A stretch of DNA of 64,000 bases from Kineosporia mesophila (GTDB lineage Bacteria > Actinomycetota > Actinomycetes > Actinomycetales > Kineosporiaceae), in the NCBI RefSeq assembly GCF_021129235.1, contig NZ_JAJOMA010000004.1, forward strand, positions 186,001-250,000, in the 5' to 3' direction. A program made the translations under genes and the position numbers. The notes below the pieces were generated by a model. The model saw only the letters and a program-made list of their open reading frames with translations. It was not told the DNA's origin and did no database searches. Positions 1 through 64,000 of this stretch are shown here, piece by piece (position 1 is the stretch's first letter; each line of letters starts with the position of its first letter).

Positions 1-713
1 TGTCCCAGAAGACCGAGATCTGGGCGAAACAGCTTTCCCGGGCGGGCATCACGATGGATCTGGCGCCGGTCGCCGACACCGTGCCGAGCGGTACCGAACG
101 CCGCAACCCGCCGATCGGGGTGTTCGGCCGGGAGTACGGCACCGACACCGCCACGGTCTCCCGGGCCGTCACCACCGTCACCACCGCGCTCGAGAAGAAC
201 GCGGTGATCGCGACGGTGAAGCACTTCCCCGGGCTGGGGCGGGTCACGAAGAACACCGACACCTCCAGCGGGGTCGTCGACACCCGCACCACCGCGAACG
301 ACACCTACCTGCGCCCCTTCCAGGCCGGCATCGACGCGGGAGCGGGCGCGGTCATGATCAGTTCCGCCACCTACCGCCGGATCGACCCGGACAACCGGGC
401 CGTGTTCTCGTCGAAGGTGATCACCGGCCTGCTGCGCGAGCAGATGGGCTACCAGGGCGTGGTGATGACCGACGACGTCGGGGCGGCCAAGGCCGTCACC
501 GACGTCGCCCCCGGTCAGCGGGCCGTGCGGTTCATCAACGCCGGGGGCGACCTGGTGCTCACCGTGCCCAGTGATCAGGCCCGCGCGATGATGGTGGCCA
601 TCACGAAAAAGGCTGCCGTGAACCGGAACTTCAGCAAGAAGGTCGAGGCCTCGGTCACCCGGGTACTCACCCTCAAGCAGAAAGCCGGCCTGCTCACCTG
701 TAACGAGGGCTAA
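1..713 (+). CDS. Glycoside hydrolase family 3 protein, C-terminal part (5' end outside window)
   Basis: The reading frame is open from the window edge, with the first complete codon at base 3, so the gene starts upstream. The visible part has GH3/NagZ-type landmarks: a GITMDLAPVADT block near base 50, and KHFPGLG followed by NTDTSSG, which corresponds to the KHFPGHGxxxxDTH substrate and acid-base loop of beta-N-acetylhexosaminidases. It ends with the conserved 'MTDDVGAAKA' nucleophile region (MTDD). GH3 enzymes of this type remove N-acetylglucosamine from muropeptides or other glycans and are often exported. The histidine usual in the DTH motif is absent here, where DTSSG is read, so the exact activity is uncertain. 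The TAA stop overlaps the convergent pcrA stop by four bases. Confidence 0.85.
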   Translation, partial: SQKTEIWAKQLSRAGITMDLAPVADTVPSGTERRNPPIGVFGREYGTDTATVSRAVTTVTTALEKNAVIATVKHFPGLGRVTKNTDTSSGVVDTRTTANDTYLRPFQAGIDAGAGAVMISSATYRRIDPDNRAVFSSKVITGLLREQMGYQGVVMTDDVGAAKAVTDVAPGQRAVRFINAGGDLVLTVPSDQARAMMVAITKKAAVNRNFSKKVEASVTRVLTLKQKAGLLTCNEG

Positions 714-3187
714 AGCTTGACCACCGGCGCGTACCTCAGCAGCAACCGCTTGACGCCCTCACCGAAATCGATGTGGGCCACGGTCTTGTCGCCCTCGCCG
801 ACCACCTCGATCACCCGGCCCATGCCGAACGTGTCGTGCGTGACGCGGTCACCCGGCTCCAGGTTGACGGCCGCGCGGTTACCCGTCGATCGCGCGCCCG
901 GACGTTGCGCCAGGCGGGCCACGGCCGGGGTGGACGACGCGCGCATCTGCGTGGACTCGCTGCGGCGCCAGGTGATCAGGTCGACCGGGATCTCGTTGAG
1001 GAACCGGCTGGGCGGGTTGTAACTGGGCTGGCCCCAGGCACTCCGGATGGCGGCGCGGGTGATGTAGAGCCGCTCCTTCGCCCGGGTCAGGCCGACGTAG
1101 GCCAGACGGCGCTCCTCGGCCAGTTCCTTCGGGTCCTGCAGCGAGCGCAGGTGCGGGAACGCGCCGTCTTCCAGGCCGGTGAGGAAGACGACGGGGAACT
1201 CCAGGCCCTTGGCGGTGTGGAGGGTCATCAGGGTGATGACGCCCTCGTCCTCCTTGGGCTCGTCGCCCTCGGTCTCCTCGTCTTCGGGGATCTCGTCGGC
1301 GTCGGCCACCAGCGACACCTGCTCGAGGAAGTCCTGCAGGGTGCCGCCGGGCGTGGTGCGCGAGTAATCCTGGGTGACGGCCACGAGCTCGGCCAGGTTC
1401 TCCACGCGGGACTCGTCTTGTGGGTCGTGGCTGGCCCGCAGCTCTTCCAGGTAGCCGGTCTGCTCCAGCACGGCCTCCAGCACGGTGCCCGGGTCGGAAC
1501 CGCTCTCGACCAGGGTGCGCAACTGCTCGACCAGCTCGGAGAACCGCTTGACGGCCGTCAGCGAGCGGGTGGCGATGCCCGGCGCCTCGTCGGCCCGGAA
1601 CAGTGCGTCGCCGAACGAGATGTTCTCCCGGTCGGCCAGCGCGGCCAGGGCGCCCTCGGCCCGGTCACCGATGCCGCGCTTGGGCACGTTGATGATGCGC
1701 CGCAGGTTGACCGTGTCGGCCGGGTTGACCAGCACCCGCAGGTAGGCCAGCGCGTCTTTGATCTCGCGGCGCTCGTAGAACCGGGTGCCGCCGACCACCT
1801 TGTAGGGCAGGCCCGCGCGCACCAGTACTTCCTCGAGGGCCCGGGACTGGGCGTTGGTGCGGTAGAAGATCGCGACGTCGCCCGGCCGCACCGACTCCTG
1901 CTTCTGGAGCTTCTCGACCTCCTCGGCGACGAACGCGGCCTCGTCGTGCTCGTCGTCGGCCACGTACCCGGTGATCTGCGTGCCGGTGGCCCCGGCCGTC
2001 CAGAGCTTCTTCGGCTTGCGGTCGGGGTTGTGCTCGATCACCGCGTTGGCCGCGGAGAGGATGGTCTGCGTGGAGCGGTAGTTCTGCTCCAGCATGATCG
2101 TCTGCGCCTGCGGGTAGTCGAGCTCGAACTCGATGATGTTGCGGATCGAGGCGCCCCGGAACGCGTAGATCGACTGGTCGGCGTCGCCCACCACGGTCAG
2201 CTCGGCCATCGGGATCGGTGGCGTGCCGTCAGTGCCGGGGGTGTTGGGGCTGGCCGTCGGACCGCCCGCCAGCTCGCGGATCAGCACGTACTGGGCGTGG
2301 TTGGTGTCTTGGTACTCGTCTACCATGATGTGCCGGAACCGGCGCCGGTACTGCTCCGCGACCTCGGGGAAGGCCTGGAAGATGTTGACCGTGGTCATGA
2401 TCAGGTCGTCGAAGTCGAGCGCGTTGGCCTGGCGCAGCCGCCGCTGGTAACCCGTGTAGACGTCAGCCAGTACCCGCTCGCCCGGGTTGCTCTCACTGAC
2501 GCGCCCGGAATTGGTCTCCTCGTCGATCAGCTCGTTCTTGAGGTTGGAGATCTGCGCGGCCAGCCCCCGGGGCGGGAACTTCTTCGGGTCGAGATCGAGT
2601 TCGCGGGCGACCAGGCCGATCAGGCGCTGCGAGTCGGCCGAGTCGTAGATCGAGAAGTTCGACTTCAGGCCGACCTTCGTGGCCTCCCGCCGCAGGATGC
2701 GCACGCAGGACGAGTGGAACGTGGACACCCAGATCGACGACGCCCGCGGCCCGACCATGGTGGCCACCCGCTCACGCATCTCGGCCGCGGCCTTGTTGGT
2801 GAACGTGATCGCCAGGATCTGCCCGGGCCGCACGTTGCGCGCGGCCAGCAGGTAGCCGATGCGGTGGGTGAGCACACGGGTCTTGCCCGAGCCCGCTCCC
2901 GCCATGATGAGCAACGGTGAGTCGCGGTGCAGCACGGCCGCCTGCTGCTGCTCGTTCAGCCCGAGGACCAGCTTCTCCGGGTCGAGGTTCGGCGCGATGG
3001 CTCGTAGATCCCGCGCAGGCGCCTCGTCACCCTGGACCAGCGTGGGCAGCGGGTAGCGCTTCGCCGAGCGTTCGGCAGCCAGCAGCCGGGCCCTGTCCTT
3101 GGGAGAAGGCGCAGCCGGCTCAGGCACGGGCTCAGGCTCAGACTCGGGCTCAGGCTCGGCATCGGGAAGATCGAATAGCGTGCTCAT
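710..3187 (-). CDS. pcrA: ATP-dependent DNA helicase PcrA/UvrD, superfamily 1
   Basis: An 825-residue SF1A 3'-5' DNA helicase used in nucleotide excision repair, replication restart and removal of proteins from DNA. The Walker A motif AGAGSGKT lies at residues 96-103. Motif II (DEYQDTN), motif III (GDADQSIYAFRGA), motif IV (LEQNYRS) and motif VI (VGLTRAKERL) follow in order. The C-terminal 50 residues (GDRVTHDTFGMGRVIEVVG) form the Tudor-like RNA-polymerase-binding domain of PcrA. The first 40 residues are a Glu/Pro-rich disordered leader made of repeated SEPEPE-type units, longer than in most homologues. The ATG at 3187 is preceded by TAGGCT eight bases upstream, suggesting a very short or absent leader. 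Confidence 0.97.
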   Translation of the reverse strand: MSTLFDLPDAEPEPESEPEPVPEPAAPSPKDRARLLAAERSAKRYPLPTLVQGDEAPARDLRAIAPNLDPEKLVLGLNEQQQAAVLHRDSPLLIMAGAGSGKTRVLTHRIGYLLAARNVRPGQILAITFTNKAAAEMRERVATMVGPRASSIWVSTFHSSCVRILRREATKVGLKSNFSIYDSADSQRLIGLVARELDLDPKKFPPRGLAAQISNLKNELIDEETNSGRVSESNPGERVLADVYTGYQRRLRQANALDFDDLIMTTVNIFQAFPEVAEQYRRRFRHIMVDEYQDTNHAQYVLIRELAGGPTASPNTPGTDGTPPIPMAELTVVGDADQSIYAFRGASIRNIIEFELDYPQAQTIMLEQNYRSTQTILSAANAVIEHNPDRKPKKLWTAGATGTQITGYVADDEHDEAAFVAEEVEKLQKQESVRPGDVAIFYRTNAQSRALEEVLVRAGLPYKVVGGTRFYERREIKDALAYLRVLVNPADTVNLRRIINVPKRGIGDRAEGALAALADRENISFGDALFRADEAPGIATRSLTAVKRFSELVEQLRTLVESGSDPGTVLEAVLEQTGYLEELRASHDPQDESRVENLAELVAVTQDYSRTTPGGTLQDFLEQVSLVADADEIPEDEETEGDEPKEDEGVITLMTLHTAKGLEFPVVFLTGLEDGAFPHLRSLQDPKELAEERRLAYVGLTRAKERLYITRAAIRSAWGQPSYNPPSRFLNEIPVDLITWRRSESTQMRASSTPAVARLAQRPGARSTGNRAAVNLEPGDRVTHDTFGMGRVIEVVGEGDKTVAHIDFGEGVKRLLLRYAPVVKL

Positions 3188-3195
3188 CGGAAATC

Positions 3196-3201
3196 AGCCT
3201 A
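3196..3201 (-). promoter_or_regulatory. Possible -10 hexamer for pcrA (TAGGCT), near-leaderless
   Basis: TAGGCT fits the actinobacterial TANNNT -10 consensus and ends eight bases before the pcrA ATG, with no Shine-Dalgarno between them. The same hexamer with the same spacing precedes glmS in this window. No clear -35 is visible. Confidence 0.35.
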
Positions 3202-3240
3202 CGTGCCCGCACCGACAGACATGACCACCCGCAGGCCCCC

Positions 3241-3290
3241 GCCGGACCCTCTGGCTAGCGCAACCGCCGGACCCTCCGGCTAGAGCAACC
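3241..3290 (-). repeat. 25-bp tandem duplication spanning a stop codon
   Basis: Bases 3241-3265 and 3266-3290 are the same 25-mer with two mismatches (23 of 25 identical). The second copy contains the last codons and TAG stop of the response regulator gene. The first lies just downstream of it. Each copy also contains a short hairpin, GCCGGA-CCC-TCCGGC, perfect in the copy at 3266-3280. This could act as a weak terminator for the two-component operon. Confidence 0.7.
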
Positions 3291-4002
3291 GCCGGTCCGC
3301 CGCCCAGCGGGTCAGCTCGTGCCGGCTGGACAGCTGGAGCTTGCGCAGCACCGCCGACACGTGGGTCTCCACCGTCTTCACCGAGATGAACAGCTCCTTC
3401 GCCACCTCCTTGTAGGCGTAACCGCGCGCGATCAGCCGCATCACCTCGCGCTCGCGGGCCGAGAGCCGGTCCAGCTCGTCGTCCACCTGGGCCACCTCAC
3501 CGGCGCCGGTACCGAACGCGTCCAGCACGAAACCGGCCAGCCGGGGCGAGAACACGGCATCGCCAGAGGCCACGGTCAGCACCGCCGCGACCAGTTCCGG
3601 CCCGGAGATCGACTTGGTCACGTACCCCCGCGCCCCGGCCCGGATCACCGCGATCACGTCTTCCGCGGCGTCCGACACGCTCAGCGCCAGGAACCGGGTG
3701 ACCGGGTCGTCAGCCGTGTCCGCGTGGTTGGTCAGCGACGCCGAGCGCTGCAGCACCTCACGCCCACCCGGACGCACCGTGCCGCCGGGCAGGTGCACGT
3801 CGAGCAGCACCACGTCGGGCCGGTGCTTCGCGACCACCGCGACGGCCTCCTCCACGTCGCCGGCCTCACCGACGATGTCGAGCTTGCCCTCGGAGACCGC
3901 CGTGGCCAGCTCGGCGCGCACGCCACTGCGGAACACCCGGTGATCGTCCACGATCACCACCCGGACCGGCAGCTTCACGGGTCGTGCGACGTCCTTGCTC
4001 AC
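3280..4002 (-). CDS. LuxR/NarL-family response regulator
   Basis: A 240-residue two-component response regulator. The receiver domain has the acidic pair IVDDH near residues 16-20, the phospho-acceptor in LLDVHLPGG near residue 70, and the conserved Lys in YVTKSISG. The C-terminal LuxR helix-turn-helix runs from about 178 to 238 (LSAREREVMRLIARG, KTVETHVSAVLRKL). A roughly 30-residue insertion follows the phospho-acceptor helix (TVRPGGREVLQRSASLTNHA), seen in actinobacterial regulators paired with PspC kinases. The GTG start overlaps the kinase stop in a GTGA, so the two are translationally coupled and form a cognate pair. Targets are not evident; the divergent PspC-LiaF gene suggests cell-envelope stress. 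Confidence 0.93.
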   Translation of the reverse strand: MSKDVARPVKLPVRVVIVDDHRVFRSGVRAELATAVSEGKLDIVGEAGDVEEAVAVVAKHRPDVVLLDVHLPGGTVRPGGREVLQRSASLTNHADTADDPVTRFLALSVSDAAEDVIAVIRAGARGYVTKSISGPELVAAVLTVASGDAVFSPRLAGFVLDAFGTGAGEVAQVDDELDRLSAREREVMRLIARGYAYKEVAKELFISVKTVETHVSAVLRKLQLSSRHELTRWAADRRLL

Positions 4003-5492
4003 TGTTCCTCCTCCACGGAACCGCTGTCCGGCAGCAACAGCCGGATCTCGGTCCCCTCACCTTCGGTACTGCGCACGCGGGCCGAGCCCCCGTGCCGCTC
4101 CATCCTGCCGATGATCGACTCCCGCACGCCCAGCCGGTCTTCCGGCACCGCGGCCAGGTCGAACCCCGGGCCCCGGTCGCGCACGAACGCCTCGATGCCG
4201 TCGGGCATGCACTCCACATACACCCGGATCGACTCCCCGCCCGCGTGCCGCGCGGCGTTGGCCACGGCCTCCCGCAGCGCCGAGAGCAGCGACATCGCCC
4301 GCTCGTCGACCGGCCGGTCGCCCACCGTGACCACCTCGATCACGGCTCCGTGCACGTCCTCGGCCTCGGCCGTCAGCGCCGCCACCCGGGCCGAGATCAT
4401 CGTCGGGTCGTCGTCCCCGCGACCGTAGAGCCAGCCGCGCAGGTCCCGTTCCTGGGCCCGGGCCAGCCGGGCCACCTCCGGGGCGTCCGCGCTGCGGCGC
4501 TGGATCAGCGCGAGCGTCTGGAGCACGGAGTCGTGCAGGTGGGCGGCGATGTCGGCGCGCTCGGCCTCGCGCACCCGGCCCGCACGCTCGGAGTCCAGGG
4601 TGCGCCAGAACCGCACTCCCCAGGGCGCGAACACCACCGTCACCCCGAACAGCACCGCGACCGTGGCCAGCAGGGTCTGCGTGATCAGCACCGGATCCGC
4701 GTTCTGCAGCACCAGCAGCACGATGCCCAGCACCACCACGACCACCCCGAGCATCAGCCGCAACGTGGTGGCGCGCGTGGTGAAACCGGTCGACGAGAAC
4801 CAGCGCGAGCGATCGGCCTCGTCGAACTGGGCGTAGGCGATCACGGCACCGGACGCCACGATCAGCAACGGCATGGTGAATCCCGCCTGCACCTCCAGCC
4901 CGGTCCAGCTCGCCAGCAGCACCGCACACGCGGCGAACAGGCACAGCCCGGCGAACAGATCGGCGCGTAACCGGCTGCGCCGGCTGGTGCGGACCTGCTC
5001 CTCCACCTCCTCCACCGCAGCAGCCACGGCGGCCGCACGGGCCTGGAGAACCGTCTCCTTCAAGGGGCCGATGGTGGACGTCGTGGAGCTTCCGGCGGTC
5101 ACCTCGGCTTCCGGAGGAGCCGGGTCGGGTAGGTCGATCCGGTCCACCGGATCGGAAGGTGCCACGAGTGCGGGCGCCGGGAACGGTCGTCCCCCAATCT
5201 GGGCACCGAGAACGGGCGCGCCCGAATAGGGCGCGCGGGTGGCCGCCTGCTGGGCGGCCTGCGCCGCGGCGGCGGACGCCGAGTCGGGCACGAGCGCCCA
5301 GAGCCAGGCGTAGAGCACGGCGCCCGGGCCACCCATGAGCGTGGCCACGACGAACCCGATGCGCACCGCGCGCACCGGCAGACGCAGGTGGACGGCCACC
5401 CCGGTGGCGACCCCGGCGAGCACCCGCTGCTCCTGCGGGCGCACCAGCGGCGGGCGCCGCGACCCGGAGACAACTGACAGGGATGTACTCAC
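3999..5492 (-). CDS. PspC-domain sensor histidine kinase (HisKA_3 type)
   Basis: A 497-residue membrane sensor kinase. An N-terminal PspC domain occupies about residues 13-70 (RVLAGVATGVAVHLRL, then a hydrophobic helix ending YAWLWALVP). A linker and four or so membrane segments follow, then a HisKA_3 box HLHDSVLQT near residue 318, and a HATPase_c domain with ANAARHAGG and DRGPGFD. The GTG at 5492 is chosen because the PspC domain begins right after it. The frame stays open further upstream, but that part overlaps the divergent PspC gene and has no domain. It is coupled to the response regulator by a GTGA overlap. Family knowledge: such kinases sit beside PspC/LiaF proteins and respond to envelope stress. 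Confidence 0.93.
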   Translation of the reverse strand: MSTSLSVVSGSRRPPLVRPQEQRVLAGVATGVAVHLRLPVRAVRIGFVVATLMGGPGAVLYAWLWALVPDSASAAAAQAAQQAATRAPYSGAPVLGAQIGGRPFPAPALVAPSDPVDRIDLPDPAPPEAEVTAGSSTTSTIGPLKETVLQARAAAVAAAVEEVEEQVRTSRRSRLRADLFAGLCLFAACAVLLASWTGLEVQAGFTMPLLIVASGAVIAYAQFDEADRSRWFSSTGFTTRATTLRLMLGVVVVVLGIVLLVLQNADPVLITQTLLATVAVLFGVTVVFAPWGVRFWRTLDSERAGRVREAERADIAAHLHDSVLQTLALIQRRSADAPEVARLARAQERDLRGWLYGRGDDDPTMISARVAALTAEAEDVHGAVIEVVTVGDRPVDERAMSLLSALREAVANAARHAGGESIRVYVECMPDGIEAFVRDRGPGFDLAAVPEDRLGVRESIIGRMERHGGSARVRSTEGEGTEIRLLLPDSGSVEEEQ

Positions 5493-5652
5493 CGGATCAT
5501 CGTCACACGCACGGCCCCCAATTCCCTCAGGGACGAACCCGCCGTCCCGGCCCGGTGGTTCAGGGTGCTCTGGGGGGCTCCCCCGATCCCCCGGACCCCT
5601 CGGGGCGAGCAGGATCTTCGGTAGACCAGTGCCGATCGAGGGGGCCCACGAC

Positions 5653-6906
5653 ATGCCCGAGACCCAGGAGCCCAGCGCTCCACCCAGCACTCCGCCCGCC
5701 CGTCCCGGTGACGAATTCTTCGCGAAGATCCGCGAACAGGGCGTTTTCCGGCCGGCCGAGAACCGCTGGGTGGCCGGTGTCGGCAGCGGCCTGTCGCGTC
5801 GCCTCGACATCGACCAGACCCTGATCCGTGGCACTTTCGTCGCGCTCTCGATCATCGGGGGCCTGGGCGTGGCCCTGTACGGCGTGTGCTGGCTGCTGCT
5901 GCCACAGGAGCAGGACGGCCGCATCCACGTGCAGGAGGCCATGCGCGGACGGTTCAGCCCGGGCTTCTTCGCCGGGGTGATCCTGGCCCTCGCCGCCGTC
6001 GGCGGAGGCGGGCCGTGGCGCGGGAACGGCCACTGGTTCTGGGGTTTCCCGGGCACGCTGATCCTGGCCGCCCTGATCGTCGGGGGCCTGTGGTGGATGG
6101 CGAAGCGCCTGCCCCAGAACCGTGATCAAGTGCCTCCGGCCGCGATGACCACGGATTTCAGCCAGAAAGAGCGCACCGCCCACGAAGAGGCCGCCCGGCA
6201 GCACCACGAGGCGCAGCAGCTGGCCCGGGCCCGCACCGCGCCCTCGCGCCGGGTGCGTCAGCTCACCCTGGGCCTGGCCCTGATCGCCGCGACCGGGGTA
6301 CTGATGGCCGAGGCGTTCGGCGACCTGCCGGGCTGGGCCGGGCTCACCGCCCTGGGCGTCGCGATCGCCGTGATCGCCGGCGGCGTGGTGGCGAACGGCC
6401 TGATGGGACGCCGCAGTCCGGGCCTGGCGGGGCTGGGCGTCCTGCTCTCCCTGATCCTCGCGGTCGGCGCCGCGGCCCAGCACGCCGGGGTCGAGACCAG
6501 CGAGCACATGGCCGCCGTCGGCACCGCCACCTGGGCCCCGGACACCCGCGAGGCCGCCGACGACCAGTACAACCTGGGCATCGGCGAGGCCGAGCTGAAC
6601 CTCACCTCGGCCGGGGCCCTGAGCGGGGCCACGACCTCCGACCCGCTGGAGGTCGAGGCCAACCTGGGCGTCGGGCACCTGGTGCTGAACCTGCCGTCGG
6701 GGGTGGCGGTGCAGGTGGACGCCCGGCTCGGCGCGGGTGAGGTGTACGAGCCGGACGGCACGCGCTACGAGGTGAAGGGCAACTCGGACAACCGCTCGCG
6801 CACCTTCACCTACGGCGAGGGCGAACCGGTGCTGAAGGTCGTCGCTCAGCAGGGCGTGGGGCAGATGGAGATCAACCGGGTTCCGCAGACCACAGGGAGC
6901 AACTGA
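5653..6906 (+). CDS. PspC and LiaF-like C-terminal domain membrane protein
   Basis: A 417-residue membrane protein. Residues about 33-90 form a PspC domain (NRWVAGVGSGLSRRLDID, then a helix ending YGVCWLLLP). Several further membrane helices follow (FFAGVILALAAVGGG; LTLGLALIAATGVLM; and others to about residue 290). The last 100 residues are beta-rich with repeated LGIGEAELNL, LGVGHLVLNL and LGAGEVYEP blocks, typical of LiaF-type cell-wall-active-antibiotic response domains. The ATG at 5653 has GAGGGGG upstream. It is divergent from the PspC kinase operon, which suggests it is a sensor partner or target of that system; this is inference from context. Confidence 0.88.
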   Translation: MPETQEPSAPPSTPPARPGDEFFAKIREQGVFRPAENRWVAGVGSGLSRRLDIDQTLIRGTFVALSIIGGLGVALYGVCWLLLPQEQDGRIHVQEAMRGRFSPGFFAGVILALAAVGGGGPWRGNGHWFWGFPGTLILAALIVGGLWWMAKRLPQNRDQVPPAAMTTDFSQKERTAHEEAARQHHEAQQLARARTAPSRRVRQLTLGLALIAATGVLMAEAFGDLPGWAGLTALGVAIAVIAGGVVANGLMGRRSPGLAGLGVLLSLILAVGAAAQHAGVETSEHMAAVGTATWAPDTREAADDQYNLGIGEAELNLTSAGALSGATTSDPLEVEANLGVGHLVLNLPSGVAVQVDARLGAGEVYEPDGTRYEVKGNSDNRSRTFTYGEGEPVLKVVAQQGVGQMEINRVPQTTGSN

Positions 6907-7109
6907 TGTCCGAGCAGACCTACCCAGAACCCGGTGTCCGCACCCAGACCGTGGCCATCGGCACCATCCTGCTGATCATCGGCGTCACCACCGTGATCAG
7001 CCAGCTGGCCGGGCTCTCCCTGAACCCGGCCGCGGTGGCCTTCACGATCATGCTGGCGGTGGGCGTGACCCTGCTGGGTGCGGCCCTGAAGAAGCCCCCG
7101 AAGGGCTAG
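6906..7109 (+). CDS. Small two-helix membrane protein
   Basis: A 67-residue protein with two hydrophobic segments (TVAIGTILLIIGVTTVIS and VAFTIMLAVGVTLLGAAL). It begins directly at the PspC-LiaF gene's end: that TGA overlaps this ATG in ATGA or TGATG fashion, indicating coupling. Small membrane proteins of this kind commonly follow PspC genes in actinobacteria. The function is unknown. It ends convergently with the glycerophosphodiesterase gene, with four bases overlapping. Confidence 0.8.
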   Translation: MSEQTYPEPGVRTQTVAIGTILLIIGVTTVISQLAGLSLNPAAVAFTIMLAVGVTLLGAALKKPPKG

Positions 7110-8218
7110 GCGGCGGCCCGCTCGCTCCGGGCGAACACCCCGACGTCGGGCTGGTCGGTGAACAGACCGTCGATGCCCGTGGCGAGGAAGGTGATCTGCT
7201 CGTCGATCGCCTTGCCGAAGTCGTTCTCCCCGCCGCTGCTGCGGTAGTCGGCGGGCAGGAACGTGTTCTCCGCCCGGAACGTGTACGGGTGCACGAGAAG
7301 TCCCTTGGCGTGGGCATTGTCGACCAGAGCGGTGGGACTGCCGAGGGCCCCGGCCGCGGTGCGCGGGATCACCAGGTTCTTGTCCGGCCCGAGCCCCTGC
7401 GCGTACCCGGCGATCACGGCCAGGCCCTTCGGGGTGATCAGGTCGGCGTAGGTCCGCGGGTCACCGGCGGCGACCAGGTCGTAGGGGGCACCGGTGGCGC
7501 TCAGCAACTGCACCACCGGGGCCCGCAGACCCATCCGGCGCAGCTGCTGGAGGTTCGTGGTCTCGAACGACTGCACGAAGATCGGCGCGTCCGCGTGGTT
7601 CAGGCCGTGCTTGCGCACCAGCCCCAGCAGGCGCTTCTCCAGCGGCCGGCCGAGGTCCTGGAAATAGGTAGGGTGCTTGGTCTCCGGGTAGATGCCGACC
7701 CGACGACCCAGGCGGCGGGAAAGCTCGGCCCGCAGCTGGAACACCTCGTCCAGGGTCGGCACCCGCAGCCGCCCGTTGTACATGGTGTTCTCCTGCCGCA
7801 CGGCGGGCAGGCGCTCCGCGGCGTACAGGGTCTTCAGCTCGGCGAGCGTGAAATCCTCCGCCCACCAGCCGGTCACCTGGGTGCCGTCGAGCTTCTTGGT
7901 AGTCTTGCGGTCGGCGAACTCCGGCCGCGAGGCGACGTCGGTGGTGCCGCCGATCTCCGGCTCGTGCCGGCAGACCAGCACACCGTCCCGGGTGATCACC
8001 ACGTCGGGCTCGATGAAGTCCGCGCCCATCCGGGCGGCGAGCTCGTAGGAGGCCAGGGTGTGCTCGGGCCGGTAGCCGCTGGCCCCGCGATGCCCGATGA
8101 CCAGTGTGGCGCCCTTCCCGGAACTGGCCGAGACCCGTTGCGCCGGAAACGCATGCGCCGGATCGGCGACGGCCAGCGGGGTGACTGCCAGGCCGGTGAT
8201 GACCGTGCGACGGTTCAT
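7106..8218 (-). CDS. Secreted glycerophosphodiester phosphodiesterase, GlpQ-like
   Basis: A 370-residue enzyme that hydrolyses glycerophosphodiesters to glycerol 3-phosphate and an alcohol. The mature part opens with the GDPD core: VIGHRGASGYRPEHT (catalytic His and Arg), then FIEPDVVITRDGVLVCRHE (metal-binding Glu/Asp and second His), and the GlpQ-type YPETKHPTYF. The N-terminus MNRRTVITGLAVTPLAVADPAHA is a signal peptide with a twin arginine and an AHA cleavage site, so export by Tat or Sec is likely. The ATG at 8218 is chosen over upstream starts because GGAGGAAAG lies directly before it and the signal peptide starts there. It stands alone, convergent to the small membrane protein. Confidence 0.93.
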   Translation of the reverse strand: MNRRTVITGLAVTPLAVADPAHAFPAQRVSASSGKGATLVIGHRGASGYRPEHTLASYELAARMGADFIEPDVVITRDGVLVCRHEPEIGGTTDVASRPEFADRKTTKKLDGTQVTGWWAEDFTLAELKTLYAAERLPAVRQENTMYNGRLRVPTLDEVFQLRAELSRRLGRRVGIYPETKHPTYFQDLGRPLEKRLLGLVRKHGLNHADAPIFVQSFETTNLQQLRRMGLRAPVVQLLSATGAPYDLVAAGDPRTYADLITPKGLAVIAGYAQGLGPDKNLVIPRTAAGALGSPTALVDNAHAKGLLVHPYTFRAENTFLPADYRSSGGENDFGKAIDEQITFLATGIDGLFTDQPDVGVFARSERAAA

Positions 8219-8383
8219 CTTTCCTCCATGGCGCCCGTGGCGACCTTCGCCCGATCGGCGCCCCCGGGACATCAGCCAACCGACCCCGGCCGACGGGAGT
8301 CCCGCCAGAACGTGACGCCCGGTCGACGCGGCGATGAACTACGCATGGGTTCGGTTACCAGCGGTCCCGGCGGCAGCCGGTGT

Positions 8384-10555
8384 TCACCCAGGCTTCAGCC
8401 GGTCGTAGGCCGCCAGGACGCGGATCGACGTAGCGAAGTCGCCGTGCCGGGTCTCGTCCTGACGCCGCAGCGCGGTGAAAGTTCCGATCAGGTGCGTGAG
8501 TTCAACCCGGTCGAAACCGAGCAGCACGGCGTGGGCGGCGTCCAGCTCGGCCCGGGCCGTGACGATCCGGTCCGGGTCCAGATCCTGCGACACCTTCACC
8601 CCGGCCTCTTCCAGCTCGGTCACCAGCCCGGACAGGTGCGGCGCCCACACCACGGCCCGGGCGAACCGCTCCAGCACCCAGTCGGCGATCGTTCCCTCGC
8701 CCCAGGGGCACGGCCGGTCGTAGGCCTCCGGCGGGGGCACCGGAACCTGTTCCAGCTTGAAGAAGTTCACGTTGGCCCCGGCGTGCTTCTGCCGCAGCAG
8801 GTAGTCCACGGGCAGGGTGGAGAGCGCGGCCAGCAGCAGCGGCAGCCGCTCGGCCGAGATCAGCGGCAGGGAGTTGCCGACCGCGACCACCGGCAGCGGG
8901 GCCGGCAACAGGGTGCGCGGCGCGACCGTGGTGGAGACGTTGCGGTAACCCGCCAGCCAGCCGCGGTCGCACAGGTCGCCGTACCGTTCCTGCACGATCT
9001 CCCGGGGCACCCAGTAGCGCGGGGCCGTGGCCGTGCCACCGTTCGGGTCGAGCATGGCGCAGTGCTTGGCCTCCCACAGCGGCACCAGCCCCTCGCCCGG
9101 CCCGGAGCGGAAGTGCCGGGCGTCGCGCGTCATGTGCAGGGGCGTGACCAGCCGCAGCTTCCACGGGTCGTCGGTGGGCGTGCCGCCCGCCGGGTCCCGG
9201 CGCAGCAGCACCGGGGTGCGGCGGTGCGCCTGGGTGACGATGGTGGCGTCGATGGAGGACGCGAACAACGGCGCGGTGCCACTGTTCGGGTTGAGCACGC
9301 GCAGCAGATGGGCGGGCAGTTGCCAGGCCCGCTCCCCCGGCGGCTGGTCCGGCCCGGCCAGTCCCACGGCGACCTCGGCACTGACGTCGGTGTGAGCAGC
9401 CGACGGCCCACCGTCCAGCTCCACCACAGCCACCCCGACCCGTCCACTGACCCCCGCGAAGATCGGCCCCCGCGGCTCGATCAGGTGCAGCCGGTCGAGC
9501 GCCCCCGCGGCACACAGCGCCTCCAGCAGTCGCGCAGCCGAACGGTCGGAGGCGATGCCGGCCGGAACCAGCAGGGCGGCGCGACCGTGCGGCGCGAGCA
9601 GCCGCCAGCAGGTCTCGACGAACGGCAGGTAGGCATTGAGCTCACCGGCACCGGTCAGGGGATGACGCCCCGCGTCGCGCAGGGCGCGCGCGGTACCGGC
9701 GCGGTGGTCGCGCAGACCGGTGGGGATCGAGCCGCCCCAGTCGCGGGCGTGCACCTTGAGCCGCTCCCAGGGCGGGTTGGCCACTACCACGTCGAAGCCG
9801 CCCCGCCACCCGGTGACCGGTTCCGGCGCGGCCCCCTCGACGTCGAGCACCGCCGGGAACGCCGCGTGCCAGGTGAGCCCGGCCCCGGCCGCCTCCTGGT
9901 TCGGGGTGCCACCGGAAAGCCCGTCGCCGGAAAGGATCTGGAGTTCCAGCTCGGCCGGATCGGTCGGCCGCCCGGCCAGGCTGAGATCGGCCGCGAGCGC
10001 GGACCGGCACAGGCTCACCGCAACCGGGTCGGCGTCCACGCCGTGCAGGGCGCCGATGACGTCTTCCGGTGGCACCCCGAGCGACAGCAGCCGGCCCAGC
10101 GCGGCGCGCAGCAGATTGCCCGCGCCGCAGGCCGGGTCGACCACCGTGGGCAGCCGGCCGTCACCGGGTAGCGCCGGGATGGCCCGCCGGGCCAGGGAGT
10201 CCGCGTACACCGAGGGGGTGCTGAACGCCCCGCGGTGCCGGCGCTCGGCATTACCGACGGGATGCAGGGTCAGCGCCCCGCCGACCGCGGCCGGCACGTA
10301 GAGCAGCAGCGCGTCGTAGCCGGTGGCCAGAGCCCCGACACTGACGAGATCTTCTGCCTCCCAAGCATTCTCGACCGCACGGAGAACGGCTCGATCCCGC
10401 CACAACTGGGGGTCGAGGTCGTCCGGGACGGTCATCTCGGCCGCCGCGGCGAGCACCAGGCCCGCCGGGCCGGCCAGTTCCGGGGACACCCGGGACCGGC
10501 GGGTCACCGCGTCGCCCCGGGGAGTTTCTGCGTGATCACGAACCAGGTCTGTCAA
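8384..10555 (-). CDS. Orphan N6-adenine-type DNA methyltransferase (Eco57I/N-6 MTase-like)
   Basis: A protein of up to 723 residues with a gamma-class methyltransferase core: motif X-like FSTPSVYADSLARR, motif I VDPACGAGNLL, a second acidic region HGVDADPVAVSLC, and motif IV VVANPPW (NPPW, the N6-adenine catalytic tetrapeptide). About 350 C-terminal residues form a probable target-recognition region (LRQKHAGANVNFF, QERYGDLCDRGWLAGYRNVS). The N-terminal 110 residues hold no PD-(D/E)xK or other nuclease motif that I can see. No restriction gene is adjacent, so it is either a solitary methylase or the modification part of a degraded system. The longest start is TTG at 10555, overlapping the NUDIX stop; GTG at 10507 or 10489 is possible. 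Confidence 0.85.
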   Translation of the reverse strand: MTDLVRDHAETPRGDAVTRRSRVSPELAGPAGLVLAAAAEMTVPDDLDPQLWRDRAVLRAVENAWEAEDLVSVGALATGYDALLLYVPAAVGGALTLHPVGNAERRHRGAFSTPSVYADSLARRAIPALPGDGRLPTVVDPACGAGNLLRAALGRLLSLGVPPEDVIGALHGVDADPVAVSLCRSALAADLSLAGRPTDPAELELQILSGDGLSGGTPNQEAAGAGLTWHAAFPAVLDVEGAAPEPVTGWRGGFDVVVANPPWERLKVHARDWGGSIPTGLRDHRAGTARALRDAGRHPLTGAGELNAYLPFVETCWRLLAPHGRAALLVPAGIASDRSAARLLEALCAAGALDRLHLIEPRGPIFAGVSGRVGVAVVELDGGPSAAHTDVSAEVAVGLAGPDQPPGERAWQLPAHLLRVLNPNSGTAPLFASSIDATIVTQAHRRTPVLLRRDPAGGTPTDDPWKLRLVTPLHMTRDARHFRSGPGEGLVPLWEAKHCAMLDPNGGTATAPRYWVPREIVQERYGDLCDRGWLAGYRNVSTTVAPRTLLPAPLPVVAVGNSLPLISAERLPLLLAALSTLPVDYLLRQKHAGANVNFFKLEQVPVPPPEAYDRPCPWGEGTIADWVLERFARAVVWAPHLSGLVTELEEAGVKVSQDLDPDRIVTARAELDAAHAVLLGFDRVELTHLIGTFTALRRQDETRHGDFATSIRVLAAYDRLKPG

Positions 10556-11735
10556 TCATCTCGTCGCCCCGGGCGTCGGCCGCCCGGTCCATCACGGCTT
10601 CCAGGCCCTCGCCGTCGTGGTACGCCTGCCAGGCGGCCAGCGCGTCGTGGGCGGTGGGCACGGCGCCGGCGGTGTCCAGGTCGGCGACCGGGATCCAGGC
10701 GGCCTCGTCGGTGGAACCGTCCACCTCCATCACCTGGGGCTCCTGGTCGAACGGCACCGAGCCGGCGTAGATCAGGCGCAGGGCGTGGAAGTCCTCCAGC
10801 CGGCCGTGCGGGCCGCGGCCGACGAAGTGCCGACTGGAGATGTCGATCAGAGGGCCCTCGGTGTAGGGCAGCCCGGCCTCCTCGTGGATCTCCCGGCGCA
10901 GGGCCGGGCGGGGGTGCTCGCCGTGATCGATGCCGCCGCCGGGCAGGGTCCAGGTGCTCTCGCTGCCCGCCAGCCGGCTCAGCAGCATCCGCGGGCCGCC
11001 GTCGGCCTTCTCGTTCACCAGCACCGCGTAGGCGGCGGGACGCTGCACGAAGACAGGGACCTCCTCGGGGCTCGGCCCCGGTTCCACGAGAGCGGCCGGG
11101 TCGAGCGGCGGGTCGAGCAGATCCGAATTGGTCAGCAGCAACGCCTCGCCGGAGGAGTTCCCGTCGAGGAAAGGCGCCAGGAACCGGGACAGCGACATCT
11201 TGGCCAGCTCACCGGGGGCCATGAACCGCCCGACGAACTGCGCGACCGGGCGACCCGGGTCGGGCGTCACGACCAGCGCCCCGGGCGCGGGCAGTTCGTC
11301 CGGGGGGTCCAGGGCCGCGGGGTCTTCCCCCAGCAGCCGGTCGCCCTGCCCGGAACGGCTCCGCTGATCGACCGCCGGGCGGCCGGGCCCGGGGATCCCG
11401 GCCGGGGTGCCGTGGAGCGTGACGTCGAACAGCAGGCGCAGGGTGTGCACGCTGATGCCCTCTTCGGGCAGCTCGACCACGTCGGCGCCCGCGTCGCGCG
11501 GGGTGATGGTGGCGGCCCGCAGACCGGTCTGCTCCAGCAGCCCGGCCCGCACCCGGTCACGTGGGTGCTCGCCGTGGCGCACCACGCCCCCGGGCAGCGA
11601 CCAGCGCCCCTCCGGATCGCTACCGGCGGGGACACGCAGCACCAGTAGGGCCCCCGATCCGTCTTTGACCACGCCGTAGGCCGCGGTCCGCTGCACCGGA
11701 CGGAGTGGGGGACGCATGGATTCGGCAGACGGCAC
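10536..11735 (-). CDS. Two-domain NUDIX hydrolase
   Basis: A 399-residue protein with two NUDIX domains. The C-terminal one (residues about 230-370) has a complete NUDIX box, GGIDHGEHPRPALRREIHEE, with the REIHEEAGL metal-binding core. The N-terminal one (about 10-170) keeps the fold signature GGVVRHGEHPRDRVR but reads AGLLEQTGL where REUxEExGU is expected, losing most metal ligands. The second domain is therefore the likely catalytic one. The substrate, a nucleoside diphosphate derivative or a capped or oxidised nucleotide, cannot be deduced. The start is GTG 11735 or ATG 11717. Its 3' end overlaps the methyltransferase start, so the two may be co-transcribed. Confidence 0.9.
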   Translation of the reverse strand: MPSAESMRPPLRPVQRTAAYGVVKDGSGALLVLRVPAGSDPEGRWSLPGGVVRHGEHPRDRVRAGLLEQTGLRAATITPRDAGADVVELPEEGISVHTLRLLFDVTLHGTPAGIPGPGRPAVDQRSRSGQGDRLLGEDPAALDPPDELPAPGALVVTPDPGRPVAQFVGRFMAPGELAKMSLSRFLAPFLDGNSSGEALLLTNSDLLDPPLDPAALVEPGPSPEEVPVFVQRPAAYAVLVNEKADGGPRMLLSRLAGSESTWTLPGGGIDHGEHPRPALRREIHEEAGLPYTEGPLIDISSRHFVGRGPHGRLEDFHALRLIYAGSVPFDQEPQVMEVDGSTDEAAWIPVADLDTAGAVPTAHDALAAWQAYHDGEGLEAVMDRAADARGDEMIDRPGS

Positions 11736-11812
11736 CGTATGACGCTACCGCCCACCGGCCCGGGAAGTTGGACAGACGTCCCACCCGAATCACCCGGAAC
11801 GGTCATCTGCCC

Positions 11813-11818
11813 TATCCT
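11813..11818 (+). promoter_or_regulatory. -10 element TATCCT of a probable leaderless NUDIX mRNA
   Basis: TATCCT (TANNNT class) is followed by exactly six bases and then ATG at 11825, placing +1 on or near the start codon. No separate ribosome-binding site is present. The identical hexamer precedes guaA in the same arrangement. Confidence 0.5.
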
Positions 11819-11824
11819 GCGGGG

Positions 11825-12343
11825 ATGTCCGGCCGTCAGGTTGTGCGCCGTCCTCATGCGATGGCCCTGAGTCTCTACCGTCGTCTTCCCCGCTTCCTCC
11901 GCCTGTGGATCATCCGCCGGGTCGCCCCGGGCCACACGGTCGGTGCCCTGGCGTTGATCGAGCACGAGGGCACCCTGCTCATGCTGAAACAACGGCACCG
12001 CCGGGGCTGGACCTTCCCCGGCGGCCTGCTGAACCGGGGCGAGAACGCGTCCTCCGCGGTGGTGCGCGAGGTCGAGGAGGAGACCGGGCTGCGGGTCGAG
12101 GTCGGCCTGCCGTTCTCCACCGTGGTCGAGCCGGGCTCCCGCCGCGTCGACATCCTGTTCTGGGTGCGCGTCGCCGAGCCGTTCCCGGTCGAGGCCTCCG
12201 GCGAGGCCCTGGAGTCCGGCTGGATCCGCTTCGACGAGCTGACAGACCCGGAGACCACCGACGACCCCACCCGCACCGCCGTCGCCGAGCTGATCCGCTT
12301 CCAGGCGTCCACCCCGCACGAGGGCCGCCGGCTCGGTGCCTAG
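11825..12343 (+). CDS. NUDIX hydrolase, single domain
   Basis: A 172-residue NUDIX hydrolase with a canonical box: GGLLNRGENASSAVVREVEEE followed by TGL, giving the full REVEEETGL metal site. The N-terminal 25 residues are basic and aromatic (ALSLYRRLPRFLRLWIIRR), a motif shared by actinobacterial NUDIX proteins of this kind. The start at 11825 is chosen because a TATCCT -10 lies six bases upstream; ATG 11861 is an alternative. It overlaps the following nucleotidyltransferase gene by eight bases and is probably co-transcribed with it, suggesting nucleotide-sugar housekeeping. That link is inference. Confidence 0.92.
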   Translation: MSGRQVVRRPHAMALSLYRRLPRFLRLWIIRRVAPGHTVGALALIEHEGTLLMLKQRHRRGWTFPGGLLNRGENASSAVVREVEEETGLRVEVGLPFSTVVEPGSRRVDILFWVRVAEPFPVEASGEALESGWIRFDELTDPETTDDPTRTAVAELIRFQASTPHEGRRLGA

Positions 12344-13136
12344 TCACCACAACATCGCCGGAATCGTCCTGGCCGCCGGTGAGGGCACGCGCCTGCGTCC
12401 CCTCACCGAGCTGCGCCCCAAGCCGCTGTGCCCCGTCGGCAACGTGGCGCTGCTCGACCATGCGCTCAACCGGCTGAAACCCATCACCGGCGACGGCCCG
12501 TCGAACCTCGCGGTGAACGCCTTCCACCACGCCGGGCAGATCCAGGCCCACGTCTCAGACCGGGCCCACGTGAAGGTCGAGGCCCCGGAATCCCTGGGCA
12601 CAGCCGGCGCTGTGGCCAATCTCAAGCCCTGGCTGGACGGGCGCCACGCCCTGGTGACCAACGCCGACCAGTACCTGCCCGACGGCCTGAAGGGTTTCGC
12701 GGACGGCTGGGACGGCGAGCGCTGCCGTCTGCTGTGCACCCCCGCCACCACCCGGCGCGACTTCACCACGCCCGACGGGACGGCCGTCTGTTACGTCGGG
12801 GCCTGCCTGCTGCCGTGGGACCTGGTGAAGAACCTCGAGGTGGAGATCACCGGGCTGTACGAGGTGCTGTGGCGGCAGGAGATGGAGAAGGGCCGCCTCG
12901 ACCTGTTCGTGCTGCCGGAGACCACGGTGGCCATCGACTGCGGCACCCCGGCCGACTACCTGGCGGCCAATCTGCACGCGTCGTCCGGCCGGAGCGTCAT
13001 CGGTGAGGGCGCCCAGGTACTGGGCACCGTGACGGACTCGGTGGTCTGGCCGGGGGCGTACGTCGGGCCCGGCGAGGTGCTGGAACGGCAGATCCGAGCC
13101 GGGACCCGCGAACTGAGCGTGACAGTTGCGGGCTGA
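12336..13136 (+). CDS. Sugar-phosphate nucleotidyltransferase (GlmU/RmlA/ManC-like)
   Basis: A 266-residue nucleotidyltransferase with the signature AGIVLAAGEGTRLRPLTELR and PKPLCPVGN at the N-terminus (nucleotide binding). A short left-handed-helix-like tail (SVIGEGAQVLGTVTDSVVWPGAYVG) follows. Enzymes of this family make NDP-sugars from sugar 1-phosphates and NTPs. Lack of a long hexapeptide domain argues against GlmU itself; a mannose-1-phosphate guanylyltransferase-like role is plausible but unproven. The GTG start lies inside the end of the upstream NUDIX gene (eight-base overlap), indicating coupling. Confidence 0.9.
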   Translation: MPSHHNIAGIVLAAGEGTRLRPLTELRPKPLCPVGNVALLDHALNRLKPITGDGPSNLAVNAFHHAGQIQAHVSDRAHVKVEAPESLGTAGAVANLKPWLDGRHALVTNADQYLPDGLKGFADGWDGERCRLLCTPATTRRDFTTPDGTAVCYVGACLLPWDLVKNLEVEITGLYEVLWRQEMEKGRLDLFVLPETTVAIDCGTPADYLAANLHASSGRSVIGEGAQVLGTVTDSVVWPGAYVGPGEVLERQIRAGTRELSVTVAG

Positions 13137-13220
13137 TCGACGTCCCCTGTTCTCGGCTTTCGTCGCTGGTCGGGATGGCGATGGTTACTCTCCATCGCCG
13201 TCCGGACACGCGATCGGGGG

Positions 13221-14102
13221 ATGCCAAGCTCCGACGGCACGACTAATGTCGCGACGGTGACCACCCTTGCGGCCTCCTCGCAGTCACCGGTGCTGATCAC
13301 CGGTGCCGCGGGCACCATCGGCCGGATGGTGCGCCCACGCCTGGCCTCCCTGGGCTGGGAGCTGCACTCGCTCGACCGCGAACCCGACGGCGACCCGGAC
13401 ATCAGCAGCATCGACGTGCTCGACGGCGCCGCTCTCGACGCCGCCACGGTGGGCTGCGGCGCGGTGATCCACCTGGCCGGTATCCCGCACGAGGCGCCGC
13501 TTCCGCAGATCCTCGAGGCCAACGTGCAGGGCACGCAGGCCGTGCTCGACGCCGCGCTGCGCCGGGGCATCCAGCGGGTGGTGCTGGCCAGCAGCTGCCA
13601 CGCGGTGGGTTTCTGGGAGCGCACCGCCGGCGGCAGTGACCTCGGCGTCGACGTCCGGCCCCGTCCCGACACCTTCTACGGCGTGGCCAAGGTCGCGCTG
13701 GAGGCGCTCGGCCAGCTCTACTCCGACCGGTTCGGGCTGGAGGTGGTGTCGCTGCGCATCGGCGCCTGCAAGGACAAGCCGGCCAACCGCCGCGAGCTGT
13801 CCACCTGGCTGAGCCCCGGCGACGCGGCCCGGCTGATGGACGCGAGCCTGCGCGGCCCGGTGCGCGGTCACGTGATCGCCTACGGCGTCTCGGCGAACAC
13901 GCGCGGCTGGTGGGACCTTTCCACCGCGCGGGCGATGGGTTACCAGCCGCAGGACGACTCCGAGGCGTTCGCCGAGGAGATTCCCCCGGAGACCAGCCGC
14001 CGCTCCCGTACCGGCGAGCAGCCGCCGCCCGCGCCCGAGCGCGTCGGTGGCCCGTTCACCTCGTTGCCGCTGGGTGGCCTGACCCGTTCTTTCCAAAACT
14101 GA
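13221..14102 (+). CDS. NAD-dependent epimerase/dehydratase, uronate dehydrogenase-like
   Basis: An extended short-chain dehydrogenase of 293 residues (281 if GTG 13257 is used). It has the NAD-binding loop VLITGAAGTIG, an active-site block of SSCHAVGFWER, and the catalytic YGVAK tetrad part in DTFYGVAKVALEALGQLY. The downstream blocks RIGACKDKPANRRELSTWLSPGD resemble bacterial uronate dehydrogenases, which oxidise glucuronate or galacturonate to aldaro-lactones. The extra N-terminus before the Rossmann fold (PSSDGTTNVATV) and a TAATGT hexamer seven bases before GTG 13257 favour the shorter protein from a leaderless mRNA. It lies 84 bp downstream of the nucleotidyltransferase. Substrate assignment is by motif resemblance only. 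Confidence 0.85.
   Translation: MPSSDGTTNVATVTTLAASSQSPVLITGAAGTIGRMVRPRLASLGWELHSLDREPDGDPDISSIDVLDGAALDAATVGCGAVIHLAGIPHEAPLPQILEANVQGTQAVLDAALRRGIQRVVLASSCHAVGFWERTAGGSDLGVDVRPRPDTFYGVAKVALEALGQLYSDRFGLEVVSLRIGACKDKPANRRELSTWLSPGDAARLMDASLRGPVRGHVIAYGVSANTRGWWDLSTARAMGYQPQDDSEAFAEEIPPETSRRSRTGEQPPPAPERVGGPFTSLPLGGLTRSFQN
13244..13249 (+). promoter_or_regulatory. Possible -10 (TAATGT) for leaderless epimerase transcript from GTG 13257
   Basis: TAATGT matches TANNNT and ends seven bases before GTG 13257, the codon from which the protein begins TTLAASSQSPVLITGAAG. It lies within the first codons of the longer reading frame, so using it would make that longer start wrong. Confidence 0.4.
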
Positions 14103-14152
14103 ATTGAGGACGTCGGTGAGCCTCCCGAGGGAGGCTCACCGACGTCCTCAAT
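14103..14152. terminator. Bidirectional terminator, 24-bp perfect inverted repeat
   Basis: Arms 14103-14126 and 14129-14152 are perfectly complementary over 24 bp around a two-base centre. They lie exactly between the convergent epimerase (stop at 14102) and guaA (stop at 14159). No U-tract follows on either strand, as is common for actinobacterial terminators. Confidence 0.85.
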
Positions 14153-14158
14153 GAAGTT

Positions 14159-15751
14159 CTACTCCCACTCGATGGTGCCCGGGGGCTTGCTCGTCACGTC
14201 GAGCACCACCCGGTTGACACCGTCCACCTCGTTGGTGATCCGCGTCGAGATCCGCGCCAGCAGTTCGTGGGGCACGCGGGTCCAGTCGGCGGTCATCGCG
14301 TCTTCGCTGGACACCGGCCGCAGCACGATCGGGTGCCCGTAGGTGCGACCGTCGCCCTGCACGCCGACCGAGCGCACGTCGGCCAGCAGAACCACCGGAC
14401 ACTGCCAGATCTCGCGGTCGAGACCGGCCGCGGTGAGCTCGGAGCGCACGATGGCGTCGGCCTGGCGCAGCGTGTCGAGACGCTCCCTGGTGACCTCACC
14501 GACGATACGGATCGCCAGGCCCGGGCCCGGGAAGGGCTGGCGCTGCACGATCTCTTCGGGCAGGCCGAGCTGGGCACCGACGGCGCGGACCTCGTCCTTG
14601 AACAACGTGCGCAGCGGCTCGACCAGGGCGAACTGCAGGTCGTCGGGCAGACCGCCGACGTTGTGGTGACTCTTGATGTTGGCCGTGCCGGTACCGCCGC
14701 CCGACTCCACCACGTCGGGGTAGAGCGTGCCCTGGACGAGGAACTTGACGTCTTCGCCGTCGCTCTCGTGGGCCTCTTCCACCACCTCACGGGCGGCGTC
14801 TTCGAAGACCCGGATGAACTCCCGGCCGATGATCTTGCGCTTCTCCTCCGGGTCGCTGACCCCGGTGAGCGCGGTCTGGAACCGCTCGACCGCGTCCACG
14901 ACCTTGAGCTTCACGCCGGTGGCGGCGACGAAGTCCTGCTCGACCTGCTCGGCCTCGCCCGAACGCAGCAGGCCGTGGTCGACGAACACACAGGTCAGCT
15001 GGTCACCGACGGCCCGCTGCACGAGCGCGGCGGCGACGGCCGAGTCCACGCCGCCCGAGAGCGCGCAGATCACCTTGCCGTCACCGATCTGCGCCCTGAT
15101 GCGCGCGACCTGCTCGTCGATGACGTTGCCCGTGGTCCAGTCACCGGGCAGACCGGCACCGGTGTAAAGGAAGTTGGTGAGCACCGTCTGGCCGAACGTG
15201 GAGTGCTTGACCTCCGGGTGCCACTGCACGCCGTAGAAGGCCTTCTCCTTGTTCTCGAAGGCGGCCACCGGGGCGCCCGACGACTCGGCGAGAACGTCGA
15301 AGCCGGGGGGCGCGGTGTGCACGGCGTCGCCGTGGCTCATCCACACCGACTGGTCGGCGGGGGTGCCGTGCAGCAGCGTGGATTCCTCGGTGGTGCTGAC
15401 CTTCGTGCCGCCGTACTCGCGCAGGCCCGTGTGGGCCACCTCGCCGCCGAGCGCCAGGGCCATCGCCTGGAAGCCGTAGCAGATGCCCAGCACGGGCACC
15501 CCGGCCTCGAACAGGGACGGGTCGACCTGCGGGGCGCCCTCTTCGTAGACGCTGCTCGGACCGCCGGACAGCACGATGGCCGCCGGGTCCTTCTTCAGCA
15601 TCTCGGCGATCGGCATCGAGGAGGGCACGATCTCGGAGTACACGTTGGCCTCGCGCACACGGCGCGCGATCAGCTGGGCGTACTGCGCGCCGAAGTCGAC
15701 GACCAGGACAGGCCGGTGGTCGGTCGCGGGAACGGACTCGGGTTGACTCAC
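14159..15751 (-). CDS. guaA: GMP synthase (glutamine-hydrolysing)
   Basis: A 530-residue GMP synthase converting XMP to GMP with glutamine and ATP. The N-terminal class I glutaminase has the catalytic Cys in [10 protein letters not shown] and the His-Glu pair in VQWHPEV. The ATP pyrophosphatase P-loop is [12 protein letters not shown]. The C-terminal dimerisation domain ends KPPGTIEWE, the canonical GuaA terminus. The start is GTG 15751, with a TATCCT -10 seven bases upstream, so the mRNA is probably leaderless. Together with guaB and guaB3 elsewhere in the window it completes the IMP-to-GMP route. Confidence 0.98.
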
Positions 15752-15758
15752 CCGGTCA

Positions 15759-15764
15759 AGGATA
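15759..15764 (-). promoter_or_regulatory. -10 element TATCCT for leaderless guaA
   Basis: On the minus strand TATCCT is followed by seven bases and the guaA GTG. It sits just downstream of the DUF3817 gene stop (15773), so guaA appears to have its own promoter besides any read-through. Confidence 0.5.
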
Positions 15765-15772
15765 GGGCCGGT

Positions 15773-16195
15773 TCAGGACTGCTTCTGAACGGCGTCGGGC
15801 CGGGGCTTCCTCTCCACCACGGCACCGACCATGGGCTGCACCCGGCCGGTCACCCAGCGCTCGGCGACGAACGACATCACCGGGACGGTCCCGGCCAGAA
15901 CCACCAGGATCGTGCTGCCGAGGGGCAGGCGGGTACGCATCCACAGGTCCACGGCCACGATCACGTAGATCAGGTAGAGCCAGCCGTGGATCATCGGGAT
16001 CAGGTGGCCGCTACCCGGGATCACCGCGCTCATGCCCTCGTTCGAGAACCAGGACAGATCGGTGTTCCGCATCTGGAAGCCCTGCATGACGATGTGCAGC
16101 GTCAGGAGCAGCAGGAAGACACCGGTGGCGTAGGCCAGCACCCGGTACCTGAGCAGGGCGTTCTTCAGGGACTGTCCACGGTTCGGGCCGGCCAT
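15773..16195 (-). CDS. DUF3817 integral membrane protein
   Basis: A 140-residue membrane protein with three to four hydrophobic helices (YRVLAYATGVFLLLLTLHIV, LIPMIHGWLYLIYVIVAVDLW, STILVVLAGTVPVMSFVAERW). HGWLYLIYVI and the FVAER(W) motif are features of the DUF3817 family. The function is unknown; the family is widespread in actinobacteria and often sits next to guaA. The ATG at 16195 has GAAGGAA upstream. The gene overlaps the 3' end of the SURF1 gene by 31 bases, which implies an operon SURF1-DUF3817, possibly read into guaA. Confidence 0.88.
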   Translation of the reverse strand: MAGPNRGQSLKNALLRYRVLAYATGVFLLLLTLHIVMQGFQMRNTDLSWFSNEGMSAVIPGSGHLIPMIHGWLYLIYVIVAVDLWMRTRLPLGSTILVVLAGTVPVMSFVAERWVTGRVQPMVGAVVERKPRPDAVQKQS

Positions 16196-16989
16196 GAGGG
16201 GGTTCCTTCGTCTAGGGGTTCGTCGTCGTCTTCGTCGTCGTTGCTGGGCAGCAGACCACGGTGGTCGTCGCGCACCAGGCGGAACCAGAACAGCAGGGCG
16301 ATCACGGCGAAGGCCCACCACTGGATCGCGTAGGACACGTTGCCCCAGTCCAGTTCACCGTCCGAGGTGGGCGGGGGCACGGGGGTGATCGGGGTGGCCG
16401 CGGCCGGGGTCTGGCTGTCGAGCACGACGAACCCGGTGATCATCGGCTGCGGCCAGAGCGCGGCGAGCTGGGCCGCGGCGACCCGGTCGATCTGCCCCTC
16501 CGGCAGCCCGGACGTCTCCCCCGGCTTCCGCACCGACGGCGGCTCGCTGGGCTGCAGCAGGCCGACGACCGTGACCTCGGTGTCGCTGTCGGGTGCGGCG
16601 GCGGCCGCGTCGTCCGGGCCGGCCACCCAGCCCCGCACCACCGGGACCGTGGTGCCGTCGCCGGTGATCAGCGGCGTCACCACCCACAGGCCGGTCTTGC
16701 CGTCCTGCTCGCGATCGGGTGACAGCAGCTGGTTCTCACCGCTCCAGTGCCCCGACACCGTGACCTTCGCGTTGACCGCGTCGCGCTGGAAGGTCTGGCT
16801 GGGCTTCAGCACGCTCTCCAGCGGCACGGTCTTCGACGACTTCTGCGCCAGCTCGGCCTGCTGGGCCGACTCGCCGTGCTCGCGGGCGCGATCGAGCTGC
16901 CACTCGCCGAGCTTGGCCATCAAGGTGGCAGCGAGCAGCATGACCACCAGGAGCGCCAGCCATCGCGGCTTCAGCGCGGTACGAAGCAC
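16165..16989 (-). CDS. SURF1-family cytochrome oxidase biogenesis protein
   Basis: A 274-residue protein with the SURF1 plan: an N-terminal membrane helix (WLALLVVMLLAATLMAKLGEWQLDR, where the GEWQLDR motif is diagnostic), a periplasmic domain with VVTPLITGDGTTVPVVRGWV, and a second helix near the C-terminus (YAIQWWAFAVIALLFWFRLVRDD). SURF1 proteins help insert haem into aa3-type cytochrome c oxidase. The tail is acidic (SNDDEDDDEPLDEG) and extends beyond the family core. The GTG start at 16989 lies six bases after a TACCTT hexamer, consistent with leaderless transcription. It is divergent from the ABC exporter. Confidence 0.93.
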   Translation of the reverse strand: MLRTALKPRWLALLVVMLLAATLMAKLGEWQLDRAREHGESAQQAELAQKSSKTVPLESVLKPSQTFQRDAVNAKVTVSGHWSGENQLLSPDREQDGKTGLWVVTPLITGDGTTVPVVRGWVAGPDDAAAAAPDSDTEVTVVGLLQPSEPPSVRKPGETSGLPEGQIDRVAAAQLAALWPQPMITGFVVLDSQTPAAATPITPVPPPTSDGELDWGNVSYAIQWWAFAVIALLFWFRLVRDDHRGLLPSNDDEDDDEPLDEGTPSWPARTVDSP

Positions 16990-16995
16990 CCGGTA

Positions 16996-17001
16996 AAGGT
17001 A
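16996..17001 (-). promoter_or_regulatory. -10 element TACCTT for leaderless SURF1 operon
   Basis: TACCTT (TANNNT) on the minus strand ends six bases before the SURF1 GTG. It shares an 80-bp divergent region with the ABC exporter promoter. Confidence 0.5.
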
Positions 17002-17056
17002 ACGCGCTGCACGTGGGGGCCAGGAAACTGGGGTGCGGACGACCCTGGTCCCTCCG

Positions 17057-17062
17057 TACCGT
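17057..17062 (+). promoter_or_regulatory. -10 element TACCGT for leaderless ABC exporter operon
   Basis: TACCGT is followed by seven bases and GTG 17070. The GAGAG just before the GTG is too close to serve as a Shine-Dalgarno. Confidence 0.45.
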
Positions 17063-17069
17063 CGGAGAG

Positions 17070-18794
17070 GTGATCACGCTCCCCGATCCGGTACCGCCCC
17101 GGCCGTCCATCACCTCACCCACCGCCTACATCCTCTCGATGGCCCGGCTCCAGCGGCGCACCCTGGCCGGGGGTGCCCTGCTGGGCGTGCTCTGGATGGG
17201 GAGCCAGGCCGCGATCCCGCTGGTGGTCGGCAACACCATCGACGCCGGGCTGGTCGCACGCGATTCCTCCGCCCTGGTCACCGGCTGTCTGGTGCTGGTC
17301 GGGCTGGCGTTCGCCTCGGCCTTCTCGGGCATGATGCGCCACCGGTTCGCGGTGTCGAACTGGCTGCTGGGCGCGCTGCGCAGTCAGCACCTGGTCGGGC
17401 ACCACGTGGCCGACCACGGTCTGGCGGTCTCCGGAAAGGTCACCACCGGTGAGGTGGTGCAGGCCGTGAGCACCGACGGGCCGCGTTTCGCCGACCTGAT
17501 GGACATCGCCGCGCGGGGCACCGGCACCGTCGTCGCCTTCGGCGCCGTGGCCGTCTACCTGCTCCGGATCGACCTGGCCATCGGGCTGTTCGTGGTGATC
17601 GGCATGCCCCTGCTGGCCGCCGGGCTGATTGTGCTGATCCAGCCGCTGCAGAGCCGGCAGTCCCGCCACCGCGCCCGCGAGGGTGACCTCACCTCGCTGG
17701 GCGCCGACACCGTGGCCGGGCTGCGGGTGCTGCGAGGTATCGGCGGGGAGGACCAGTTCACGGCCCGCTACGCCGAGCACAGTCAGGAGGTGCGGCGCGC
17801 CGGGGTCCGGGTGGCCGGGCTCCAGGCCCTGCTCGACGCCGCGCACGTCCTGCTGCCCGGTGCCTTCCTGGCCGGGCTGACCTGGCTGGCCGGGCACGGG
17901 GTGGTGGAGGGCCGCCTCAGCGTGGGCGACCTGGTCACGGTCTACGCCGTCACCGCGTTCCTCCAGCTACCGCTCCAGACGTCGACCGAGGTGCTGTCCC
18001 GGTGGGTGCGAGCCCGGGTGGCGGCGGAGCGGCTGATCGGGGTGCTGGGCCGATCCGTCCCCACCTCGGCGACCACCGATCTACCGGAGCCCAACGGCGT
18101 CCTCCATGACCCTCCCTCCGGATTGACCGTGCCGGTGGGATCCCTGACCGCGCTGGTCAGTGCCCGGCCGGAGACCGGGATCGAGATCGCCGACCGGCTC
18201 GCGGCGCTCGCCCCCGGCGCCCGGCTGGGTGACCTGCCGCTCGAGCATCTGCCCGCCGACCTGGTCCGCCGGCGGGTGGTGCTGAGCGAGGCCGATCCCC
18301 GGCTGTTCACCGGCACCCTGCGCGAGCAGATCGACCCGCTGGGCCGGCACACCGACGAGGAGGTGCTCGGGGCGGTGCACACGGCCGATGCCTTCGACGT
18401 GCTGACGGGACTGCCCGAGGGTCTGGACGCGCCGGTCGCCGAGCGTGGGCGCGACTTCTCGGGCGGCCAACGGCAGCGCCTCGCCCTGGCCCGCGCCCTG
18501 TTACTGGCCACCCACCCCGACGTCGAGGTACTGGTGCTGGTCGAGCCGACCTCGGCGGTCGACGCGCACACCGAGGCCCGGATCGCCGACCGGTTGCACG
18601 CTTCCCGTTCGGGGAAAACAACTTTGGTCGTGTCGTCCAGTCCGCTGGTGCTCGATCGGTGCGATCGGGTGGTCTTTCTCGATGAAGGACGCGTGGGTGC
18701 CTCGGGCACGCACCGGTCCCTTCTGTCGTCGTCCCCCCGGTATCGAGAAGTGGTAGTGCGTAGTGAGACCGTGGCTGAGGAGACCCGACGATGA
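17070..18794 (+). CDS. ABC exporter half-transporter with degenerate ATPase domain
   Basis: A 574-residue ABC half-transporter: six-helix membrane domain (to about residue 310), then a nucleotide-binding domain. The ABC signature FSGGQRQRLALARAL (from residue 463) is intact, but the other ATP-binding elements are lost. The Walker A site reads VSARPETGIEIADRLA without GKST, the Q-loop Gln is Glu (VLSEADPRLF), the Walker B Asp is Val (VLVLVEPTSAVD), and the switch His is replaced (VVSSSPLVL). It can therefore only lend its signature motif to a partner. The partner starts four bases before this gene's stop (ATGA overlap). GTG 17070 is preferred because of the -10 element just upstream. The substrate is unknown. 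Confidence 0.92.
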   Translation: MITLPDPVPPRPSITSPTAYILSMARLQRRTLAGGALLGVLWMGSQAAIPLVVGNTIDAGLVARDSSALVTGCLVLVGLAFASAFSGMMRHRFAVSNWLLGALRSQHLVGHHVADHGLAVSGKVTTGEVVQAVSTDGPRFADLMDIAARGTGTVVAFGAVAVYLLRIDLAIGLFVVIGMPLLAAGLIVLIQPLQSRQSRHRAREGDLTSLGADTVAGLRVLRGIGGEDQFTARYAEHSQEVRRAGVRVAGLQALLDAAHVLLPGAFLAGLTWLAGHGVVEGRLSVGDLVTVYAVTAFLQLPLQTSTEVLSRWVRARVAAERLIGVLGRSVPTSATTDLPEPNGVLHDPPSGLTVPVGSLTALVSARPETGIEIADRLAALAPGARLGDLPLEHLPADLVRRRVVLSEADPRLFTGTLREQIDPLGRHTDEEVLGAVHTADAFDVLTGLPEGLDAPVAERGRDFSGGQRQRLALARALLLATHPDVEVLVLVEPTSAVDAHTEARIADRLHASRSGKTTLVVSSSPLVLDRCDRVVFLDEGRVGASGTHRSLLSSSPRYREVVVRSETVAEETRR

Positions 18795-20827
18795 GCGCCC
18801 TGCTGCCGATCGCCCCGCGGGAACGGGTGCGTCAGGAGACCACCCGGCTGCTGCACCGGCACCGCCGGGCCTTCGCCTCCTCGGTCACCGCGCACGGGGC
18901 TGCGGCCGTCGTCGCGCTGGCCGGCCCCGCCCTGCTCGGCCGTCTGGTGCAGGACTTCACCGACGGCTCCGCCACCGGCTCGTCCGTGGATCACGCGGTG
19001 GCGCTGCTGGCCGTCGCCGTCCTCGTCCAGGCCGGCCTGGCCTGGTACGCCAACCGCAGCTCGCTGGTGCTCGGCGAGCGGGTGTTCGCCGAGATGCGGG
19101 AGGACTTCCTGCGCGAGGTCACCCGGCTGCCGTTGTCCGTGGTCGAGCGGGCCGGCAGCGGTGACCTGATCTCGCGCACCACCAACGACGTCGAGGCCGT
19201 CAGCCACAGCGTGCGGTACGCCGTGCCGAACGTGGTGGTCGGCGCCATCTCCCTGGCCGTCACCGTGGCCGCGATCCTCGTCACCTCGCCCCTGGTCGGG
19301 CTGGCCGCGCTGACCGGGGCGTTCTTCATCGTCCCGACGACGCGCTGGTACCTGCGCCGCGCCCGGGACGCCTACCTGGCCGAGATGGCCGCCTACGCCC
19401 GTCTGGACGGCACGGTGAGCGAAACCCTCGACGGGGCCCGCACCGTCGCCGCCCTGCGACTCGGTGGGCGACGCCGGCAGCGGGTGGACGACGACCTGCG
19501 CGAGGTCTACCGCGCGGAGAGGTACACCCTGTTCCTGCGCACCGTGTGGTCGCCGCTGGTCGAGTTCGGCTACATCATCCCGACCGCCGCCGTGCTCGCC
19601 TGGGGTGGCTGGCTCACCCTCACCGGCCGGGCCTCGGCCGGCGAGGTCACCACCGTGGCGCTGTACGTGTCCCAGCTGATGGGCCCGCTCGACCTGATCC
19701 TGGAATGGACGGACGAACTCCAGATCGGCGGCGCCTCCCTGGCCCGCATCATCGGCATCGGGCGGATACCGGACGACCGCACCGCCTCGGCCTCCGCCGG
19801 CGATCTCCCGGACGGCTCCCGCGCCATCCAGGCCCGCGACGTGCGCTACGCGTACCGCGGTGACCTGGACGTGCTGCACGGTGTCTCCCTGACTCTGCGG
19901 CCCGGCGAAAGGCTGGCTGTGGTCGGGCCGAGCGGGGCTGGGAAGTCCACGTTGGGAAGGCTTCTGGCAGGGATCCATCCACCGAGGACTGGGGCGGTGA
20001 CGGTGTTGGCTGGTGTGGGTACTGGTGTGGGTGTGGTTACTGGTGTGGGTGTGAGTTCTGGTGTGGGCGTGAGTTCTGGCGCCGTTTCGAGTGCGGGCGC
20101 CGGTGCCAGCGCGGGTGCCAGTGCGGGCGCCGGTGCCAGCGCGGGTGCCAGTGCCGGTGCCAGTGCCGGTGCCAGTGCCGGTGCCAGCGCTTCAAGCAAG
20201 AGCCCCGGCCGCGGCCCTGACTCTGGCCCTAGCCCTGACTCTGGCCCTAGCCCTGGCCCTGGCCCTGGCCCTGGCCCTGGCCCTGGCCCTGGCATCAGCC
20301 TGGTAGCTCTGCCACTCCCCGATCTGCGGCAACAGGTGGCGCTGGTGACGCAGGAACAACACGTCTTCGTCGGAACGCTGGCGGACAACCTGCGCCTGGC
20401 CCGGGCGGACTCCCCGGACACGGAACTCATGCGCGCCCTCGACGCCGTCGACGCCCTGCCCTGGGTTCTGAATCTGCCGGAAGGACTTTCGACAGCCGTC
20501 GGGTCGGGCGGCCACAGTCTCACCCCGAGCCAGGCCCAGCAGGTGGCGCTGGCCCGGCTGGTGCTGTCCGACCCCCACACCCTGGTGCTGGACGAGGCCA
20601 CGTCGCTGCTCGATCCCCGCGCCGCCCGTCACCTGGAACGCTCGCTGTCGGCCGTACTCGCAGGACGCACGGTGGTGGCGGTCGCCCACCGCCTACACAC
20701 CGCCCACGACGCCGACCGTGTCGCCGTGGTCGAGGGCGGCCAGATCACCGAGCTAGGAACCCACGACGAGTTGCTTCAGCACGGCGGCTCGTACGCTGCT
20801 CTGTGGAGGTCTTGGCAGGAGGGCTAG
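18791..20827 (+). CDS. ABC exporter half-transporter with active ATPase and low-complexity insertion
   Basis: A 678-residue partner half-transporter. The membrane domain runs to about residue 330 (LPLSVVERAGSGDLISRTTNDVE marks an exporter coupling region). The ATPase has a consensus Walker A (VVGPSGAGKSTLGRLLAG, about 378-395), Q-loop VTQEQHVF, Walker B TLVLDEATSLLD and switch VVAVAHRLH. Its signature is atypical: LTPSQAQQVALARL instead of LSGGQ. Roughly 100 residues between Walker A and the Q-loop (about 403-502) are repetitive Gly-Val-Ser, Ala-Gly-Ser and Gly-Pro tracts absent from normal exporters, where about 45 residues suffice. It couples to the upstream half by ATGA and ends overlapping a convergent gene. 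Confidence 0.92.
   Translation: MSALLPIAPRERVRQETTRLLHRHRRAFASSVTAHGAAAVVALAGPALLGRLVQDFTDGSATGSSVDHAVALLAVAVLVQAGLAWYANRSSLVLGERVFAEMREDFLREVTRLPLSVVERAGSGDLISRTTNDVEAVSHSVRYAVPNVVVGAISLAVTVAAILVTSPLVGLAALTGAFFIVPTTRWYLRRARDAYLAEMAAYARLDGTVSETLDGARTVAALRLGGRRRQRVDDDLREVYRAERYTLFLRTVWSPLVEFGYIIPTAAVLAWGGWLTLTGRASAGEVTTVALYVSQLMGPLDLILEWTDELQIGGASLARIIGIGRIPDDRTASASAGDLPDGSRAIQARDVRYAYRGDLDVLHGVSLTLRPGERLAVVGPSGAGKSTLGRLLAGIHPPRTGAVTVLAGVGTGVGVVTGVGVSSGVGVSSGAVSSAGAGASAGASAGAGASAGASAGASAGASAGASASSKSPGRGPDSGPSPDSGPSPGPGPGPGPGPGPGISLVALPLPDLRQQVALVTQEQHVFVGTLADNLRLARADSPDTELMRALDAVDALPWVLNLPEGLSTAVGSGGHSLTPSQAQQVALARLVLSDPHTLVLDEATSLLDPRAARHLERSLSAVLAGRTVVAVAHRLHTAHDADRVAVVEGGQITELGTHDELLQHGGSYAALWRSWQEG
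20006..20295 (+). repeat. Three consecutive in-frame microrepeats inside the ABC ATPase gene
   Basis: The first block has 18-bp-like units around GGTGTGGGTGTG, the second 12-bp units GCCGGTGCCAGT, and the third 6-bp units GGCCCT. All unit lengths are multiples of three, so copy-number changes keep the frame. The blocks use GGT, AGT and CCT codons more than the surrounding gene. Confidence 0.85.
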
Positions 20828-21225
20828 TCATTCAGTCGGGCGAGAGACCCTGCCGACCAGCTCAACGTCGCCGCCCCGCCGTCAGACAGGTTGACACCAC
20901 CGTCCTTCCAGATGATCGACACCTTCGAGTATTCGTCGAACGGATCCTTGGAGAAGTACCTCCGTCCGGGATTGCTCTCCTGCCACACCGCCACCACGTC
21001 ATAACCGGGCGCCAGGAGAAGCTCCGGAGAATGGATCCGCTGCGCACAGAAACCGTTCTCGCAAGACTCCTGCACCACCTGCTCGAACACCGCCAGATTG
21101 CCATTGAAGAAACGACTACCCAGGATGACCAGAACCGTTCCGACCACCGCCCCGAGCACGACCGGCCACCGACGCCACGACCGTGACGAAGCAGCGGACG
21201 AAGGATTCGCAGCGAAAGTCTCCAT
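20824..21225 (-). CDS. Hypothetical single-pass membrane protein
   Basis: 133 residues, not recognised. One membrane helix near the N-terminus (WPVVLGAVVGTVLVILGSRFF, about 20-40) follows a short polar leader, so most of the protein is probably extracytoplasmic. The outer part has two cysteines in a short loop (SCENGFCAQRI) that could form a disulfide, and a Trp-rich beta-like end (VSIIWKDGGVNLSDGG, LSWSAG). The ATG at 21225 has AAAGG upstream. Its stop overlaps that of the convergent ABC exporter by four bases. No functional inference is safe. Confidence 0.6.
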   Translation of the reverse strand: METFAANPSSAASSRSWRRWPVVLGAVVGTVLVILGSRFFNGNLAVFEQVVQESCENGFCAQRIHSPELLLAPGYDVVAVWQESNPGRRYFSKDPFDEYSKVSIIWKDGGVNLSDGGAATLSWSAGSLARLND

Positions 21226-21411
21226 ACCAAAATACCTTTCACCGCAACACTCGCCGTCGTCACTCCGCCGACGGACACCGGGGCACCCCGGCCGTGCGAC
21301 GATCGGATGATGCCTGGCTACAGCCGCCTACACCTGGGCCACGACCACAAGCCGCACCATCCACCACGGCGGCGGGACGCGAACCTCACGAGACAACCGG
21401 CCATCGCCGAG

Positions 21412-22740
21412 TCATTGAGTCACCGCCGACGACGTACCGAACGTGGCCTGGTCCGCAGCCCCTCGGCCGCTGGCCCAGCCCATCCGATCACCGACCCGGA
21501 TGCTGCGCCCCCTCGTGACACTGGGGAACAACTCCTCGAAACGATCCTCCACATCCTGCTGACGACTGGCCAGCACGGGCAGCAGCCGGTCGTCGCCGAG
21601 TTCGGCCCGCGCGGCCTCGGTCTGCTCCTGCGTGATCTCGGTCAGGCGCTCGCCGATCCGGAAGGCGTAAGCCGCCAGGAACGACTGCCGGAAGGTCTTG
21701 CTCCGCGCCCTGCCCCCGGCCTCCTCGATGCGGCCCGCGCGAGTCATCGCCATCGTTGCCTGCACGAGCAACGACGTGAACAGCGCCTCGACCGCCTCCA
21801 GATCGGCGTCGAACCCGATCACCGTGCAGAAACCGATGTTCTTCGTCCATACCGACCGACACCGGTTCGCCTGCGCAACCGAATTCAGCAGAACGGTTTT
21901 CGACTGCTCGTAAGGCGGATCGATCCAGATGCGCCGAGTAGCCGGCCGTCCCCCCCGCACCTGATCATTGCCACCTCCCGCCTGAACCATGGCCATGTCG
22001 ATGCTGTGACGGGCCATCCGCTCTTGTGCCCCGGCGGTGAAGGCCTCCGCCTCCGCCTCGGACGTGGTCGCCTCCGCCTTCGCCAGCAACGCCCGGATAC
22101 GACTCAGCACTCGTTCGTCCACCTGTTTGGGTGGAGTGGGCCGATCTCCGGCGAGGGGCCGATAATCCCCCGGTGGCGGCCCGACTCTCTCCAGTCCGGG
22201 CAACATGAGAAGAAACCCGACCAGTTCAAGTAACTCCGGCGCGAAGGCCACCCAGCCGTCCCGCTCGAGGTGTGCCTGCGCAGCGGCGCTCCCCGTCGGC
22301 CACCAGGGCGCGACCTCGAACTCGGCCACCTGCTCGTGCCAGCGAGGATCGACCGTCACCCTCGCGTAGCCAGTTAGTTGTTCACTTACCGCCTCGGCCG
22401 CCAGCGCAGCCCGCCCGGGCCCCAGACGCCTCCCGACATATCGCACGACATCGGCCGGCTCCCAACCCCTCGACCAGGTCTGCCCGATCGCGAACGGCAA
22501 CCGGATCATCAGGTCGCGCGCCACGAAAGCCCGCCAGCCACCCAGGTCCGGCCTCTCGGCGAGCGCCGTGGAGAGCGCCTCGAACGCACCCCGGTTACCC
22601 ACTCCGACCGTCGACATCGCCGCCTGAAGCAGGATCTCGAGCATCTGCTCGTGCGGGAGATCGGCATCTCTCATGCCCGCTAGCGCCCTGAAGACAGCCC
22701 GCTCAGCGGAGTCATCTCGTCGGCGGTCTCTGCTACCCAT
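21412..22740 (-). CDS. DUF2786 domain-containing protein
   Basis: 442 residues. A DUF2786 domain lies at about 225-265 (VLSRIRALLAKAEATTSEAEAEAFTAGAQ, then ERMARHSID), a helical segment seen in actinobacterial and phage proteins of unknown function. The region C-terminal to it (SKTVLLNSVAQANRCRSVWTKN through FTSLLVQATMAM) is conserved in the family. No catalytic motif is apparent. The ATG at 22740 is six bases downstream of a TAGGGT hexamer, so the mRNA looks leaderless. It is divergent from the LexA-box DUF222-HNH gene across a 277-bp region, and may belong to the same accessory segment. Confidence 0.82.
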   Translation of the reverse strand: MGSRDRRRDDSAERAVFRALAGMRDADLPHEQMLEILLQAAMSTVGVGNRGAFEALSTALAERPDLGGWRAFVARDLMIRLPFAIGQTWSRGWEPADVVRYVGRRLGPGRAALAAEAVSEQLTGYARVTVDPRWHEQVAEFEVAPWWPTGSAAAQAHLERDGWVAFAPELLELVGFLLMLPGLERVGPPPGDYRPLAGDRPTPPKQVDERVLSRIRALLAKAEATTSEAEAEAFTAGAQERMARHSIDMAMVQAGGGNDQVRGGRPATRRIWIDPPYEQSKTVLLNSVAQANRCRSVWTKNIGFCTVIGFDADLEAVEALFTSLLVQATMAMTRAGRIEEAGGRARSKTFRQSFLAAYAFRIGERLTEITQEQTEAARAELGDDRLLPVLASRQQDVEDRFEELFPSVTRGRSIRVGDRMGWASGRGAADQATFGTSSAVTQ

Positions 22741-22746
22741 ACCGAC

Positions 22747-22752
22747 ACCCTA
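22747..22752 (-). promoter_or_regulatory. -10 element TAGGGT for leaderless DUF2786 gene
   Basis: On the minus strand TAGGGT is followed by six bases and the ATG at 22740, matching the other leaderless starts in this window. Confidence 0.45.
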
Positions 22753-22787
22753 GGTCGACAACCCATTGCCCCGGACGCCGACCTGGC

Positions 22788-22817
22788 GCCTGTGGATAAA
22801 GAGCACTTTCCACAGGC
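22788..22817. repeat. Inverted repeat containing a perfect DnaA-box 9-mer
   Basis: Arms GCCTGTGGA (22788-22796) and TCCACAGGC (22809-22817) are perfectly complementary. The left arm continues to TGTGGATAA (22791-22799), the reverse complement of the consensus DnaA box TTATCCACA. It lies in the divergent region between the DUF2786 and DUF222-HNH genes. Operator or DnaA-binding function is possible but untested. Confidence 0.5.
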
Positions 22818-22970
22818 CGCTGTTCCCAAGAGTCGGCCATGTCCATCCCTCCAGGGCCGTTCCGCCCCACTGGGCACAGCACAACCATTCTCTTTGCAGA
22901 AAGCAGCATTTCAATCATTCATCTCCTCACGGGGCGCTGACCCGAGGTCCCAGAAGTCCGAAAAATGGGC

Positions 22971-22992
22971 TAATATTCGAACAGGAGTTCGA
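22971..22992 (+). promoter_or_regulatory. TAATAT -10 fused to a perfect LexA (SOS) box
   Basis: TAATAT at 22971-22976 is followed directly by TCGAACAGGAGTTCGA at 22977-22992. This is an exact TCGAAC-N4-GTTCGA palindrome, the LexA-binding consensus of mycobacteria and other actinobacteria. LexA bound here would cover the -10/+1 region and repress the DUF222-HNH gene starting at 23018. Confidence 0.85.
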
Positions 22993-23017
22993 ACGACGGT
23001 ACGGGGGTTCGGTCACG

Positions 23018-25522
23018 ATGGAGAATCAGTTGTCCGCCTGGCCCGACGTCGCTCTACCCTCCTTGAGCATGTCCGATCTCTTTCAGGCCGTCGAAAGTTC
23101 CTACCGCGCAGAAGCATCAGAGAGTCAATACCTCGGTGCGGCGGTGGGGGCCGAGCGCCTGAAGCGACACCTGGATGCCATCCAGTCCCAATGTCTGTAC
23201 AAGGCGGCCAGCTTGGCCGCTCAATCACTTCCCACCCAGAGCTCGTACGAAACCGTTGACGGCATCGAGTCGATCGGCGCCGAGATCGGCATGGCGCTGG
23301 GGCTTACCCGACATCAGGCGAACGATCGGGTGGGAGAATCCGTACTGGTCTGCCCCGAACTCCCTCTGCTGGTGGCACTGGTCGATGCCGGGGATCTGGA
23401 CTGGCGCACGGTCGTTGCCGTGCATACCCGAATGCGTAACTCTTTGCAGCCCGGCACTTACGAGTGGGAAGCAGTGCAGGCCGCCCTGGTCCAGTTGCTG
23501 CCCGGGATGTCGCACGGCCAGGCCCTCGCCGCGGCCCAGCGAGAGATCCAGAAGGTCGATCCCTCGGCCGCCCGAACACGCCATCAGAAGGAGAGAAAAG
23601 ACCGCTGCATCAGAGCTTTTCCACTTACTGACGGAATGGGAGGCCTCTACGCGAAGCTGACGGCCGACCAGACCATGATGATCCACGCCCTGCTCGACGG
23701 CCTGGCCGATGCGTGTCGCGATCAGTCTCGCCGGGCCGGCAACCCAGACCCACGCAGCCATCAGGAACGCCGAGCCGATGCCTTCGTGGCCATCTTCCGG
23801 TCCATTCACGACCACAGCCCATTGCCGTTCGTTCCCGTGCCCCAAGAACCTGTCGGCTCCTTCGGCGGACGAGTGGTACCGCCCGGACACCCCGACGCCC
23901 CGGCCTCCCCTCCAAGCGGTGTTCCGGCACCGCGCCGAGCAAACGCCTCGGCTTCGCCCCGTCCGGGCAGGCCCGCCTCACCACGCCCCGGCTCACCGGC
24001 CCCACAGCAGCGCAACGGCGCAGCTACACAGACATCCGACGGGTCTGCCCCATCGCAACCTCATGCATCGACCTCGCGACAGCCCGACCGAGCAGGAACA
24101 TCTCGATCCGACCAGCCGATTCCGATGCAGCCCGCCAGGCCCGCATCACCGCGCTCCGATGAGCCTGGTGCACCGCACTCTGAAAGCTCGGACTCACCAC
24201 CAGACGCTTCGCCTCAAGGCCGGCCAGGTCCTGCGGACCAGACTCCGGAATCCATTCTGGGCTGGTGGCTGCCCCCTGCCCTGCCCCGACAGCAGGGACG
24301 CAAACCTCAGCTGGTCGTCACGATCACCATGGACACCTTGCGAGGTATCGACGACCTGCCCGGCGAGCTCCAGGGCATGGGTGCGGTACCGGCCGACCTC
24401 GCCCGCGAGATAGCCCGGCAGGCAGGGAACGTCATGGTGATCCGTGTCGATGGACGGATGCAAGATGCTTCCGGTCGGACCAACCGTCCGACCGGCCAGG
24501 GCCGCGAATCAGGGGACCCGTCCCCCAGTCAGGCCACGGGGCCTGACAACCCGAGCCCGCGGTTCCACGACAACGGCTACGACCGGGGCGACCGGGGCGA
24601 CCGGGGCGACCGGGGCGACCGGGGCGACCGGGGCGACAAGTCTGGTCATCGCAACCCCACTCCTAACGACAATGGTCCCAACCACAACCCCGCGCCCGCC
24701 GACAGCGCTCCCACCAACACCCATGCACACCAGGACTACGGACCGCACGACCCGGCCCCTGAACCGCACAAACAGCGCCGTGGCCCACACGACAAGCGCA
24801 ACGAACCGCCTGTCCAGCCTGGCGAAACCCACGACCAGCGCGACAGGTCCGACGACCAGCACTATGGGCTCGGCGACCAGCAGCGTAAGTCCCATGAGCA
24901 GCATCACGGACCTGGAGACCAGGCCAACTGCACCGAACCCTCGCCCCGGTACAAGCCCCGTCAGTCCGTCCTTGACCAGGTGATGGGGCGTTTCCAGCAG
25001 TGCGTACATCCCAGTTGCTCCCGGCCGGCGAAACAGTGCGATATCGACCATGCGATCCCGTTCAACCAAGGAGGGAAGTCATGTCCTTGTAACTTGGTTC
25101 CTCTATGCCGTTTTCATCATCGCCTCAAGACACATGGCGGATGGACGATGCGCCTCACCCGCCCCGACGAGCCTTATCCGACCGGCAGCATCGAATGGCG
25201 GAGCCGTCTGGGCCAGCACCGAGTACAACTGCCTCCGCCCCTTCCCGGTACCCATGGGAACTACGGGAATCGCGGAACTACCGAGCCCACCGAGCCCACC
25301 GAGCCCACCGAGCCCACCGAGCCCACCGAGCCCACCGAGCCCACCGAGCCCACCGAGCCCACCGAGCCCACCGAGCCCACCGAGCCGGAGGATTCAGCGG
25401 ACCAGAAGGTGCGTCATCAATTTCGGCTCGGGGAGTGGCAGAAAGATCTGCAGAGTCTCGCGCCGCGCAACCCACCGGTTCCCCGGCAGTCCGACATCAA
25501 TTTCGGAGAGCCGCCCTTCTGA
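23018..25522 (+). CDS. DUF222 and HNH endonuclease-signature protein (13E12-type), SOS-box controlled
   Basis: 834 residues from ATG 23018 (the frame is open further 5', but that part precedes the promoter). N-terminal DUF222 domain, about residues 15-300. It is interrupted by a Pro/Ser/Ala-rich region and resumes at QLVVTITMDTLRGIDDLPGELQ. A second disordered, His/Asp-rich stretch follows, then the C-terminal HNH motif: CVHPSC, then CDIDHAIPFNQGGKSC, then NLVPLCRFHHRLKTHGGW. HNH domains of this class are nucleases or nuclease relatives, and 13E12 proteins in M. tuberculosis include SOS-induced genes. The protein is much longer than the usual 400-500 residues because of the two insertions and a C-terminal Thr-Glu-Pro repeat. 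Base composition is lower in GC than that of its neighbours. Confidence 0.9.
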   Translation: MENQLSAWPDVALPSLSMSDLFQAVESSYRAEASESQYLGAAVGAERLKRHLDAIQSQCLYKAASLAAQSLPTQSSYETVDGIESIGAEIGMALGLTRHQANDRVGESVLVCPELPLLVALVDAGDLDWRTVVAVHTRMRNSLQPGTYEWEAVQAALVQLLPGMSHGQALAAAQREIQKVDPSAARTRHQKERKDRCIRAFPLTDGMGGLYAKLTADQTMMIHALLDGLADACRDQSRRAGNPDPRSHQERRADAFVAIFRSIHDHSPLPFVPVPQEPVGSFGGRVVPPGHPDAPASPPSGVPAPRRANASASPRPGRPASPRPGSPAPQQRNGAATQTSDGSAPSQPHASTSRQPDRAGTSRSDQPIPMQPARPASPRSDEPGAPHSESSDSPPDASPQGRPGPADQTPESILGWWLPPALPRQQGRKPQLVVTITMDTLRGIDDLPGELQGMGAVPADLAREIARQAGNVMVIRVDGRMQDASGRTNRPTGQGRESGDPSPSQATGPDNPSPRFHDNGYDRGDRGDRGDRGDRGDRGDKSGHRNPTPNDNGPNHNPAPADSAPTNTHAHQDYGPHDPAPEPHKQRRGPHDKRNEPPVQPGETHDQRDRSDDQHYGLGDQQRKSHEQHHGPGDQANCTEPSPRYKPRQSVLDQVMGRFQQCVHPSCSRPAKQCDIDHAIPFNQGGKSCPCNLVPLCRFHHRLKTHGGWTMRLTRPDEPYPTGSIEWRSRLGQHRVQLPPPLPGTHGNYGNRGTTEPTEPTEPTEPTEPTEPTEPTEPTEPTEPTEPTEPEDSADQKVRHQFRLGEWQKDLQSLAPRNPPVPRQSDINFGEPPF
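24581..24634 (+). repeat. 9-bp tandem repeat, six copies, in DUF222-HNH gene
   Basis: Six exact copies of GACCGGGGC encode Asp-Arg-Gly repeats in the disordered linker between the DUF222 and HNH domains. The unit length preserves the reading frame. Confidence 0.95.
25280..25387 (+). repeat. 9-bp tandem repeat, twelve copies, encoding Thr-Glu-Pro
   Basis: Twelve copies of ACCGAGCCC (the last with a CCG end) follow the HNH domain and encode (TEP)12, an extended acidic tail. Near-perfect identity suggests recent slippage expansion. Confidence 0.95.
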
Positions 25523-25655
25523 CCGAAAGGAAGCATTCTGCCCGTGAACGCCCGTGAACTTCCATGAACGCAGAAGCGAGATCGGAGACAGTCACGCTCA
25601 GCCACAGCCACAGCCCTCGCACCCGCACCCGCCGGACATCGAGCGGAACCACTGG

Positions 25656-25680
25656 CGCTGACTCTGAAGAAGACTCAGCG
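25656..25680. terminator. Weak hairpin at the convergent DUF222-HNH/DUF1295 junction
   Basis: CGCTGACTCT (25656-25665) pairs with AGACTCAGCG (25671-25680) except for one C-C mismatch, with loop GAAGA. It overlaps the DUF1295 stop codon. The rest of 25523-25655 holds three loose 10-bp repeats (GCCCGTGAAC-like, 25540-25569) and no gene. Confidence 0.35.
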
Positions 25681-26520
25681 CCCACCCCGTGGTGGAAGGG
25701 GGATGAAACCGCTCGTTCGTTCAACATATTCGGCATAGCCTGGACGGCTCTTCGAGAGTTGTTTCTCCATCAGCGGCTTGCCCGTCTTGGCCGCCAGGAA
25801 CCAGGTCATCAGCAGCGGGGACAGCAGGGTCAGCCACGACCAGCCAGCATCGGCGGCGACCAGGAACAAGCCCCACCAGACGCAGGCGTCACCGAAGTAG
25901 TTGGGGTGCCGTGTGTACCTCCACAGACCACGGTCCATGACCTTGCCCCGATTGGACGGGTCGGCCTTGAAGACCGCGAGCTGCCGGTCACCTACTGCCT
26001 CGAAGAAGAAGCCCACGCCCCACAGCAGCACACCGAGCCACAGCAAGACGCCGGGCTGGCCGGCGTCCACCATGGCGAACTGGAGGGGCAGCGCGATGAA
26101 CCAGGCAACTACCGCCTGGAGCAGGAAAACCTGACGCAGCGCAGCCAGTTTCGGATTACCGGAAGCCCTCGACATCAGCTCGGTGTAACGCGGGTCATCC
26201 TTGGTCTCCCCGCGCTGACGTCCGCCGATGTGCCAGGCCAGACGGCCACCCCAGAGCAGTGTGAGCACGACCACCAGGCCGCGACGCCACGCGTCCCCAG
26301 TTTCACCGGCCGCCTCACCGCCCGTTCCACCGGCCGAAACCAGCCACCCGACGACAGCGATCAGACCGAAACTCAGCCCCCAGGTGACATCGACGACGCT
26401 GAATCGCCCCACCCGCAGCGCATAGAAGAACGTGCCCACCTGAAGCAGGACAGCCGACACCAAACTCACGGCCGCCACGGGCCACAGATCCGACAGCAGA
26501 TCAGCGAACGACTGCGACAT
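25675..26520 (-). CDS. DUF1295 membrane protein (steroid 5-alpha-reductase-like fold)
   Basis: 281 residues with six or so membrane helices. The C-terminal block GLWRYTRHPNYFGDACVWWG and the closing YAEYVERTSGFIPLPP are diagnostic of DUF1295, related to steroid 5-alpha-reductases and isoprenylcysteine methyltransferases that act on lipid substrates with NADPH or SAM. GAGGA precedes the ATG. It is the last gene of the lipid operon, separated from the upstream methyltransferase by a repeat-filled 136-bp spacer. Known family context: DUF1295 genes commonly accompany cyclopropane synthase-like methyltransferases and FAD oxidases, suggesting it modifies membrane acyl chains. Confidence 0.92.
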   Translation of the reverse strand: MSQSFADLLSDLWPVAAVSLVSAVLLQVGTFFYALRVGRFSVVDVTWGLSFGLIAVVGWLVSAGGTGGEAAGETGDAWRRGLVVVLTLLWGGRLAWHIGGRQRGETKDDPRYTELMSRASGNPKLAALRQVFLLQAVVAWFIALPLQFAMVDAGQPGVLLWLGVLLWGVGFFFEAVGDRQLAVFKADPSNRGKVMDRGLWRYTRHPNYFGDACVWWGLFLVAADAGWSWLTLLSPLLMTWFLAAKTGKPLMEKQLSKSRPGYAEYVERTSGFIPLPPRGGR

Positions 26521-26521
26521 C

Positions 26522-26676
26522 AGAAGTCCTCAACACTCAAAAGTCATGCCCGTCAGAAGTCATGCCCGTCAGAAGTCATACCCACCCAGCAATCGCGCTC
26601 TCTCAGCAGTCACACCCCACCCAACAATCACACCCCACCCAGAAATCACGCACAGCTTAGAAATCACGCACAGCTA
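26522..26676 (-). repeat. Degenerate tandem array, nine units of 16-18 bp
   Basis: A heptamer close to AGAAGTC (plus strand) recurs nine times at a period of 17, 16, 16, 17, 17, 17, 18, 18 and 18 bp. It fills the entire spacer between DUF1295 and the methyltransferase and runs into the latter's final codons. The two units nearest that gene share an identical 17-mer, AGAAATCACGCACAGCT, one copy of which encodes the protein's last residues. The unit nearest DUF1295 abuts its start codon. Confidence 0.85.
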
Positions 26677-27907
26677 GCATCGAACTCATCCCACCCGGCA
26701 CCCGACGCACAGCGAGGATCTGGTCCACGCCCATCCGCCCCTCCTCGAACGCCAGACCGCCACCGACGAGGTAGAGCCGCCACACCCGGGCCATCTCCTC
26801 ACCGACCAGGGCCACGACGTCCGCGTAGCGCTGCTCGAACAGTTCGTACCAGGCCTGGGCGGTCCATACGTAGTGCTCGCGCATCCCGTGAACGTCCCGC
26901 ATCTCCAGCCCCGCCCGCTCCAGCAGGGCCACGGTCTCCCCCACCGGACGCATGTGCATGTCCGGCGCGATGTAGGCCTCGATGAACGCACCGCCACCGG
27001 GACGGTTCGCACCCCGCGACATCTGCTGCACCAGCACCCGCCCGCCCGGCACCACCATCCGGTGCAAGGTTGCGGCGTAGACCGGGTAGTTGGCCTGCCC
27101 GACGTGCTCGCCCATCTCCAGCGAGGCCACGGCGTCGAACGGCTCGTCGGCCAGCTCGCGGTAGTCGAGCAGTTTCACCGTCACCCGATCTTCAAGACCC
27201 AGCTTTTGGACGCGTTCGCGCACGAACGCTGCCTGCTGCCCCGAGAGCGTAATGCCGGTGACCTGAGCACCATAAGCCTGCGCCGCATGAATACTGAGCG
27301 AGCCCCAGCCACATCCCACGTCGAGCAGACGCTGCCCGGCGCTCAGCCCGAGCTTGCGGCAGACCAGATCGAGCTTGGCCTCCTGAGCTTGCTCCAGCGA
27401 CTGCCCGGGCTCGGTGAAATACGCACAGGAGTATGCCATGTGAGGATCGAGCACGAGCTGGTAGAAATCGTTGGACAGGTCGTAGTGATGGGCGATGGCG
27501 TCCTTGTCGCGGCGGCGGGTGTGCAACCGTCCGCGCAGCCGGGCCTGGGAGTCGGGTGGCGGCAGGGGCCTGCCGATGCCCTTCGCCGCGAGACCGAGAA
27601 CCTGGGGGGCGAGAGTGAGATTCCGGGAGACCTTCTGCGTGCGAAGAGCTGCCCACACCCGCCGGAAGCCGTCCGCCAGATCGCCCTCGACGTCGATCTC
27701 ACCGGTGACATAGGCCTGCGCCAGGCCGAGTTCGCCCGGATGCCAGAACAAACGGCGAAGAGCACGGGACGAACGGACGACCAGCACCGGCGCGTCCGCG
27801 GGTCCGGTCTCCGTACCGTCCCACAGGCGGATCCGGATCGGCAGGTCCTTCCCGAGCACCGCCTCGGCGATCGGGGTGACCTCGGCGGCCAGGCTCGTTG
27901 TCGTCAC
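26657..27907 (-). CDS. Cyclopropane-fatty-acid synthase-like SAM methyltransferase (copy 1)
   Basis: 416 residues. The SAM-binding motif LLDVGCGWGSLSIHAAQ lies near residues 194-210. The preceding block AHHYDLSNDFYQLVLDPHMAYSCAYF and the SLEMGEHVGQANYP active-site region identify the CFA/mycolic acid cyclopropane synthase family, which transfers a methyl to double bonds of phospholipid acyl chains. The N-terminal 100 residues (lipid-binding SCP2-like region) are present. The GTG at 27907 overlaps the upstream stop as GTGA. The frame is open further upstream, but that lies in the next gene. It differs clearly from copy 2, so the two are probably not redundant. Confidence 0.93.
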   Translation of the reverse strand: MTTTSLAAEVTPIAEAVLGKDLPIRIRLWDGTETGPADAPVLVVRSSRALRRLFWHPGELGLAQAYVTGEIDVEGDLADGFRRVWAALRTQKVSRNLTLAPQVLGLAAKGIGRPLPPPDSQARLRGRLHTRRRDKDAIAHHYDLSNDFYQLVLDPHMAYSCAYFTEPGQSLEQAQEAKLDLVCRKLGLSAGQRLLDVGCGWGSLSIHAAQAYGAQVTGITLSGQQAAFVRERVQKLGLEDRVTVKLLDYRELADEPFDAVASLEMGEHVGQANYPVYAATLHRMVVPGGRVLVQQMSRGANRPGGGAFIEAYIAPDMHMRPVGETVALLERAGLEMRDVHGMREHYVWTAQAWYELFEQRYADVVALVGEEMARVWRLYLVGGGLAFEEGRMGVDQILAVRRVPGGMSSMLAVRDF

Positions 27908-29220
27908 TGTGTCTCCGTTCCGGAACTCTGTAACCGCACTGGCCTCCGCAGGACGAACTGGTGCACGTCGAGGTAGCGCGAGCGGAAGCCCGCCTCGGAG
28001 TAGGCGAGGTAGAAGGTCCACATCCGGCGGAAGACCGCGTCGAAGCCGAGGGCATCGAGATCTCCGGAGGCCGCCGTGAACCTCTGGCGCCACAGGCGCA
28101 GCGTCTCGGCGTAGGCCGGGCCGAACGACAGGTCGCTGATCACCCGCAGCGAGGTCTCGCCGACCGCCTGCCGGAAGGCCTCGACGGAGGGGAGCAGCCC
28201 GCCCGGGAACACGTACTTCTGGATCCAGGTCCAGGTCCGACGGGACACCACGAGCCGGTCGTGCGGCATCGTGATCGCCTGGATCCCGACGCTGCCACCC
28301 GGGGCCAGGCAACGGTCGATCGTGGCGAAGTACGTGGGCCAGTAGGCCTCCCCGACCGCCTCGATCATCTCCACACTGACGATCGCGTCGTACTGCCCGG
28401 CGACGGCGCGGTAGTCGCACAGCTCGATGGTGACCTTGTCGTCGTGACCGGCCTCGGCCACCCGCTGCCGGGCCAGGCTGAGCTGCTCCTCGGACAAGGT
28501 GATCGAGTGCACCGTGGCACCCCGGGCCGCCGCCTGGATCGCGAGCTGGCCCCATCCGGTGCCGATCTCCAGGACCCGACTGCCCTCACCGACGCGACAT
28601 TCGTCCAAAAGCCGTTCGATCTTGCGTAACTGGGCGGCCTCGAGATCGTCCCAGGTATTGCCCACCTCGTCGCCGAAGAGCGCCGCCGAGTAGGTCAGCG
28701 TGGGGTCGAGGAAGGTGGCGAACAGGTCGTTGGACAGGTCGTAGTGCCGGGAGATGTTCGTGCGGGCGCCGTCCGGGGTGTTCTCGTCGGTCTGCGGCTG
28801 CCGGAGCAGGGCAAACCGGCGCAGCTTCTGCAACGCCGGCGGCACCAGACGGGTCATCCGGGTGGCGAACACGGTGAGCAGCTCGACCAGGGCGTCCGCC
28901 TCCCAGTCCCCGGCCTGGTAGGACTCCCCGACCCCGATCAAACCGTAACGCCCGACCCGGGCGAAGAAGTGATCGGGCCGGATGATCCGCATGATCGGGT
29001 CGTCGGGGCCGCCCGACCCCATGACTTCAGAACCCAGCTCCACGCGAAGAGGAAGACCGGCCACCGCCCGGCGGAACAGCGCCCGGGCCACGACGGCCTG
29101 GACCCCACCGGCCGGCACCCGCGCGACGTCGGGCCACCGAACCGCCAGGTCGTCATCGGGAATCACCGCCGTCACCGCAGTCGCCGCAGTCGCAGCCACT
29201 CTCGGTTCCGTGACGCTCAT
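27904..29220 (-). CDS. Cyclopropane-fatty-acid synthase-like SAM methyltransferase (copy 2)
   Basis: 438 residues of the same superfamily: SRHYDLSNDLFATFLDPTLTYSAALF, SAM motif VLEIGTGWGQLAIQAAARG near residue 214, and VSVEMIEAVGEAYWPTYF, the active-site version typical of classical CFA synthases. The C-terminal FGPAYAETLRLWRQRF and YLAYSEAGFRSRYLDVHQFVL match the family. The ATG start overlaps the DUF1365 stop as ATGA, and the stop overlaps the next methyltransferase as GTGA, so translation of all three is coupled. Probable substrate: unsaturated acyl chains in membrane phospholipids. Confidence 0.95.
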   Translation of the reverse strand: MSVTEPRVAATAATAVTAVIPDDDLAVRWPDVARVPAGGVQAVVARALFRRAVAGLPLRVELGSEVMGSGGPDDPIMRIIRPDHFFARVGRYGLIGVGESYQAGDWEADALVELLTVFATRMTRLVPPALQKLRRFALLRQPQTDENTPDGARTNISRHYDLSNDLFATFLDPTLTYSAALFGDEVGNTWDDLEAAQLRKIERLLDECRVGEGSRVLEIGTGWGQLAIQAAARGATVHSITLSEEQLSLARQRVAEAGHDDKVTIELCDYRAVAGQYDAIVSVEMIEAVGEAYWPTYFATIDRCLAPGGSVGIQAITMPHDRLVVSRRTWTWIQKYVFPGGLLPSVEAFRQAVGETSLRVISDLSFGPAYAETLRLWRQRFTAASGDLDALGFDAVFRRMWTFYLAYSEAGFRSRYLDVHQFVLRRPVRLQSSGTETQ

Positions 29221-29975
29221 TCAACGGCCTCCTGACGTACATGATCGGGACGGGGAACGACGGGCAGACCGCGCACCCACAACTTGACCCCCTGGAGACG
29301 GATCCGCGCCGCGACGGCGAGCGGGGCCAGGGGAAAACGCACAGCGAACCGGGTGATCGTGGCCCTGGTCGCGACGTGACGCCGGCCGTGCACCCGGGTC
29401 ACGAAGGGTGCCTGACCGGGACGGTGCAGGGTGATGGCGAGGTCGAGGTCCGCGCCGGGTTCGGGCAGGCTCATCGTGTAGTGGGCACCGGAGGCGGACT
29501 CGAAAGGCGATACGTAGAAGTCTTTCTCGACCCGGCCTCGACCCCGGTCGTCGGTGCGTACCAGGTAGCAGTGCCGCCCGCCGTAGGTGTTGTGCACCTC
29601 GGCCACCACGCAGACCAGGTCACCGGCCGGGTCGTGGCACCAGTAGACAGTCAGCGGGTTGAACACGTAGCCCAGCACCCGAGCCGCCGTGAGCATGCGG
29701 ATCCGGCCGCCCTGGAGGTCGATGCCCTCGGCCGCCAGATACGCGTCGACATTGCCCCGCAGGTCAGGCCCGGTACCCAGATGGTCCTGGGCCCGGAAAC
29801 CCGCCACCACCGACGGCACACGGGGCAGGTCGTCCAGGTCGACCGACCACAGGTAACTCCGGTAGCGGAACTGGTTGCGCAGCGGGGTGGTGCGGGTGTG
29901 CTCGATGGAGCAGCGGTAGATCGCCGACTGGGCGAGCCCGACCACGGCGTTGGCCCCGGCCAGCTTCTTCCTCAC
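29217..29975 (-). CDS. DUF1365 domain-containing protein
   Basis: 252 residues of the DUF1365 family: IYRCSIEHTRTTPLRNQFRYRSYLWSVDLDDLP at the N-terminus, then VFNPLTVYWCHD and VAEVHNTYGGRHCYLV, EKDFYVSPFESASGAHYTM. The biochemical function of the family is not settled. It occurs almost always between an FAD-dependent amine oxidase-like protein and a CFA-synthase-like methyltransferase, as here. GTG 29975 (or the adjacent GTG 29978) overlaps the upstream stop as GTGA. Confidence 0.92.
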   Translation of the reverse strand: MRKKLAGANAVVGLAQSAIYRCSIEHTRTTPLRNQFRYRSYLWSVDLDDLPRVPSVVAGFRAQDHLGTGPDLRGNVDAYLAAEGIDLQGGRIRMLTAARVLGYVFNPLTVYWCHDPAGDLVCVVAEVHNTYGGRHCYLVRTDDRGRGRVEKDFYVSPFESASGAHYTMSLPEPGADLDLAITLHRPGQAPFVTRVHGRRHVATRATITRFAVRFPLAPLAVAARIRLQGVKLWVRGLPVVPRPDHVRQEAVE

Positions 29976-31231
29976 CACGACCCTCCCAGCGACAGGGCCG
30001 CCGCGAGCCCGGACCGGGCACCGTCCTCGTGGAAACCCCAGCCGTGATAAGCCCCGGCGAAGGCGGTCGTGCCGTCGTTCAGCGCGGGCAGAAGCTTCTG
30101 GGCGGCCACCGACTGCGGCGTGAACTGCGGATGGGCGTAGGCCATCGTCTCGATCACGCAGGCGGCGTCCACGTCCGGCGCGTTCAGCGACACCAGGTAG
30201 CGGGTGCTGGAATCGAGCCGCATCAGCCGGCTCATGTCGTAGCTCACCCGCACCGCGTCGGCGCCGCCCGAACAGGTCGGCATCCGGTAGTTCCACGACG
30301 CGGCAGCCCGTTGCGCACTGGGGAGAACCGACGAGTCGGTATGCAGCACAGCAGGATTGACGCTGTACCGGAAGGCCCCCAGGGCGACCTTCTCGGCGTC
30401 GGTCGGATCGGCCAGCAGTCGCAGCGCCTGGTCCGGGTGCGTGGCCACCACCACGGCGTCGTAGGATTCGGCCCCTCCCGCATCGTCCACGATCGAGACC
30501 CCGCCGCCCGGGTGCCGCAGCACCGACCGCACCGGGCTGGAGAGCCGCACCTCCGCGAGCTCCTTCACCGCGAGCTCCACGTAGCGGGCCGAACCTCCCA
30601 CCACCGTTCGCCATTTGGGTGACCCTCCGACACTGAGCATGCCGTGGTTGTCGAGGAAGGCGAACAGGTACCGCGCCGGGTACAGCAACGCGGTGTCGGC
30701 CGCGCACGACCAGACCGCGGCAATCAGCGGCACCACGAAATGATCCGTGACGTAGGCCGAATACCTTCCCTTCCGAAGGAATTCGGCCATGGTCAGGTCG
30801 TCGCCACCGGGCGAGGACAGCAATGCCCGGGCCGCCCGGTGGAATCGCAGGATCTCCAGCAGCATCCGGTCGAAGCGCGGGTTGAGCAGGTTGGACGAGC
30901 GGGCGACCAGACCGCCGGCACCCTGCCCTCCGGAGTACTCCAGCCCACACCCGTCACAGCGCACGGACATGCTCATGTCCGTCTCCTGCGTGCGGACGCC
31001 CAGCTCACCGAACAGCCGCAGGAGCGTCGGGTAGGTGCGGGCGTTGTGGACGATGAAACCGGTGTCCACCGCCAGTTCCCGGCCCTCGGGAGTGATCACC
31101 GAGTGCGTGTCGGCGTGGCCGCCGAGCCGGGGGGCGGCCTCGTACAGGGTCACCTCGGACGAGGTGCGCAGCACGTAGGCGGCCGTCAGTCCCGAGATGC
31201 CGCTGCCGATGACGGCGACCCGGCGCCTCAT
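29972..31231 (-). CDS. FAD-dependent amine oxidase-like oxidoreductase (lipid operon)
   Basis: 419 residues. The dinucleotide-binding motif VAVIGSGISGLTAAYVL is at the N-terminus, then LYEAAPRLGGHADTHSV and DTGFIVHNARTYPTLLRLFGELGV, typical of the NAD(P)/FAD-dependent oxidoreductases found with DUF1365. The C-terminal FAD contact is FAGAYHGWGFHEDG. Such flavoproteins probably oxidise or reduce acyl-chain intermediates; the exact reaction here is inference. The ATG at 31231 overlaps the hydrolase stop as ATGA. Second gene of the operon. Confidence 0.93.
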   Translation of the reverse strand: MRRRVAVIGSGISGLTAAYVLRTSSEVTLYEAAPRLGGHADTHSVITPEGRELAVDTGFIVHNARTYPTLLRLFGELGVRTQETDMSMSVRCDGCGLEYSGGQGAGGLVARSSNLLNPRFDRMLLEILRFHRAARALLSSPGGDDLTMAEFLRKGRYSAYVTDHFVVPLIAAVWSCAADTALLYPARYLFAFLDNHGMLSVGGSPKWRTVVGGSARYVELAVKELAEVRLSSPVRSVLRHPGGGVSIVDDAGGAESYDAVVVATHPDQALRLLADPTDAEKVALGAFRYSVNPAVLHTDSSVLPSAQRAAASWNYRMPTCSGGADAVRVSYDMSRLMRLDSSTRYLVSLNAPDVDAACVIETMAYAHPQFTPQSVAAQKLLPALNDGTTAFAGAYHGWGFHEDGARSGLAAALSLGGSW

Positions 31232-31878
31232 CGCGCCACCTCGTGCAGCCCCAGAATGTCCAGGACGCCCGCAGCGGTCAGTGAATCCCACCGCCGCACG
31301 GACTGCAGCATCGCGTGCCCGGCGCCGGGTATCTCGTGGTGCTCGACCGATCTGGCCACCGGCCGGATCCGCTGGGCGTACCGGGAGGTCAGTGCCGGGT
31401 CTGTCACCCGATCGGCCGTGCCGTGCACCAGCACCACCGAGCGGTCCGCGAGCTGGGCGACCGGCTCGTCCCGCGGAACCCACGGGGCCAGCGCCACCGC
31501 GCCCCGCACCGCCGGGGTGCCCGCGGCGCGTAGCGCCGTTCGTGCCCCCATGGAATGCCCGACCAACACGACCGGGCGACCCACTCGTCCTTCAATTTCA
31601 TCGAGGGCCCACCGGACATCGGCCAGCGGTGAAGCCTCCGGGCCGTTCCAGCCGCGCACCTCGAAGCGCAGGTTCCAGACCTGGACGCCGTACCGGCGCA
31701 CCCGCCGGTGCAGGGACTGCGCCAGCCAGTTCACCCGTAGCACCGCGGGCTGATACCAGGTCACCGGCTCGTGGCCGTTGACCCTTCCGCCGTGCAGCAT
31801 CAGGGCGACGGCCCGCACGTCACCGTCGCGCCGTCCCGAGCCGAACGGTGAGCCACACACCGCCAGATGACGTCCCAT
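31228..31878 (-). CDS. Alpha/beta hydrolase, first gene of lipid operon
   Basis: A 216-residue alpha/beta hydrolase: oxyanion region ALMLHGGRVNG, nucleophile elbow VVLVGHSMGARTA (Ser in GHSMG), acid region VHGTADRVTDP, and the catalytic His in IPGAGHAML. The small size and lack of a signal peptide suggest a cytoplasmic esterase or lysophospholipase. The ATG at 31878 is chosen over an upstream in-frame ATG because the domain begins immediately after it. Coupled by ATGA to the FAD oxidase, it could release or remodel acyl chains for the downstream enzymes; this is inference from position. Confidence 0.88.
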   Translation of the reverse strand: MGRHLAVCGSPFGSGRRDGDVRAVALMLHGGRVNGHEPVTWYQPAVLRVNWLAQSLHRRVRRYGVQVWNLRFEVRGWNGPEASPLADVRWALDEIEGRVGRPVVLVGHSMGARTALRAAGTPAVRGAVALAPWVPRDEPVAQLADRSVVLVHGTADRVTDPALTSRYAQRIRPVARSVEHHEIPGAGHAMLQSVRRWDSLTAAGVLDILGLHEVAR

Positions 31879-31956
31879 GTCCCTGCTTCGGAGCAGGATG
31901 GTGGGTCGGATGGCTCGCCCTGGCGAAAAAGATCCAACCGATCGCACGAGACATCC

Positions 31957-31990
31957 TTCCCGACGTGACCGGACTAGGTCACGTCGGGAA
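31957..31990 (-). terminator. Rho-independent-like terminator after guaB3
   Basis: A 14-bp perfect stem, TTCCCGACGTGACC / GGTCACGTCGGGAA, with loop GGACTA lies 45 bp downstream of the guaB3 stop. It separates the purine operon from the lipid operon promoter. The remaining bases to 31879 contain TTGGAT (minus strand, 31934-31939) as a possible -35. Confidence 0.75.
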
Positions 31991-32034
31991 CAGCATGCCT
32001 CAGAGTGACGAGGTGGGCACTTTCTGTGACGATG

Positions 32035-33156
32035 TCAGCTGGGCTGGTACGGCGAGACGACGACCTCGACCCGCTGGAACTCCTTGAGGTCGGAGTAACC
32101 CGTGGTGGCCATCGACCGGCGCAGGGCCCCGATCAGGTTCGTCGTGCCGTCGGCCACGCGGCCGGGACCGTAGAGGATCTCTTCCAGCGTGCCGACCGTG
32201 CCCACCTTGGCCCGGGTGCCGCGGGGCACCGACGGGTGGTGCGCCTCGGGACCCCAGTGGTAGCCGCGACCGGGTGCGTCGGAGGCCCGGGCCAGCGCCG
32301 CACCGAGCATGACGGCGTCGGCGCCACAGGCGATGGCCTTGACGATCTCACCGGAGCGGGCCATGCCGCCATCGGCGATGACGTGCACGTAGCGGCCACC
32401 GGACTCGTCCATGTAGTCGCGACGGGCCGCGGCCACGTCGGCCACCGCGGTCGCCATCGGCGCGTGGATACCGAGCGTGTCGCGGGTGGTGTGCGTGGCG
32501 CCACCGCCGAAACCGACGAGCACACCCGCCGCACCGGTGCGCATCAGGTGCAGCGCGGCCGTGTAGGTCGCGCAGCCACCGACGATGACCGGCACGTCGA
32601 GCTCGTAGATGAACCGCTTGAGGTTCAGCGGCTCGGCCCGGCCCGAGACGTGCTCGGCCGAGACCGTGGTGCCCCGGATGACGAAGAGATCGACCCCCGC
32701 GTCCACCACGGTCTTCCAGAACTGCTGGGTGCGCTGAGGCGTGAGGGCCGCGGCGACCGTGACGCCGGCGTCACGGATCTCCTTGATCCGGGCCACGATC
32801 AGCTCGGGCTTGATCTCCTCGTCGTACAGCTCCTGCATACGCCGGGTGGAGACGGCCGGGTCGAGCCCGGCGATCTCCGCGAGCAGCGGCGCCGGGTCTT
32901 CGTACCGGGTCCACAGGCCCTCGAGGTCGAGCACCCCCAGACCACCCAGGTTGCCCATCGCCACCGCGGTGGCCGGGGACATCACGGAGTCCATCGGCGC
33001 CGCCACGATCGGCAGGTCGAACCGGTAGGCGTCGATCTGCCAGTGCGTCGACACCTCTTCGGGGTCGCGCGTCCTCCGGCTGGGGACGATCGCGACATCG
33101 TCGAACGTGTAGGCGCGCCGGCCCCGCTTGCCCCGGCCGATCTCGATCTCAGTCAC
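32035..33156 (-). CDS. guaB3: GuaB3-family IMP dehydrogenase-related protein
   Basis: 373 residues of the actinobacterial GuaB3 family: RRAYTFDDVAIVPSRRTRDPEEVST at the N-terminus, APMDSVMSP, and ARRDYMDESGGRYVHVIADGGM. It lacks CBS domains, as the family does. At the position of the IMPDH catalytic loop (GSICTTR in guaB) it reads GGGATHTTRD, with no cysteine, so normal IMP dehydrogenase chemistry is unlikely. A GMP reductase-like or regulatory role has been discussed for the family. It is downstream of guaB on the same strand, 21 bp apart, and followed by a strong terminator. Confidence 0.93.
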   Translation of the reverse strand: MTEIEIGRGKRGRRAYTFDDVAIVPSRRTRDPEEVSTHWQIDAYRFDLPIVAAPMDSVMSPATAVAMGNLGGLGVLDLEGLWTRYEDPAPLLAEIAGLDPAVSTRRMQELYDEEIKPELIVARIKEIRDAGVTVAAALTPQRTQQFWKTVVDAGVDLFVIRGTTVSAEHVSGRAEPLNLKRFIYELDVPVIVGGCATYTAALHLMRTGAAGVLVGFGGGATHTTRDTLGIHAPMATAVADVAAARRDYMDESGGRYVHVIADGGMARSGEIVKAIACGADAVMLGAALARASDAPGRGYHWGPEAHHPSVPRGTRAKVGTVGTLEEILYGPGRVADGTTNLIGALRRSMATTGYSDLKEFQRVEVVVSPYQPS

Positions 33157-33177
33157 CCCCGAAGGTTATCTGTCTGT

Positions 33178-34764
<1,587 letters not shown>

Positions 34765-34819
34765 CTAGTCACGATTGGAGGGTGCTCCTGACACCCGGCT
34801 GACACCCGGCCCGGACGGA

Positions 34820-35917
34820 TCATTCCTCCGGTGCGGAGTCGACGGGTGAGGCCGCCGACGAGGCGGTGGACGGCGCCGCGCTGGCCTGGGTGGAGGGCGC
34901 CGTGGTCTGCGTGCCGGGCGCGTCCGTCGAGGTGCCGGGCGCGCTGGTGGTGGTCGGCCCGGTGGTGGCGGTCGGGTCGGTGCTCGTCGAGCTGGTCGGC
35001 GGCGTGGAGGCACCGTCCGTGCCATTGCTCGTCGTGGGCTCCGACGTCTCGTCCGTCGACGTCGCGGTGACCGGGGTGCCGGTGACGGCCGGATCACTGG
35101 TGACGCCGTCACTGGGCGTGGTCACGCTGCTGACCGGGGTCGCCCCGGGAACGCCCGGCTCGGCCGGCGCGAGCTGCTGCGCCACCGCGTCGGCCTGGGC
35201 CAGCAGGTCGGACTTCTTGCTGGCGGGCAGGTCGGCCAGGATCGCCTGGGCCTTGTTCCAGTGCTCCAGGGCCCCGTCCGGGTCGGACGCGGCCAGGCTC
35301 GCCGCGAGCTCGAGCTCTTTCTGGGCGTCCTTGCGGGCGTATCCCGAGGAGTCGACGCCGGGCAGCTTGGCCACGACCCGGCCGACACCGTTCAGCGGCG
35401 CCATCGGGTCACCGGCCACAGCCGCGCTCACGCCCCCACCGAGCACGACCATGACGGCGATCGACGCGGCGGCGACCGGGGCCGAGATCTTGCTCGCGGC
35501 CACCCGCCAGCGCTTGCTGCGCGCGGCGGTGATGGGGGTCGCGGCAGCGATGTCGGGGTCCTGGGGCACCGGCTTCTGGACGTCGGTCCCGGCGGTGTCT
35601 GCGGGTTCGGCTTCCGCAGTGGTCAGGTCGATCTGGCCGATCTGGTGGCTGGGCCCGTCGATGTACAGCGGGCGGCCGGCGAGCACCTCGACCAGGTGGG
35701 CCATGGCGCTGTCGGCGCTGGTCTCGGCGTCGATCTCGCCCAGCAGCAGGCTGAGGGCGGCGGCCGTCGGGTCGAGCAGGTCGTCGTCGGTCGCGGTGCG
35801 TGAGGCCAGCCGGTCGAGCAGCGCATCGGTGGCGGCCAGCTCGGAAAGGTCGGCGGTGGGATGGTCCGGGCCGGTCAGGTCCTGGCCGGTCTCGTCCTGG
35901 GGGGGCGAAGTACTCAT
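34820..35917 (-). CDS. Anti-sigma-D factor RsdA-like membrane protein
   Basis: 365 residues. The cytoplasmic N-terminus ([20 protein letters not shown], then [16 protein letters not shown]) resembles the sigma-binding segment of RsdA. A basic stretch and one membrane helix follow ([26 protein letters not shown], about 140-170), then an outer domain with an amphipathic helix pair and a long Thr/Ser/Pro-rich tail (about 270-365), likely extended through the cell wall. It is ATGA-coupled to the sigma factor gene directly upstream. In Mycobacterium, RsdA holds SigD at the membrane until proteolysis. Position between sigD and guaB is as in other actinobacteria. Confidence 0.85.
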
Positions 35918-36495
35918 GCCGTCTCCGTCGCGGGAACATCGATCATGCTCCGCAGTCGTTGCATCGCCCGGTGCTGGGCAACCCGGACCGCCCCCGCGGT
36001 CATGCCCAGGGCCCGGCCCGTCTCCTCCGCCGACATCCCGACCGCCACCCGGAGCACGAGAAGCTCACGCAACTGGTCCGGGAGCCGGTTGAGCAGCTCA
36101 CGAACCTGCTGGGCGTCGCCGGCCCGTTCGGCCAGCTCCTCCGGACCGGCCGCGGTCTCCGGAGTCTCCGGAACGTCCGCGACAGGAATGGCAGCACGGT
36201 AGAAGGCGCGTTGTGCGTCAGCCACCTTGTTGGCCGCGATGCGGTAGACGAACGCCTCGAACGGACGTCCCTCGTCCCGATAGCGACTCAGCGCCGAAAG
36301 CACAGCGATGCAAACCTCCTGCGCAACGTCGTCCGCCGTGTGCTCCCCGCCGGGCATGCGGGAGAGCCTGGCCCGGCAGTAACGCCGGGCCAAGTGGTGA
36401 ACGCGTTTGAGCAATCGTTCAGTGGCCGCGTCGTCACCCTGGACGGCGCGTGACGACAGCTCCTGGAAGTCTTCTGTGTCGTCCGGTTGGGACAT
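35914..36495 (-). CDS. sigD: ECF RNA polymerase sigma factor SigD/ShbA
   Basis: 193 residues from ATG 36495 (213 if ATG 36555 is used; GTG codons lie between). Region 2 has [42 protein letters not shown], and region 4 has [45 protein letters not shown]. The match to mycobacterial SigD and Streptomyces ShbA is close, and the gene order bldM-sigD-rsdA-guaB agrees. ShbA drives transcription of the principal sigma gene hrdB in Streptomyces; the role here is inferred from that. It is coupled to its anti-sigma gene by ATGA. Confidence 0.93.
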
Positions 36496-36559
36496 CGCGG
36501 CATGAGGCTTCGGCGTTACACCTACGGCATTTTTCTTGCCGCCCCGGACGGCCATTACT

Positions 36560-37174
36560 TCACCGTATCAGGCCCCAGCGGAACCCGACCGCAACCGCCT
36601 GGGCCCGGTCCGCCGCCCCCATCTTGCGAAAGAGCCTGCGCGCGTGCGTCTTCACCGTGTCTTCGGAGAGATACAGCTCCTTGCCGATCTCGGCGTTGCT
36701 GCGACCACGGCTCATTCCGGTGAGCACCTGCATCTCACGTTCGGTGAGAGGCGGCGCCGACACGTTCGCGTCGTTGCTGCGGGGGGCCGGGACCGTGCGC
36801 CGGGCCAGGCCGTCGCTCAGGGCGTAGACCACCGTGGCCGCCACCTCCTCCCGGGACGCGTCCTTGACCAGATAGCCGCGCGCACCGCCCGCGACCGACC
36901 GGGCGACGCCGTCGGCGTCCTCGGCCATGGTCACCATCACGACGATGGCCTCGGGATGCCGCGAGAGCAACCTCCGGGCCGCCTCGACGCCACCGATACC
37001 GGGCATCCGTACGTCCATCAGCACGAGCGACGGGCGCTCGACCGGCCAGCGTGCCAGCGCCTCCTCACCCGAGGAAGCGTCCACCACGCGGGTAATGCCG
37101 GGAACGGAAGAAAGAGCCCTGTGCAAGGTTTCTCTGACCAGCGCAGAGTCATCGCACACCAGAACCGTTGCCAC
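36560..37174 (-). CDS. bldM: BldM-type response regulator of development
   Basis: A 204-residue NarL-family regulator. Receiver: [14 protein letters not shown], phospho-site [17 protein letters not shown]. The C-terminal helix-turn-helix region ([52 protein letters not shown]) is almost the same as in Streptomyces BldM, a regulator that with WhiI controls aerial growth and sporulation genes. No kinase lies nearby; BldM homologues act without one. The spacer 37175-37274 has an inverted CCTTGG...CCAAGG pair but no clear promoter hexamers. Confidence 0.92.
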
Positions 37175-37274
37175 AGATACACCTCACGAAGCCTTGGCAT
37201 CACCCATCCGTGGGAGATGTCCTCTGACCAAGGTTTCGGCTGTGAGGCCGGGGACTTGAGTGACTGCAGGCCAC

Positions 37275-38645
37275 TCAGGCCTGGAGACCGCGCAGGACCT
37301 CGTCGATCGACTCGATCAGTGACCCGGCGGTGCGGGCGCTGGCGGGGATGGTGTCCGGGCGCCAGCCCGGCCCGGCCAGGATCACGGTCGGGGCGGGGCG
37401 CTGCCGGCGCAGGATCTGTGAGTCGGCGGCGTCGGCCCCGGGCATACGGGCGAAGAGCACGATGACCGCCGGCCCGGTGCGGCGCACGGACGATGCGAGG
37501 GCGTGCGGGGGCAGCCCGGTGCCCAGCATCCGCGTGGGCACCTCGTGCTCGGCCAGGGCCGCGGCGAGCGCGTGCAGGGGCAGCGAGTGGTAGTCCGAGT
37601 CGGCGCAGGCGAGCAGCACCATCGGCGAGTTACGGGTGATCCGGACGTTGACGGCGACGTTGCGCAGCACCCCGAGGATCACCTCGGAGAACGCGTGCTC
37701 GATGTCAATGCCTTCACCCGAGACCCGCACCCGCTCACCCAGGGCGCGCAGCACCGGCATGATCATCGTGTTCCAGGTCGGCACCACGCCCTGACGGCGA
37801 ATGCTCTCCCGCAGGATGCGGTGGGTCTCGTAGGTGTCCAGCGACATGGCCGCGCGGGCCAGCCCCCGGCTCTGCGGAGTGCCGTCGGGCAGGGCCATCG
37901 CCCGGCCCCCACCGGCCGGGCCGCCGGCGGCGGTCTCGACCGAGCGCAGCACCCCGGGCCACTCGTCGTCGTTCTTGCGGCTGGGGTCGTCGTAACCGTC
38001 GCCGGGCTCACCCAGACCGGTGAGGTCGAGCTCGTCGTCGGGAGAGTCGTCCTGGGGCCGTGCGGCCCGGCCCCGGGCCGACCAGGCGGTGGGCTCGGGA
38101 CGAGCGTAGCCGGTGGAGTACTCCGCCTCGCCCAGGGCAGGTTCCTCGAAACCCTGATCCAGGTCGACCTCGTCGAGGAACGAACCGGGCGGGTAACGGT
38201 CGGCGCCCAGCGCGAAGTCACGGGGGGTGTCGAGGGGCCGGCCACCCATCTCCGGCTCGAGGTGGGACACGTCGAAACCCTCGGCGGGAGTGTGATCGGC
38301 GTCCGGCTGCACGGGCCGGCCCTCGGCGGTGAGCGCCGTGGCGAGCGCGATCTTCGCGGCGTCGCTCGGGGCCACCCCCTCCAGGGTGAGCCGGCGCATG
38401 ACCATGAGCCGGGCCACGTCGGCCGGGGAGTAACGGCGGTGGGCACCGGCGGTGTGCGCGGAAGGACCGAGACCGTAGCGACGGTCCCAGGTACGCAGGG
38501 TGGGCGGGGCGACGCCGAGGCGTCGGGCCACGGCGGCCACCGTGAGCGTGGGCGAGGGCGGCGTAGAGATCGCCTCCGTCACCTCATTCCGACCTTGGGC
38601 AGGCTCTTCAGCTCGGGCTATCGCCTGCCGAGACGTTTCTGACAC
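37275..38645 (-). CDS. MerR-family regulator with degenerate B12-binding-like domain
   Basis: 456 residues. A MerR helix-turn-helix occupies about 34-103 (AAVARRLGVAPPTLRTWDRRYGL, AHRRYSPADVARL). About 140 acidic, disordered residues follow, then a CarH/LitR-like region from about 270. In the cap domain the Wx9EH motif of cobalamin photoreceptors reads Vx9EH (ERVRVSGEGIDIEHAF). The cobalamin signature ExHxxG reads DYHSLP: His kept, Gly lost. It may therefore not bind B12 in the usual way. The start at 38645 precedes a disordered leader; an internal start near the helix-turn-helix is possible. It lies between bldM and whiD. Confidence 0.85.
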   Translation of the reverse strand: MSETSRQAIARAEEPAQGRNEVTEAISTPPSPTLTVAAVARRLGVAPPTLRTWDRRYGLGPSAHTAGAHRRYSPADVARLMVMRRLTLEGVAPSDAAKIALATALTAEGRPVQPDADHTPAEGFDVSHLEPEMGGRPLDTPRDFALGADRYPPGSFLDEVDLDQGFEEPALGEAEYSTGYARPEPTAWSARGRAARPQDDSPDDELDLTGLGEPGDGYDDPSRKNDDEWPGVLRSVETAAGGPAGGGRAMALPDGTPQSRGLARAAMSLDTYETHRILRESIRRQGVVPTWNTMIMPVLRALGERVRVSGEGIDIEHAFSEVILGVLRNVAVNVRITRNSPMVLLACADSDYHSLPLHALAAALAEHEVPTRMLGTGLPPHALASSVRRTGPAVIVLFARMPGADAADSQILRRQRPAPTVILAGPGWRPDTIPASARTAGSLIESIDEVLRGLQA

Positions 38646-38927
38646 TTCACCTGCCCCCTGGCACTAGAGAAACAGACACTAACTCAGAACGTCCCCTGAA
38701 GCCGCACCAGCCCGAACAAGCGGTGAAACGATCCTACTTGAACCGCGGATGAAGCGTTGCGGCCTCCAGGGGAATCGCTTCAAAGGTAGTTCACTGAGGC
38801 GTCAAGCGCCCCCCGAGGCGGACCGATGCACCTCTTGCCGGGACTGGAGGCGCCCCCTCCACCACACGACCAACACGCGACCTCGATACCCGGGGTCAGG
38901 TTCTTCGATCGGAATGGTGTGTCCATG

Positions 38928-39233
38928 ATGGCTGAGATATCTCGTCTTCCCGGGCCCGTCGCCGACCTGTGGGAATGGCAGCTCGACGGCGCCTGCCGGA
39001 CTGCGGATCCGCGGGTCTTCTTCCACCCCGAGGGCGAGCGCGGCCCGGCCCGCCGCCAGCGTGACGTCGCGGCGAAGTCCGTGTGCGCCCGCTGCCCCGT
39101 GATGGAGCAGTGCCGCGATCACGCCCTGCAGGTCCGTGAGCCCTACGGGGTCTGGGGCGGGCTGACCGAGGACGAACGGGAGAGCACGTACAGCAGCAGC
39201 GAGGAGCGGGACGAGTCGCTGGCTGCCAGCTAG
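38928..39233 (+). CDS. whiD: WhiB-family Fe-S transcription factor, WhiD/WhiB3 type
   Basis: 101 residues. Four cysteines that hold a [4Fe-4S] cluster: GACR, then VCARCPVMEQC. The turn GVWGG follows (EPYGVWGGLTEDER) and a short acidic tail. The N-terminus AEISRLPGPVADLWEWQLDG aligns with Streptomyces WhiD, which begins MADFSRLPGP, and with mycobacterial WhiB3; hence ATG 38928 (or the adjacent ATG 38925) rather than the far upstream start. WhiD is needed for late sporulation and WhiB3 for redox sensing, by partnering the principal sigma factor. The upstream region 38646-38927 contains no gene and no promoter I can assign. Confidence 0.93.
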   Translation: MAEISRLPGPVADLWEWQLDGACRTADPRVFFHPEGERGPARRQRDVAAKSVCARCPVMEQCRDHALQVREPYGVWGGLTEDERESTYSSSEERDESLAAS

Positions 39234-39235
39234 TC

Positions 39236-39275
39236 GAGAAGAGCCCGGCCCCGTTCCGGGGGCCGGGCTCTTCTC
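39236..39275. terminator. Bidirectional terminator between whiD and groEL
   Basis: A 17-bp perfect stem (39236-39252 with 39259-39275, GAGAAGAGCCCGGCCCC and its complement) with a six-base loop lies between the convergent stops of whiD and groEL. Confidence 0.85.
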
Positions 39276-39284
39276 AGCGACGGA

Positions 39285-40922
<1,638 letters not shown>

Positions 40923-41028
40923 CTAGCCACTTGGGTACTACGAGAACCACATACGCCCCGGCCGCCACGAGGGCAGACCGGGGCGGATGCTCGATCGAGG
41001 GGCTCGCCGCGTCAGCGGGCCCGTCAGA

Positions 41029-41328
41029 TCACTTCTCGATGATCGCGAGGACGTCGCGCGCCGAGAGGATGAGGAACTCCTCGCCGGAGTACTTCACCTC
41101 GGTGCCGCCGTACTTGCTGTACAGAACGGTGTCGCCGACCTTGACGTCGAGCGGAATCCGCTTGGCGCCCTCGTCGTCGAAACGGCCGGGGCCGACCGCC
41201 AGGACCTCGCCCTCCTGGGGCTTCTCCTTGGCGGTGTCCGGAATGACGAGACCCGAGGCCGTCGTCTGCTCCGCGTCCAGCGGCTTGACGACAATTCGGT
41301 CCTCGAGCGGCTTGATGGAGACCGACAC
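41029..41328 (-). CDS. groES: Co-chaperonin GroES
   Basis: 99 residues: [41 protein letters not shown], mobile loop included, and [27 protein letters not shown] at the end, the standard GroES length. The GTG at 41328 is chosen for its GGGGAGG site and the family's N-terminus; the frame is open upstream to 41391. First gene of a heat-shock operon with groEL, controlled by two CIRCE elements. Confidence 0.97.
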
Positions 41329-41437
41329 TTTGCGGACCTCCCCTTCTCGGAACGTCGATGAATGTGCAAGGACTGTGGTCCAGCGGGACATCGACCGTCG
41401 TCGCGGGTGCCGATCGGGGTCCTGCTGAGGGGTGTTG

Positions 41438-41464
41438 CTGGCAATCTCACGAGGAGAGTGCCAG
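41438..41464 (-). promoter_or_regulatory. Second CIRCE-like HrcA operator (proximal)
   Basis: CTGGCAATC-N9-GAGTGCCAG, compared with consensus TTAGCACTC-N9-GAGTGCTAA: the N9 spacing is exact with a few mismatches. It covers the expected transcription start of groES, 47 bp centre-to-centre from the first CIRCE. Confidence 0.75.
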
Positions 41465-41469
41465 GTTCG

Positions 41470-41499
41470 AATCTAGAACGGTCGTTAGCACTCGGTCAA
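41470..41499 (-). promoter_or_regulatory. groES promoter (TTGACC, 18 bp, TAGATT)
   Basis: On the minus strand TTGACC (41499-41494) and TAGATT (41475-41470) are separated by 18 bp. The -35 lies in the loop of the distal CIRCE and the start site falls at the proximal one. Confidence 0.75.
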
Positions 41500-41511
41500 C
41501 CCGAGTGCCAA
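41485..41511 (-). promoter_or_regulatory. CIRCE HrcA operator (distal)
   Basis: TTAGCACTC-N9-GAGTGCCAA, one mismatch from the consensus CIRCE inverted repeat. HrcA bound here blocks the groES -35. Confidence 0.92.
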
Positions 41512-41554
41512 GAGTGTCGGCCCGAGCGTCGGTGGGCCGTGGGAGGATCAGCGG

Positions 41555-42751
41555 GTGGATCTCTCCGGAATCGCGAACCTCCTCACCCAGGACGGCTGGT
41601 CCCTGCTGGAGTCGCTGCCCCAGTACGACGAGTCCACCACGATGTCGCTGGGCGAGCAGCTGCGGCGCGACGGTCATCCGGCCGAGACGGTCGCCGCCGC
41701 CCTCACCCAGTCCCGCCTGAGATCCGCCGCCCGGGCCAAGTTCGGCCCGTTCGCCGACGGCATGCTGTTCACCCCGACCGGTCTGGAGCAGGCCACCCGG
41801 CTGCCCGTCGCGGCCCGGCACGCGCAGCGTTTCGCCGCGGCCGGCGTGCGCCGGGTGGGCGACCTGGGCTGTGGCATCGGGGCCGACTCGATGGCCCTCG
41901 CCACGCTCGACCGGGAGGTCGTGGCGGTGGAGAAAGACGAGGTCACCGCGGCCATCGCCACCGTCAACCTGCGGCACTGGCCGGAGGCCGTGGTGCGGCA
42001 CGAAGACGCCATGACCACCCGCATCGACGATCTCGACGGGGCCTTCCTCGACCCGGCGCGCCGCGAGGCCTCGGGTCGGCGGCTGCTCGACCCGCGCACC
42101 GGCAACCCGCCGCTGTCGTTCGTCCGCGAGCTGGCCGGCCGGCTGCCCGCGGTCGGCATGAAGACCGCCCCCGGCGTGCCCCACCACATGGTCCCCGACG
42201 ACACCGAGGCGCAGTGGGTGTCGGTCGACGGCGACGTGGTGGAGTGCGGGCTGTGGTTCGGATCGGTCCGCCGGGAGGGCGTGCGGCGCAGTGCCCTGGT
42301 GCTCGACTCCTCCGGCGGCGGCGCCGAGATCAACGACAGCTCGATGGCCGACACGGTACCCGCCGAGGTGGGCAAGGTGGGTCAGTTCCTCTACGAGCCC
42401 GACGGTGCGGTGATCCGGTCCGGGCTGGTCGCGGCCGTGGCCAACCAGATCGGCGGGCGGCTCATCGACCCGACCATCGCCTACGTCACCGCCGACCGCA
42501 TCGAGCACACCCAGCTGGCCCGGGTCTACGCCGTCGACGACGTCTTCGGCTTCCAGCTCAAGCAGCTGCGCACCTATCTGCGCGACCGTGGCGTCGGCCG
42601 GATCACCATCAAGAAGCGCGGCACCGCGGTCGAGCCCGAGCAGCTACGCCGTCAGCTCCGGCTGGCCGGGCCGAACGAGGCCACCATCGTGCTGACCCGG
42701 GTGGCGGGGCGGCAGTCGGTGATCGTGGTGCGGCCCTACAAACAGAATTGA
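41555..42751 (+). CDS. Class I SAM methyltransferase with THUMP-like C-terminus
   Basis: 398 residues. The SAM motif VGDLGCGIGADSMALA lies near residue 108, followed by the acidic VVAVEKDE and the catalytic-like FLDPARREASGRR, an (D)PARR variant of nucleic-acid methyltransferases. The C-terminal 70 residues (GVGRITIKKRGTAVEPEQLRRQL, then LTRVAGRQSVIVVRP) are the THUMP-like domain, suggesting an RNA substrate. The GTG start has GGAGGA upstream. It is divergent from groES, so the CIRCE region separates the two. The stop codon lies inside the terminator stem. Confidence 0.88.
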   Translation: MDLSGIANLLTQDGWSLLESLPQYDESTTMSLGEQLRRDGHPAETVAAALTQSRLRSAARAKFGPFADGMLFTPTGLEQATRLPVAARHAQRFAAAGVRRVGDLGCGIGADSMALATLDREVVAVEKDEVTAAIATVNLRHWPEAVVRHEDAMTTRIDDLDGAFLDPARREASGRRLLDPRTGNPPLSFVRELAGRLPAVGMKTAPGVPHHMVPDDTEAQWVSVDGDVVECGLWFGSVRREGVRRSALVLDSSGGGAEINDSSMADTVPAEVGKVGQFLYEPDGAVIRSGLVAAVANQIGGRLIDPTIAYVTADRIEHTQLARVYAVDDVFGFQLKQLRTYLRDRGVGRITIKKRGTAVEPEQLRRQLRLAGPNEATIVLTRVAGRQSVIVVRPYKQN

Positions 42752-42786
42752 AGTCCCCCGGCCCGCTAGGGCTGGGGGACTTCAAT
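42747..42786. terminator. Bidirectional terminator between the THUMP-like methyltransferase and tsaD
   Basis: The stem starts ATTGAAGTCCCCC / GGGGGACTTCAAT and continues inward with one G-U pair and GCCC/GGGC to a GCTA loop, 18 bp in all. It includes the TGA stop of the methyltransferase and lies just before the tsaD stop. Confidence 0.85.
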
Positions 42787-42793
42787 CAGGTTT

Positions 42794-43840
<1,047 letters not shown>

Positions 43841-43850
43841 GCCACCCACC

Positions 43851-44315
43851 CTAGTCACCCGCTTTCAGAGGTCGAAGTCGCATGATCCAGGCGTCGGTGT
43901 CGCCGGGCTGGTAGTAGCGGCGGCGGATCGCGATGCGCTCGAAACCCCGCCGGGTGTAAAGCCGGATGGCCTGATCGTTGTCGGCCCGGACCTCGAGCAG
44001 GAGGGTGGTCGCCTCCCGGGCCAGCGCCTGGTCGATCAGCGCGTCGAGCAGCTGACGGCCCACGCCGCGGCCCTGGGCCGCCGGCGCGACGGCGACGGTC
44101 TGCACGTCCGCCTCCGCGCCCGGTGCCAGCAGGCCCGCGTAGCCGAGCACTTCGTCCTCCAGCGATTCGGCCACCACGTACCAACGGGTTCCGGGGTGCG
44201 CGAGCTCCGACCAGAACATCTCCGCGGTCCACGCGGTGTCGCCGAACAGCTCCCGTTCCAGCGGCATCAGCGCCTCGACGTCCCACCAGCGCATCGCCCG
44301 CAGGCGAATGCTCAC
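43851..44315 (-). CDS. rimI: Ribosomal protein-alanine N-acetyltransferase RimI
   Basis: A 154-residue GNAT acetyltransferase. Acetyl-CoA binding motif [20 protein letters not shown], preceded by beta strands ([19 protein letters not shown]), and the C-terminal [31 protein letters not shown], the RimI signature. RimI acetylates the N-terminal Ala of ribosomal protein S18. The GTG start overlaps the tsaB stop as GTGA; longer open frames upstream overlap tsaB and are not used. Confidence 0.94.
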
Positions 44316-45019
44316 TTCAGCACACGCTTCCGGGTGATGTTGGCCTGGGCGTCGGGGCGGCGCAGGTACAGCGGCTCGGGGTCGAGCAGGAAGCGCGGGT
44401 TCGGCTGGGCAGGATCCGGTTGGGCAAGATCCAGATGGGCAAGGGACGCGAGGGCACCGGCGGAGGGGTCCAGGGGGCCTTCGAGGGGGGTACCGAAGAT
44501 GTCGGGGTAGAGGTCGGCGCCCCGGCCGGCGGCCGGGAGGCCGTCCAGCTCGAGTTCGGCCGGCGCACTGACATCTGGCAACCCCTCCCGTACCGGAACC
44601 AGAACCCCGTCGATCTTCGTGACCTCGTAGCGGGCCCAGTAGACCTCGCGGCGCCGGGCGTCCGTAGCCGCGATGAAAGGGGTTGTGGCACCGTGCTGCA
44701 CGGCTCCCAGGGCGACCGCGTCGAGACTGCACACGCCCCGCACCGGCAGATCGAGCGCGTAGCCCAGCACGGTGGCCGTGACCAGCCCGACCCGCAGGCC
44801 GGTGAACGGGCCGGGGCCCACTCCGGTGACGATGCCGGTCAGGTCGGCACGGGTCGCCCCGGCCTCGGTGAGCACCTCTTCGATCAGAGGGGCGAGCTGC
44901 TCGGCGTGCTTGCCGCTGCGCTCGCCGGACCGCTCGGCCACGACGCCGGTGCCGTCGTGCACGGCGACCGAGACCATGGCGGACGCGGTGTCCAGGGCCA
45001 GGGTGAGCTCGTCGGTCAT
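44312..45019 (-). CDS. tsaB: t6A biosynthesis protein TsaB
   Basis: 235 residues with an ASKHA-fold N-terminus: LALDTASAMVSVAVHDG, SGKHAEQLAPLIEEVL, GVGPGPFTGLRVGLVTA. TsaB forms a heterodimer with TsaD and is needed for t6A formation. The second half is less conserved, as usual. ATG start at 45019. It lies between tsaE and rimI in an operon. Confidence 0.95.
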   Translation of the reverse strand: MTDELTLALDTASAMVSVAVHDGTGVVAERSGERSGKHAEQLAPLIEEVLTEAGATRADLTGIVTGVGPGPFTGLRVGLVTATVLGYALDLPVRGVCSLDAVALGAVQHGATTPFIAATDARRREVYWARYEVTKIDGVLVPVREGLPDVSAPAELELDGLPAAGRGADLYPDIFGTPLEGPLDPSAGALASLAHLDLAQPDPAQPNPRFLLDPEPLYLRRPDAQANITRKRVLK

Positions 45020-45062
45020 GTCGTTCTCGCGTTCTCCGTCAGAATTTCTTCGTCAGATGGAA

Positions 45063-45611
45063 TCAGATGGAAGGCAACTCGACGCCGGCCCAGCGAGGGC
45101 CGAAGCCCCGCAGGCGCACGGTGCGGGGCTCGTCGTGCACGGTCTCGGGGTCGTCCGGGCCGGAGGCACCGCGCGGGCGCTCCAGGCGGACCTCCAGGCG
45201 GTCGGAGGCCAGCCCCTCGACCAGGCCCTCGCCCCACTCGACCGCGGTGACCGACTCGGACAGGTCGGCGTCCAGGTCGAGATCGTCCACCTCGGACAGG
45301 GTGTCGAGGCGGTAGGCGTCCACGTGCACCAGCGCCGGGCCCTCGACGAGCGACGGGTGCACCCGGGCGATCACGAAGGTCGGGCTGGTGATGTCGCCGC
45401 GCACCCGCAGGCCCGCGCCGATGCCCTGCGTCAGCGTGGTCTTGCCCGCGCCCAGGTCACCGGTGAGCACCAGCAGGTCGCCGGGTCTCAGCAGGCCGGC
45501 CACGAGTCCGCCGAGCTCGCGCATGGCGGCCGCGGACGAGACGTCGGACGACACGGTCATGGCCGGTTCGTCGACAGATCCGGCCGGGTCGGCACGGTGT
45601 GCCCCACTCAC
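45063..45611 (-). CDS. tsaE: t6A biosynthesis ATPase TsaE
   Basis: 182 residues. P-loop GDLGAGKTTLTQGIGAGL, then SPTFVIARVHPS, VHVDAYRLDTLSEVDDLDLD, and VEWGEGL, which are the TsaE motifs. TsaE hydrolyses ATP to reset the TsaB-TsaD complex. The GTG start (45611) overlaps the upstream hydrolase stop as GTGA. A start 17 codons later (ATG in EPAMTVSS) is possible, since the first residues are not conserved. Confidence 0.95.
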   Translation of the reverse strand: MSGAHRADPAGSVDEPAMTVSSDVSSAAAMRELGGLVAGLLRPGDLLVLTGDLGAGKTTLTQGIGAGLRVRGDITSPTFVIARVHPSLVEGPALVHVDAYRLDTLSEVDDLDLDADLSESVTAVEWGEGLVEGLASDRLEVRLERPRGASGPDDPETVHDEPRTVRLRGFGPRWAGVELPSI

Positions 45612-46882
45612 CTGCGACCTCCTCGGTCTTTAGGCCTTTCGTCAACTAATTGCCGTACGGGGGTCACGGTACGGCGTCCCCACCCCCGCCGACGACTCGG
45701 CTGCCGATCCCGCACCGCCGCGGACGCGTCCGTCATCAGTTCCAGCAGGTAGGCGTTGACCAGATCGGGGTGCTCCAGCGGCAGCAGATGGCCGGCCTGG
45801 CGCACCACCACGTACTCGGCGTCGGGCAGGCTCGCGACGATGTCGTCGCTGTGGGCGCGCGGGATCAGCAGGTCGTCCTCCCCCGCCATCACCAGCAGCG
45901 CGTGGCCGTCGAGCGCGGCCAGCGCGACCCGCTTGTCGTGGCTGCCGAGACCGGGCAGGAAGTCGGAGATGACCTCCATCCGGGTCTGCGCGATCAGGCC
46001 CGACGAGAACCGCACCAGCTCCTGGGGAACCGGCGAGGCGAACGAATAGCGGCGCACCAGAAGGCTTTCCAGATCGCTGCCGATCCGGCGACCGTGGGCG
46101 ACCAGGGACGGCCGGCTGGCCAGCAGCCGGGCCGCGGTCGGGGCCAGCGACATCATCGCCCGGCCCACGCCGGACAGGCCCAGGTCGAGCGGGCCCAGAC
46201 CGCCCGCACTGGTGCAGAACAGCCCGACGCCCACCACGCGCTCGGCGAACAGCTCGGGCCGCTGCTCGGCGAGCGCCATCACGGTCATGCCGCCCATCGA
46301 GTGCCCGAGCAGCACCAGGGGCCCCTGCGGGGCCACCTCGTCGATGACGGCGGACAGATCGCGGCCGATCTGGTCGATCGTCGAGGAACCGTCTTCCCCG
46401 GTGCCCGAGCGCCCGTGGCCCCGCTGGTCCCAGAGCACCAGCCGGTAGCGACCACGCAACGCCAATCGCTGGTAGTGCCAGGCGTCCAGGCTGAGGGAGT
46501 AGCCGTGGGTGAGGACGACGGTGATGGGCTGGGCCTCGTCGGGCTCGTCCACCTCGACGTGCAGGGGAACGCCGTCGCTGGTCACCACCAGCGACTTTCC
46601 GTGCAGTGAGCCGAGTTCCGGGCCTCCGCGGCCGTCGGTCAGGGTTTTTCCGGATTCTCCCAGCAGCTTGCGCCGCGACGTCGCGGCGCGCTCGGCGGCC
46701 AGGCCGAGCACCGCACCGACACCCGTCGCCGCCAGTCCCATGCCGAAGGCGAGCGCGGTGCCCTTGGTGTTCCTGGCGCTGGTCGCGGTGCCGTCCGGGG
46801 CGACGATCCGCGGTGGCCGGGTGGGGCCCACGGTGCGGGTGGGTGTACGCGGATCGCCGGTGTTCCCTGCCTTCCCTGGCAT
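45608..46882 (-). CDS. Membrane-anchored alpha/beta hydrolase
   Basis: 424 residues. A membrane helix near 43-63 (GTALAFGMGLAATGVGAVLGLAAER) is followed by an alpha/beta hydrolase domain: VLTHGYSLSLDAWHYQRLAL (oxyanion), LWDQRGHGRSG, nucleophile elbow LLGHSMGGMTVMAL, late Asp in VMAGEDDLLIP and His in RQAGHLLPLEHPD. The substrate is unknown. Orthologues sit between alr and tsaE in many actinobacteria, as here, so it belongs to a conserved housekeeping block, not accessory DNA. Confidence 0.93.
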   Translation of the reverse strand: MPGKAGNTGDPRTPTRTVGPTRPPRIVAPDGTATSARNTKGTALAFGMGLAATGVGAVLGLAAERAATSRRKLLGESGKTLTDGRGGPELGSLHGKSLVVTSDGVPLHVEVDEPDEAQPITVVLTHGYSLSLDAWHYQRLALRGRYRLVLWDQRGHGRSGTGEDGSSTIDQIGRDLSAVIDEVAPQGPLVLLGHSMGGMTVMALAEQRPELFAERVVGVGLFCTSAGGLGPLDLGLSGVGRAMMSLAPTAARLLASRPSLVAHGRRIGSDLESLLVRRYSFASPVPQELVRFSSGLIAQTRMEVISDFLPGLGSHDKRVALAALDGHALLVMAGEDDLLIPRAHSDDIVASLPDAEYVVVRQAGHLLPLEHPDLVNAYLLELMTDASAAVRDRQPSRRRGWGRRTVTPVRQLVDERPKDRGGRR

Positions 46883-46894
46883 CTGGGTTCCTCC

Positions 46895-48076
46895 TTACCG
46901 GCCCGCAGAACCGGTGTAGAGCCGCGGCACCCGGCCGCCCAGCCGGGTCACGATCTCGTAGCTGATCGTGCCGGCCGCATCGGCCCAGTCCTGCGCGGTG
47001 GGCTCACCGGGGGCGCCGCCGAAGAGCACCGCCACGTCACCGGCCGTGACCCGGCCGATCCCGCCGTCGGCCAGGTCGACCACGACCTGGTCCATGCAGA
47101 CCCGCCCGGCGACGCGGAAGCGCCGCCCGGCCAGCTGCACCGGGCCGGCGCTGCTGGCGTGACGGGGGACGCCGTCGCCGTAACCCAGTGGCACCACGGC
47201 CAGCTCGGTGTCGGTGGAGGTCGTGTAGGTGTGGCCGTAGGAGACTCCCTGCCCGGCGGCCACCTTCTTGACGTTCACCACCCGCCCGAGCACGGTCATC
47301 GCCGGTCGCAGACCCAGGTCGGCCGCGCTCGCCCGGTCGGGCACCGGGCTCAGCCCGTACACCGCCAGGCCCGGGCGGACCAGGTCGAAGTGGGTGTCGG
47401 GCAGGGTCAGCGTGGCCGGTGAGTTCGCCAGGTGCCGCACCTCGAACCGGACCCCGGCCGCGGTGGCCAGATCGACGGCGGCGACGAAGGCGTCGATCTG
47501 CTGCCGGTTCACCGGGGCCTGCGGGGTGTCTCCCGAGACCAGGTGGGAGAACCCGCCGACCACCGAGATCAGACCTTCGGCCTGGAGTTTCAGGGCGTCC
47601 TCGACCAGCTGCGGCCAGTCCTCGGGGGGGCAGCCGTTGCGGTTCAGCCCGGTGTCGGCCTTCAGGTGCACCCGGGCCGGCATCCCCAGATCGCGCGCGG
47701 CGGCGGCGATCTCGGTCAGGGCCCAGCCGGCGCTGACCCCGATGTCCACGTGCCGCGCGATCGCCTCGGCGTAGGCGTCACCCGGAACCGTCAGCCAGGC
47801 CAGGGCGGGCGCGCTGATCCCGGCGGCCCGCAGCGCCAGGGCCTCGGACAGCTGCGCCGTGCCCAGCCAGGTCGCTCCCCCGGCCAGCGCCGCCCGGGCC
47901 GCGGGCAGCAGCCCGTGCCCGTAGGCGTCGGCCTTCACCACGGCCATCACCTGGGCCTTGGGTGCATGCTCGCGCAGCACCCGGACGTTGGCCGCGATCG
48001 CGTCCAGATCGACCACGGCGGCCGACGGCAGGCCGGCGGGCAGCTCGGTCCCGGACACCGGTGGAGACACGTTCAT
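46895..48076 (-). CDS. alr: Alanine racemase
   Basis: 393 residues. PLP-dependent interconversion of L- and D-alanine for peptidoglycan. PLP Lys in VMAVVKADAYGHGLLPAA, the catalytic Tyr in VSYGHTYTT, and RVCMDQVVVDL are present. ATG 48076; 12 bp separate its end from the next gene. It is 35 bp downstream of the nnr gene, in an operon. Confidence 0.97.
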   Translation of the reverse strand: MNVSPPVSGTELPAGLPSAAVVDLDAIAANVRVLREHAPKAQVMAVVKADAYGHGLLPAARAALAGGATWLGTAQLSEALALRAAGISAPALAWLTVPGDAYAEAIARHVDIGVSAGWALTEIAAAARDLGMPARVHLKADTGLNRNGCPPEDWPQLVEDALKLQAEGLISVVGGFSHLVSGDTPQAPVNRQQIDAFVAAVDLATAAGVRFEVRHLANSPATLTLPDTHFDLVRPGLAVYGLSPVPDRASAADLGLRPAMTVLGRVVNVKKVAAGQGVSYGHTYTTSTDTELAVVPLGYGDGVPRHASSAGPVQLAGRRFRVAGRVCMDQVVVDLADGGIGRVTAGDVAVLFGGAPGEPTAQDWADAAGTISYEIVTRLGGRVPRLYTGSAGR

Positions 48077-48111
48077 AACCGTCGATTGTGACAGCTCCGC
48101 GGTACCCCGGC

Positions 48112-49653
48112 TCAGTGACTCAGCAGTGCCGCCACGGTGGACGGGACCTGGTCGGCCACGTCGATGCTGGTGATCGGGCCCCCGCCGGACGCCTTCGAGC
48201 CGGCCCGGCCGTGCACGAACGCCGCCACGCTGCCCGCGTCGAACGGGCTGAGACCACTGGCCAGCAGGGCCCCGGCGATACCGGCGAGCACGTCACCGGC
48301 CCCGGCCGTCGCCAGCCAGGAGGGCGCCTCGGCCTGGCTGCGGGCGTGGCCGTCGGGACGCACCACGAGCGTGGTGGAGCCCTTCAGCAGCACGGTCGCA
48401 CCGGTCAGCCGGGCGGCCCGGTGGGCGAATGCGTAGGGCTGATTCTCGACCTCCTCGCGGTGGGTGTCCTCGCCCAGGTCGGTCAGCAGCCGGGCCAGTT
48501 CCCCGGCGTGCGGGGTGAGCAGCAGACGGTCGGACCGGTCGGGCACGGCGCCGTCGGAGTCGGTGTGGGCCCGCAGCTCGGCCGGGAACAGGCCGAGCGC
48601 CCCCGCGTCCAGCAGGCACGGATGGTCGGACTCCAGGGCTTCGTGGATGGCCTCGGGCTGCTGGTCGGCGGTGTCCGGCACCACCCCGGAGCCGAGCAGC
48701 CAGGCCTGCACCCGGCCGGTGCCCGAGACCACCTCGGGCCAGGCCGAGCGCACCGCGGCGGTGGCGTCCTTCGGGCCGACGTACCGCACCATCCCGACCC
48801 CGGTGCGCAGCGCCCCGGCGACCGCCAGCACGGCGGCGCCGGGATAACCGGCCGATCCGGCGACGACACCCAGCACGCCCCGGCGGTACTTGTCCGCCCC
48901 GGGCGAGGGCACCGGCCAGAGCCGGGCCACGTCCGCCGCGGACAGCCGGCTCACCAGGGGCTCGGAGGGCAGGTAAGGGGCCAGGCCGATGTCGATGATC
49001 TCCAGGTCGCCGGCGGCGGAACTGGCCGGCGGCAGCAGCAGACAGGCCTTGGCCGCGCCGAAGGTGACGGTGAGATCGGCCCAGACGTACGGCGAGAGGG
49101 TGGCGCCGGTGTCCGGGTCGACGCCGCTGGGCAGGTCCACGGCCACGACGGCGGCGTGATCGGGGATGCGGTCGACCAGCCCGGCGGCCGGCTCGCGCAG
49201 ACCCGGGCGACCGCCCAGGCCGAGCAGGCCGTCGACCACCAGATCGGCGGCCTCGAGCTGGGTCCAGGCCTCGACCGCGGTGTCCGGGCCCACCTCGACG
49301 CAGCGGCCCCCGGCGGCTGCGAGCGCGGCGCTGCCCAGCGGGTGGGACTTCTCCGCGGTGAGCAGGGCGGTGACGGCGACCCCACGGCGCACCAGGCGGA
49401 CCCCGGCGAAGAGCGCGTCGCCACCGTTGTCACCGGGCCCGACGAGCAGCACGGCCCGCCGGCCGGAGATGCCCCCGGTGCGCTCGCGCAGCACCCGGGC
49501 GCAGCTGACAGCGAGGCCCGCGGCGGCCTGCTGCATCAGGGCCCCGTCCGGCAGCAGGGCCATCACCTGTTGCTCGGCCTTGCGCAGGTCTTCCACGCGA
49601 TAGGCCGCCGGGCCCTTCCGGTGGCGTCCCGCCTTTGGGTTCGCTCGTGTCAT
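48112..49653 (-). CDS. nnr: Bifunctional NAD(P)H-hydrate epimerase/dehydratase
   Basis: About 513 residues. The N-terminal YjeF_N epimerase domain has VLLVGPGDNGGDALFAGVRLVRRG. The C-terminal ADP-dependent NAD(P)H-hydrate dehydratase (ribokinase-like) has LLLTPHAGELARLL and the anion hole GAGDVLAGIAGALLASG. Together they repair hydrated NAD(P)H. The ATG at 49653 is used; a GTG two codons upstream is equally possible. It heads the alr-hydrolase-tsaEB-rimI-tsaD series. An acpS gene commonly found before it in relatives is absent here. Confidence 0.95.
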   Translation of the reverse strand: MTRANPKAGRHRKGPAAYRVEDLRKAEQQVMALLPDGALMQQAAAGLAVSCARVLRERTGGISGRRAVLLVGPGDNGGDALFAGVRLVRRGVAVTALLTAEKSHPLGSAALAAAGGRCVEVGPDTAVEAWTQLEAADLVVDGLLGLGGRPGLREPAAGLVDRIPDHAAVVAVDLPSGVDPDTGATLSPYVWADLTVTFGAAKACLLLPPASSAAGDLEIIDIGLAPYLPSEPLVSRLSAADVARLWPVPSPGADKYRRGVLGVVAGSAGYPGAAVLAVAGALRTGVGMVRYVGPKDATAAVRSAWPEVVSGTGRVQAWLLGSGVVPDTADQQPEAIHEALESDHPCLLDAGALGLFPAELRAHTDSDGAVPDRSDRLLLTPHAGELARLLTDLGEDTHREEVENQPYAFAHRAARLTGATVLLKGSTTLVVRPDGHARSQAEAPSWLATAGAGDVLAGIAGALLASGLSPFDAGSVAAFVHGRAGSKASGGGPITSIDVADQVPSTVAALLSH

Positions 49654-49752
49654 TGCCACATCTAAGCAACTACCGGGGGCCCGGCATCCCTACCCGTGCG
49701 TCCGGCGGCCGAACGGGCACCGCACGTCGACCCTCCGCGCGGTGCAACCGTC

Positions 49753-51615
49753 TTACTCGACCGTGACCGATTTCGCCAGGTTACGGGGCTGGTCGACGTC
49801 CAGGCCCTTGGCCGTGGCGAGCTCGCAGGCGAACACCTGCAGCGGCACGACAGTGACGAGGGGGGCCAGGAGCGTCGGCGTCTGCGGGACGTAGATCACC
49901 TCGCTGGCGTAGGGCACCACGTCGGTGTCGCCCTCCTCGGCGATGACGATGGTGCGAGCGCCGCGGGCATTGATCTCCTGGATGTTGGAGACCACCTTGG
50001 CGTGCAGCGAGTCGCGGCCGCGCGGCGAGGGCACGATCACGAACACGGCCTGGCCGGGCTCGATCAGGGCGATCGGGCCGTGCTTCAGCTCACCGGCGGC
50101 GAAGCCCTCGGCGTGGATGTAGGCGAGCTCCTTGAGCTTGAGCGCGCCCTCCATCGCCACCGGGAAACCGACGTGACGGCCGAGGAACAGCACCGAGCGG
50201 GTGTCGGCCATCCAGCGGGCCATGGTGCGCACCTGCTCCAGACCGTCCAGCACCTTCTGGATCTTGTCCGGCATGGCCTGCAGCTGGCCGAGGATCTCGC
50301 GGATCTCGTCCGGGAACTTGTTGCCGCGCAGCCGGGCCAGGTACAGGCCGAGCAGGTAGCAGGCGGTGATCTGGGCCAGGAACGCCTTGGTCGAGGCGAC
50401 GGCGATCTCCGGGCCGGCGTGCGTGTAGAGCGCGGCGTCGGACTCCCGCGGGATGGTCGAGCCGTGGGTGTTGCAGATCGCGATCACCTTGGCGCCCTGC
50501 TCCCGGGCGTGGCGCAGGGCCATGATCGTGTCCATCGTCTCGCCGGACTGGGAGATCGCCACGACCAGGGTGCGCGCGTTCACCACCGGGTCGCGGTAGC
50601 GGAACTCGCTGGACAGCTCGACCTCGGTCGGGATGCGGCACCAGTGCTCGATCGCGTACTTGGCGACCATCCCGGCGTAGGACGAGGTACCGGCGGCCAG
50701 GACGACGATCTTGTCCACCGCACGCAGCACGGCCTCGTCGATGCGCAGCTCGTCGAGGATCAGGTTGCCGGCCAGGTCGGTGCGCCCGAGCAGGGTGTCG
50801 GCGACCGCCTGGGGCTGGTCCATGATCTCTTTGGCCATGAACGACGGGTATCCACCCTTCTCCGCCGCCGCCGCGTCCCAGTCCACGTGGAAACGCTTGC
50901 CCTCGACCGGGTTACCGGCGAAGTCGATGATGCCGACCGAGGCCGGGGTGATCGTCACGATCTGGTCCTGGCCGAGCTCGATCGCCTCCCGGGTGTGCCC
51001 GATGAAGGCCGCCACGTCGGAGCCCAGGTAGTTCGCGCCCTCGCCGACCCCGACCACCAGCGGGGAGTTACGGCGGGCGCCGACCACGGTGCTCGGCACG
51101 TCGGCATGCACGGCGAGGAGTGTGAAGGCCCCCTCCAGCCGGTTCGACACCAGGCGCATGGCCTCGGTCAGGTCACCGACCGTCTCGTAGGCCGCGTTCA
51201 GCAGGTGCGCCGCGACCTCGGTGTCGGTCTGGCTGAGGAACTCCACACCGTCGGCGACCAGCTCGGCCTTCAGCACGGCGAAGTTCTCGATGATGCCGTT
51301 GTGGATCACCGCGACGCGACCGTTGCCCCCGAGATGCGGATGCGCGTTCTCGTCGGTCGGCCCACCGTGGGTGGCCCACCGGGTGTGGCCGATGCCCGTC
51401 GCCGCGGCGGGGGGCGGCGTGGCCGCCAGCGCCTCTTCCAGCCGGGCGAGCTTGCCCGACCGCTTCGCCGTCCACAGCTCGCCATCGACCTGAAGGGCGA
51501 CCCCCGCGGAGTCATAGCCCCGGTACTCGAGCCGCCGCAGACCTTCCAGAACGACGTCGAGCGCCCCGCTGCTCGGGGACCCAGGATCCGTCGTGTAGCC
51601 CACGATTCCGCACAT
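49753..51615 (-). CDS. glmS: Glutamine-fructose-6-phosphate aminotransferase
   Basis: 620 residues. The Ntn glutaminase begins [10 protein letters not shown] with the nucleophile Cys at position 2, and has [13 protein letters not shown] and [18 protein letters not shown]. Two SIS isomerase domains ([45 protein letters not shown]) and the family ending LAKSVTVE follow. It makes glucosamine 6-phosphate for the cell wall. The start is fixed by the need for Cys2; the frame is open further upstream. No glmS ribozyme is visible. A TAGGCT hexamer lies eight bases before the ATG. Confidence 0.98.
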
Positions 51616-51623
51616 GGTGGCTG

Positions 51624-51629
51624 AGCCTA
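51624..51629 (-). promoter_or_regulatory. Possible -10 (TAGGCT) for glmS
   Basis: The hexamer ends eight bases before the glmS ATG on the minus strand with no Shine-Dalgarno in between, the same arrangement as at pcrA. Confidence 0.35.
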
Positions 51630-51781
51630 ACCGGCCGCGCGGGGGTCGTTCTCCGGAACGACCGGGGTTCGCCCTGTTGCCGCCACCACTCGCAGCGTGC
51701 AGCGACTGGACGATGACACTGGGTGAATCGTCGGATCGGTCACGGACGTCCGGGCCCCGTGGCCGGGGCGCGGCGGGCAGA

Positions 51782-52780
51782 ATGGCCCCCGTGCCGAGGA
51801 GCCCCGACCCCCTGAGCGCGCCGGAACGCCCCGAGGGCACCGGCAGCCGCGCCACGCCCTACGTGGAGCTGGACCGGGAGGCCTGGGGCGCCCTGCGGGC
51901 CAACACCCCGATGACCCTCACCGCGGAGGACGTCGACCGGTTGCGCGGGCTGGGAGACCTCATCGACCTGCGCGAGGTCGAGGAGATCTACCTGCCGATG
52001 AGCCGGCTCCTCAACCTGTACGTGGCCGGCACCGCCCGGCTGCACCAGGCCACCTCCACCTTTCTCCAGGAGAGCCCGGCCCGCACGCCGTTCGTCATCG
52101 GCATCGCCGGTTCGGTGGCCGTGGGCAAGTCCACCACCGCCCGCATCCTGCGCGAGCTACTCACCCGCTGGCCGGGCACCCCGAGCGTGGAACTGGTCAC
52201 CACCGACGGTTTCCTCAAGCCGAACGCCGAGCTGGACCGGCTCGGGCTGATGGCCCGCAAGGGTTTCCCGGAGTCGTACGACCAGCGCCGGCTGCTGCGT
52301 TTCGTGGCCGACGTGAAATCGGGCCGACCCGAGGTCCGCGCCCCCGTCTACTCGCACCTGACCTACGACATCGTGCCCGGTGAGGAGGTCGTGGTGCGCC
52401 GCCCCGACGTCCTCATCGTGGAGGGCCTGAACGTGCTGCAGCCCGCCCGGGTCCGCGCCGACGGCCGCCAGGGCATGGCGGTCAGCGACTTCTTCGACTT
52501 CTCCATCTACGTGGACGCGCACACCGAGCAGGTGCGCCAGTGGTACGTGAACCGGTTCCTGCGCCTGCGCGAGACCGCGTTCGCCCGCCCGGAGTCGTAC
52601 TTCCAGCGCTACGCCGCCCTCACCGACGCCGAGGCAGTGGCCACGGCCATGCGGATCTGGCACGACATCAACGAGAAGAACCTGGTGGAGAACGTGCTCC
52701 CGACCCGCGCCCGCGCCACCCTGGTGCTGACCAAGGGCGCCGACCACACCGCCCGGCGGATCCGGCTGAGAAAGCTGTAG
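51782..52780 (+). CDS. coaA: Pantothenate kinase, type I
   Basis: 332 residues. ATP-dependent phosphorylation of pantothenate, the first step of coenzyme A synthesis. P-loop [20 protein letters not shown], then [37 protein letters not shown], and the ending NILPTRxRATLVL-like block with RIRLRKL. ATG 51782 (or GTG 51791); the first 20 residues are not conserved. It is divergent from glmS. Confidence 0.97.
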
Positions 52781-52850
52781 CCCGAGCAACCTCACCGGCC
52801 CCGGACGGCGTGTATCTCCCCGAGGAGCAAGACCTTCAAAGGGGGGATTC

Positions 52851-53480
52851 ATGGACGACGAGGCCGCCTTCCGGCAGTTCGTCACCGCGCGCTGGCCCGC
52901 CCTGGTGCAGAGCGCCTACCTGATCACCGTGGACCGCGGCGTGGCCGAGGACTGCGTGCAGGAGGCCCTGACCCGGGTGCACCGCCGCTGGCACCGGCTG
53001 GGGGACGACAACCCGGAACCGTACGTGCGCAAGGCCGTGGTGAACGCGGCCCTGTCGTGGCGGCGCCAGCGCCGCATCCGCGAGGTGCCGCTGGAGTCGG
53101 CCCCCGCACCGGCGGTCGGTCTGGGCGCCACCGAGCCGGTGGACGAGCAGCTCGTCGCCGCCCTGCGCTCACTGCCGCCGCGCATGCGTGCCGCGGTGGT
53201 GCTGCGTTACCTGGAGGACCGTTCCGAGGCCGAGACCGCACACCTGATGGGTTGCTCGGCCGGCTCGGTGAAGAGCGCCTCGAGCCGGGGCCTGGCGAAA
53301 ATCCGCGCGGCTCTGGCCGATTCACCTCCGGTGGCGACCGTCGGGGCTCCGGCCCCGAACCGGGCCGGGCCGGTTCCCGCATCCGGCGCCCAGGTCACGA
53401 GCCGGTCCGAAGTACTCGACACCCGCCCGAAGCTCGACACCCGCCCGAAGCTCGCCAACAGCCCGAAGGGAGCCAAGTGA
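52851..53480 (+). CDS. ECF sigma factor, SigE family
   Basis: 209 residues. Region 2: AYLITVDRGVAEDCVQEALTRVHRRW, and region 4: LRSLPPRMRAAVVLRYLEDRSEAETAHLMGCSAGSVKSASSRGLAKIR. The family is the actinobacterial SigE-type ECF group. The C-terminal 45 residues are an unconserved Pro-rich tail with a duplicated LDTRPK. AAGGGGGG precedes the ATG. Its TGA overlaps the next gene's ATG by one base (TGATG), so the downstream membrane protein is probably its anti-sigma factor. Confidence 0.92.
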   Translation: MDDEAAFRQFVTARWPALVQSAYLITVDRGVAEDCVQEALTRVHRRWHRLGDDNPEPYVRKAVVNAALSWRRQRRIREVPLESAPAPAVGLGATEPVDEQLVAALRSLPPRMRAAVVLRYLEDRSEAETAHLMGCSAGSVKSASSRGLAKIRAALADSPPVATVGAPAPNRAGPVPASGAQVTSRSEVLDTRPKLDTRPKLANSPKGAK

Positions 53481-54973
53481 TGAACCCGACCGATCAGCGG
53501 CCCGAGCCGGGCCTGCCTCCCGAACTGGCCGCTCGCATGCAGCTTCTGGCCGAGACCCAGACCCGGGACAGCCGTCCCTTCCCCCGCCTCGAGACCTCCG
53601 TCCGGCGCGACCGGATGACCCGTTTCGCCGGGCTGGCCCTGGCCGGGGCCGCAGCCGCCGCGGTGGTGGCCGTGCAGGTGCTGGCCGGGGGCGCGGCCGA
53701 CCGGGCCGACCAGGGAGTCCCGAGCCGCCCGACGCCCACCGTGATCGCCACCCGGACCGCGGAGCCGACCACCCTCGAGGAAGCCGGGTACCCGGCGGGC
53801 ACCGTCGGGTCGCTGGCCGGCGACACGACCTGGCTGGCCGGCATCCGCCAGCAGCGGGCGCGTGACAACGACCAGGTCGACGCCGACGACGTGCATGTCG
53901 TCGCGGCCGGGGACATCGACGACCGGGCCCGCTACGCGGTGCTGGTGTACTCCCGGGAACGGAAAGGAAAAGCTTACTGGGGCCGCGATATCTGGCTCGG
54001 TGACGCCGGGGCACCGGCTTCCCGGATGAGGAGCACGACCAGCAGCGGCCTGTCGGACAGCCCCGGCGAGGTGCCCTATGAACCGCTGACCCTGCTCGAC
54101 GCCCCGGACGGCACGTACGCCGGCGCGAAGGCCGTCGTGATCGTCTCCGCCCCCGGCGCCGACACCCCACAGATCGCGACCGCCCGCACTTTCGACGTGG
54201 TGGGGACGACCGAGAAGATCGACACGACCCGGCGGTCCGTGCCCTCGGCCGGCGAAAGCACCTGGGCCGGGCCGGTCACCGAAGACGAGTACCGCCTGTT
54301 CGACGTCCAGATCGCGGTCGGGGGCGCCGAGGCCGGGGGGACGTCGACGACCCACGCCCTGGGCTACGACCTGGTGGCGGTGGCAGCACCCGGCACGGAT
54401 CCCGACGAGCTCGAGTACCTCGACGGCAGCCTGGGCCGGAACCGGACGACCGGCGCACAGACCCCGGTCTGGGCCGGTACCGCCAAGGCCGGGAAGAAGG
54501 GCCAGGCCGCGGCGACGCTGCTGCGGTCGGCGAACGGCGTGTACCTCGCGGCCTTCAGCGAGCACCAGCCGGACAGTGAGGATCTCACCGGCGACATCAG
54601 CGACACCGGTGACACCGAGTACGAGGCGATCCAGCGAGGCCACCTGGTGATCCGGTCCGACAGCGATTCCGCCGCGATGGCGAGCGTCTGGACCGAGCAC
54701 GGCGAGACCCGGCGCTACCTGGTGATCGCCCCGCAGAACGCCACCCAGGTCCGGGTCGGGCAGATCACGGCCGCGGTGAAGAACCGGATGGCCGTCCTGG
54801 ACGTGTCCAGCCCCTTCACCGAGGACGGGGAGGACCGGGCGGTGGAACCGGTGGTCGCTCTCGCGGCGGACGGTTCGGTGATCGGGCAGCAGACGCCGCC
54901 CAAGAGCCAGGAGGACACGCTCTACCTGGCTGTCGATACCTCCGGCGGTGACGGGCGGTCGGTGACCCCGTAA
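53480..54973 (+). CDS. Probable anti-sigma membrane protein of the SigE-type operon
   Basis: 497 residues: a short cytoplasmic N-terminus (about 1-45), one membrane helix (FAGLALAGAAAAAVVAVQVLAGG, about 48-72) and a large outer domain of about 400 residues. The outer part is unrecognised, with repeated segments that could be beta-propeller-like (YAVLVYSRE, YDLVAVAAPG, YLVIAPQNA). No HxxxCxxC zinc anti-sigma motif is seen, so anti-sigma function rests on operon position (TGATG overlap) and topology. GTG 53477 is an alternative start. Confidence 0.7.
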   Translation: MNPTDQRPEPGLPPELAARMQLLAETQTRDSRPFPRLETSVRRDRMTRFAGLALAGAAAAAVVAVQVLAGGAADRADQGVPSRPTPTVIATRTAEPTTLEEAGYPAGTVGSLAGDTTWLAGIRQQRARDNDQVDADDVHVVAAGDIDDRARYAVLVYSRERKGKAYWGRDIWLGDAGAPASRMRSTTSSGLSDSPGEVPYEPLTLLDAPDGTYAGAKAVVIVSAPGADTPQIATARTFDVVGTTEKIDTTRRSVPSAGESTWAGPVTEDEYRLFDVQIAVGGAEAGGTSTTHALGYDLVAVAAPGTDPDELEYLDGSLGRNRTTGAQTPVWAGTAKAGKKGQAAATLLRSANGVYLAAFSEHQPDSEDLTGDISDTGDTEYEAIQRGHLVIRSDSDSAAMASVWTEHGETRRYLVIAPQNATQVRVGQITAAVKNRMAVLDVSSPFTEDGEDRAVEPVVALAADGSVIGQQTPPKSQEDTLYLAVDTSGGDGRSVTP

Positions 54974-54979
54974 AAGGAC

Positions 54980-55014
54980 GAAGGGCGGTTCCGCACGCCG
55001 CGGAACCGCCCTTC
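54980..55014. terminator. Bidirectional terminator between sigma operon and glmM
   Basis: A 15-bp perfect stem GAAGGGCGGTTCCGC / GCGGAACCGCCCTTC with loop ACGCC, followed on the plus strand by TTTCCTT, lies between the two convergent stops. Confidence 0.9.
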
Positions 55015-55034
55015 TTTCCTTGTCTCACAAAGCT

Positions 55035-56387
55035 TTACACGCTCAGCGCGAGCCGGTCCTTCACCACCGCGGCCAGGCCCTCGGCCTCGGCGCTGGCCTG
55101 GCCGGCTTCCTTGGCCTCGACCATGACGCGGACCAGGGCCTCGGTGCCGGAGGGGCGCAGCAGCACGCGGCCGGTGTCGCCCAGACGGGCCTGCGCCGCA
55201 GCGACCGCGGCCTGGAGCTCGGCGTCGTCGTGGCAGCGGTTCTTGTCCACGCCCTTGACGTTGACGAGGACCTGGGGCAGGCGCTCCATCACCGAGGCCA
55301 GCTCGGCCAGCGACTTACCGGTCTGGGCCATGCGGGCGAGCAGGTGCAGGCCGGTCAGGACACCGTCGCCGGTGGTGCTGTGGTCGAGCATGACGACGTG
55401 GCCGGACTGCTCACCGCCGAGTGAGTAGCCACCGCTGCGCATCTCCTCGAGCACGTAGCGGTCGCCGACGGCGGTCTGGATCACGCGGATGCCCTCGCGC
55501 TCCATGGCCAGGCGCAGACCCAGGTTGCTCATCACCGTGGTGACGAGGGTCTTGTGGGCCAGTACGCCCCGGTCGGCGAAGGCCAGAGCCAGCACGGCCA
55601 TGATCTGGTCGCCGTCGATGTCGCGGCCCAGATGGTCGATGGCCAGGCAGCGGTCGGCGTCACCGTCGTGGGCGATACCCACGTCGGCGCCGTGCGCCAG
55701 CACGGCGTCGCGCAGGTGCCCCAGGTGGGTGGAGCCGTAGTCGTCGTTGATGTTGAGCCCGTCGGGCTCGGCACCGATCACGATGACCTCGGCGCCGGCC
55801 TCGCGGAAGGCCCGCGGCGAGACCACGCTGGCCGCGCCGTGGGCGCAGTCGAGCACCACCTTGAGACCGTCGAGACGGCACGGCAGGGTGGCCAGCAGGT
55901 GGGCCACGTAGCTGTCACCGGCCTTGGCCAGACGGCGGGTGCGACCGACCTCGGCGCCGGTGGGGCGGGCCCAGGGCTCGCCCATGCGGCGCTCGATCTG
56001 GTCCTCGACCTCGTCGGGAAGCTTGTAGCCGCCACTGGCGAAGAACTTGATGCCGTTGTCGGGCATCGGGTTGTGGGAGGCCGACAGCACCACGCCCAGG
56101 TCTGCCTCGGAGTCGTCGACGAGGAAGGCCACGGCGGGGGTGGGAACCACGCCCGCGTCCTCGACGTCGACGCCCGCGCTGGCCAGACCGGCCATGACGG
56201 CGGCGGACAGGAACTCACCCGAGGCCCTCGGGTCACGCCCGACCACTGCTCGGGGCCTGCGGCCGTGGAAATCCGCGACCTCGCCGAGCACGTGCGCCGC
56301 CGCGACCGCGAGGTCGAGGGCGAGCTCAGCGGTCAGGTCGCGGTTCGCCAGACCCCGGACGCCATCCGTGCCGAATAGTCGCGCCAA
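55035..56387 (-). CDS. glmM: Phosphoglucosamine mutase
   Basis: 450 residues. Converts glucosamine 6-phosphate to the 1-phosphate. [11 protein letters not shown] at the start, the phospho-Ser loop [18 protein letters not shown], the metal loop [15 protein letters not shown], and the sugar loop GGEQSGH. The start codon is TTG (56387): the protein begins ARLFGTDG right after it and GAGGAA lies four bases upstream. Same pathway as glmS in this window, but on a different operon. Confidence 0.97.
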
Positions 56388-56452
56388 CGAGTTCCTCCTA
56401 CGCGGGAATGTTTCACATCTAACTCGCCGATTATCCCCCCGCTGAACGCAAG

Positions 56453-56484
56453 ACGGCCCCGGAGCCAGATAACCCCGGGGCCGT
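56453..56484 (-). terminator. Terminator after rpsI
   Basis: A 10-bp perfect stem ACGGCCCCGG / CCGGGGCCGT with a 12-base loop lies just downstream of the rpsI stop (56507), ahead of glmM on the same strand. Confidence 0.7.
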
Positions 56485-56506
56485 GCGTGCGCAGCTGATG
56501 TCTGGA

Positions 56507-57010
56507 TCAGCGCTTGCTGTACTGAGGAGCCTTACGAGCCTTCTTGAGACCAGCCTTCTTACGCTCCTTGGCCCGCGGGTCACGGGTCATGAAGCCGGCC
56601 TTCTTCATCGACGGACGGTTCGTCTCTTCGTCGATCTCGTTCAGCGAACGGGCGATGCCCAGACGCAGCGCACCGGCCTGGCCGGACGAGCCGCCGCCGT
56701 GCAGGCGCGCGATGACGTCGAAGCGACCCTCGAGCTCGGTGACCCGGAACGGCTCGTTGACGAGCTGCTGGTGCACCTTGTTCGGGAAGTAGTCCTCAAT
56801 GGTGCGCCCATTGATCTTCCACTGGCCCGTGCCCGGAATGATGCGGACCCGGGCGACAGCCTCCTTGCGGCGGCCGGTGGCCGAGCCGGGGGCGATGATG
56901 CTGGAGCCGCTACCCTTGACCGCCGGCGTGGCGGAGGTGTAGCTGCTCGGGGCGTCCTCTTCGAACTCCTCGGTGGCGGCGTCAGCCACTTCGGCGGTGG
57001 ACTCGGTCAC
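56507..57010 (-). CDS. rpsI: 30S ribosomal protein S9
   Basis: 167 residues. The S9 core runs from [21 protein letters not shown] to the invariant C-terminus [12 protein letters not shown], whose Arg contacts P-site tRNA. The first 45 residues are an acidic, Ala/Ser-rich extension common in actinobacteria. The GTG start has AAGGAGA upstream. Second gene of the rplM-rpsI operon, 70 bp after rplM. Confidence 0.98.
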
Positions 57011-57080
57011 GGTTCTCCTTGGTGCGCTTGGCTACGGGGGTCGCGATCCGCGGGCGCCGGGTTACCGGCAGCCTCGTGGA

Positions 57081-57524
57081 TTACTGCGCGACCTGGGTGA
57101 TCTCGAAGGGGACGGGCTGCTGCGCGGCGTGCGGGTGCTCCGGGCCGACGTAGACCTTGAGCTTGCCGAGCACCTCGCGGCCGAGGGAGTTCTTCGGCAG
57201 CATGCCCCGGATCGCCTTCTCGACGGCGCGCTGCGGGTTCTTCTCCAGCAGCTCGGTGTAGCTGACCGAGCGCAGACCGCCCGGGTAGCCGGAGTGCCGG
57301 TAAGCGAGCTTCTGCTCGCGCTTCTTGCCGGTCAGGGCGACCTTGTCGGCGTTGATGATGATGACGAAGTCACCAGTATCGATGTGGGGAGCGAAAGTGG
57401 CCTTGTGCTTGCCCCGCAGGAGCACAGCGGCCTGCGAAGCGAGCCGGCCGAGCACGACGTCGGACGCGTCGATGACGTGCCAGCGGCGCTCGATGTCACC
57501 GGGCTTGGGGGTAAACGTACGCAC
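57081..57524 (-). CDS. rplM: 50S ribosomal protein L13
   Basis: 147 residues, full length: [85 protein letters not shown] start at 57524. The region 57525-57820 (296 bp, divergent from sthA) has no gene and no promoter I can identify with confidence. Confidence 0.98.
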
Positions 57525-57820
57525 GGTCGCAGCCTCGTTCTGATCAGAGCATTCGGGTCGACATTTTCATGTGCCACGGGCAACGCCTCTTCGAATGCAT
57601 CAACGAGGTCGCTGCTCCGTCCCCGACGTGCCACGCACCAACTAGGCTCGACATGACGGACGGGTCACACAACGAGGACTCAGATTACCGGGCTGCTTCC
57701 GGGGGGTCAAAACGTGGGGTCGGCAAGCACAACTTCAGCCCGTCGATCAACCCCGCGCCGCCCACCGCCGATGGAGTGGTGGCCAGCCGCGAACCAGCTG
57801 ATGAACCGAGGGATCCGATC

Positions 57821-59239
57821 ATGGCCGACGAGCAAGAATACGAGTACGACCTGCTGGTGATCGGGAGTGGGCCGGGCGGGCAGAAAGCCGCGATCGCCGC
57901 GGCCAAGCTGGGCCGGCGCGCCGCCGTGATCGAACGCGGCGACATGGTCGGCGGGGTGTGCATCAACACCGGCACCATCCCCTCCAAGACGCTGCGCGAG
58001 GCCGTGCTCTACCTCACCGGCACCTACCAGCGGGACATGTACGGCCAGAACTACCGGGTGAAACAGGACATCACCCTGGAGGACCTGCTGGCCCGCACCC
58101 AGCACGTGATCGGCCGCGAGGTCGAGGTCATCCGCAGCCAGCTCAACCGCAACGGCGTGGATCTGGTGCACGGCACCGGCCGGTTCACCGACCCGCACAC
58201 CGTGCTGATCGAGGGCGGCCCGCAGGGCACCCGCTCGGTCACCGCGCGGTACGTGGTGATCGCCACCGGCACCACCCCGGCCCGGCCGTCCTCGATCGAG
58301 TTCGACGGCAAGAAGGTCATCGACTCCGACGGCATCCTGCACCTGGACCAGCTGCCGCGGTCGATGGTCGTGGTCGGGGCCGGGGTGATCGGGATCGAGT
58401 ACGCGTCGATGTTCGCGGCCGTCGGCTGCAAGGTCACCGTGGTCGAGCAGCGCGACCGGATGCTCGACTTCTGCGATTCCGAGATCGTCGAGTCGCTGAA
58501 GTTCCACCTGCGGGACCTGTCGGTCACCTTCCGGTTCGACGAGAAGGTCGCCTCGGTCGAGAACAACGCCAACGGCACCGTGACGAATCTGGTCTCCGGT
58601 AAACGAATTCCGGCCGACGCGGTGATGTACTCGGCCGGCCGCCAGGGCGCCACCGAGGCACTCGACCTGGCCGCCGCCGGGCTGGAGGCGGACCCCCGGG
58701 GCCGGATCACGGTGGACGACCACTACCGCACGAGCGTCGAGCACATCTACGCCGTCGGTGACGTGATCGGTTTCCCGGCCCTGGCCGCGACCTCGATGGA
58801 ACAGGGCCGCCTGGCGGCCTATCACGCCTTCGGCGAGCACGTGAACAGCCTGATCAGCCTCCAGCCGATCGGCATCTACACGATCCCGGAGATCAGCTAC
58901 TGCGGCTGGACCGAGGCCGACCTGACCTCCTCGTCCGTGCCCTACGAGGTCGGCATCTCGCGCTACCGCGAACTGGCCCGCGGGCAGATCGCCGGCGACT
59001 CCTACGGCATGCTCAAGCTGCTGGTCAGCACCGGCACGCGAAAGCTGCTGGGCGTGCATGTGTTCGGCTCCCAGGCGACCGAGCTGGTGCACCTCGGCCA
59101 GGCGATCATGACCTGCGAGGGCACCGTCGACCACCTCGTCGACACGGTGTTCAACTACCCCACCCTGTCCGAGGCCTACAAGGTGGCCGCCCTGGATGCC
59201 GTGAACAAGATCCGGGCCGTGGAGCGGTTCTTCGCCTAG
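57821..59239 (+). CDS. sthA: Si-specific NAD(P)+ transhydrogenase (soluble)
   Basis: 472 residues. A flavoprotein that moves hydride between NADPH and NAD+. FAD motif [24 protein letters not shown] motif [17 protein letters not shown], and the C-terminal dimer domain. The dithiol site of lipoamide dehydrogenase-type enzymes reads [12 protein letters not shown]: the second Cys is Thr, as in SthA, so it is not a disulfide reductase. The ATG at 57821 has GAGGGA upstream and starts just before the FAD domain. Confidence 0.95.
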
Positions 59240-59299
59240 GCAGGCCTGGCCGTGGCGGCGGTGCTGATGGAGAGGATCGGGCTGAGCGACCAGGACGGA

Positions 59300-60211
59300 C
59301 TAGACGCCGACCGTCGCATCCGCCTGGACGATCACGCGCAGACCGCCCTGCACGATGCCGAAGTCGACGGGGGTGCGGGCGGAGAGCTCGCCGTCCACGT
59401 TCACCGCCTCCCCGGGATTCGTGCTGACCCGGACGTTCTGCGTGGTCACGTGGTAGACGTGGTCGTTCTCGGTGAACGCGCCGCTGACGAAGTGCCGGGC
59501 CACCTGCCAGCGTTGCCGTGGGGTGCCACGAGGGATCGCGTAGACGTCGAGCAGGTGGTCGTCGATACCGGCGTCGGGCGAGACCACCGCTCCCCCGCCG
59601 TAGAACCGGCCGTTGGCCACGGCCAGCTGGAGTAGATCGTCGAGCTCGACGTCGGGGTGATCCCCGTCGGGAAACTCCAGCCGGGCGGAGAACGGCACGA
59701 AGCGGCGGTAGGCCTTGACGGCGGCGATCGGGTAGGCGAGAGCGCCGAGGCGCTTCTTCAGCTTCGGGTTCAGCATCTCGGTGACGCCGACAGCCAGGCC
59801 GAGGGAACTGACGTTGAGGAAACGGTCGTCGCCCACCACCCCCAGGTCGACGTCCACCGCCTTGCCCCCGGCCACGGTCTCGCAGGCCTTCATCAGGTCG
59901 GTGGGCAGACCCAGGGTGCGCGCCAGGTCGTTCGCGGTGCCGGTGGGCAGCAGCCCGAGCGCCACCTGGGTGTTGCACAGCTGAGGCGCCACCGAGCTGA
60001 CCGTGCCGTCACCGCCGCCGAGCACGATCGTGCGGGCGCCCGCGTCGATCGTCTCCTGCACCAGCTGGGGCAGAGTGCTCGGGTCGTCCACGGCGTGGGC
60101 GGCCGTCAGTGACACCCCCAGCTCCACGAGCCGGTCACGAGCCTGGTCGAAGGTCTCCCGTCCGCGGCGCGACGCCGAGTTGACGATGAGCACGGTCGGC
60201 GTCTCTGTCAC
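59300..60211 (-). CDS. Diacylglycerol kinase-family lipid kinase (YegS/BmrU-like)
   Basis: 303 residues. Catalytic-domain motifs: VLIVNSASRRG, the nucleotide loop VLGGGDGTVSSVA, and GLLPTGTANDLARTLGLP. The C-terminal beta domain includes NGRFYGGGAVVSPDAGIDD and the VNVDGEL ending. Such enzymes phosphorylate diacylglycerol, sphingosine-like or other lipids with ATP; the substrate is unknown. GTG start at 60211. Convergent to sthA; the 60 bp between shows no strong hairpin. Confidence 0.93.
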   Translation of the reverse strand: MTETPTVLIVNSASRRGRETFDQARDRLVELGVSLTAAHAVDDPSTLPQLVQETIDAGARTIVLGGGDGTVSSVAPQLCNTQVALGLLPTGTANDLARTLGLPTDLMKACETVAGGKAVDVDLGVVGDDRFLNVSSLGLAVGVTEMLNPKLKKRLGALAYPIAAVKAYRRFVPFSARLEFPDGDHPDVELDDLLQLAVANGRFYGGGAVVSPDAGIDDHLLDVYAIPRGTPRQRWQVARHFVSGAFTENDHVYHVTTQNVRVSTNPGEAVNVDGELSARTPVDFGIVQGGLRVIVQADATVGV

Positions 60212-60266
60212 GACGACCAGGCTAAGCCCGGAGTCTGAATGTTGTGTGAGAGGCCCCTGGGAACGC

Positions 60267-61979
60267 TTACCGCGCCCGCTGCACCCGTTTCTCGTCCCAG
60301 ACCGGCTCGTCCGACTCGTAGACCTGCCCGTCCGACCCGAACACCAGGAACCGGTCGAACTCGCGGGAGAACCAGCGGTCGTGGGTCACCGCCACCACCG
60401 TGCCCTCGAACGCCCCGAGCCCCTTCTCCAGGGCCTCGGCCGAGTGCAGGTCGAGGTTGTCCGTCGGCTCGTCGAGCAGCAGCAGCGTGGCTCCTGAGAG
60501 CTCCAGCAGCAGGATCTGGAACCGCGCCTGCTGACCGCCCGACAGCGACTCGAACTTCTGCTCGGCCTGCTCGCTGAGTTCGTAGCGGTCCAGCACCCGG
60601 CTGGCGGCCTCGCGCGGCAGCCCGGAACGGTGCCCGTCGCCGCGGTGCAGGATGTCGAGCAGCGTGCGCCCGGCCAGCTCCACGTGCTGATGGGTCTGCG
60701 CGAACCAGCCCGGCCGCACCCGCGCGCCGAGTTTCACCGAACCGGTGTGCGGCACCTCACCGGGCCGGGCCGTCGGTGAGTCGTCCACCGGCTGATGCTC
60801 CACGTCCGGGTCGCTGCCACCGGCCGCCAGGAGCCGCAGGAAGTGCGACTTGCCCGAGCCGTTGGAGCCCAGCACCGCCACCCGGTCGCCGAACCACAGT
60901 TCGGTGCTGAACGGCTTCATCAGACCCGTGAGCTCGAGATCGGTGGCCACCACGGCCCGTTTCCCCGTGCGTCCACCCTTGAGCCGCATGTGCACGTTCT
61001 GCTCGTTCGCCACCAGCTCGGGCGGGCCGGCCGCCTCGAACTTAGCCAGCCGGGTCTGCGCGGCGTGGTACTGCGCGGCCATCGAGTCCATGAACGAGGA
61101 CTTCGTCTTCAGCATCAGCACGAGCTGTTTGAGTTTGGCGTGCTCCTCGTCCCAGCGCCGGCGCAGCTCTTCCAGCCGGCTGTTGCGGTCGGTGCGGGCC
61201 TGCGCGTAGGTGCTGAACCCGCCGCCGTGGATCCAGGCGTTCGCCCCGGCCGCGTGCGGCTCCAGGGTGACGATGCGGGTGGCGGCGTGGGAGAGCAGCT
61301 CCCGGTCGTGACTGACCAGCAGCACGGTCTTGGAGGTCTCGGCCAGGCGCTCCTCGAGCCAGCGCTTGCCCGGCACGTCGAGGTAGTTGTCGGGCTCGTC
61401 GAGCAGCAGCACGTCGTCGGGGCCGCGCAGCAGGGCCTCGAGCACCAGGCGCTTCTGCTCCCCGCCGGAGAGCGTGTTCGCGTTGCGGTACTGGGCCTTC
61501 TCGAACGGCATACCGAGAGCGGCCACCGTGCAGACGTCCCAGGAGGTCTCGGCCTCGTAGCCACCGGCGTCGGCCCAGTCGGACAGAGCCTGGGCGTAGG
61601 CCATCTGGGTGGGCTCGTCCTCGTGCTCCATCATCTTCAGCTCGGCGGCCTCAAGGGCCTGCCCGGCCACCCGGACGGTCGTCGGCGCCACCGAGACCAG
61701 CAGGTCGCGCACGCTGGTGTCGTCGCGGACGCTGCCGATGAACTGCCGCATCACGCCGAGCGATCCGGACACCACGGCGGCGCCGCCGTGCGCGGAGGTG
61801 TCACCCGCCAGGATGCGCAGCAGCGTGGTCTTGCCGGTGCCGTTCGGGCCGATCAGCGCGGCGACCGCGCCGTCGGGCACCTTGAAGGTGACCTCGTCCA
61901 GCAGGGGACGCCCGTCGGGAAGAGTGAAAGAGACCTGATTGACGTCGATGCCGGACACACCTGACAGTGTGCCCGGCAT
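60267..61979 (-). CDS. ABC-F family ATPase
   Basis: 570 residues with two ATPase domains and no membrane domain, the ABC-F type that acts on ribosomes. First domain: Walker A ALIGPNGTGKTTLLRILAG, signature LSGGEQKRLVLEALL. The linker helix pair (about 250-330) is LEELRRRWDEEHAKLKQLVL onward. Second domain: Walker A VLGSNGSGKSHFLRLL, with His in place of the usual Thr, and signature SLSGGQQARFQILLLEL. Whether it gives antibiotic resistance or is a housekeeping factor cannot be told. The ATG at 61979 or GTG 61958 could be the start. Confidence 0.92.
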   Translation of the reverse strand: MPGTLSGVSGIDVNQVSFTLPDGRPLLDEVTFKVPDGAVAALIGPNGTGKTTLLRILAGDTSAHGGAAVVSGSLGVMRQFIGSVRDDTSVRDLLVSVAPTTVRVAGQALEAAELKMMEHEDEPTQMAYAQALSDWADAGGYEAETSWDVCTVAALGMPFEKAQYRNANTLSGGEQKRLVLEALLRGPDDVLLLDEPDNYLDVPGKRWLEERLAETSKTVLLVSHDRELLSHAATRIVTLEPHAAGANAWIHGGGFSTYAQARTDRNSRLEELRRRWDEEHAKLKQLVLMLKTKSSFMDSMAAQYHAAQTRLAKFEAAGPPELVANEQNVHMRLKGGRTGKRAVVATDLELTGLMKPFSTELWFGDRVAVLGSNGSGKSHFLRLLAAGGSDPDVEHQPVDDSPTARPGEVPHTGSVKLGARVRPGWFAQTHQHVELAGRTLLDILHRGDGHRSGLPREAASRVLDRYELSEQAEQKFESLSGGQQARFQILLLELSGATLLLLDEPTDNLDLHSAEALEKGLGAFEGTVVAVTHDRWFSREFDRFLVFGSDGQVYESDEPVWDEKRVQRAR

Positions 61980-62002
61980 CGGAGCTCAGACGCGAAACGA
62001 TT

Positions 62003-62488
62003 TCACTCGATGATGTGGACCGCGGCCTCTTCGGCGCTCGCGGCCCCCTGGTCGATGCCCACGTCGGAGCCGATCAGGTCTTTCTCCTCGTCGGCGCCCA
62101 GACCCTCGTCCGGGTCGACCAGCCGGCCCGCGCGACCCTGACCGACCTCCGCGTAGGAGAGTTCCTCGTCCTCGATGCGGTTGTTGTCCACCGAGTCGAC
62201 GTTCTCGTCCGTCGGCGAGGCCTCCAGGTCGGAGGCCAGATTCGGGTCGGGCTCCTCCTGCGCGAGGCGCGCATCGAGGCTCTCGCCCTGCGCCTCCTCG
62301 GCGTCGGTGGTGCCGAACCGGGTCATGCCCCGCGGCTTCTCCGGCGGAGAGTAACCCGCGTCGTAGACCTGCCCGTCGACGTCGTCGTCACCGAAGGCCT
62401 GGTCCAGGTCGTAGGTATCGTCGGAACCGTCGGAAGACGGCTGGTACACCTCGTCCGAGTCGCCCGGCTCAGGGGTCGAATTACTCAT
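62003..62488 (-). CDS. DUF5709 domain-containing protein
   Basis: 161 residues, very acidic. The family signature is clear: YSPPEKPRGMTRFGTT, then GESLDARLAQEEPD, GRLVDPDEGLGADEEKDLIGSDVG and the ending ASAEEAAVHII. Actinobacteria-specific, of unknown function, probably soluble and partly disordered. ATG 62488 has an AAGG-type site upstream. Stands alone between the ABC-F gene and the nuclease. Confidence 0.9.
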   Translation of the reverse strand: MSNSTPEPGDSDEVYQPSSDGSDDTYDLDQAFGDDDVDGQVYDAGYSPPEKPRGMTRFGTTDAEEAQGESLDARLAQEEPDPNLASDLEASPTDENVDSVDNNRIEDEELSYAEVGQGRAGRLVDPDEGLGADEEKDLIGSDVGIDQGAASAEEAAVHIIE

Positions 62489-62545
62489 GAAGGCGACCTT
62501 GGCACTCTCGCGCCGAGGCCGCCATTCGTGAGCGTCCGAAGATCT

Positions 62546-64000
<1,455 letters not shown>

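Follow-up and report, generated by a model that had tools for sequence, protein, structure and literature searches.

Heterodimeric type I ABC exporters with one degenerate site, including TmrAB, BmrCD, TM287/288 and MsRv1273c/72c, are encoded by adjacent partner genes and have one complete composite ATP site. Repeat-built, disordered loops are tolerated in folded proteins of Plasmodium and other organisms, and in type IC restriction systems (the EcoR124 family) the number of in-frame tetrapeptide repeats in the HsdS spacer sets a distance within the protein. The regulatory insertion of CFTR is located before Walker A. As described in PMC9825563, it is a disordered segment at the N-terminal end of NBD1. 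A report on MutL of Salmonella and E. coli (PMC2955026) describes three copies of a 6-bp sequence, GCTGGC, that undergo slippage, with demonstrated conversion between functional and defective forms. In the account given of MsRv1273c (PMC12038006), the degenerate site binds ATP via its Walker A.

The locus described here lies in a 64,000-nucleotide stretch of the Kineosporia mesophila genome (contig NZ_JAJOMA010000004.1, positions 186,001 to 250,000), the whole of which we refer to as the window. Two adjacent genes encode a putative heterodimeric ABC exporter with one degenerate site (Table 1). A TMD (PF00664) and an NBD (PF00005) were found in each half of the pair, although the PF00005 match in the partner is below threshold (24.7 bits against a cut-off of 25). 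The two genes divide the elements of a composite site between them, with Walker A and Walker B in one half and the signature in the other. Because the motif that we take to be the ABC signature of the Walker A/B-bearing subunit is degenerate, the working site should be composite, and we expect one complete site made from Walker A/B of the insert-bearing subunit and the signature of its partner. A preliminary description of this DNA called the insert-bearing subunit the only active ATPase. This fits the pair, in that the partner shows no P-loop. In an alignment of the window's subunit with 53 relatives (54 sequences; 15 of 68 loci, with partial or weak matches, were omitted), the invariant columns include G379, S381, G382, G384, K385, S386 and T387 of Walker A, V519, T520, Q521 and E522 of the Q-loop region (Q523 is almost invariant), D601, E602, A603 and T604 of Walker B, and His633, presumably the H-loop. 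An antisense open reading frame (19846-20601, minus strand) was considered and set aside, as the plus frame has the support of conservation.

Table 1. Features of the exporter gene pair and of the insert (coordinates are positions in the window).
Feature	Coordinates	Strand	Basis
Partner subunit	17013..18794	+	PF00664; PF00005 just below cut-off; SGGQ signature, degenerate Walker B LVEPTS, no Walker A P-loop
Walker A/B-bearing ABC exporter subunit (TMD + NBD), 678 aa, carries the insert	18791..20827	+	ORF; PF00664 and PF00005 (PF00005 in two stretches)
Walker A, GPSGAGKST, residues 379-387	19925..19951	+	translation
Low-complexity insert, 98 codons, residues 406-503	20006..20299	+	flanked by V405 and L504; between Walker A and Q-loop
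Array 1, 18-bp units, 3.8 copies, Gly-Val/Ser	20012..20079	+	TRF
Array 2, 12/18/30-bp units (overlapping TRF rows), Ala-Gly-Ser	20090..20190	+	TRF
Array 3, 6-bp units (CCTGGC), 15.3 copies, Gly-Pro	20202..20293	+	TRF
Q-loop region, VTQEQ, residues 519-523	20345..20359	+	translation
Presumed degenerate ABC signature, LTPSQ, residues 577-581	20519..20533	+	translation
Walker B, LVLDEAT, with catalytic Glu, residues 598-604	20582..20602	+	translation
Presumed H-loop, His633	20687..20689	+	invariant column in the 54-sequence alignment

The preliminary description reported a low-complexity insertion of about 100 residues in the ATPase core, built of three microrepeats, and both the insertion and the three arrays are present. 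Its start, 20006, was placed correctly; the insert runs four bases beyond the reported end, 20295. The insert begins with LAGVG, ends with GPGIS and has a mostly hexameric (two-codon) rhythm that passes from Gly/Ser-Val to Gly/Ser-Ala to Pro-Gly. The longest perfect tract of 30-bp period in array 2 is 65 nt, and the longest perfect tract in array 3 is 44 nt (20250-20293). As had been proposed, the units are multiples of three and neutral for the frame: the TRF periods are 6, 12, 18 and 30, which are not those of a frame-shifting phase-variable locus. Codon choice also differs as suggested: third-position GC content drops from 0.90 over the remainder of the gene to 0.56 in the insert, and 10,000 resamplings of the codons used by the partner and by the gene outside the insert gave no value as low. 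Third-position GC is reduced in the 35 codons on either side of the insert as well (0.74 and 0.77). The idea that DNA secondary structure drives the expansion was not supported (z = 0.70 on the plus strand and -1.36 on the minus strand). NucS, an actinobacterial mismatch-repair enzyme, is described as leaving indels uncorrected (PMC8228993), which is background to the idea that slippage goes unrepaired. A recent survey (PMC12699852) reports that tri- and hexanucleotide repeats are enriched in most prokaryotic phyla and that bacterial genomes are on average no more repetitive than expected.

The loop in which the insert sits was thought to be short normally, and it is: the stretch between V405 and L504 has 4 residues in all 51 aligned relatives from outside Kineosporia. 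In contrast, all five Kineosporia genomes in which an orthologue was found exceed 4 residues. There are 98 in the window's genome (G000), 43 in G004, where a (Gly-Ser)n run forms the end, and 70 in the single-contig genome G005, made of Ala-Gly-Ser-Ala-Ser and Ala-Gly-Thr-Ala-Gly-Ser repeats (a count that leaves out a preceding Thr-Val). K. rhizophila has 13 residues and K. babensis 8; the gene order guaA-DUF3817-SURF1-partner-ABC...DUF2786 is kept in both, and we therefore regard their ABC genes as orthologues. Thus, orthologues checked for one fixed insertion length have none in common (98/43/70/13/8/4). DNA searches for orthologues covered 6 genomes of the genus and 13 of the family, at a sensitivity that distant copies would escape. 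G007, from another genus of the family, has the ordinary 4-residue turn. G002 gave nothing at 1e-40 and only a partial 68% match, which we took as no orthologue, and six further genomes of the family gave no DNA match at 1e-40. In a small tree, G000 and G004 form one group (100/99), and K. rhizophila and K. babensis form another with weaker support (93/92). Long spacing between Walker A and Walker B occurred in none of 13 other Kineosporia NBDs, in a motif search whose pattern misses the focal family and covers part of the NBDs. Judged from these sequences, the insert position is a genus-specific site of apparent recurrent expansion. Elsewhere in the family, five Streptomyces relatives (L048, L051, L060, L061 and L072) carry insertions of 9-24 residues that follow reference residue 538, past the Q-loop, and in L051 there is a 24-bp tandem array in the gene near this insertion. 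In two other relatives, 10-23 residues are inserted behind reference residue 564, and two more insertions, both in L067, lie outside the NBD core.

The repeats themselves have turned over between close relatives. G000 and G004 are 94.1% identical across 307 kb of BLAST alignments, and their ABC genes are 93% identical upstream of the insert and 91% identical downstream, with unrelated sequence in between; the suggestion that the change is recent is borne out. The three long inserts (window, G004 and G005) consist of different repeats, all in frame, that share no 12-mer. Those of the window and G004, which are from sister genomes, have one 10-mer in common and both end in GIS, whereas that of G005 does not have even an 8-mer in common with either. 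On both sides of the insert the codon differences between the window and G004 are mostly synonymous (59, against 19 nonsynonymous, upstream; 41 against 7 downstream), and dN/dS between the window and K. rhizophila is 0.195/0.593 upstream and 0.109/0.821 downstream. By these measures the conserved parts of the ABC gene are under purifying selection, and the mostly silent changes and low dN/dS indicate that the gene with its insert is probably maintained. The evidence that arrays might raise point mutation nearby is inconsistent. Counts of point differences beside arrays are raised between G000 and G004 (15/42 against 85/499) and between G000 and K. rhizophila (26/39 against 140/396), but not between G000 and G005 (14/39 against 159/427). 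We also rejected raised synonymous divergence beside arrays: when 400 windows of 39 codons were ranked, those at the top straddled the insert, yet the effect is inconsistent over ten genome pairs.

An AlphaFold model built with the 54-sequence alignment (mean pLDDT 81.3, pTM 0.70) has a single segment of at least 3 residues with pLDDT below 50, residues 412-497. Ten-residue blocks of the NBD outside the insert have pLDDT of 64-96; three are below 80 (521-530 and 601-620), the lowest being 601-620, after Walker B. Because the strand ahead of the insert (400-407) and the helix behind it (509-515) are both modelled, the natural reading is that the insert is a disordered bulge on a surface beta-hairpin turn, where it would replace 4 residues. 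It was first described as a linker, a term that does not suit a hairpin turn inside a domain. In a structural search with VIA-align, the best match was to TmrAB (chain 9ryf_A; Z 30.6, rmsd 5.2, 571 aligned residues), followed by BmrCD (Z 29.2), the homodimers MsbA (28.8) and PCAT1 (28.6), and MsRv1273c/72c (28.1). The four highest rows are TmrAB and BmrCD, with MsbA and PCAT1 within about 2 Z units.

We favor, with a probability of roughly 70%, the explanation that tandem repeats have repeatedly expanded and turned over in frame at a permissive surface turn and have been filtered for frame and for small, flexible residues. If the units, most of them based on hexamers, undergo slippage or unequal exchange, the repeat could rapidly grow, shrink or be replaced, a rapid process that we infer because insert content differs between sister species. 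Selection on the protein would preserve the frame and prefer small, uncharged, flexible residues. The loop would then protrude as a disordered segment, with Walker A, the Q-loop, Walker B and the H-loop still assembled, as the folding prediction suggests. Permissiveness is favored because several turns of the family's NBDs accept insertions. Most likely, the insert is tolerated and presumably harmless, perhaps mildly modulating, and is not a switch.

A comparison with other genes indicates how ordinary such variation is. Genes in 360 kb of G000 (a genome of 7.78 Mb) were paired with their best BLASTP match, not reciprocal, of at least 65% identity in G004, G005 and K. rhizophila, and segments differing by at least 8 residues were counted. 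Variable segments were found in 20 of 228 genes with G004 (24 segments, the ABC gene included), 21 of 218 with G005 and 19 of 169 with K. rhizophila. The ABC site is the largest difference from G004; other genes exceed it in the comparisons with G005 and K. rhizophila. Most other variable segments are linkers or termini. Among the 14 genes with a difference of at least 20 residues, two have it within a Pfam match, namely the ABC gene and a phosphodiesterase gene (C34:66049-67566); for an epimerase (56925) and a ThiF protein (62606) the position is ambiguous, and the rest have it in linkers, at termini, at a domain edge or in proteins without a Pfam match. Repeat variation is thus a general process in this genome, and its location in a catalytic core is uncommon, not unique.

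Composition sets the ABC inserts apart. The combined fraction of Gly, Ala and Ser in the three long inserts is 0.70, 0.74 and 0.84, whereas 28 other segments (the longest variable segment per gene, at least 15 residues, from the 360-kb region and mostly linkers or termini) have a median of 0.31 and a maximum of 0.63. The 13 residues of K. rhizophila reach 0.69; the 8 residues of K. babensis, at 0.25, are the exception. The ABC inserts are also low in charged residues. The richness in Gly, Ala and Ser is the best hint of filtering at the level of the protein. Against such a filter, the bias could come from one ancestral Gly/Ser-rich insert, or could mirror GC-rich slippage. Since array 1 is relatively GC-poor (0.60) and GT-rich, the insert is not simply GC-driven.

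Several other repeats were observed in the window and the sampled genomes. A DUF222 protein (22766-25522, plus strand), whose C-terminal part appears HNH-like by eye, contains arrays at 24580-24637 and 25280-25386 that encode Asp-Arg-Gly (6.4 copies) and Thr-Glu-Pro (11.9 copies). Its G004 orthologue has 4 Thr-Glu-Pro copies and no Asp-Arg-Gly run of at least 3, and tblastn against the regions sampled from G005 and K. rhizophila found no match. Downstream of this gene, at 26537-26675, direct repeats of 16 and 18 bp form a cluster. A UvrD/PcrA-like helicase (713-3187, minus strand; array 3117-3166) has a repeat-built N-terminal tail that varies in length across Kineosporia (a segment of 15 residues, against 113 in G005). 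The density of tandem arrays (TRF score at least 80) is 111 per Mb in G005 (C1:3243001-3623000), against 39-48 per Mb in G000, G004 and K. rhizophila.

We find it doubtful that the insert is a selected, tunable loop, a rheostat whose copy number would vary within populations and determine how fast the single ATP site works or how it is coupled. The repeat units do preserve the frame, a perfect 44-nt hexamer tract is present, length shifts among close relatives are large, and Gly, Ala and Ser are high in four of the five Kineosporia versions. In addition, the insert-bearing domain is the one with Walker A and Walker B, and the other member of the pair shows no P-loop; there is also a precedent in the 6-bp in-frame repeat that PMC2955026 places in the lid of the MutL ATP-binding pocket. 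However, 8-13 residues suffice in two Kineosporia species, and the repeats are wholly different, so there is no conserved switch. The same sort of variation also occurs in many other genes, and because similar in-frame segments vary in this way, a permissive site is the simpler reading. We likewise think it unlikely that the hairpin is a selected entropic loop of variable length, in which Kineosporia would repeatedly regrow a Gly/Ala/Ser bristle from any DNA sequence at this single turn, the length of which would tune the only ATP site left after loss of the P-loop at the exporter's other site. A specific job for the loop, such as partner binding or self-association, is improbable: its Ala-Gly-Ser and Gly-Val runs do resemble silk- or elastin-like repeats, but the loop sequence is unconserved even in comparison with a 94% identical genome, and the insert is missing from the 51 aligned relatives outside Kineosporia. 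An assembly artefact or a decaying gene is hardly credible, because long arrays occupy this position in G004 and in the single-contig G005 genome as well. The assembly of the window's genome is a draft in 61 contigs, but ordinary short reads are longer than its perfect tracts (44-65 nt), frame and motifs are retained, and dN/dS is low.

The partner subunit of this exporter family (17013-18794 in the window; L011-L072 among relatives) appears to have lost its Walker A P-loop. Of 35 partner genes selected by their position, 34 lack the pattern G....GK[ST], and the match in the remaining one, L040, sits away from the site. None of 57 aligned partner sequences has a P-loop at the expected site; sequences resembling GPSGxGKST had been removed from this alignment beforehand to drop the catalytic subunit. 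SGGQ was reported for 31 of the 35 genes, the pattern having matched elsewhere first in the other 4. At Walker B, several relatives' partners retain DEPTS, where the window's partner has LVEPTS. Thus, in this survey the degenerate half shows no ATP-binding Walker A, and the family is possibly driven by one ATP. The closest analogue of P-loop loss that we met is the Walker A Lys to Cys replacement described for Pdr5 (PMC7756269). In L040 and L042, the partner subunits have long, charged insertions at the position that matches the window's hairpin.

These results indicate that a repeat 43-98 residues long, and disordered by prediction, can be accommodated in an ABC ATPase catalytic core while the domain is under apparent purifying selection, and that the repeat sequence can be wholly different between 94% identical genomes. 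The six loop lengths (4, 8, 13, 43, 70 and 98) form a natural series with which to ask what degree of disorder is tolerated in an NBD and whether coupling depends on the length of the loop. The results also draw attention to a family of exporters in which the second subunit apparently lacks a P-loop.

The insert belongs to a known class, that of in-frame low-complexity loops in folded domains; our search of the literature, made on titles and the beginnings of abstracts and thus not proof of absence, found no described case of such an insert. The putative exporter has the fold of the heterodimeric type I exporters, an adjacent partner gene and, as expected from its motifs, one complete composite site. 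It differs from MsRv1273c/72c in that its partner shows no Walker A, through which the degenerate site of MsRv1273c binds ATP. Among the aligned relatives the long insert is found only in Kineosporia. Like CFTR, the subunit has a disordered insert in an NBD, in this case a predicted one. Unlike the regulatory, N-terminal insertion of CFTR, however, the insert follows Walker A, is built of tandem repeats and changes fast. As in MutL, an in-frame repeat with a unit that is a multiple of three lies inside an ATPase domain, but MutL has three copies with demonstrated switching, whereas the insert here has 98 codons and, at most, a hypothetical function. The HsdS repeats form a spacer between recognition domains, whereas this insert would occupy a hairpin turn. 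Finally, compared with low-complexity insertions of the Plasmodium type, what is seen here is one bacterial site that appears to have been hit repeatedly in one genus.
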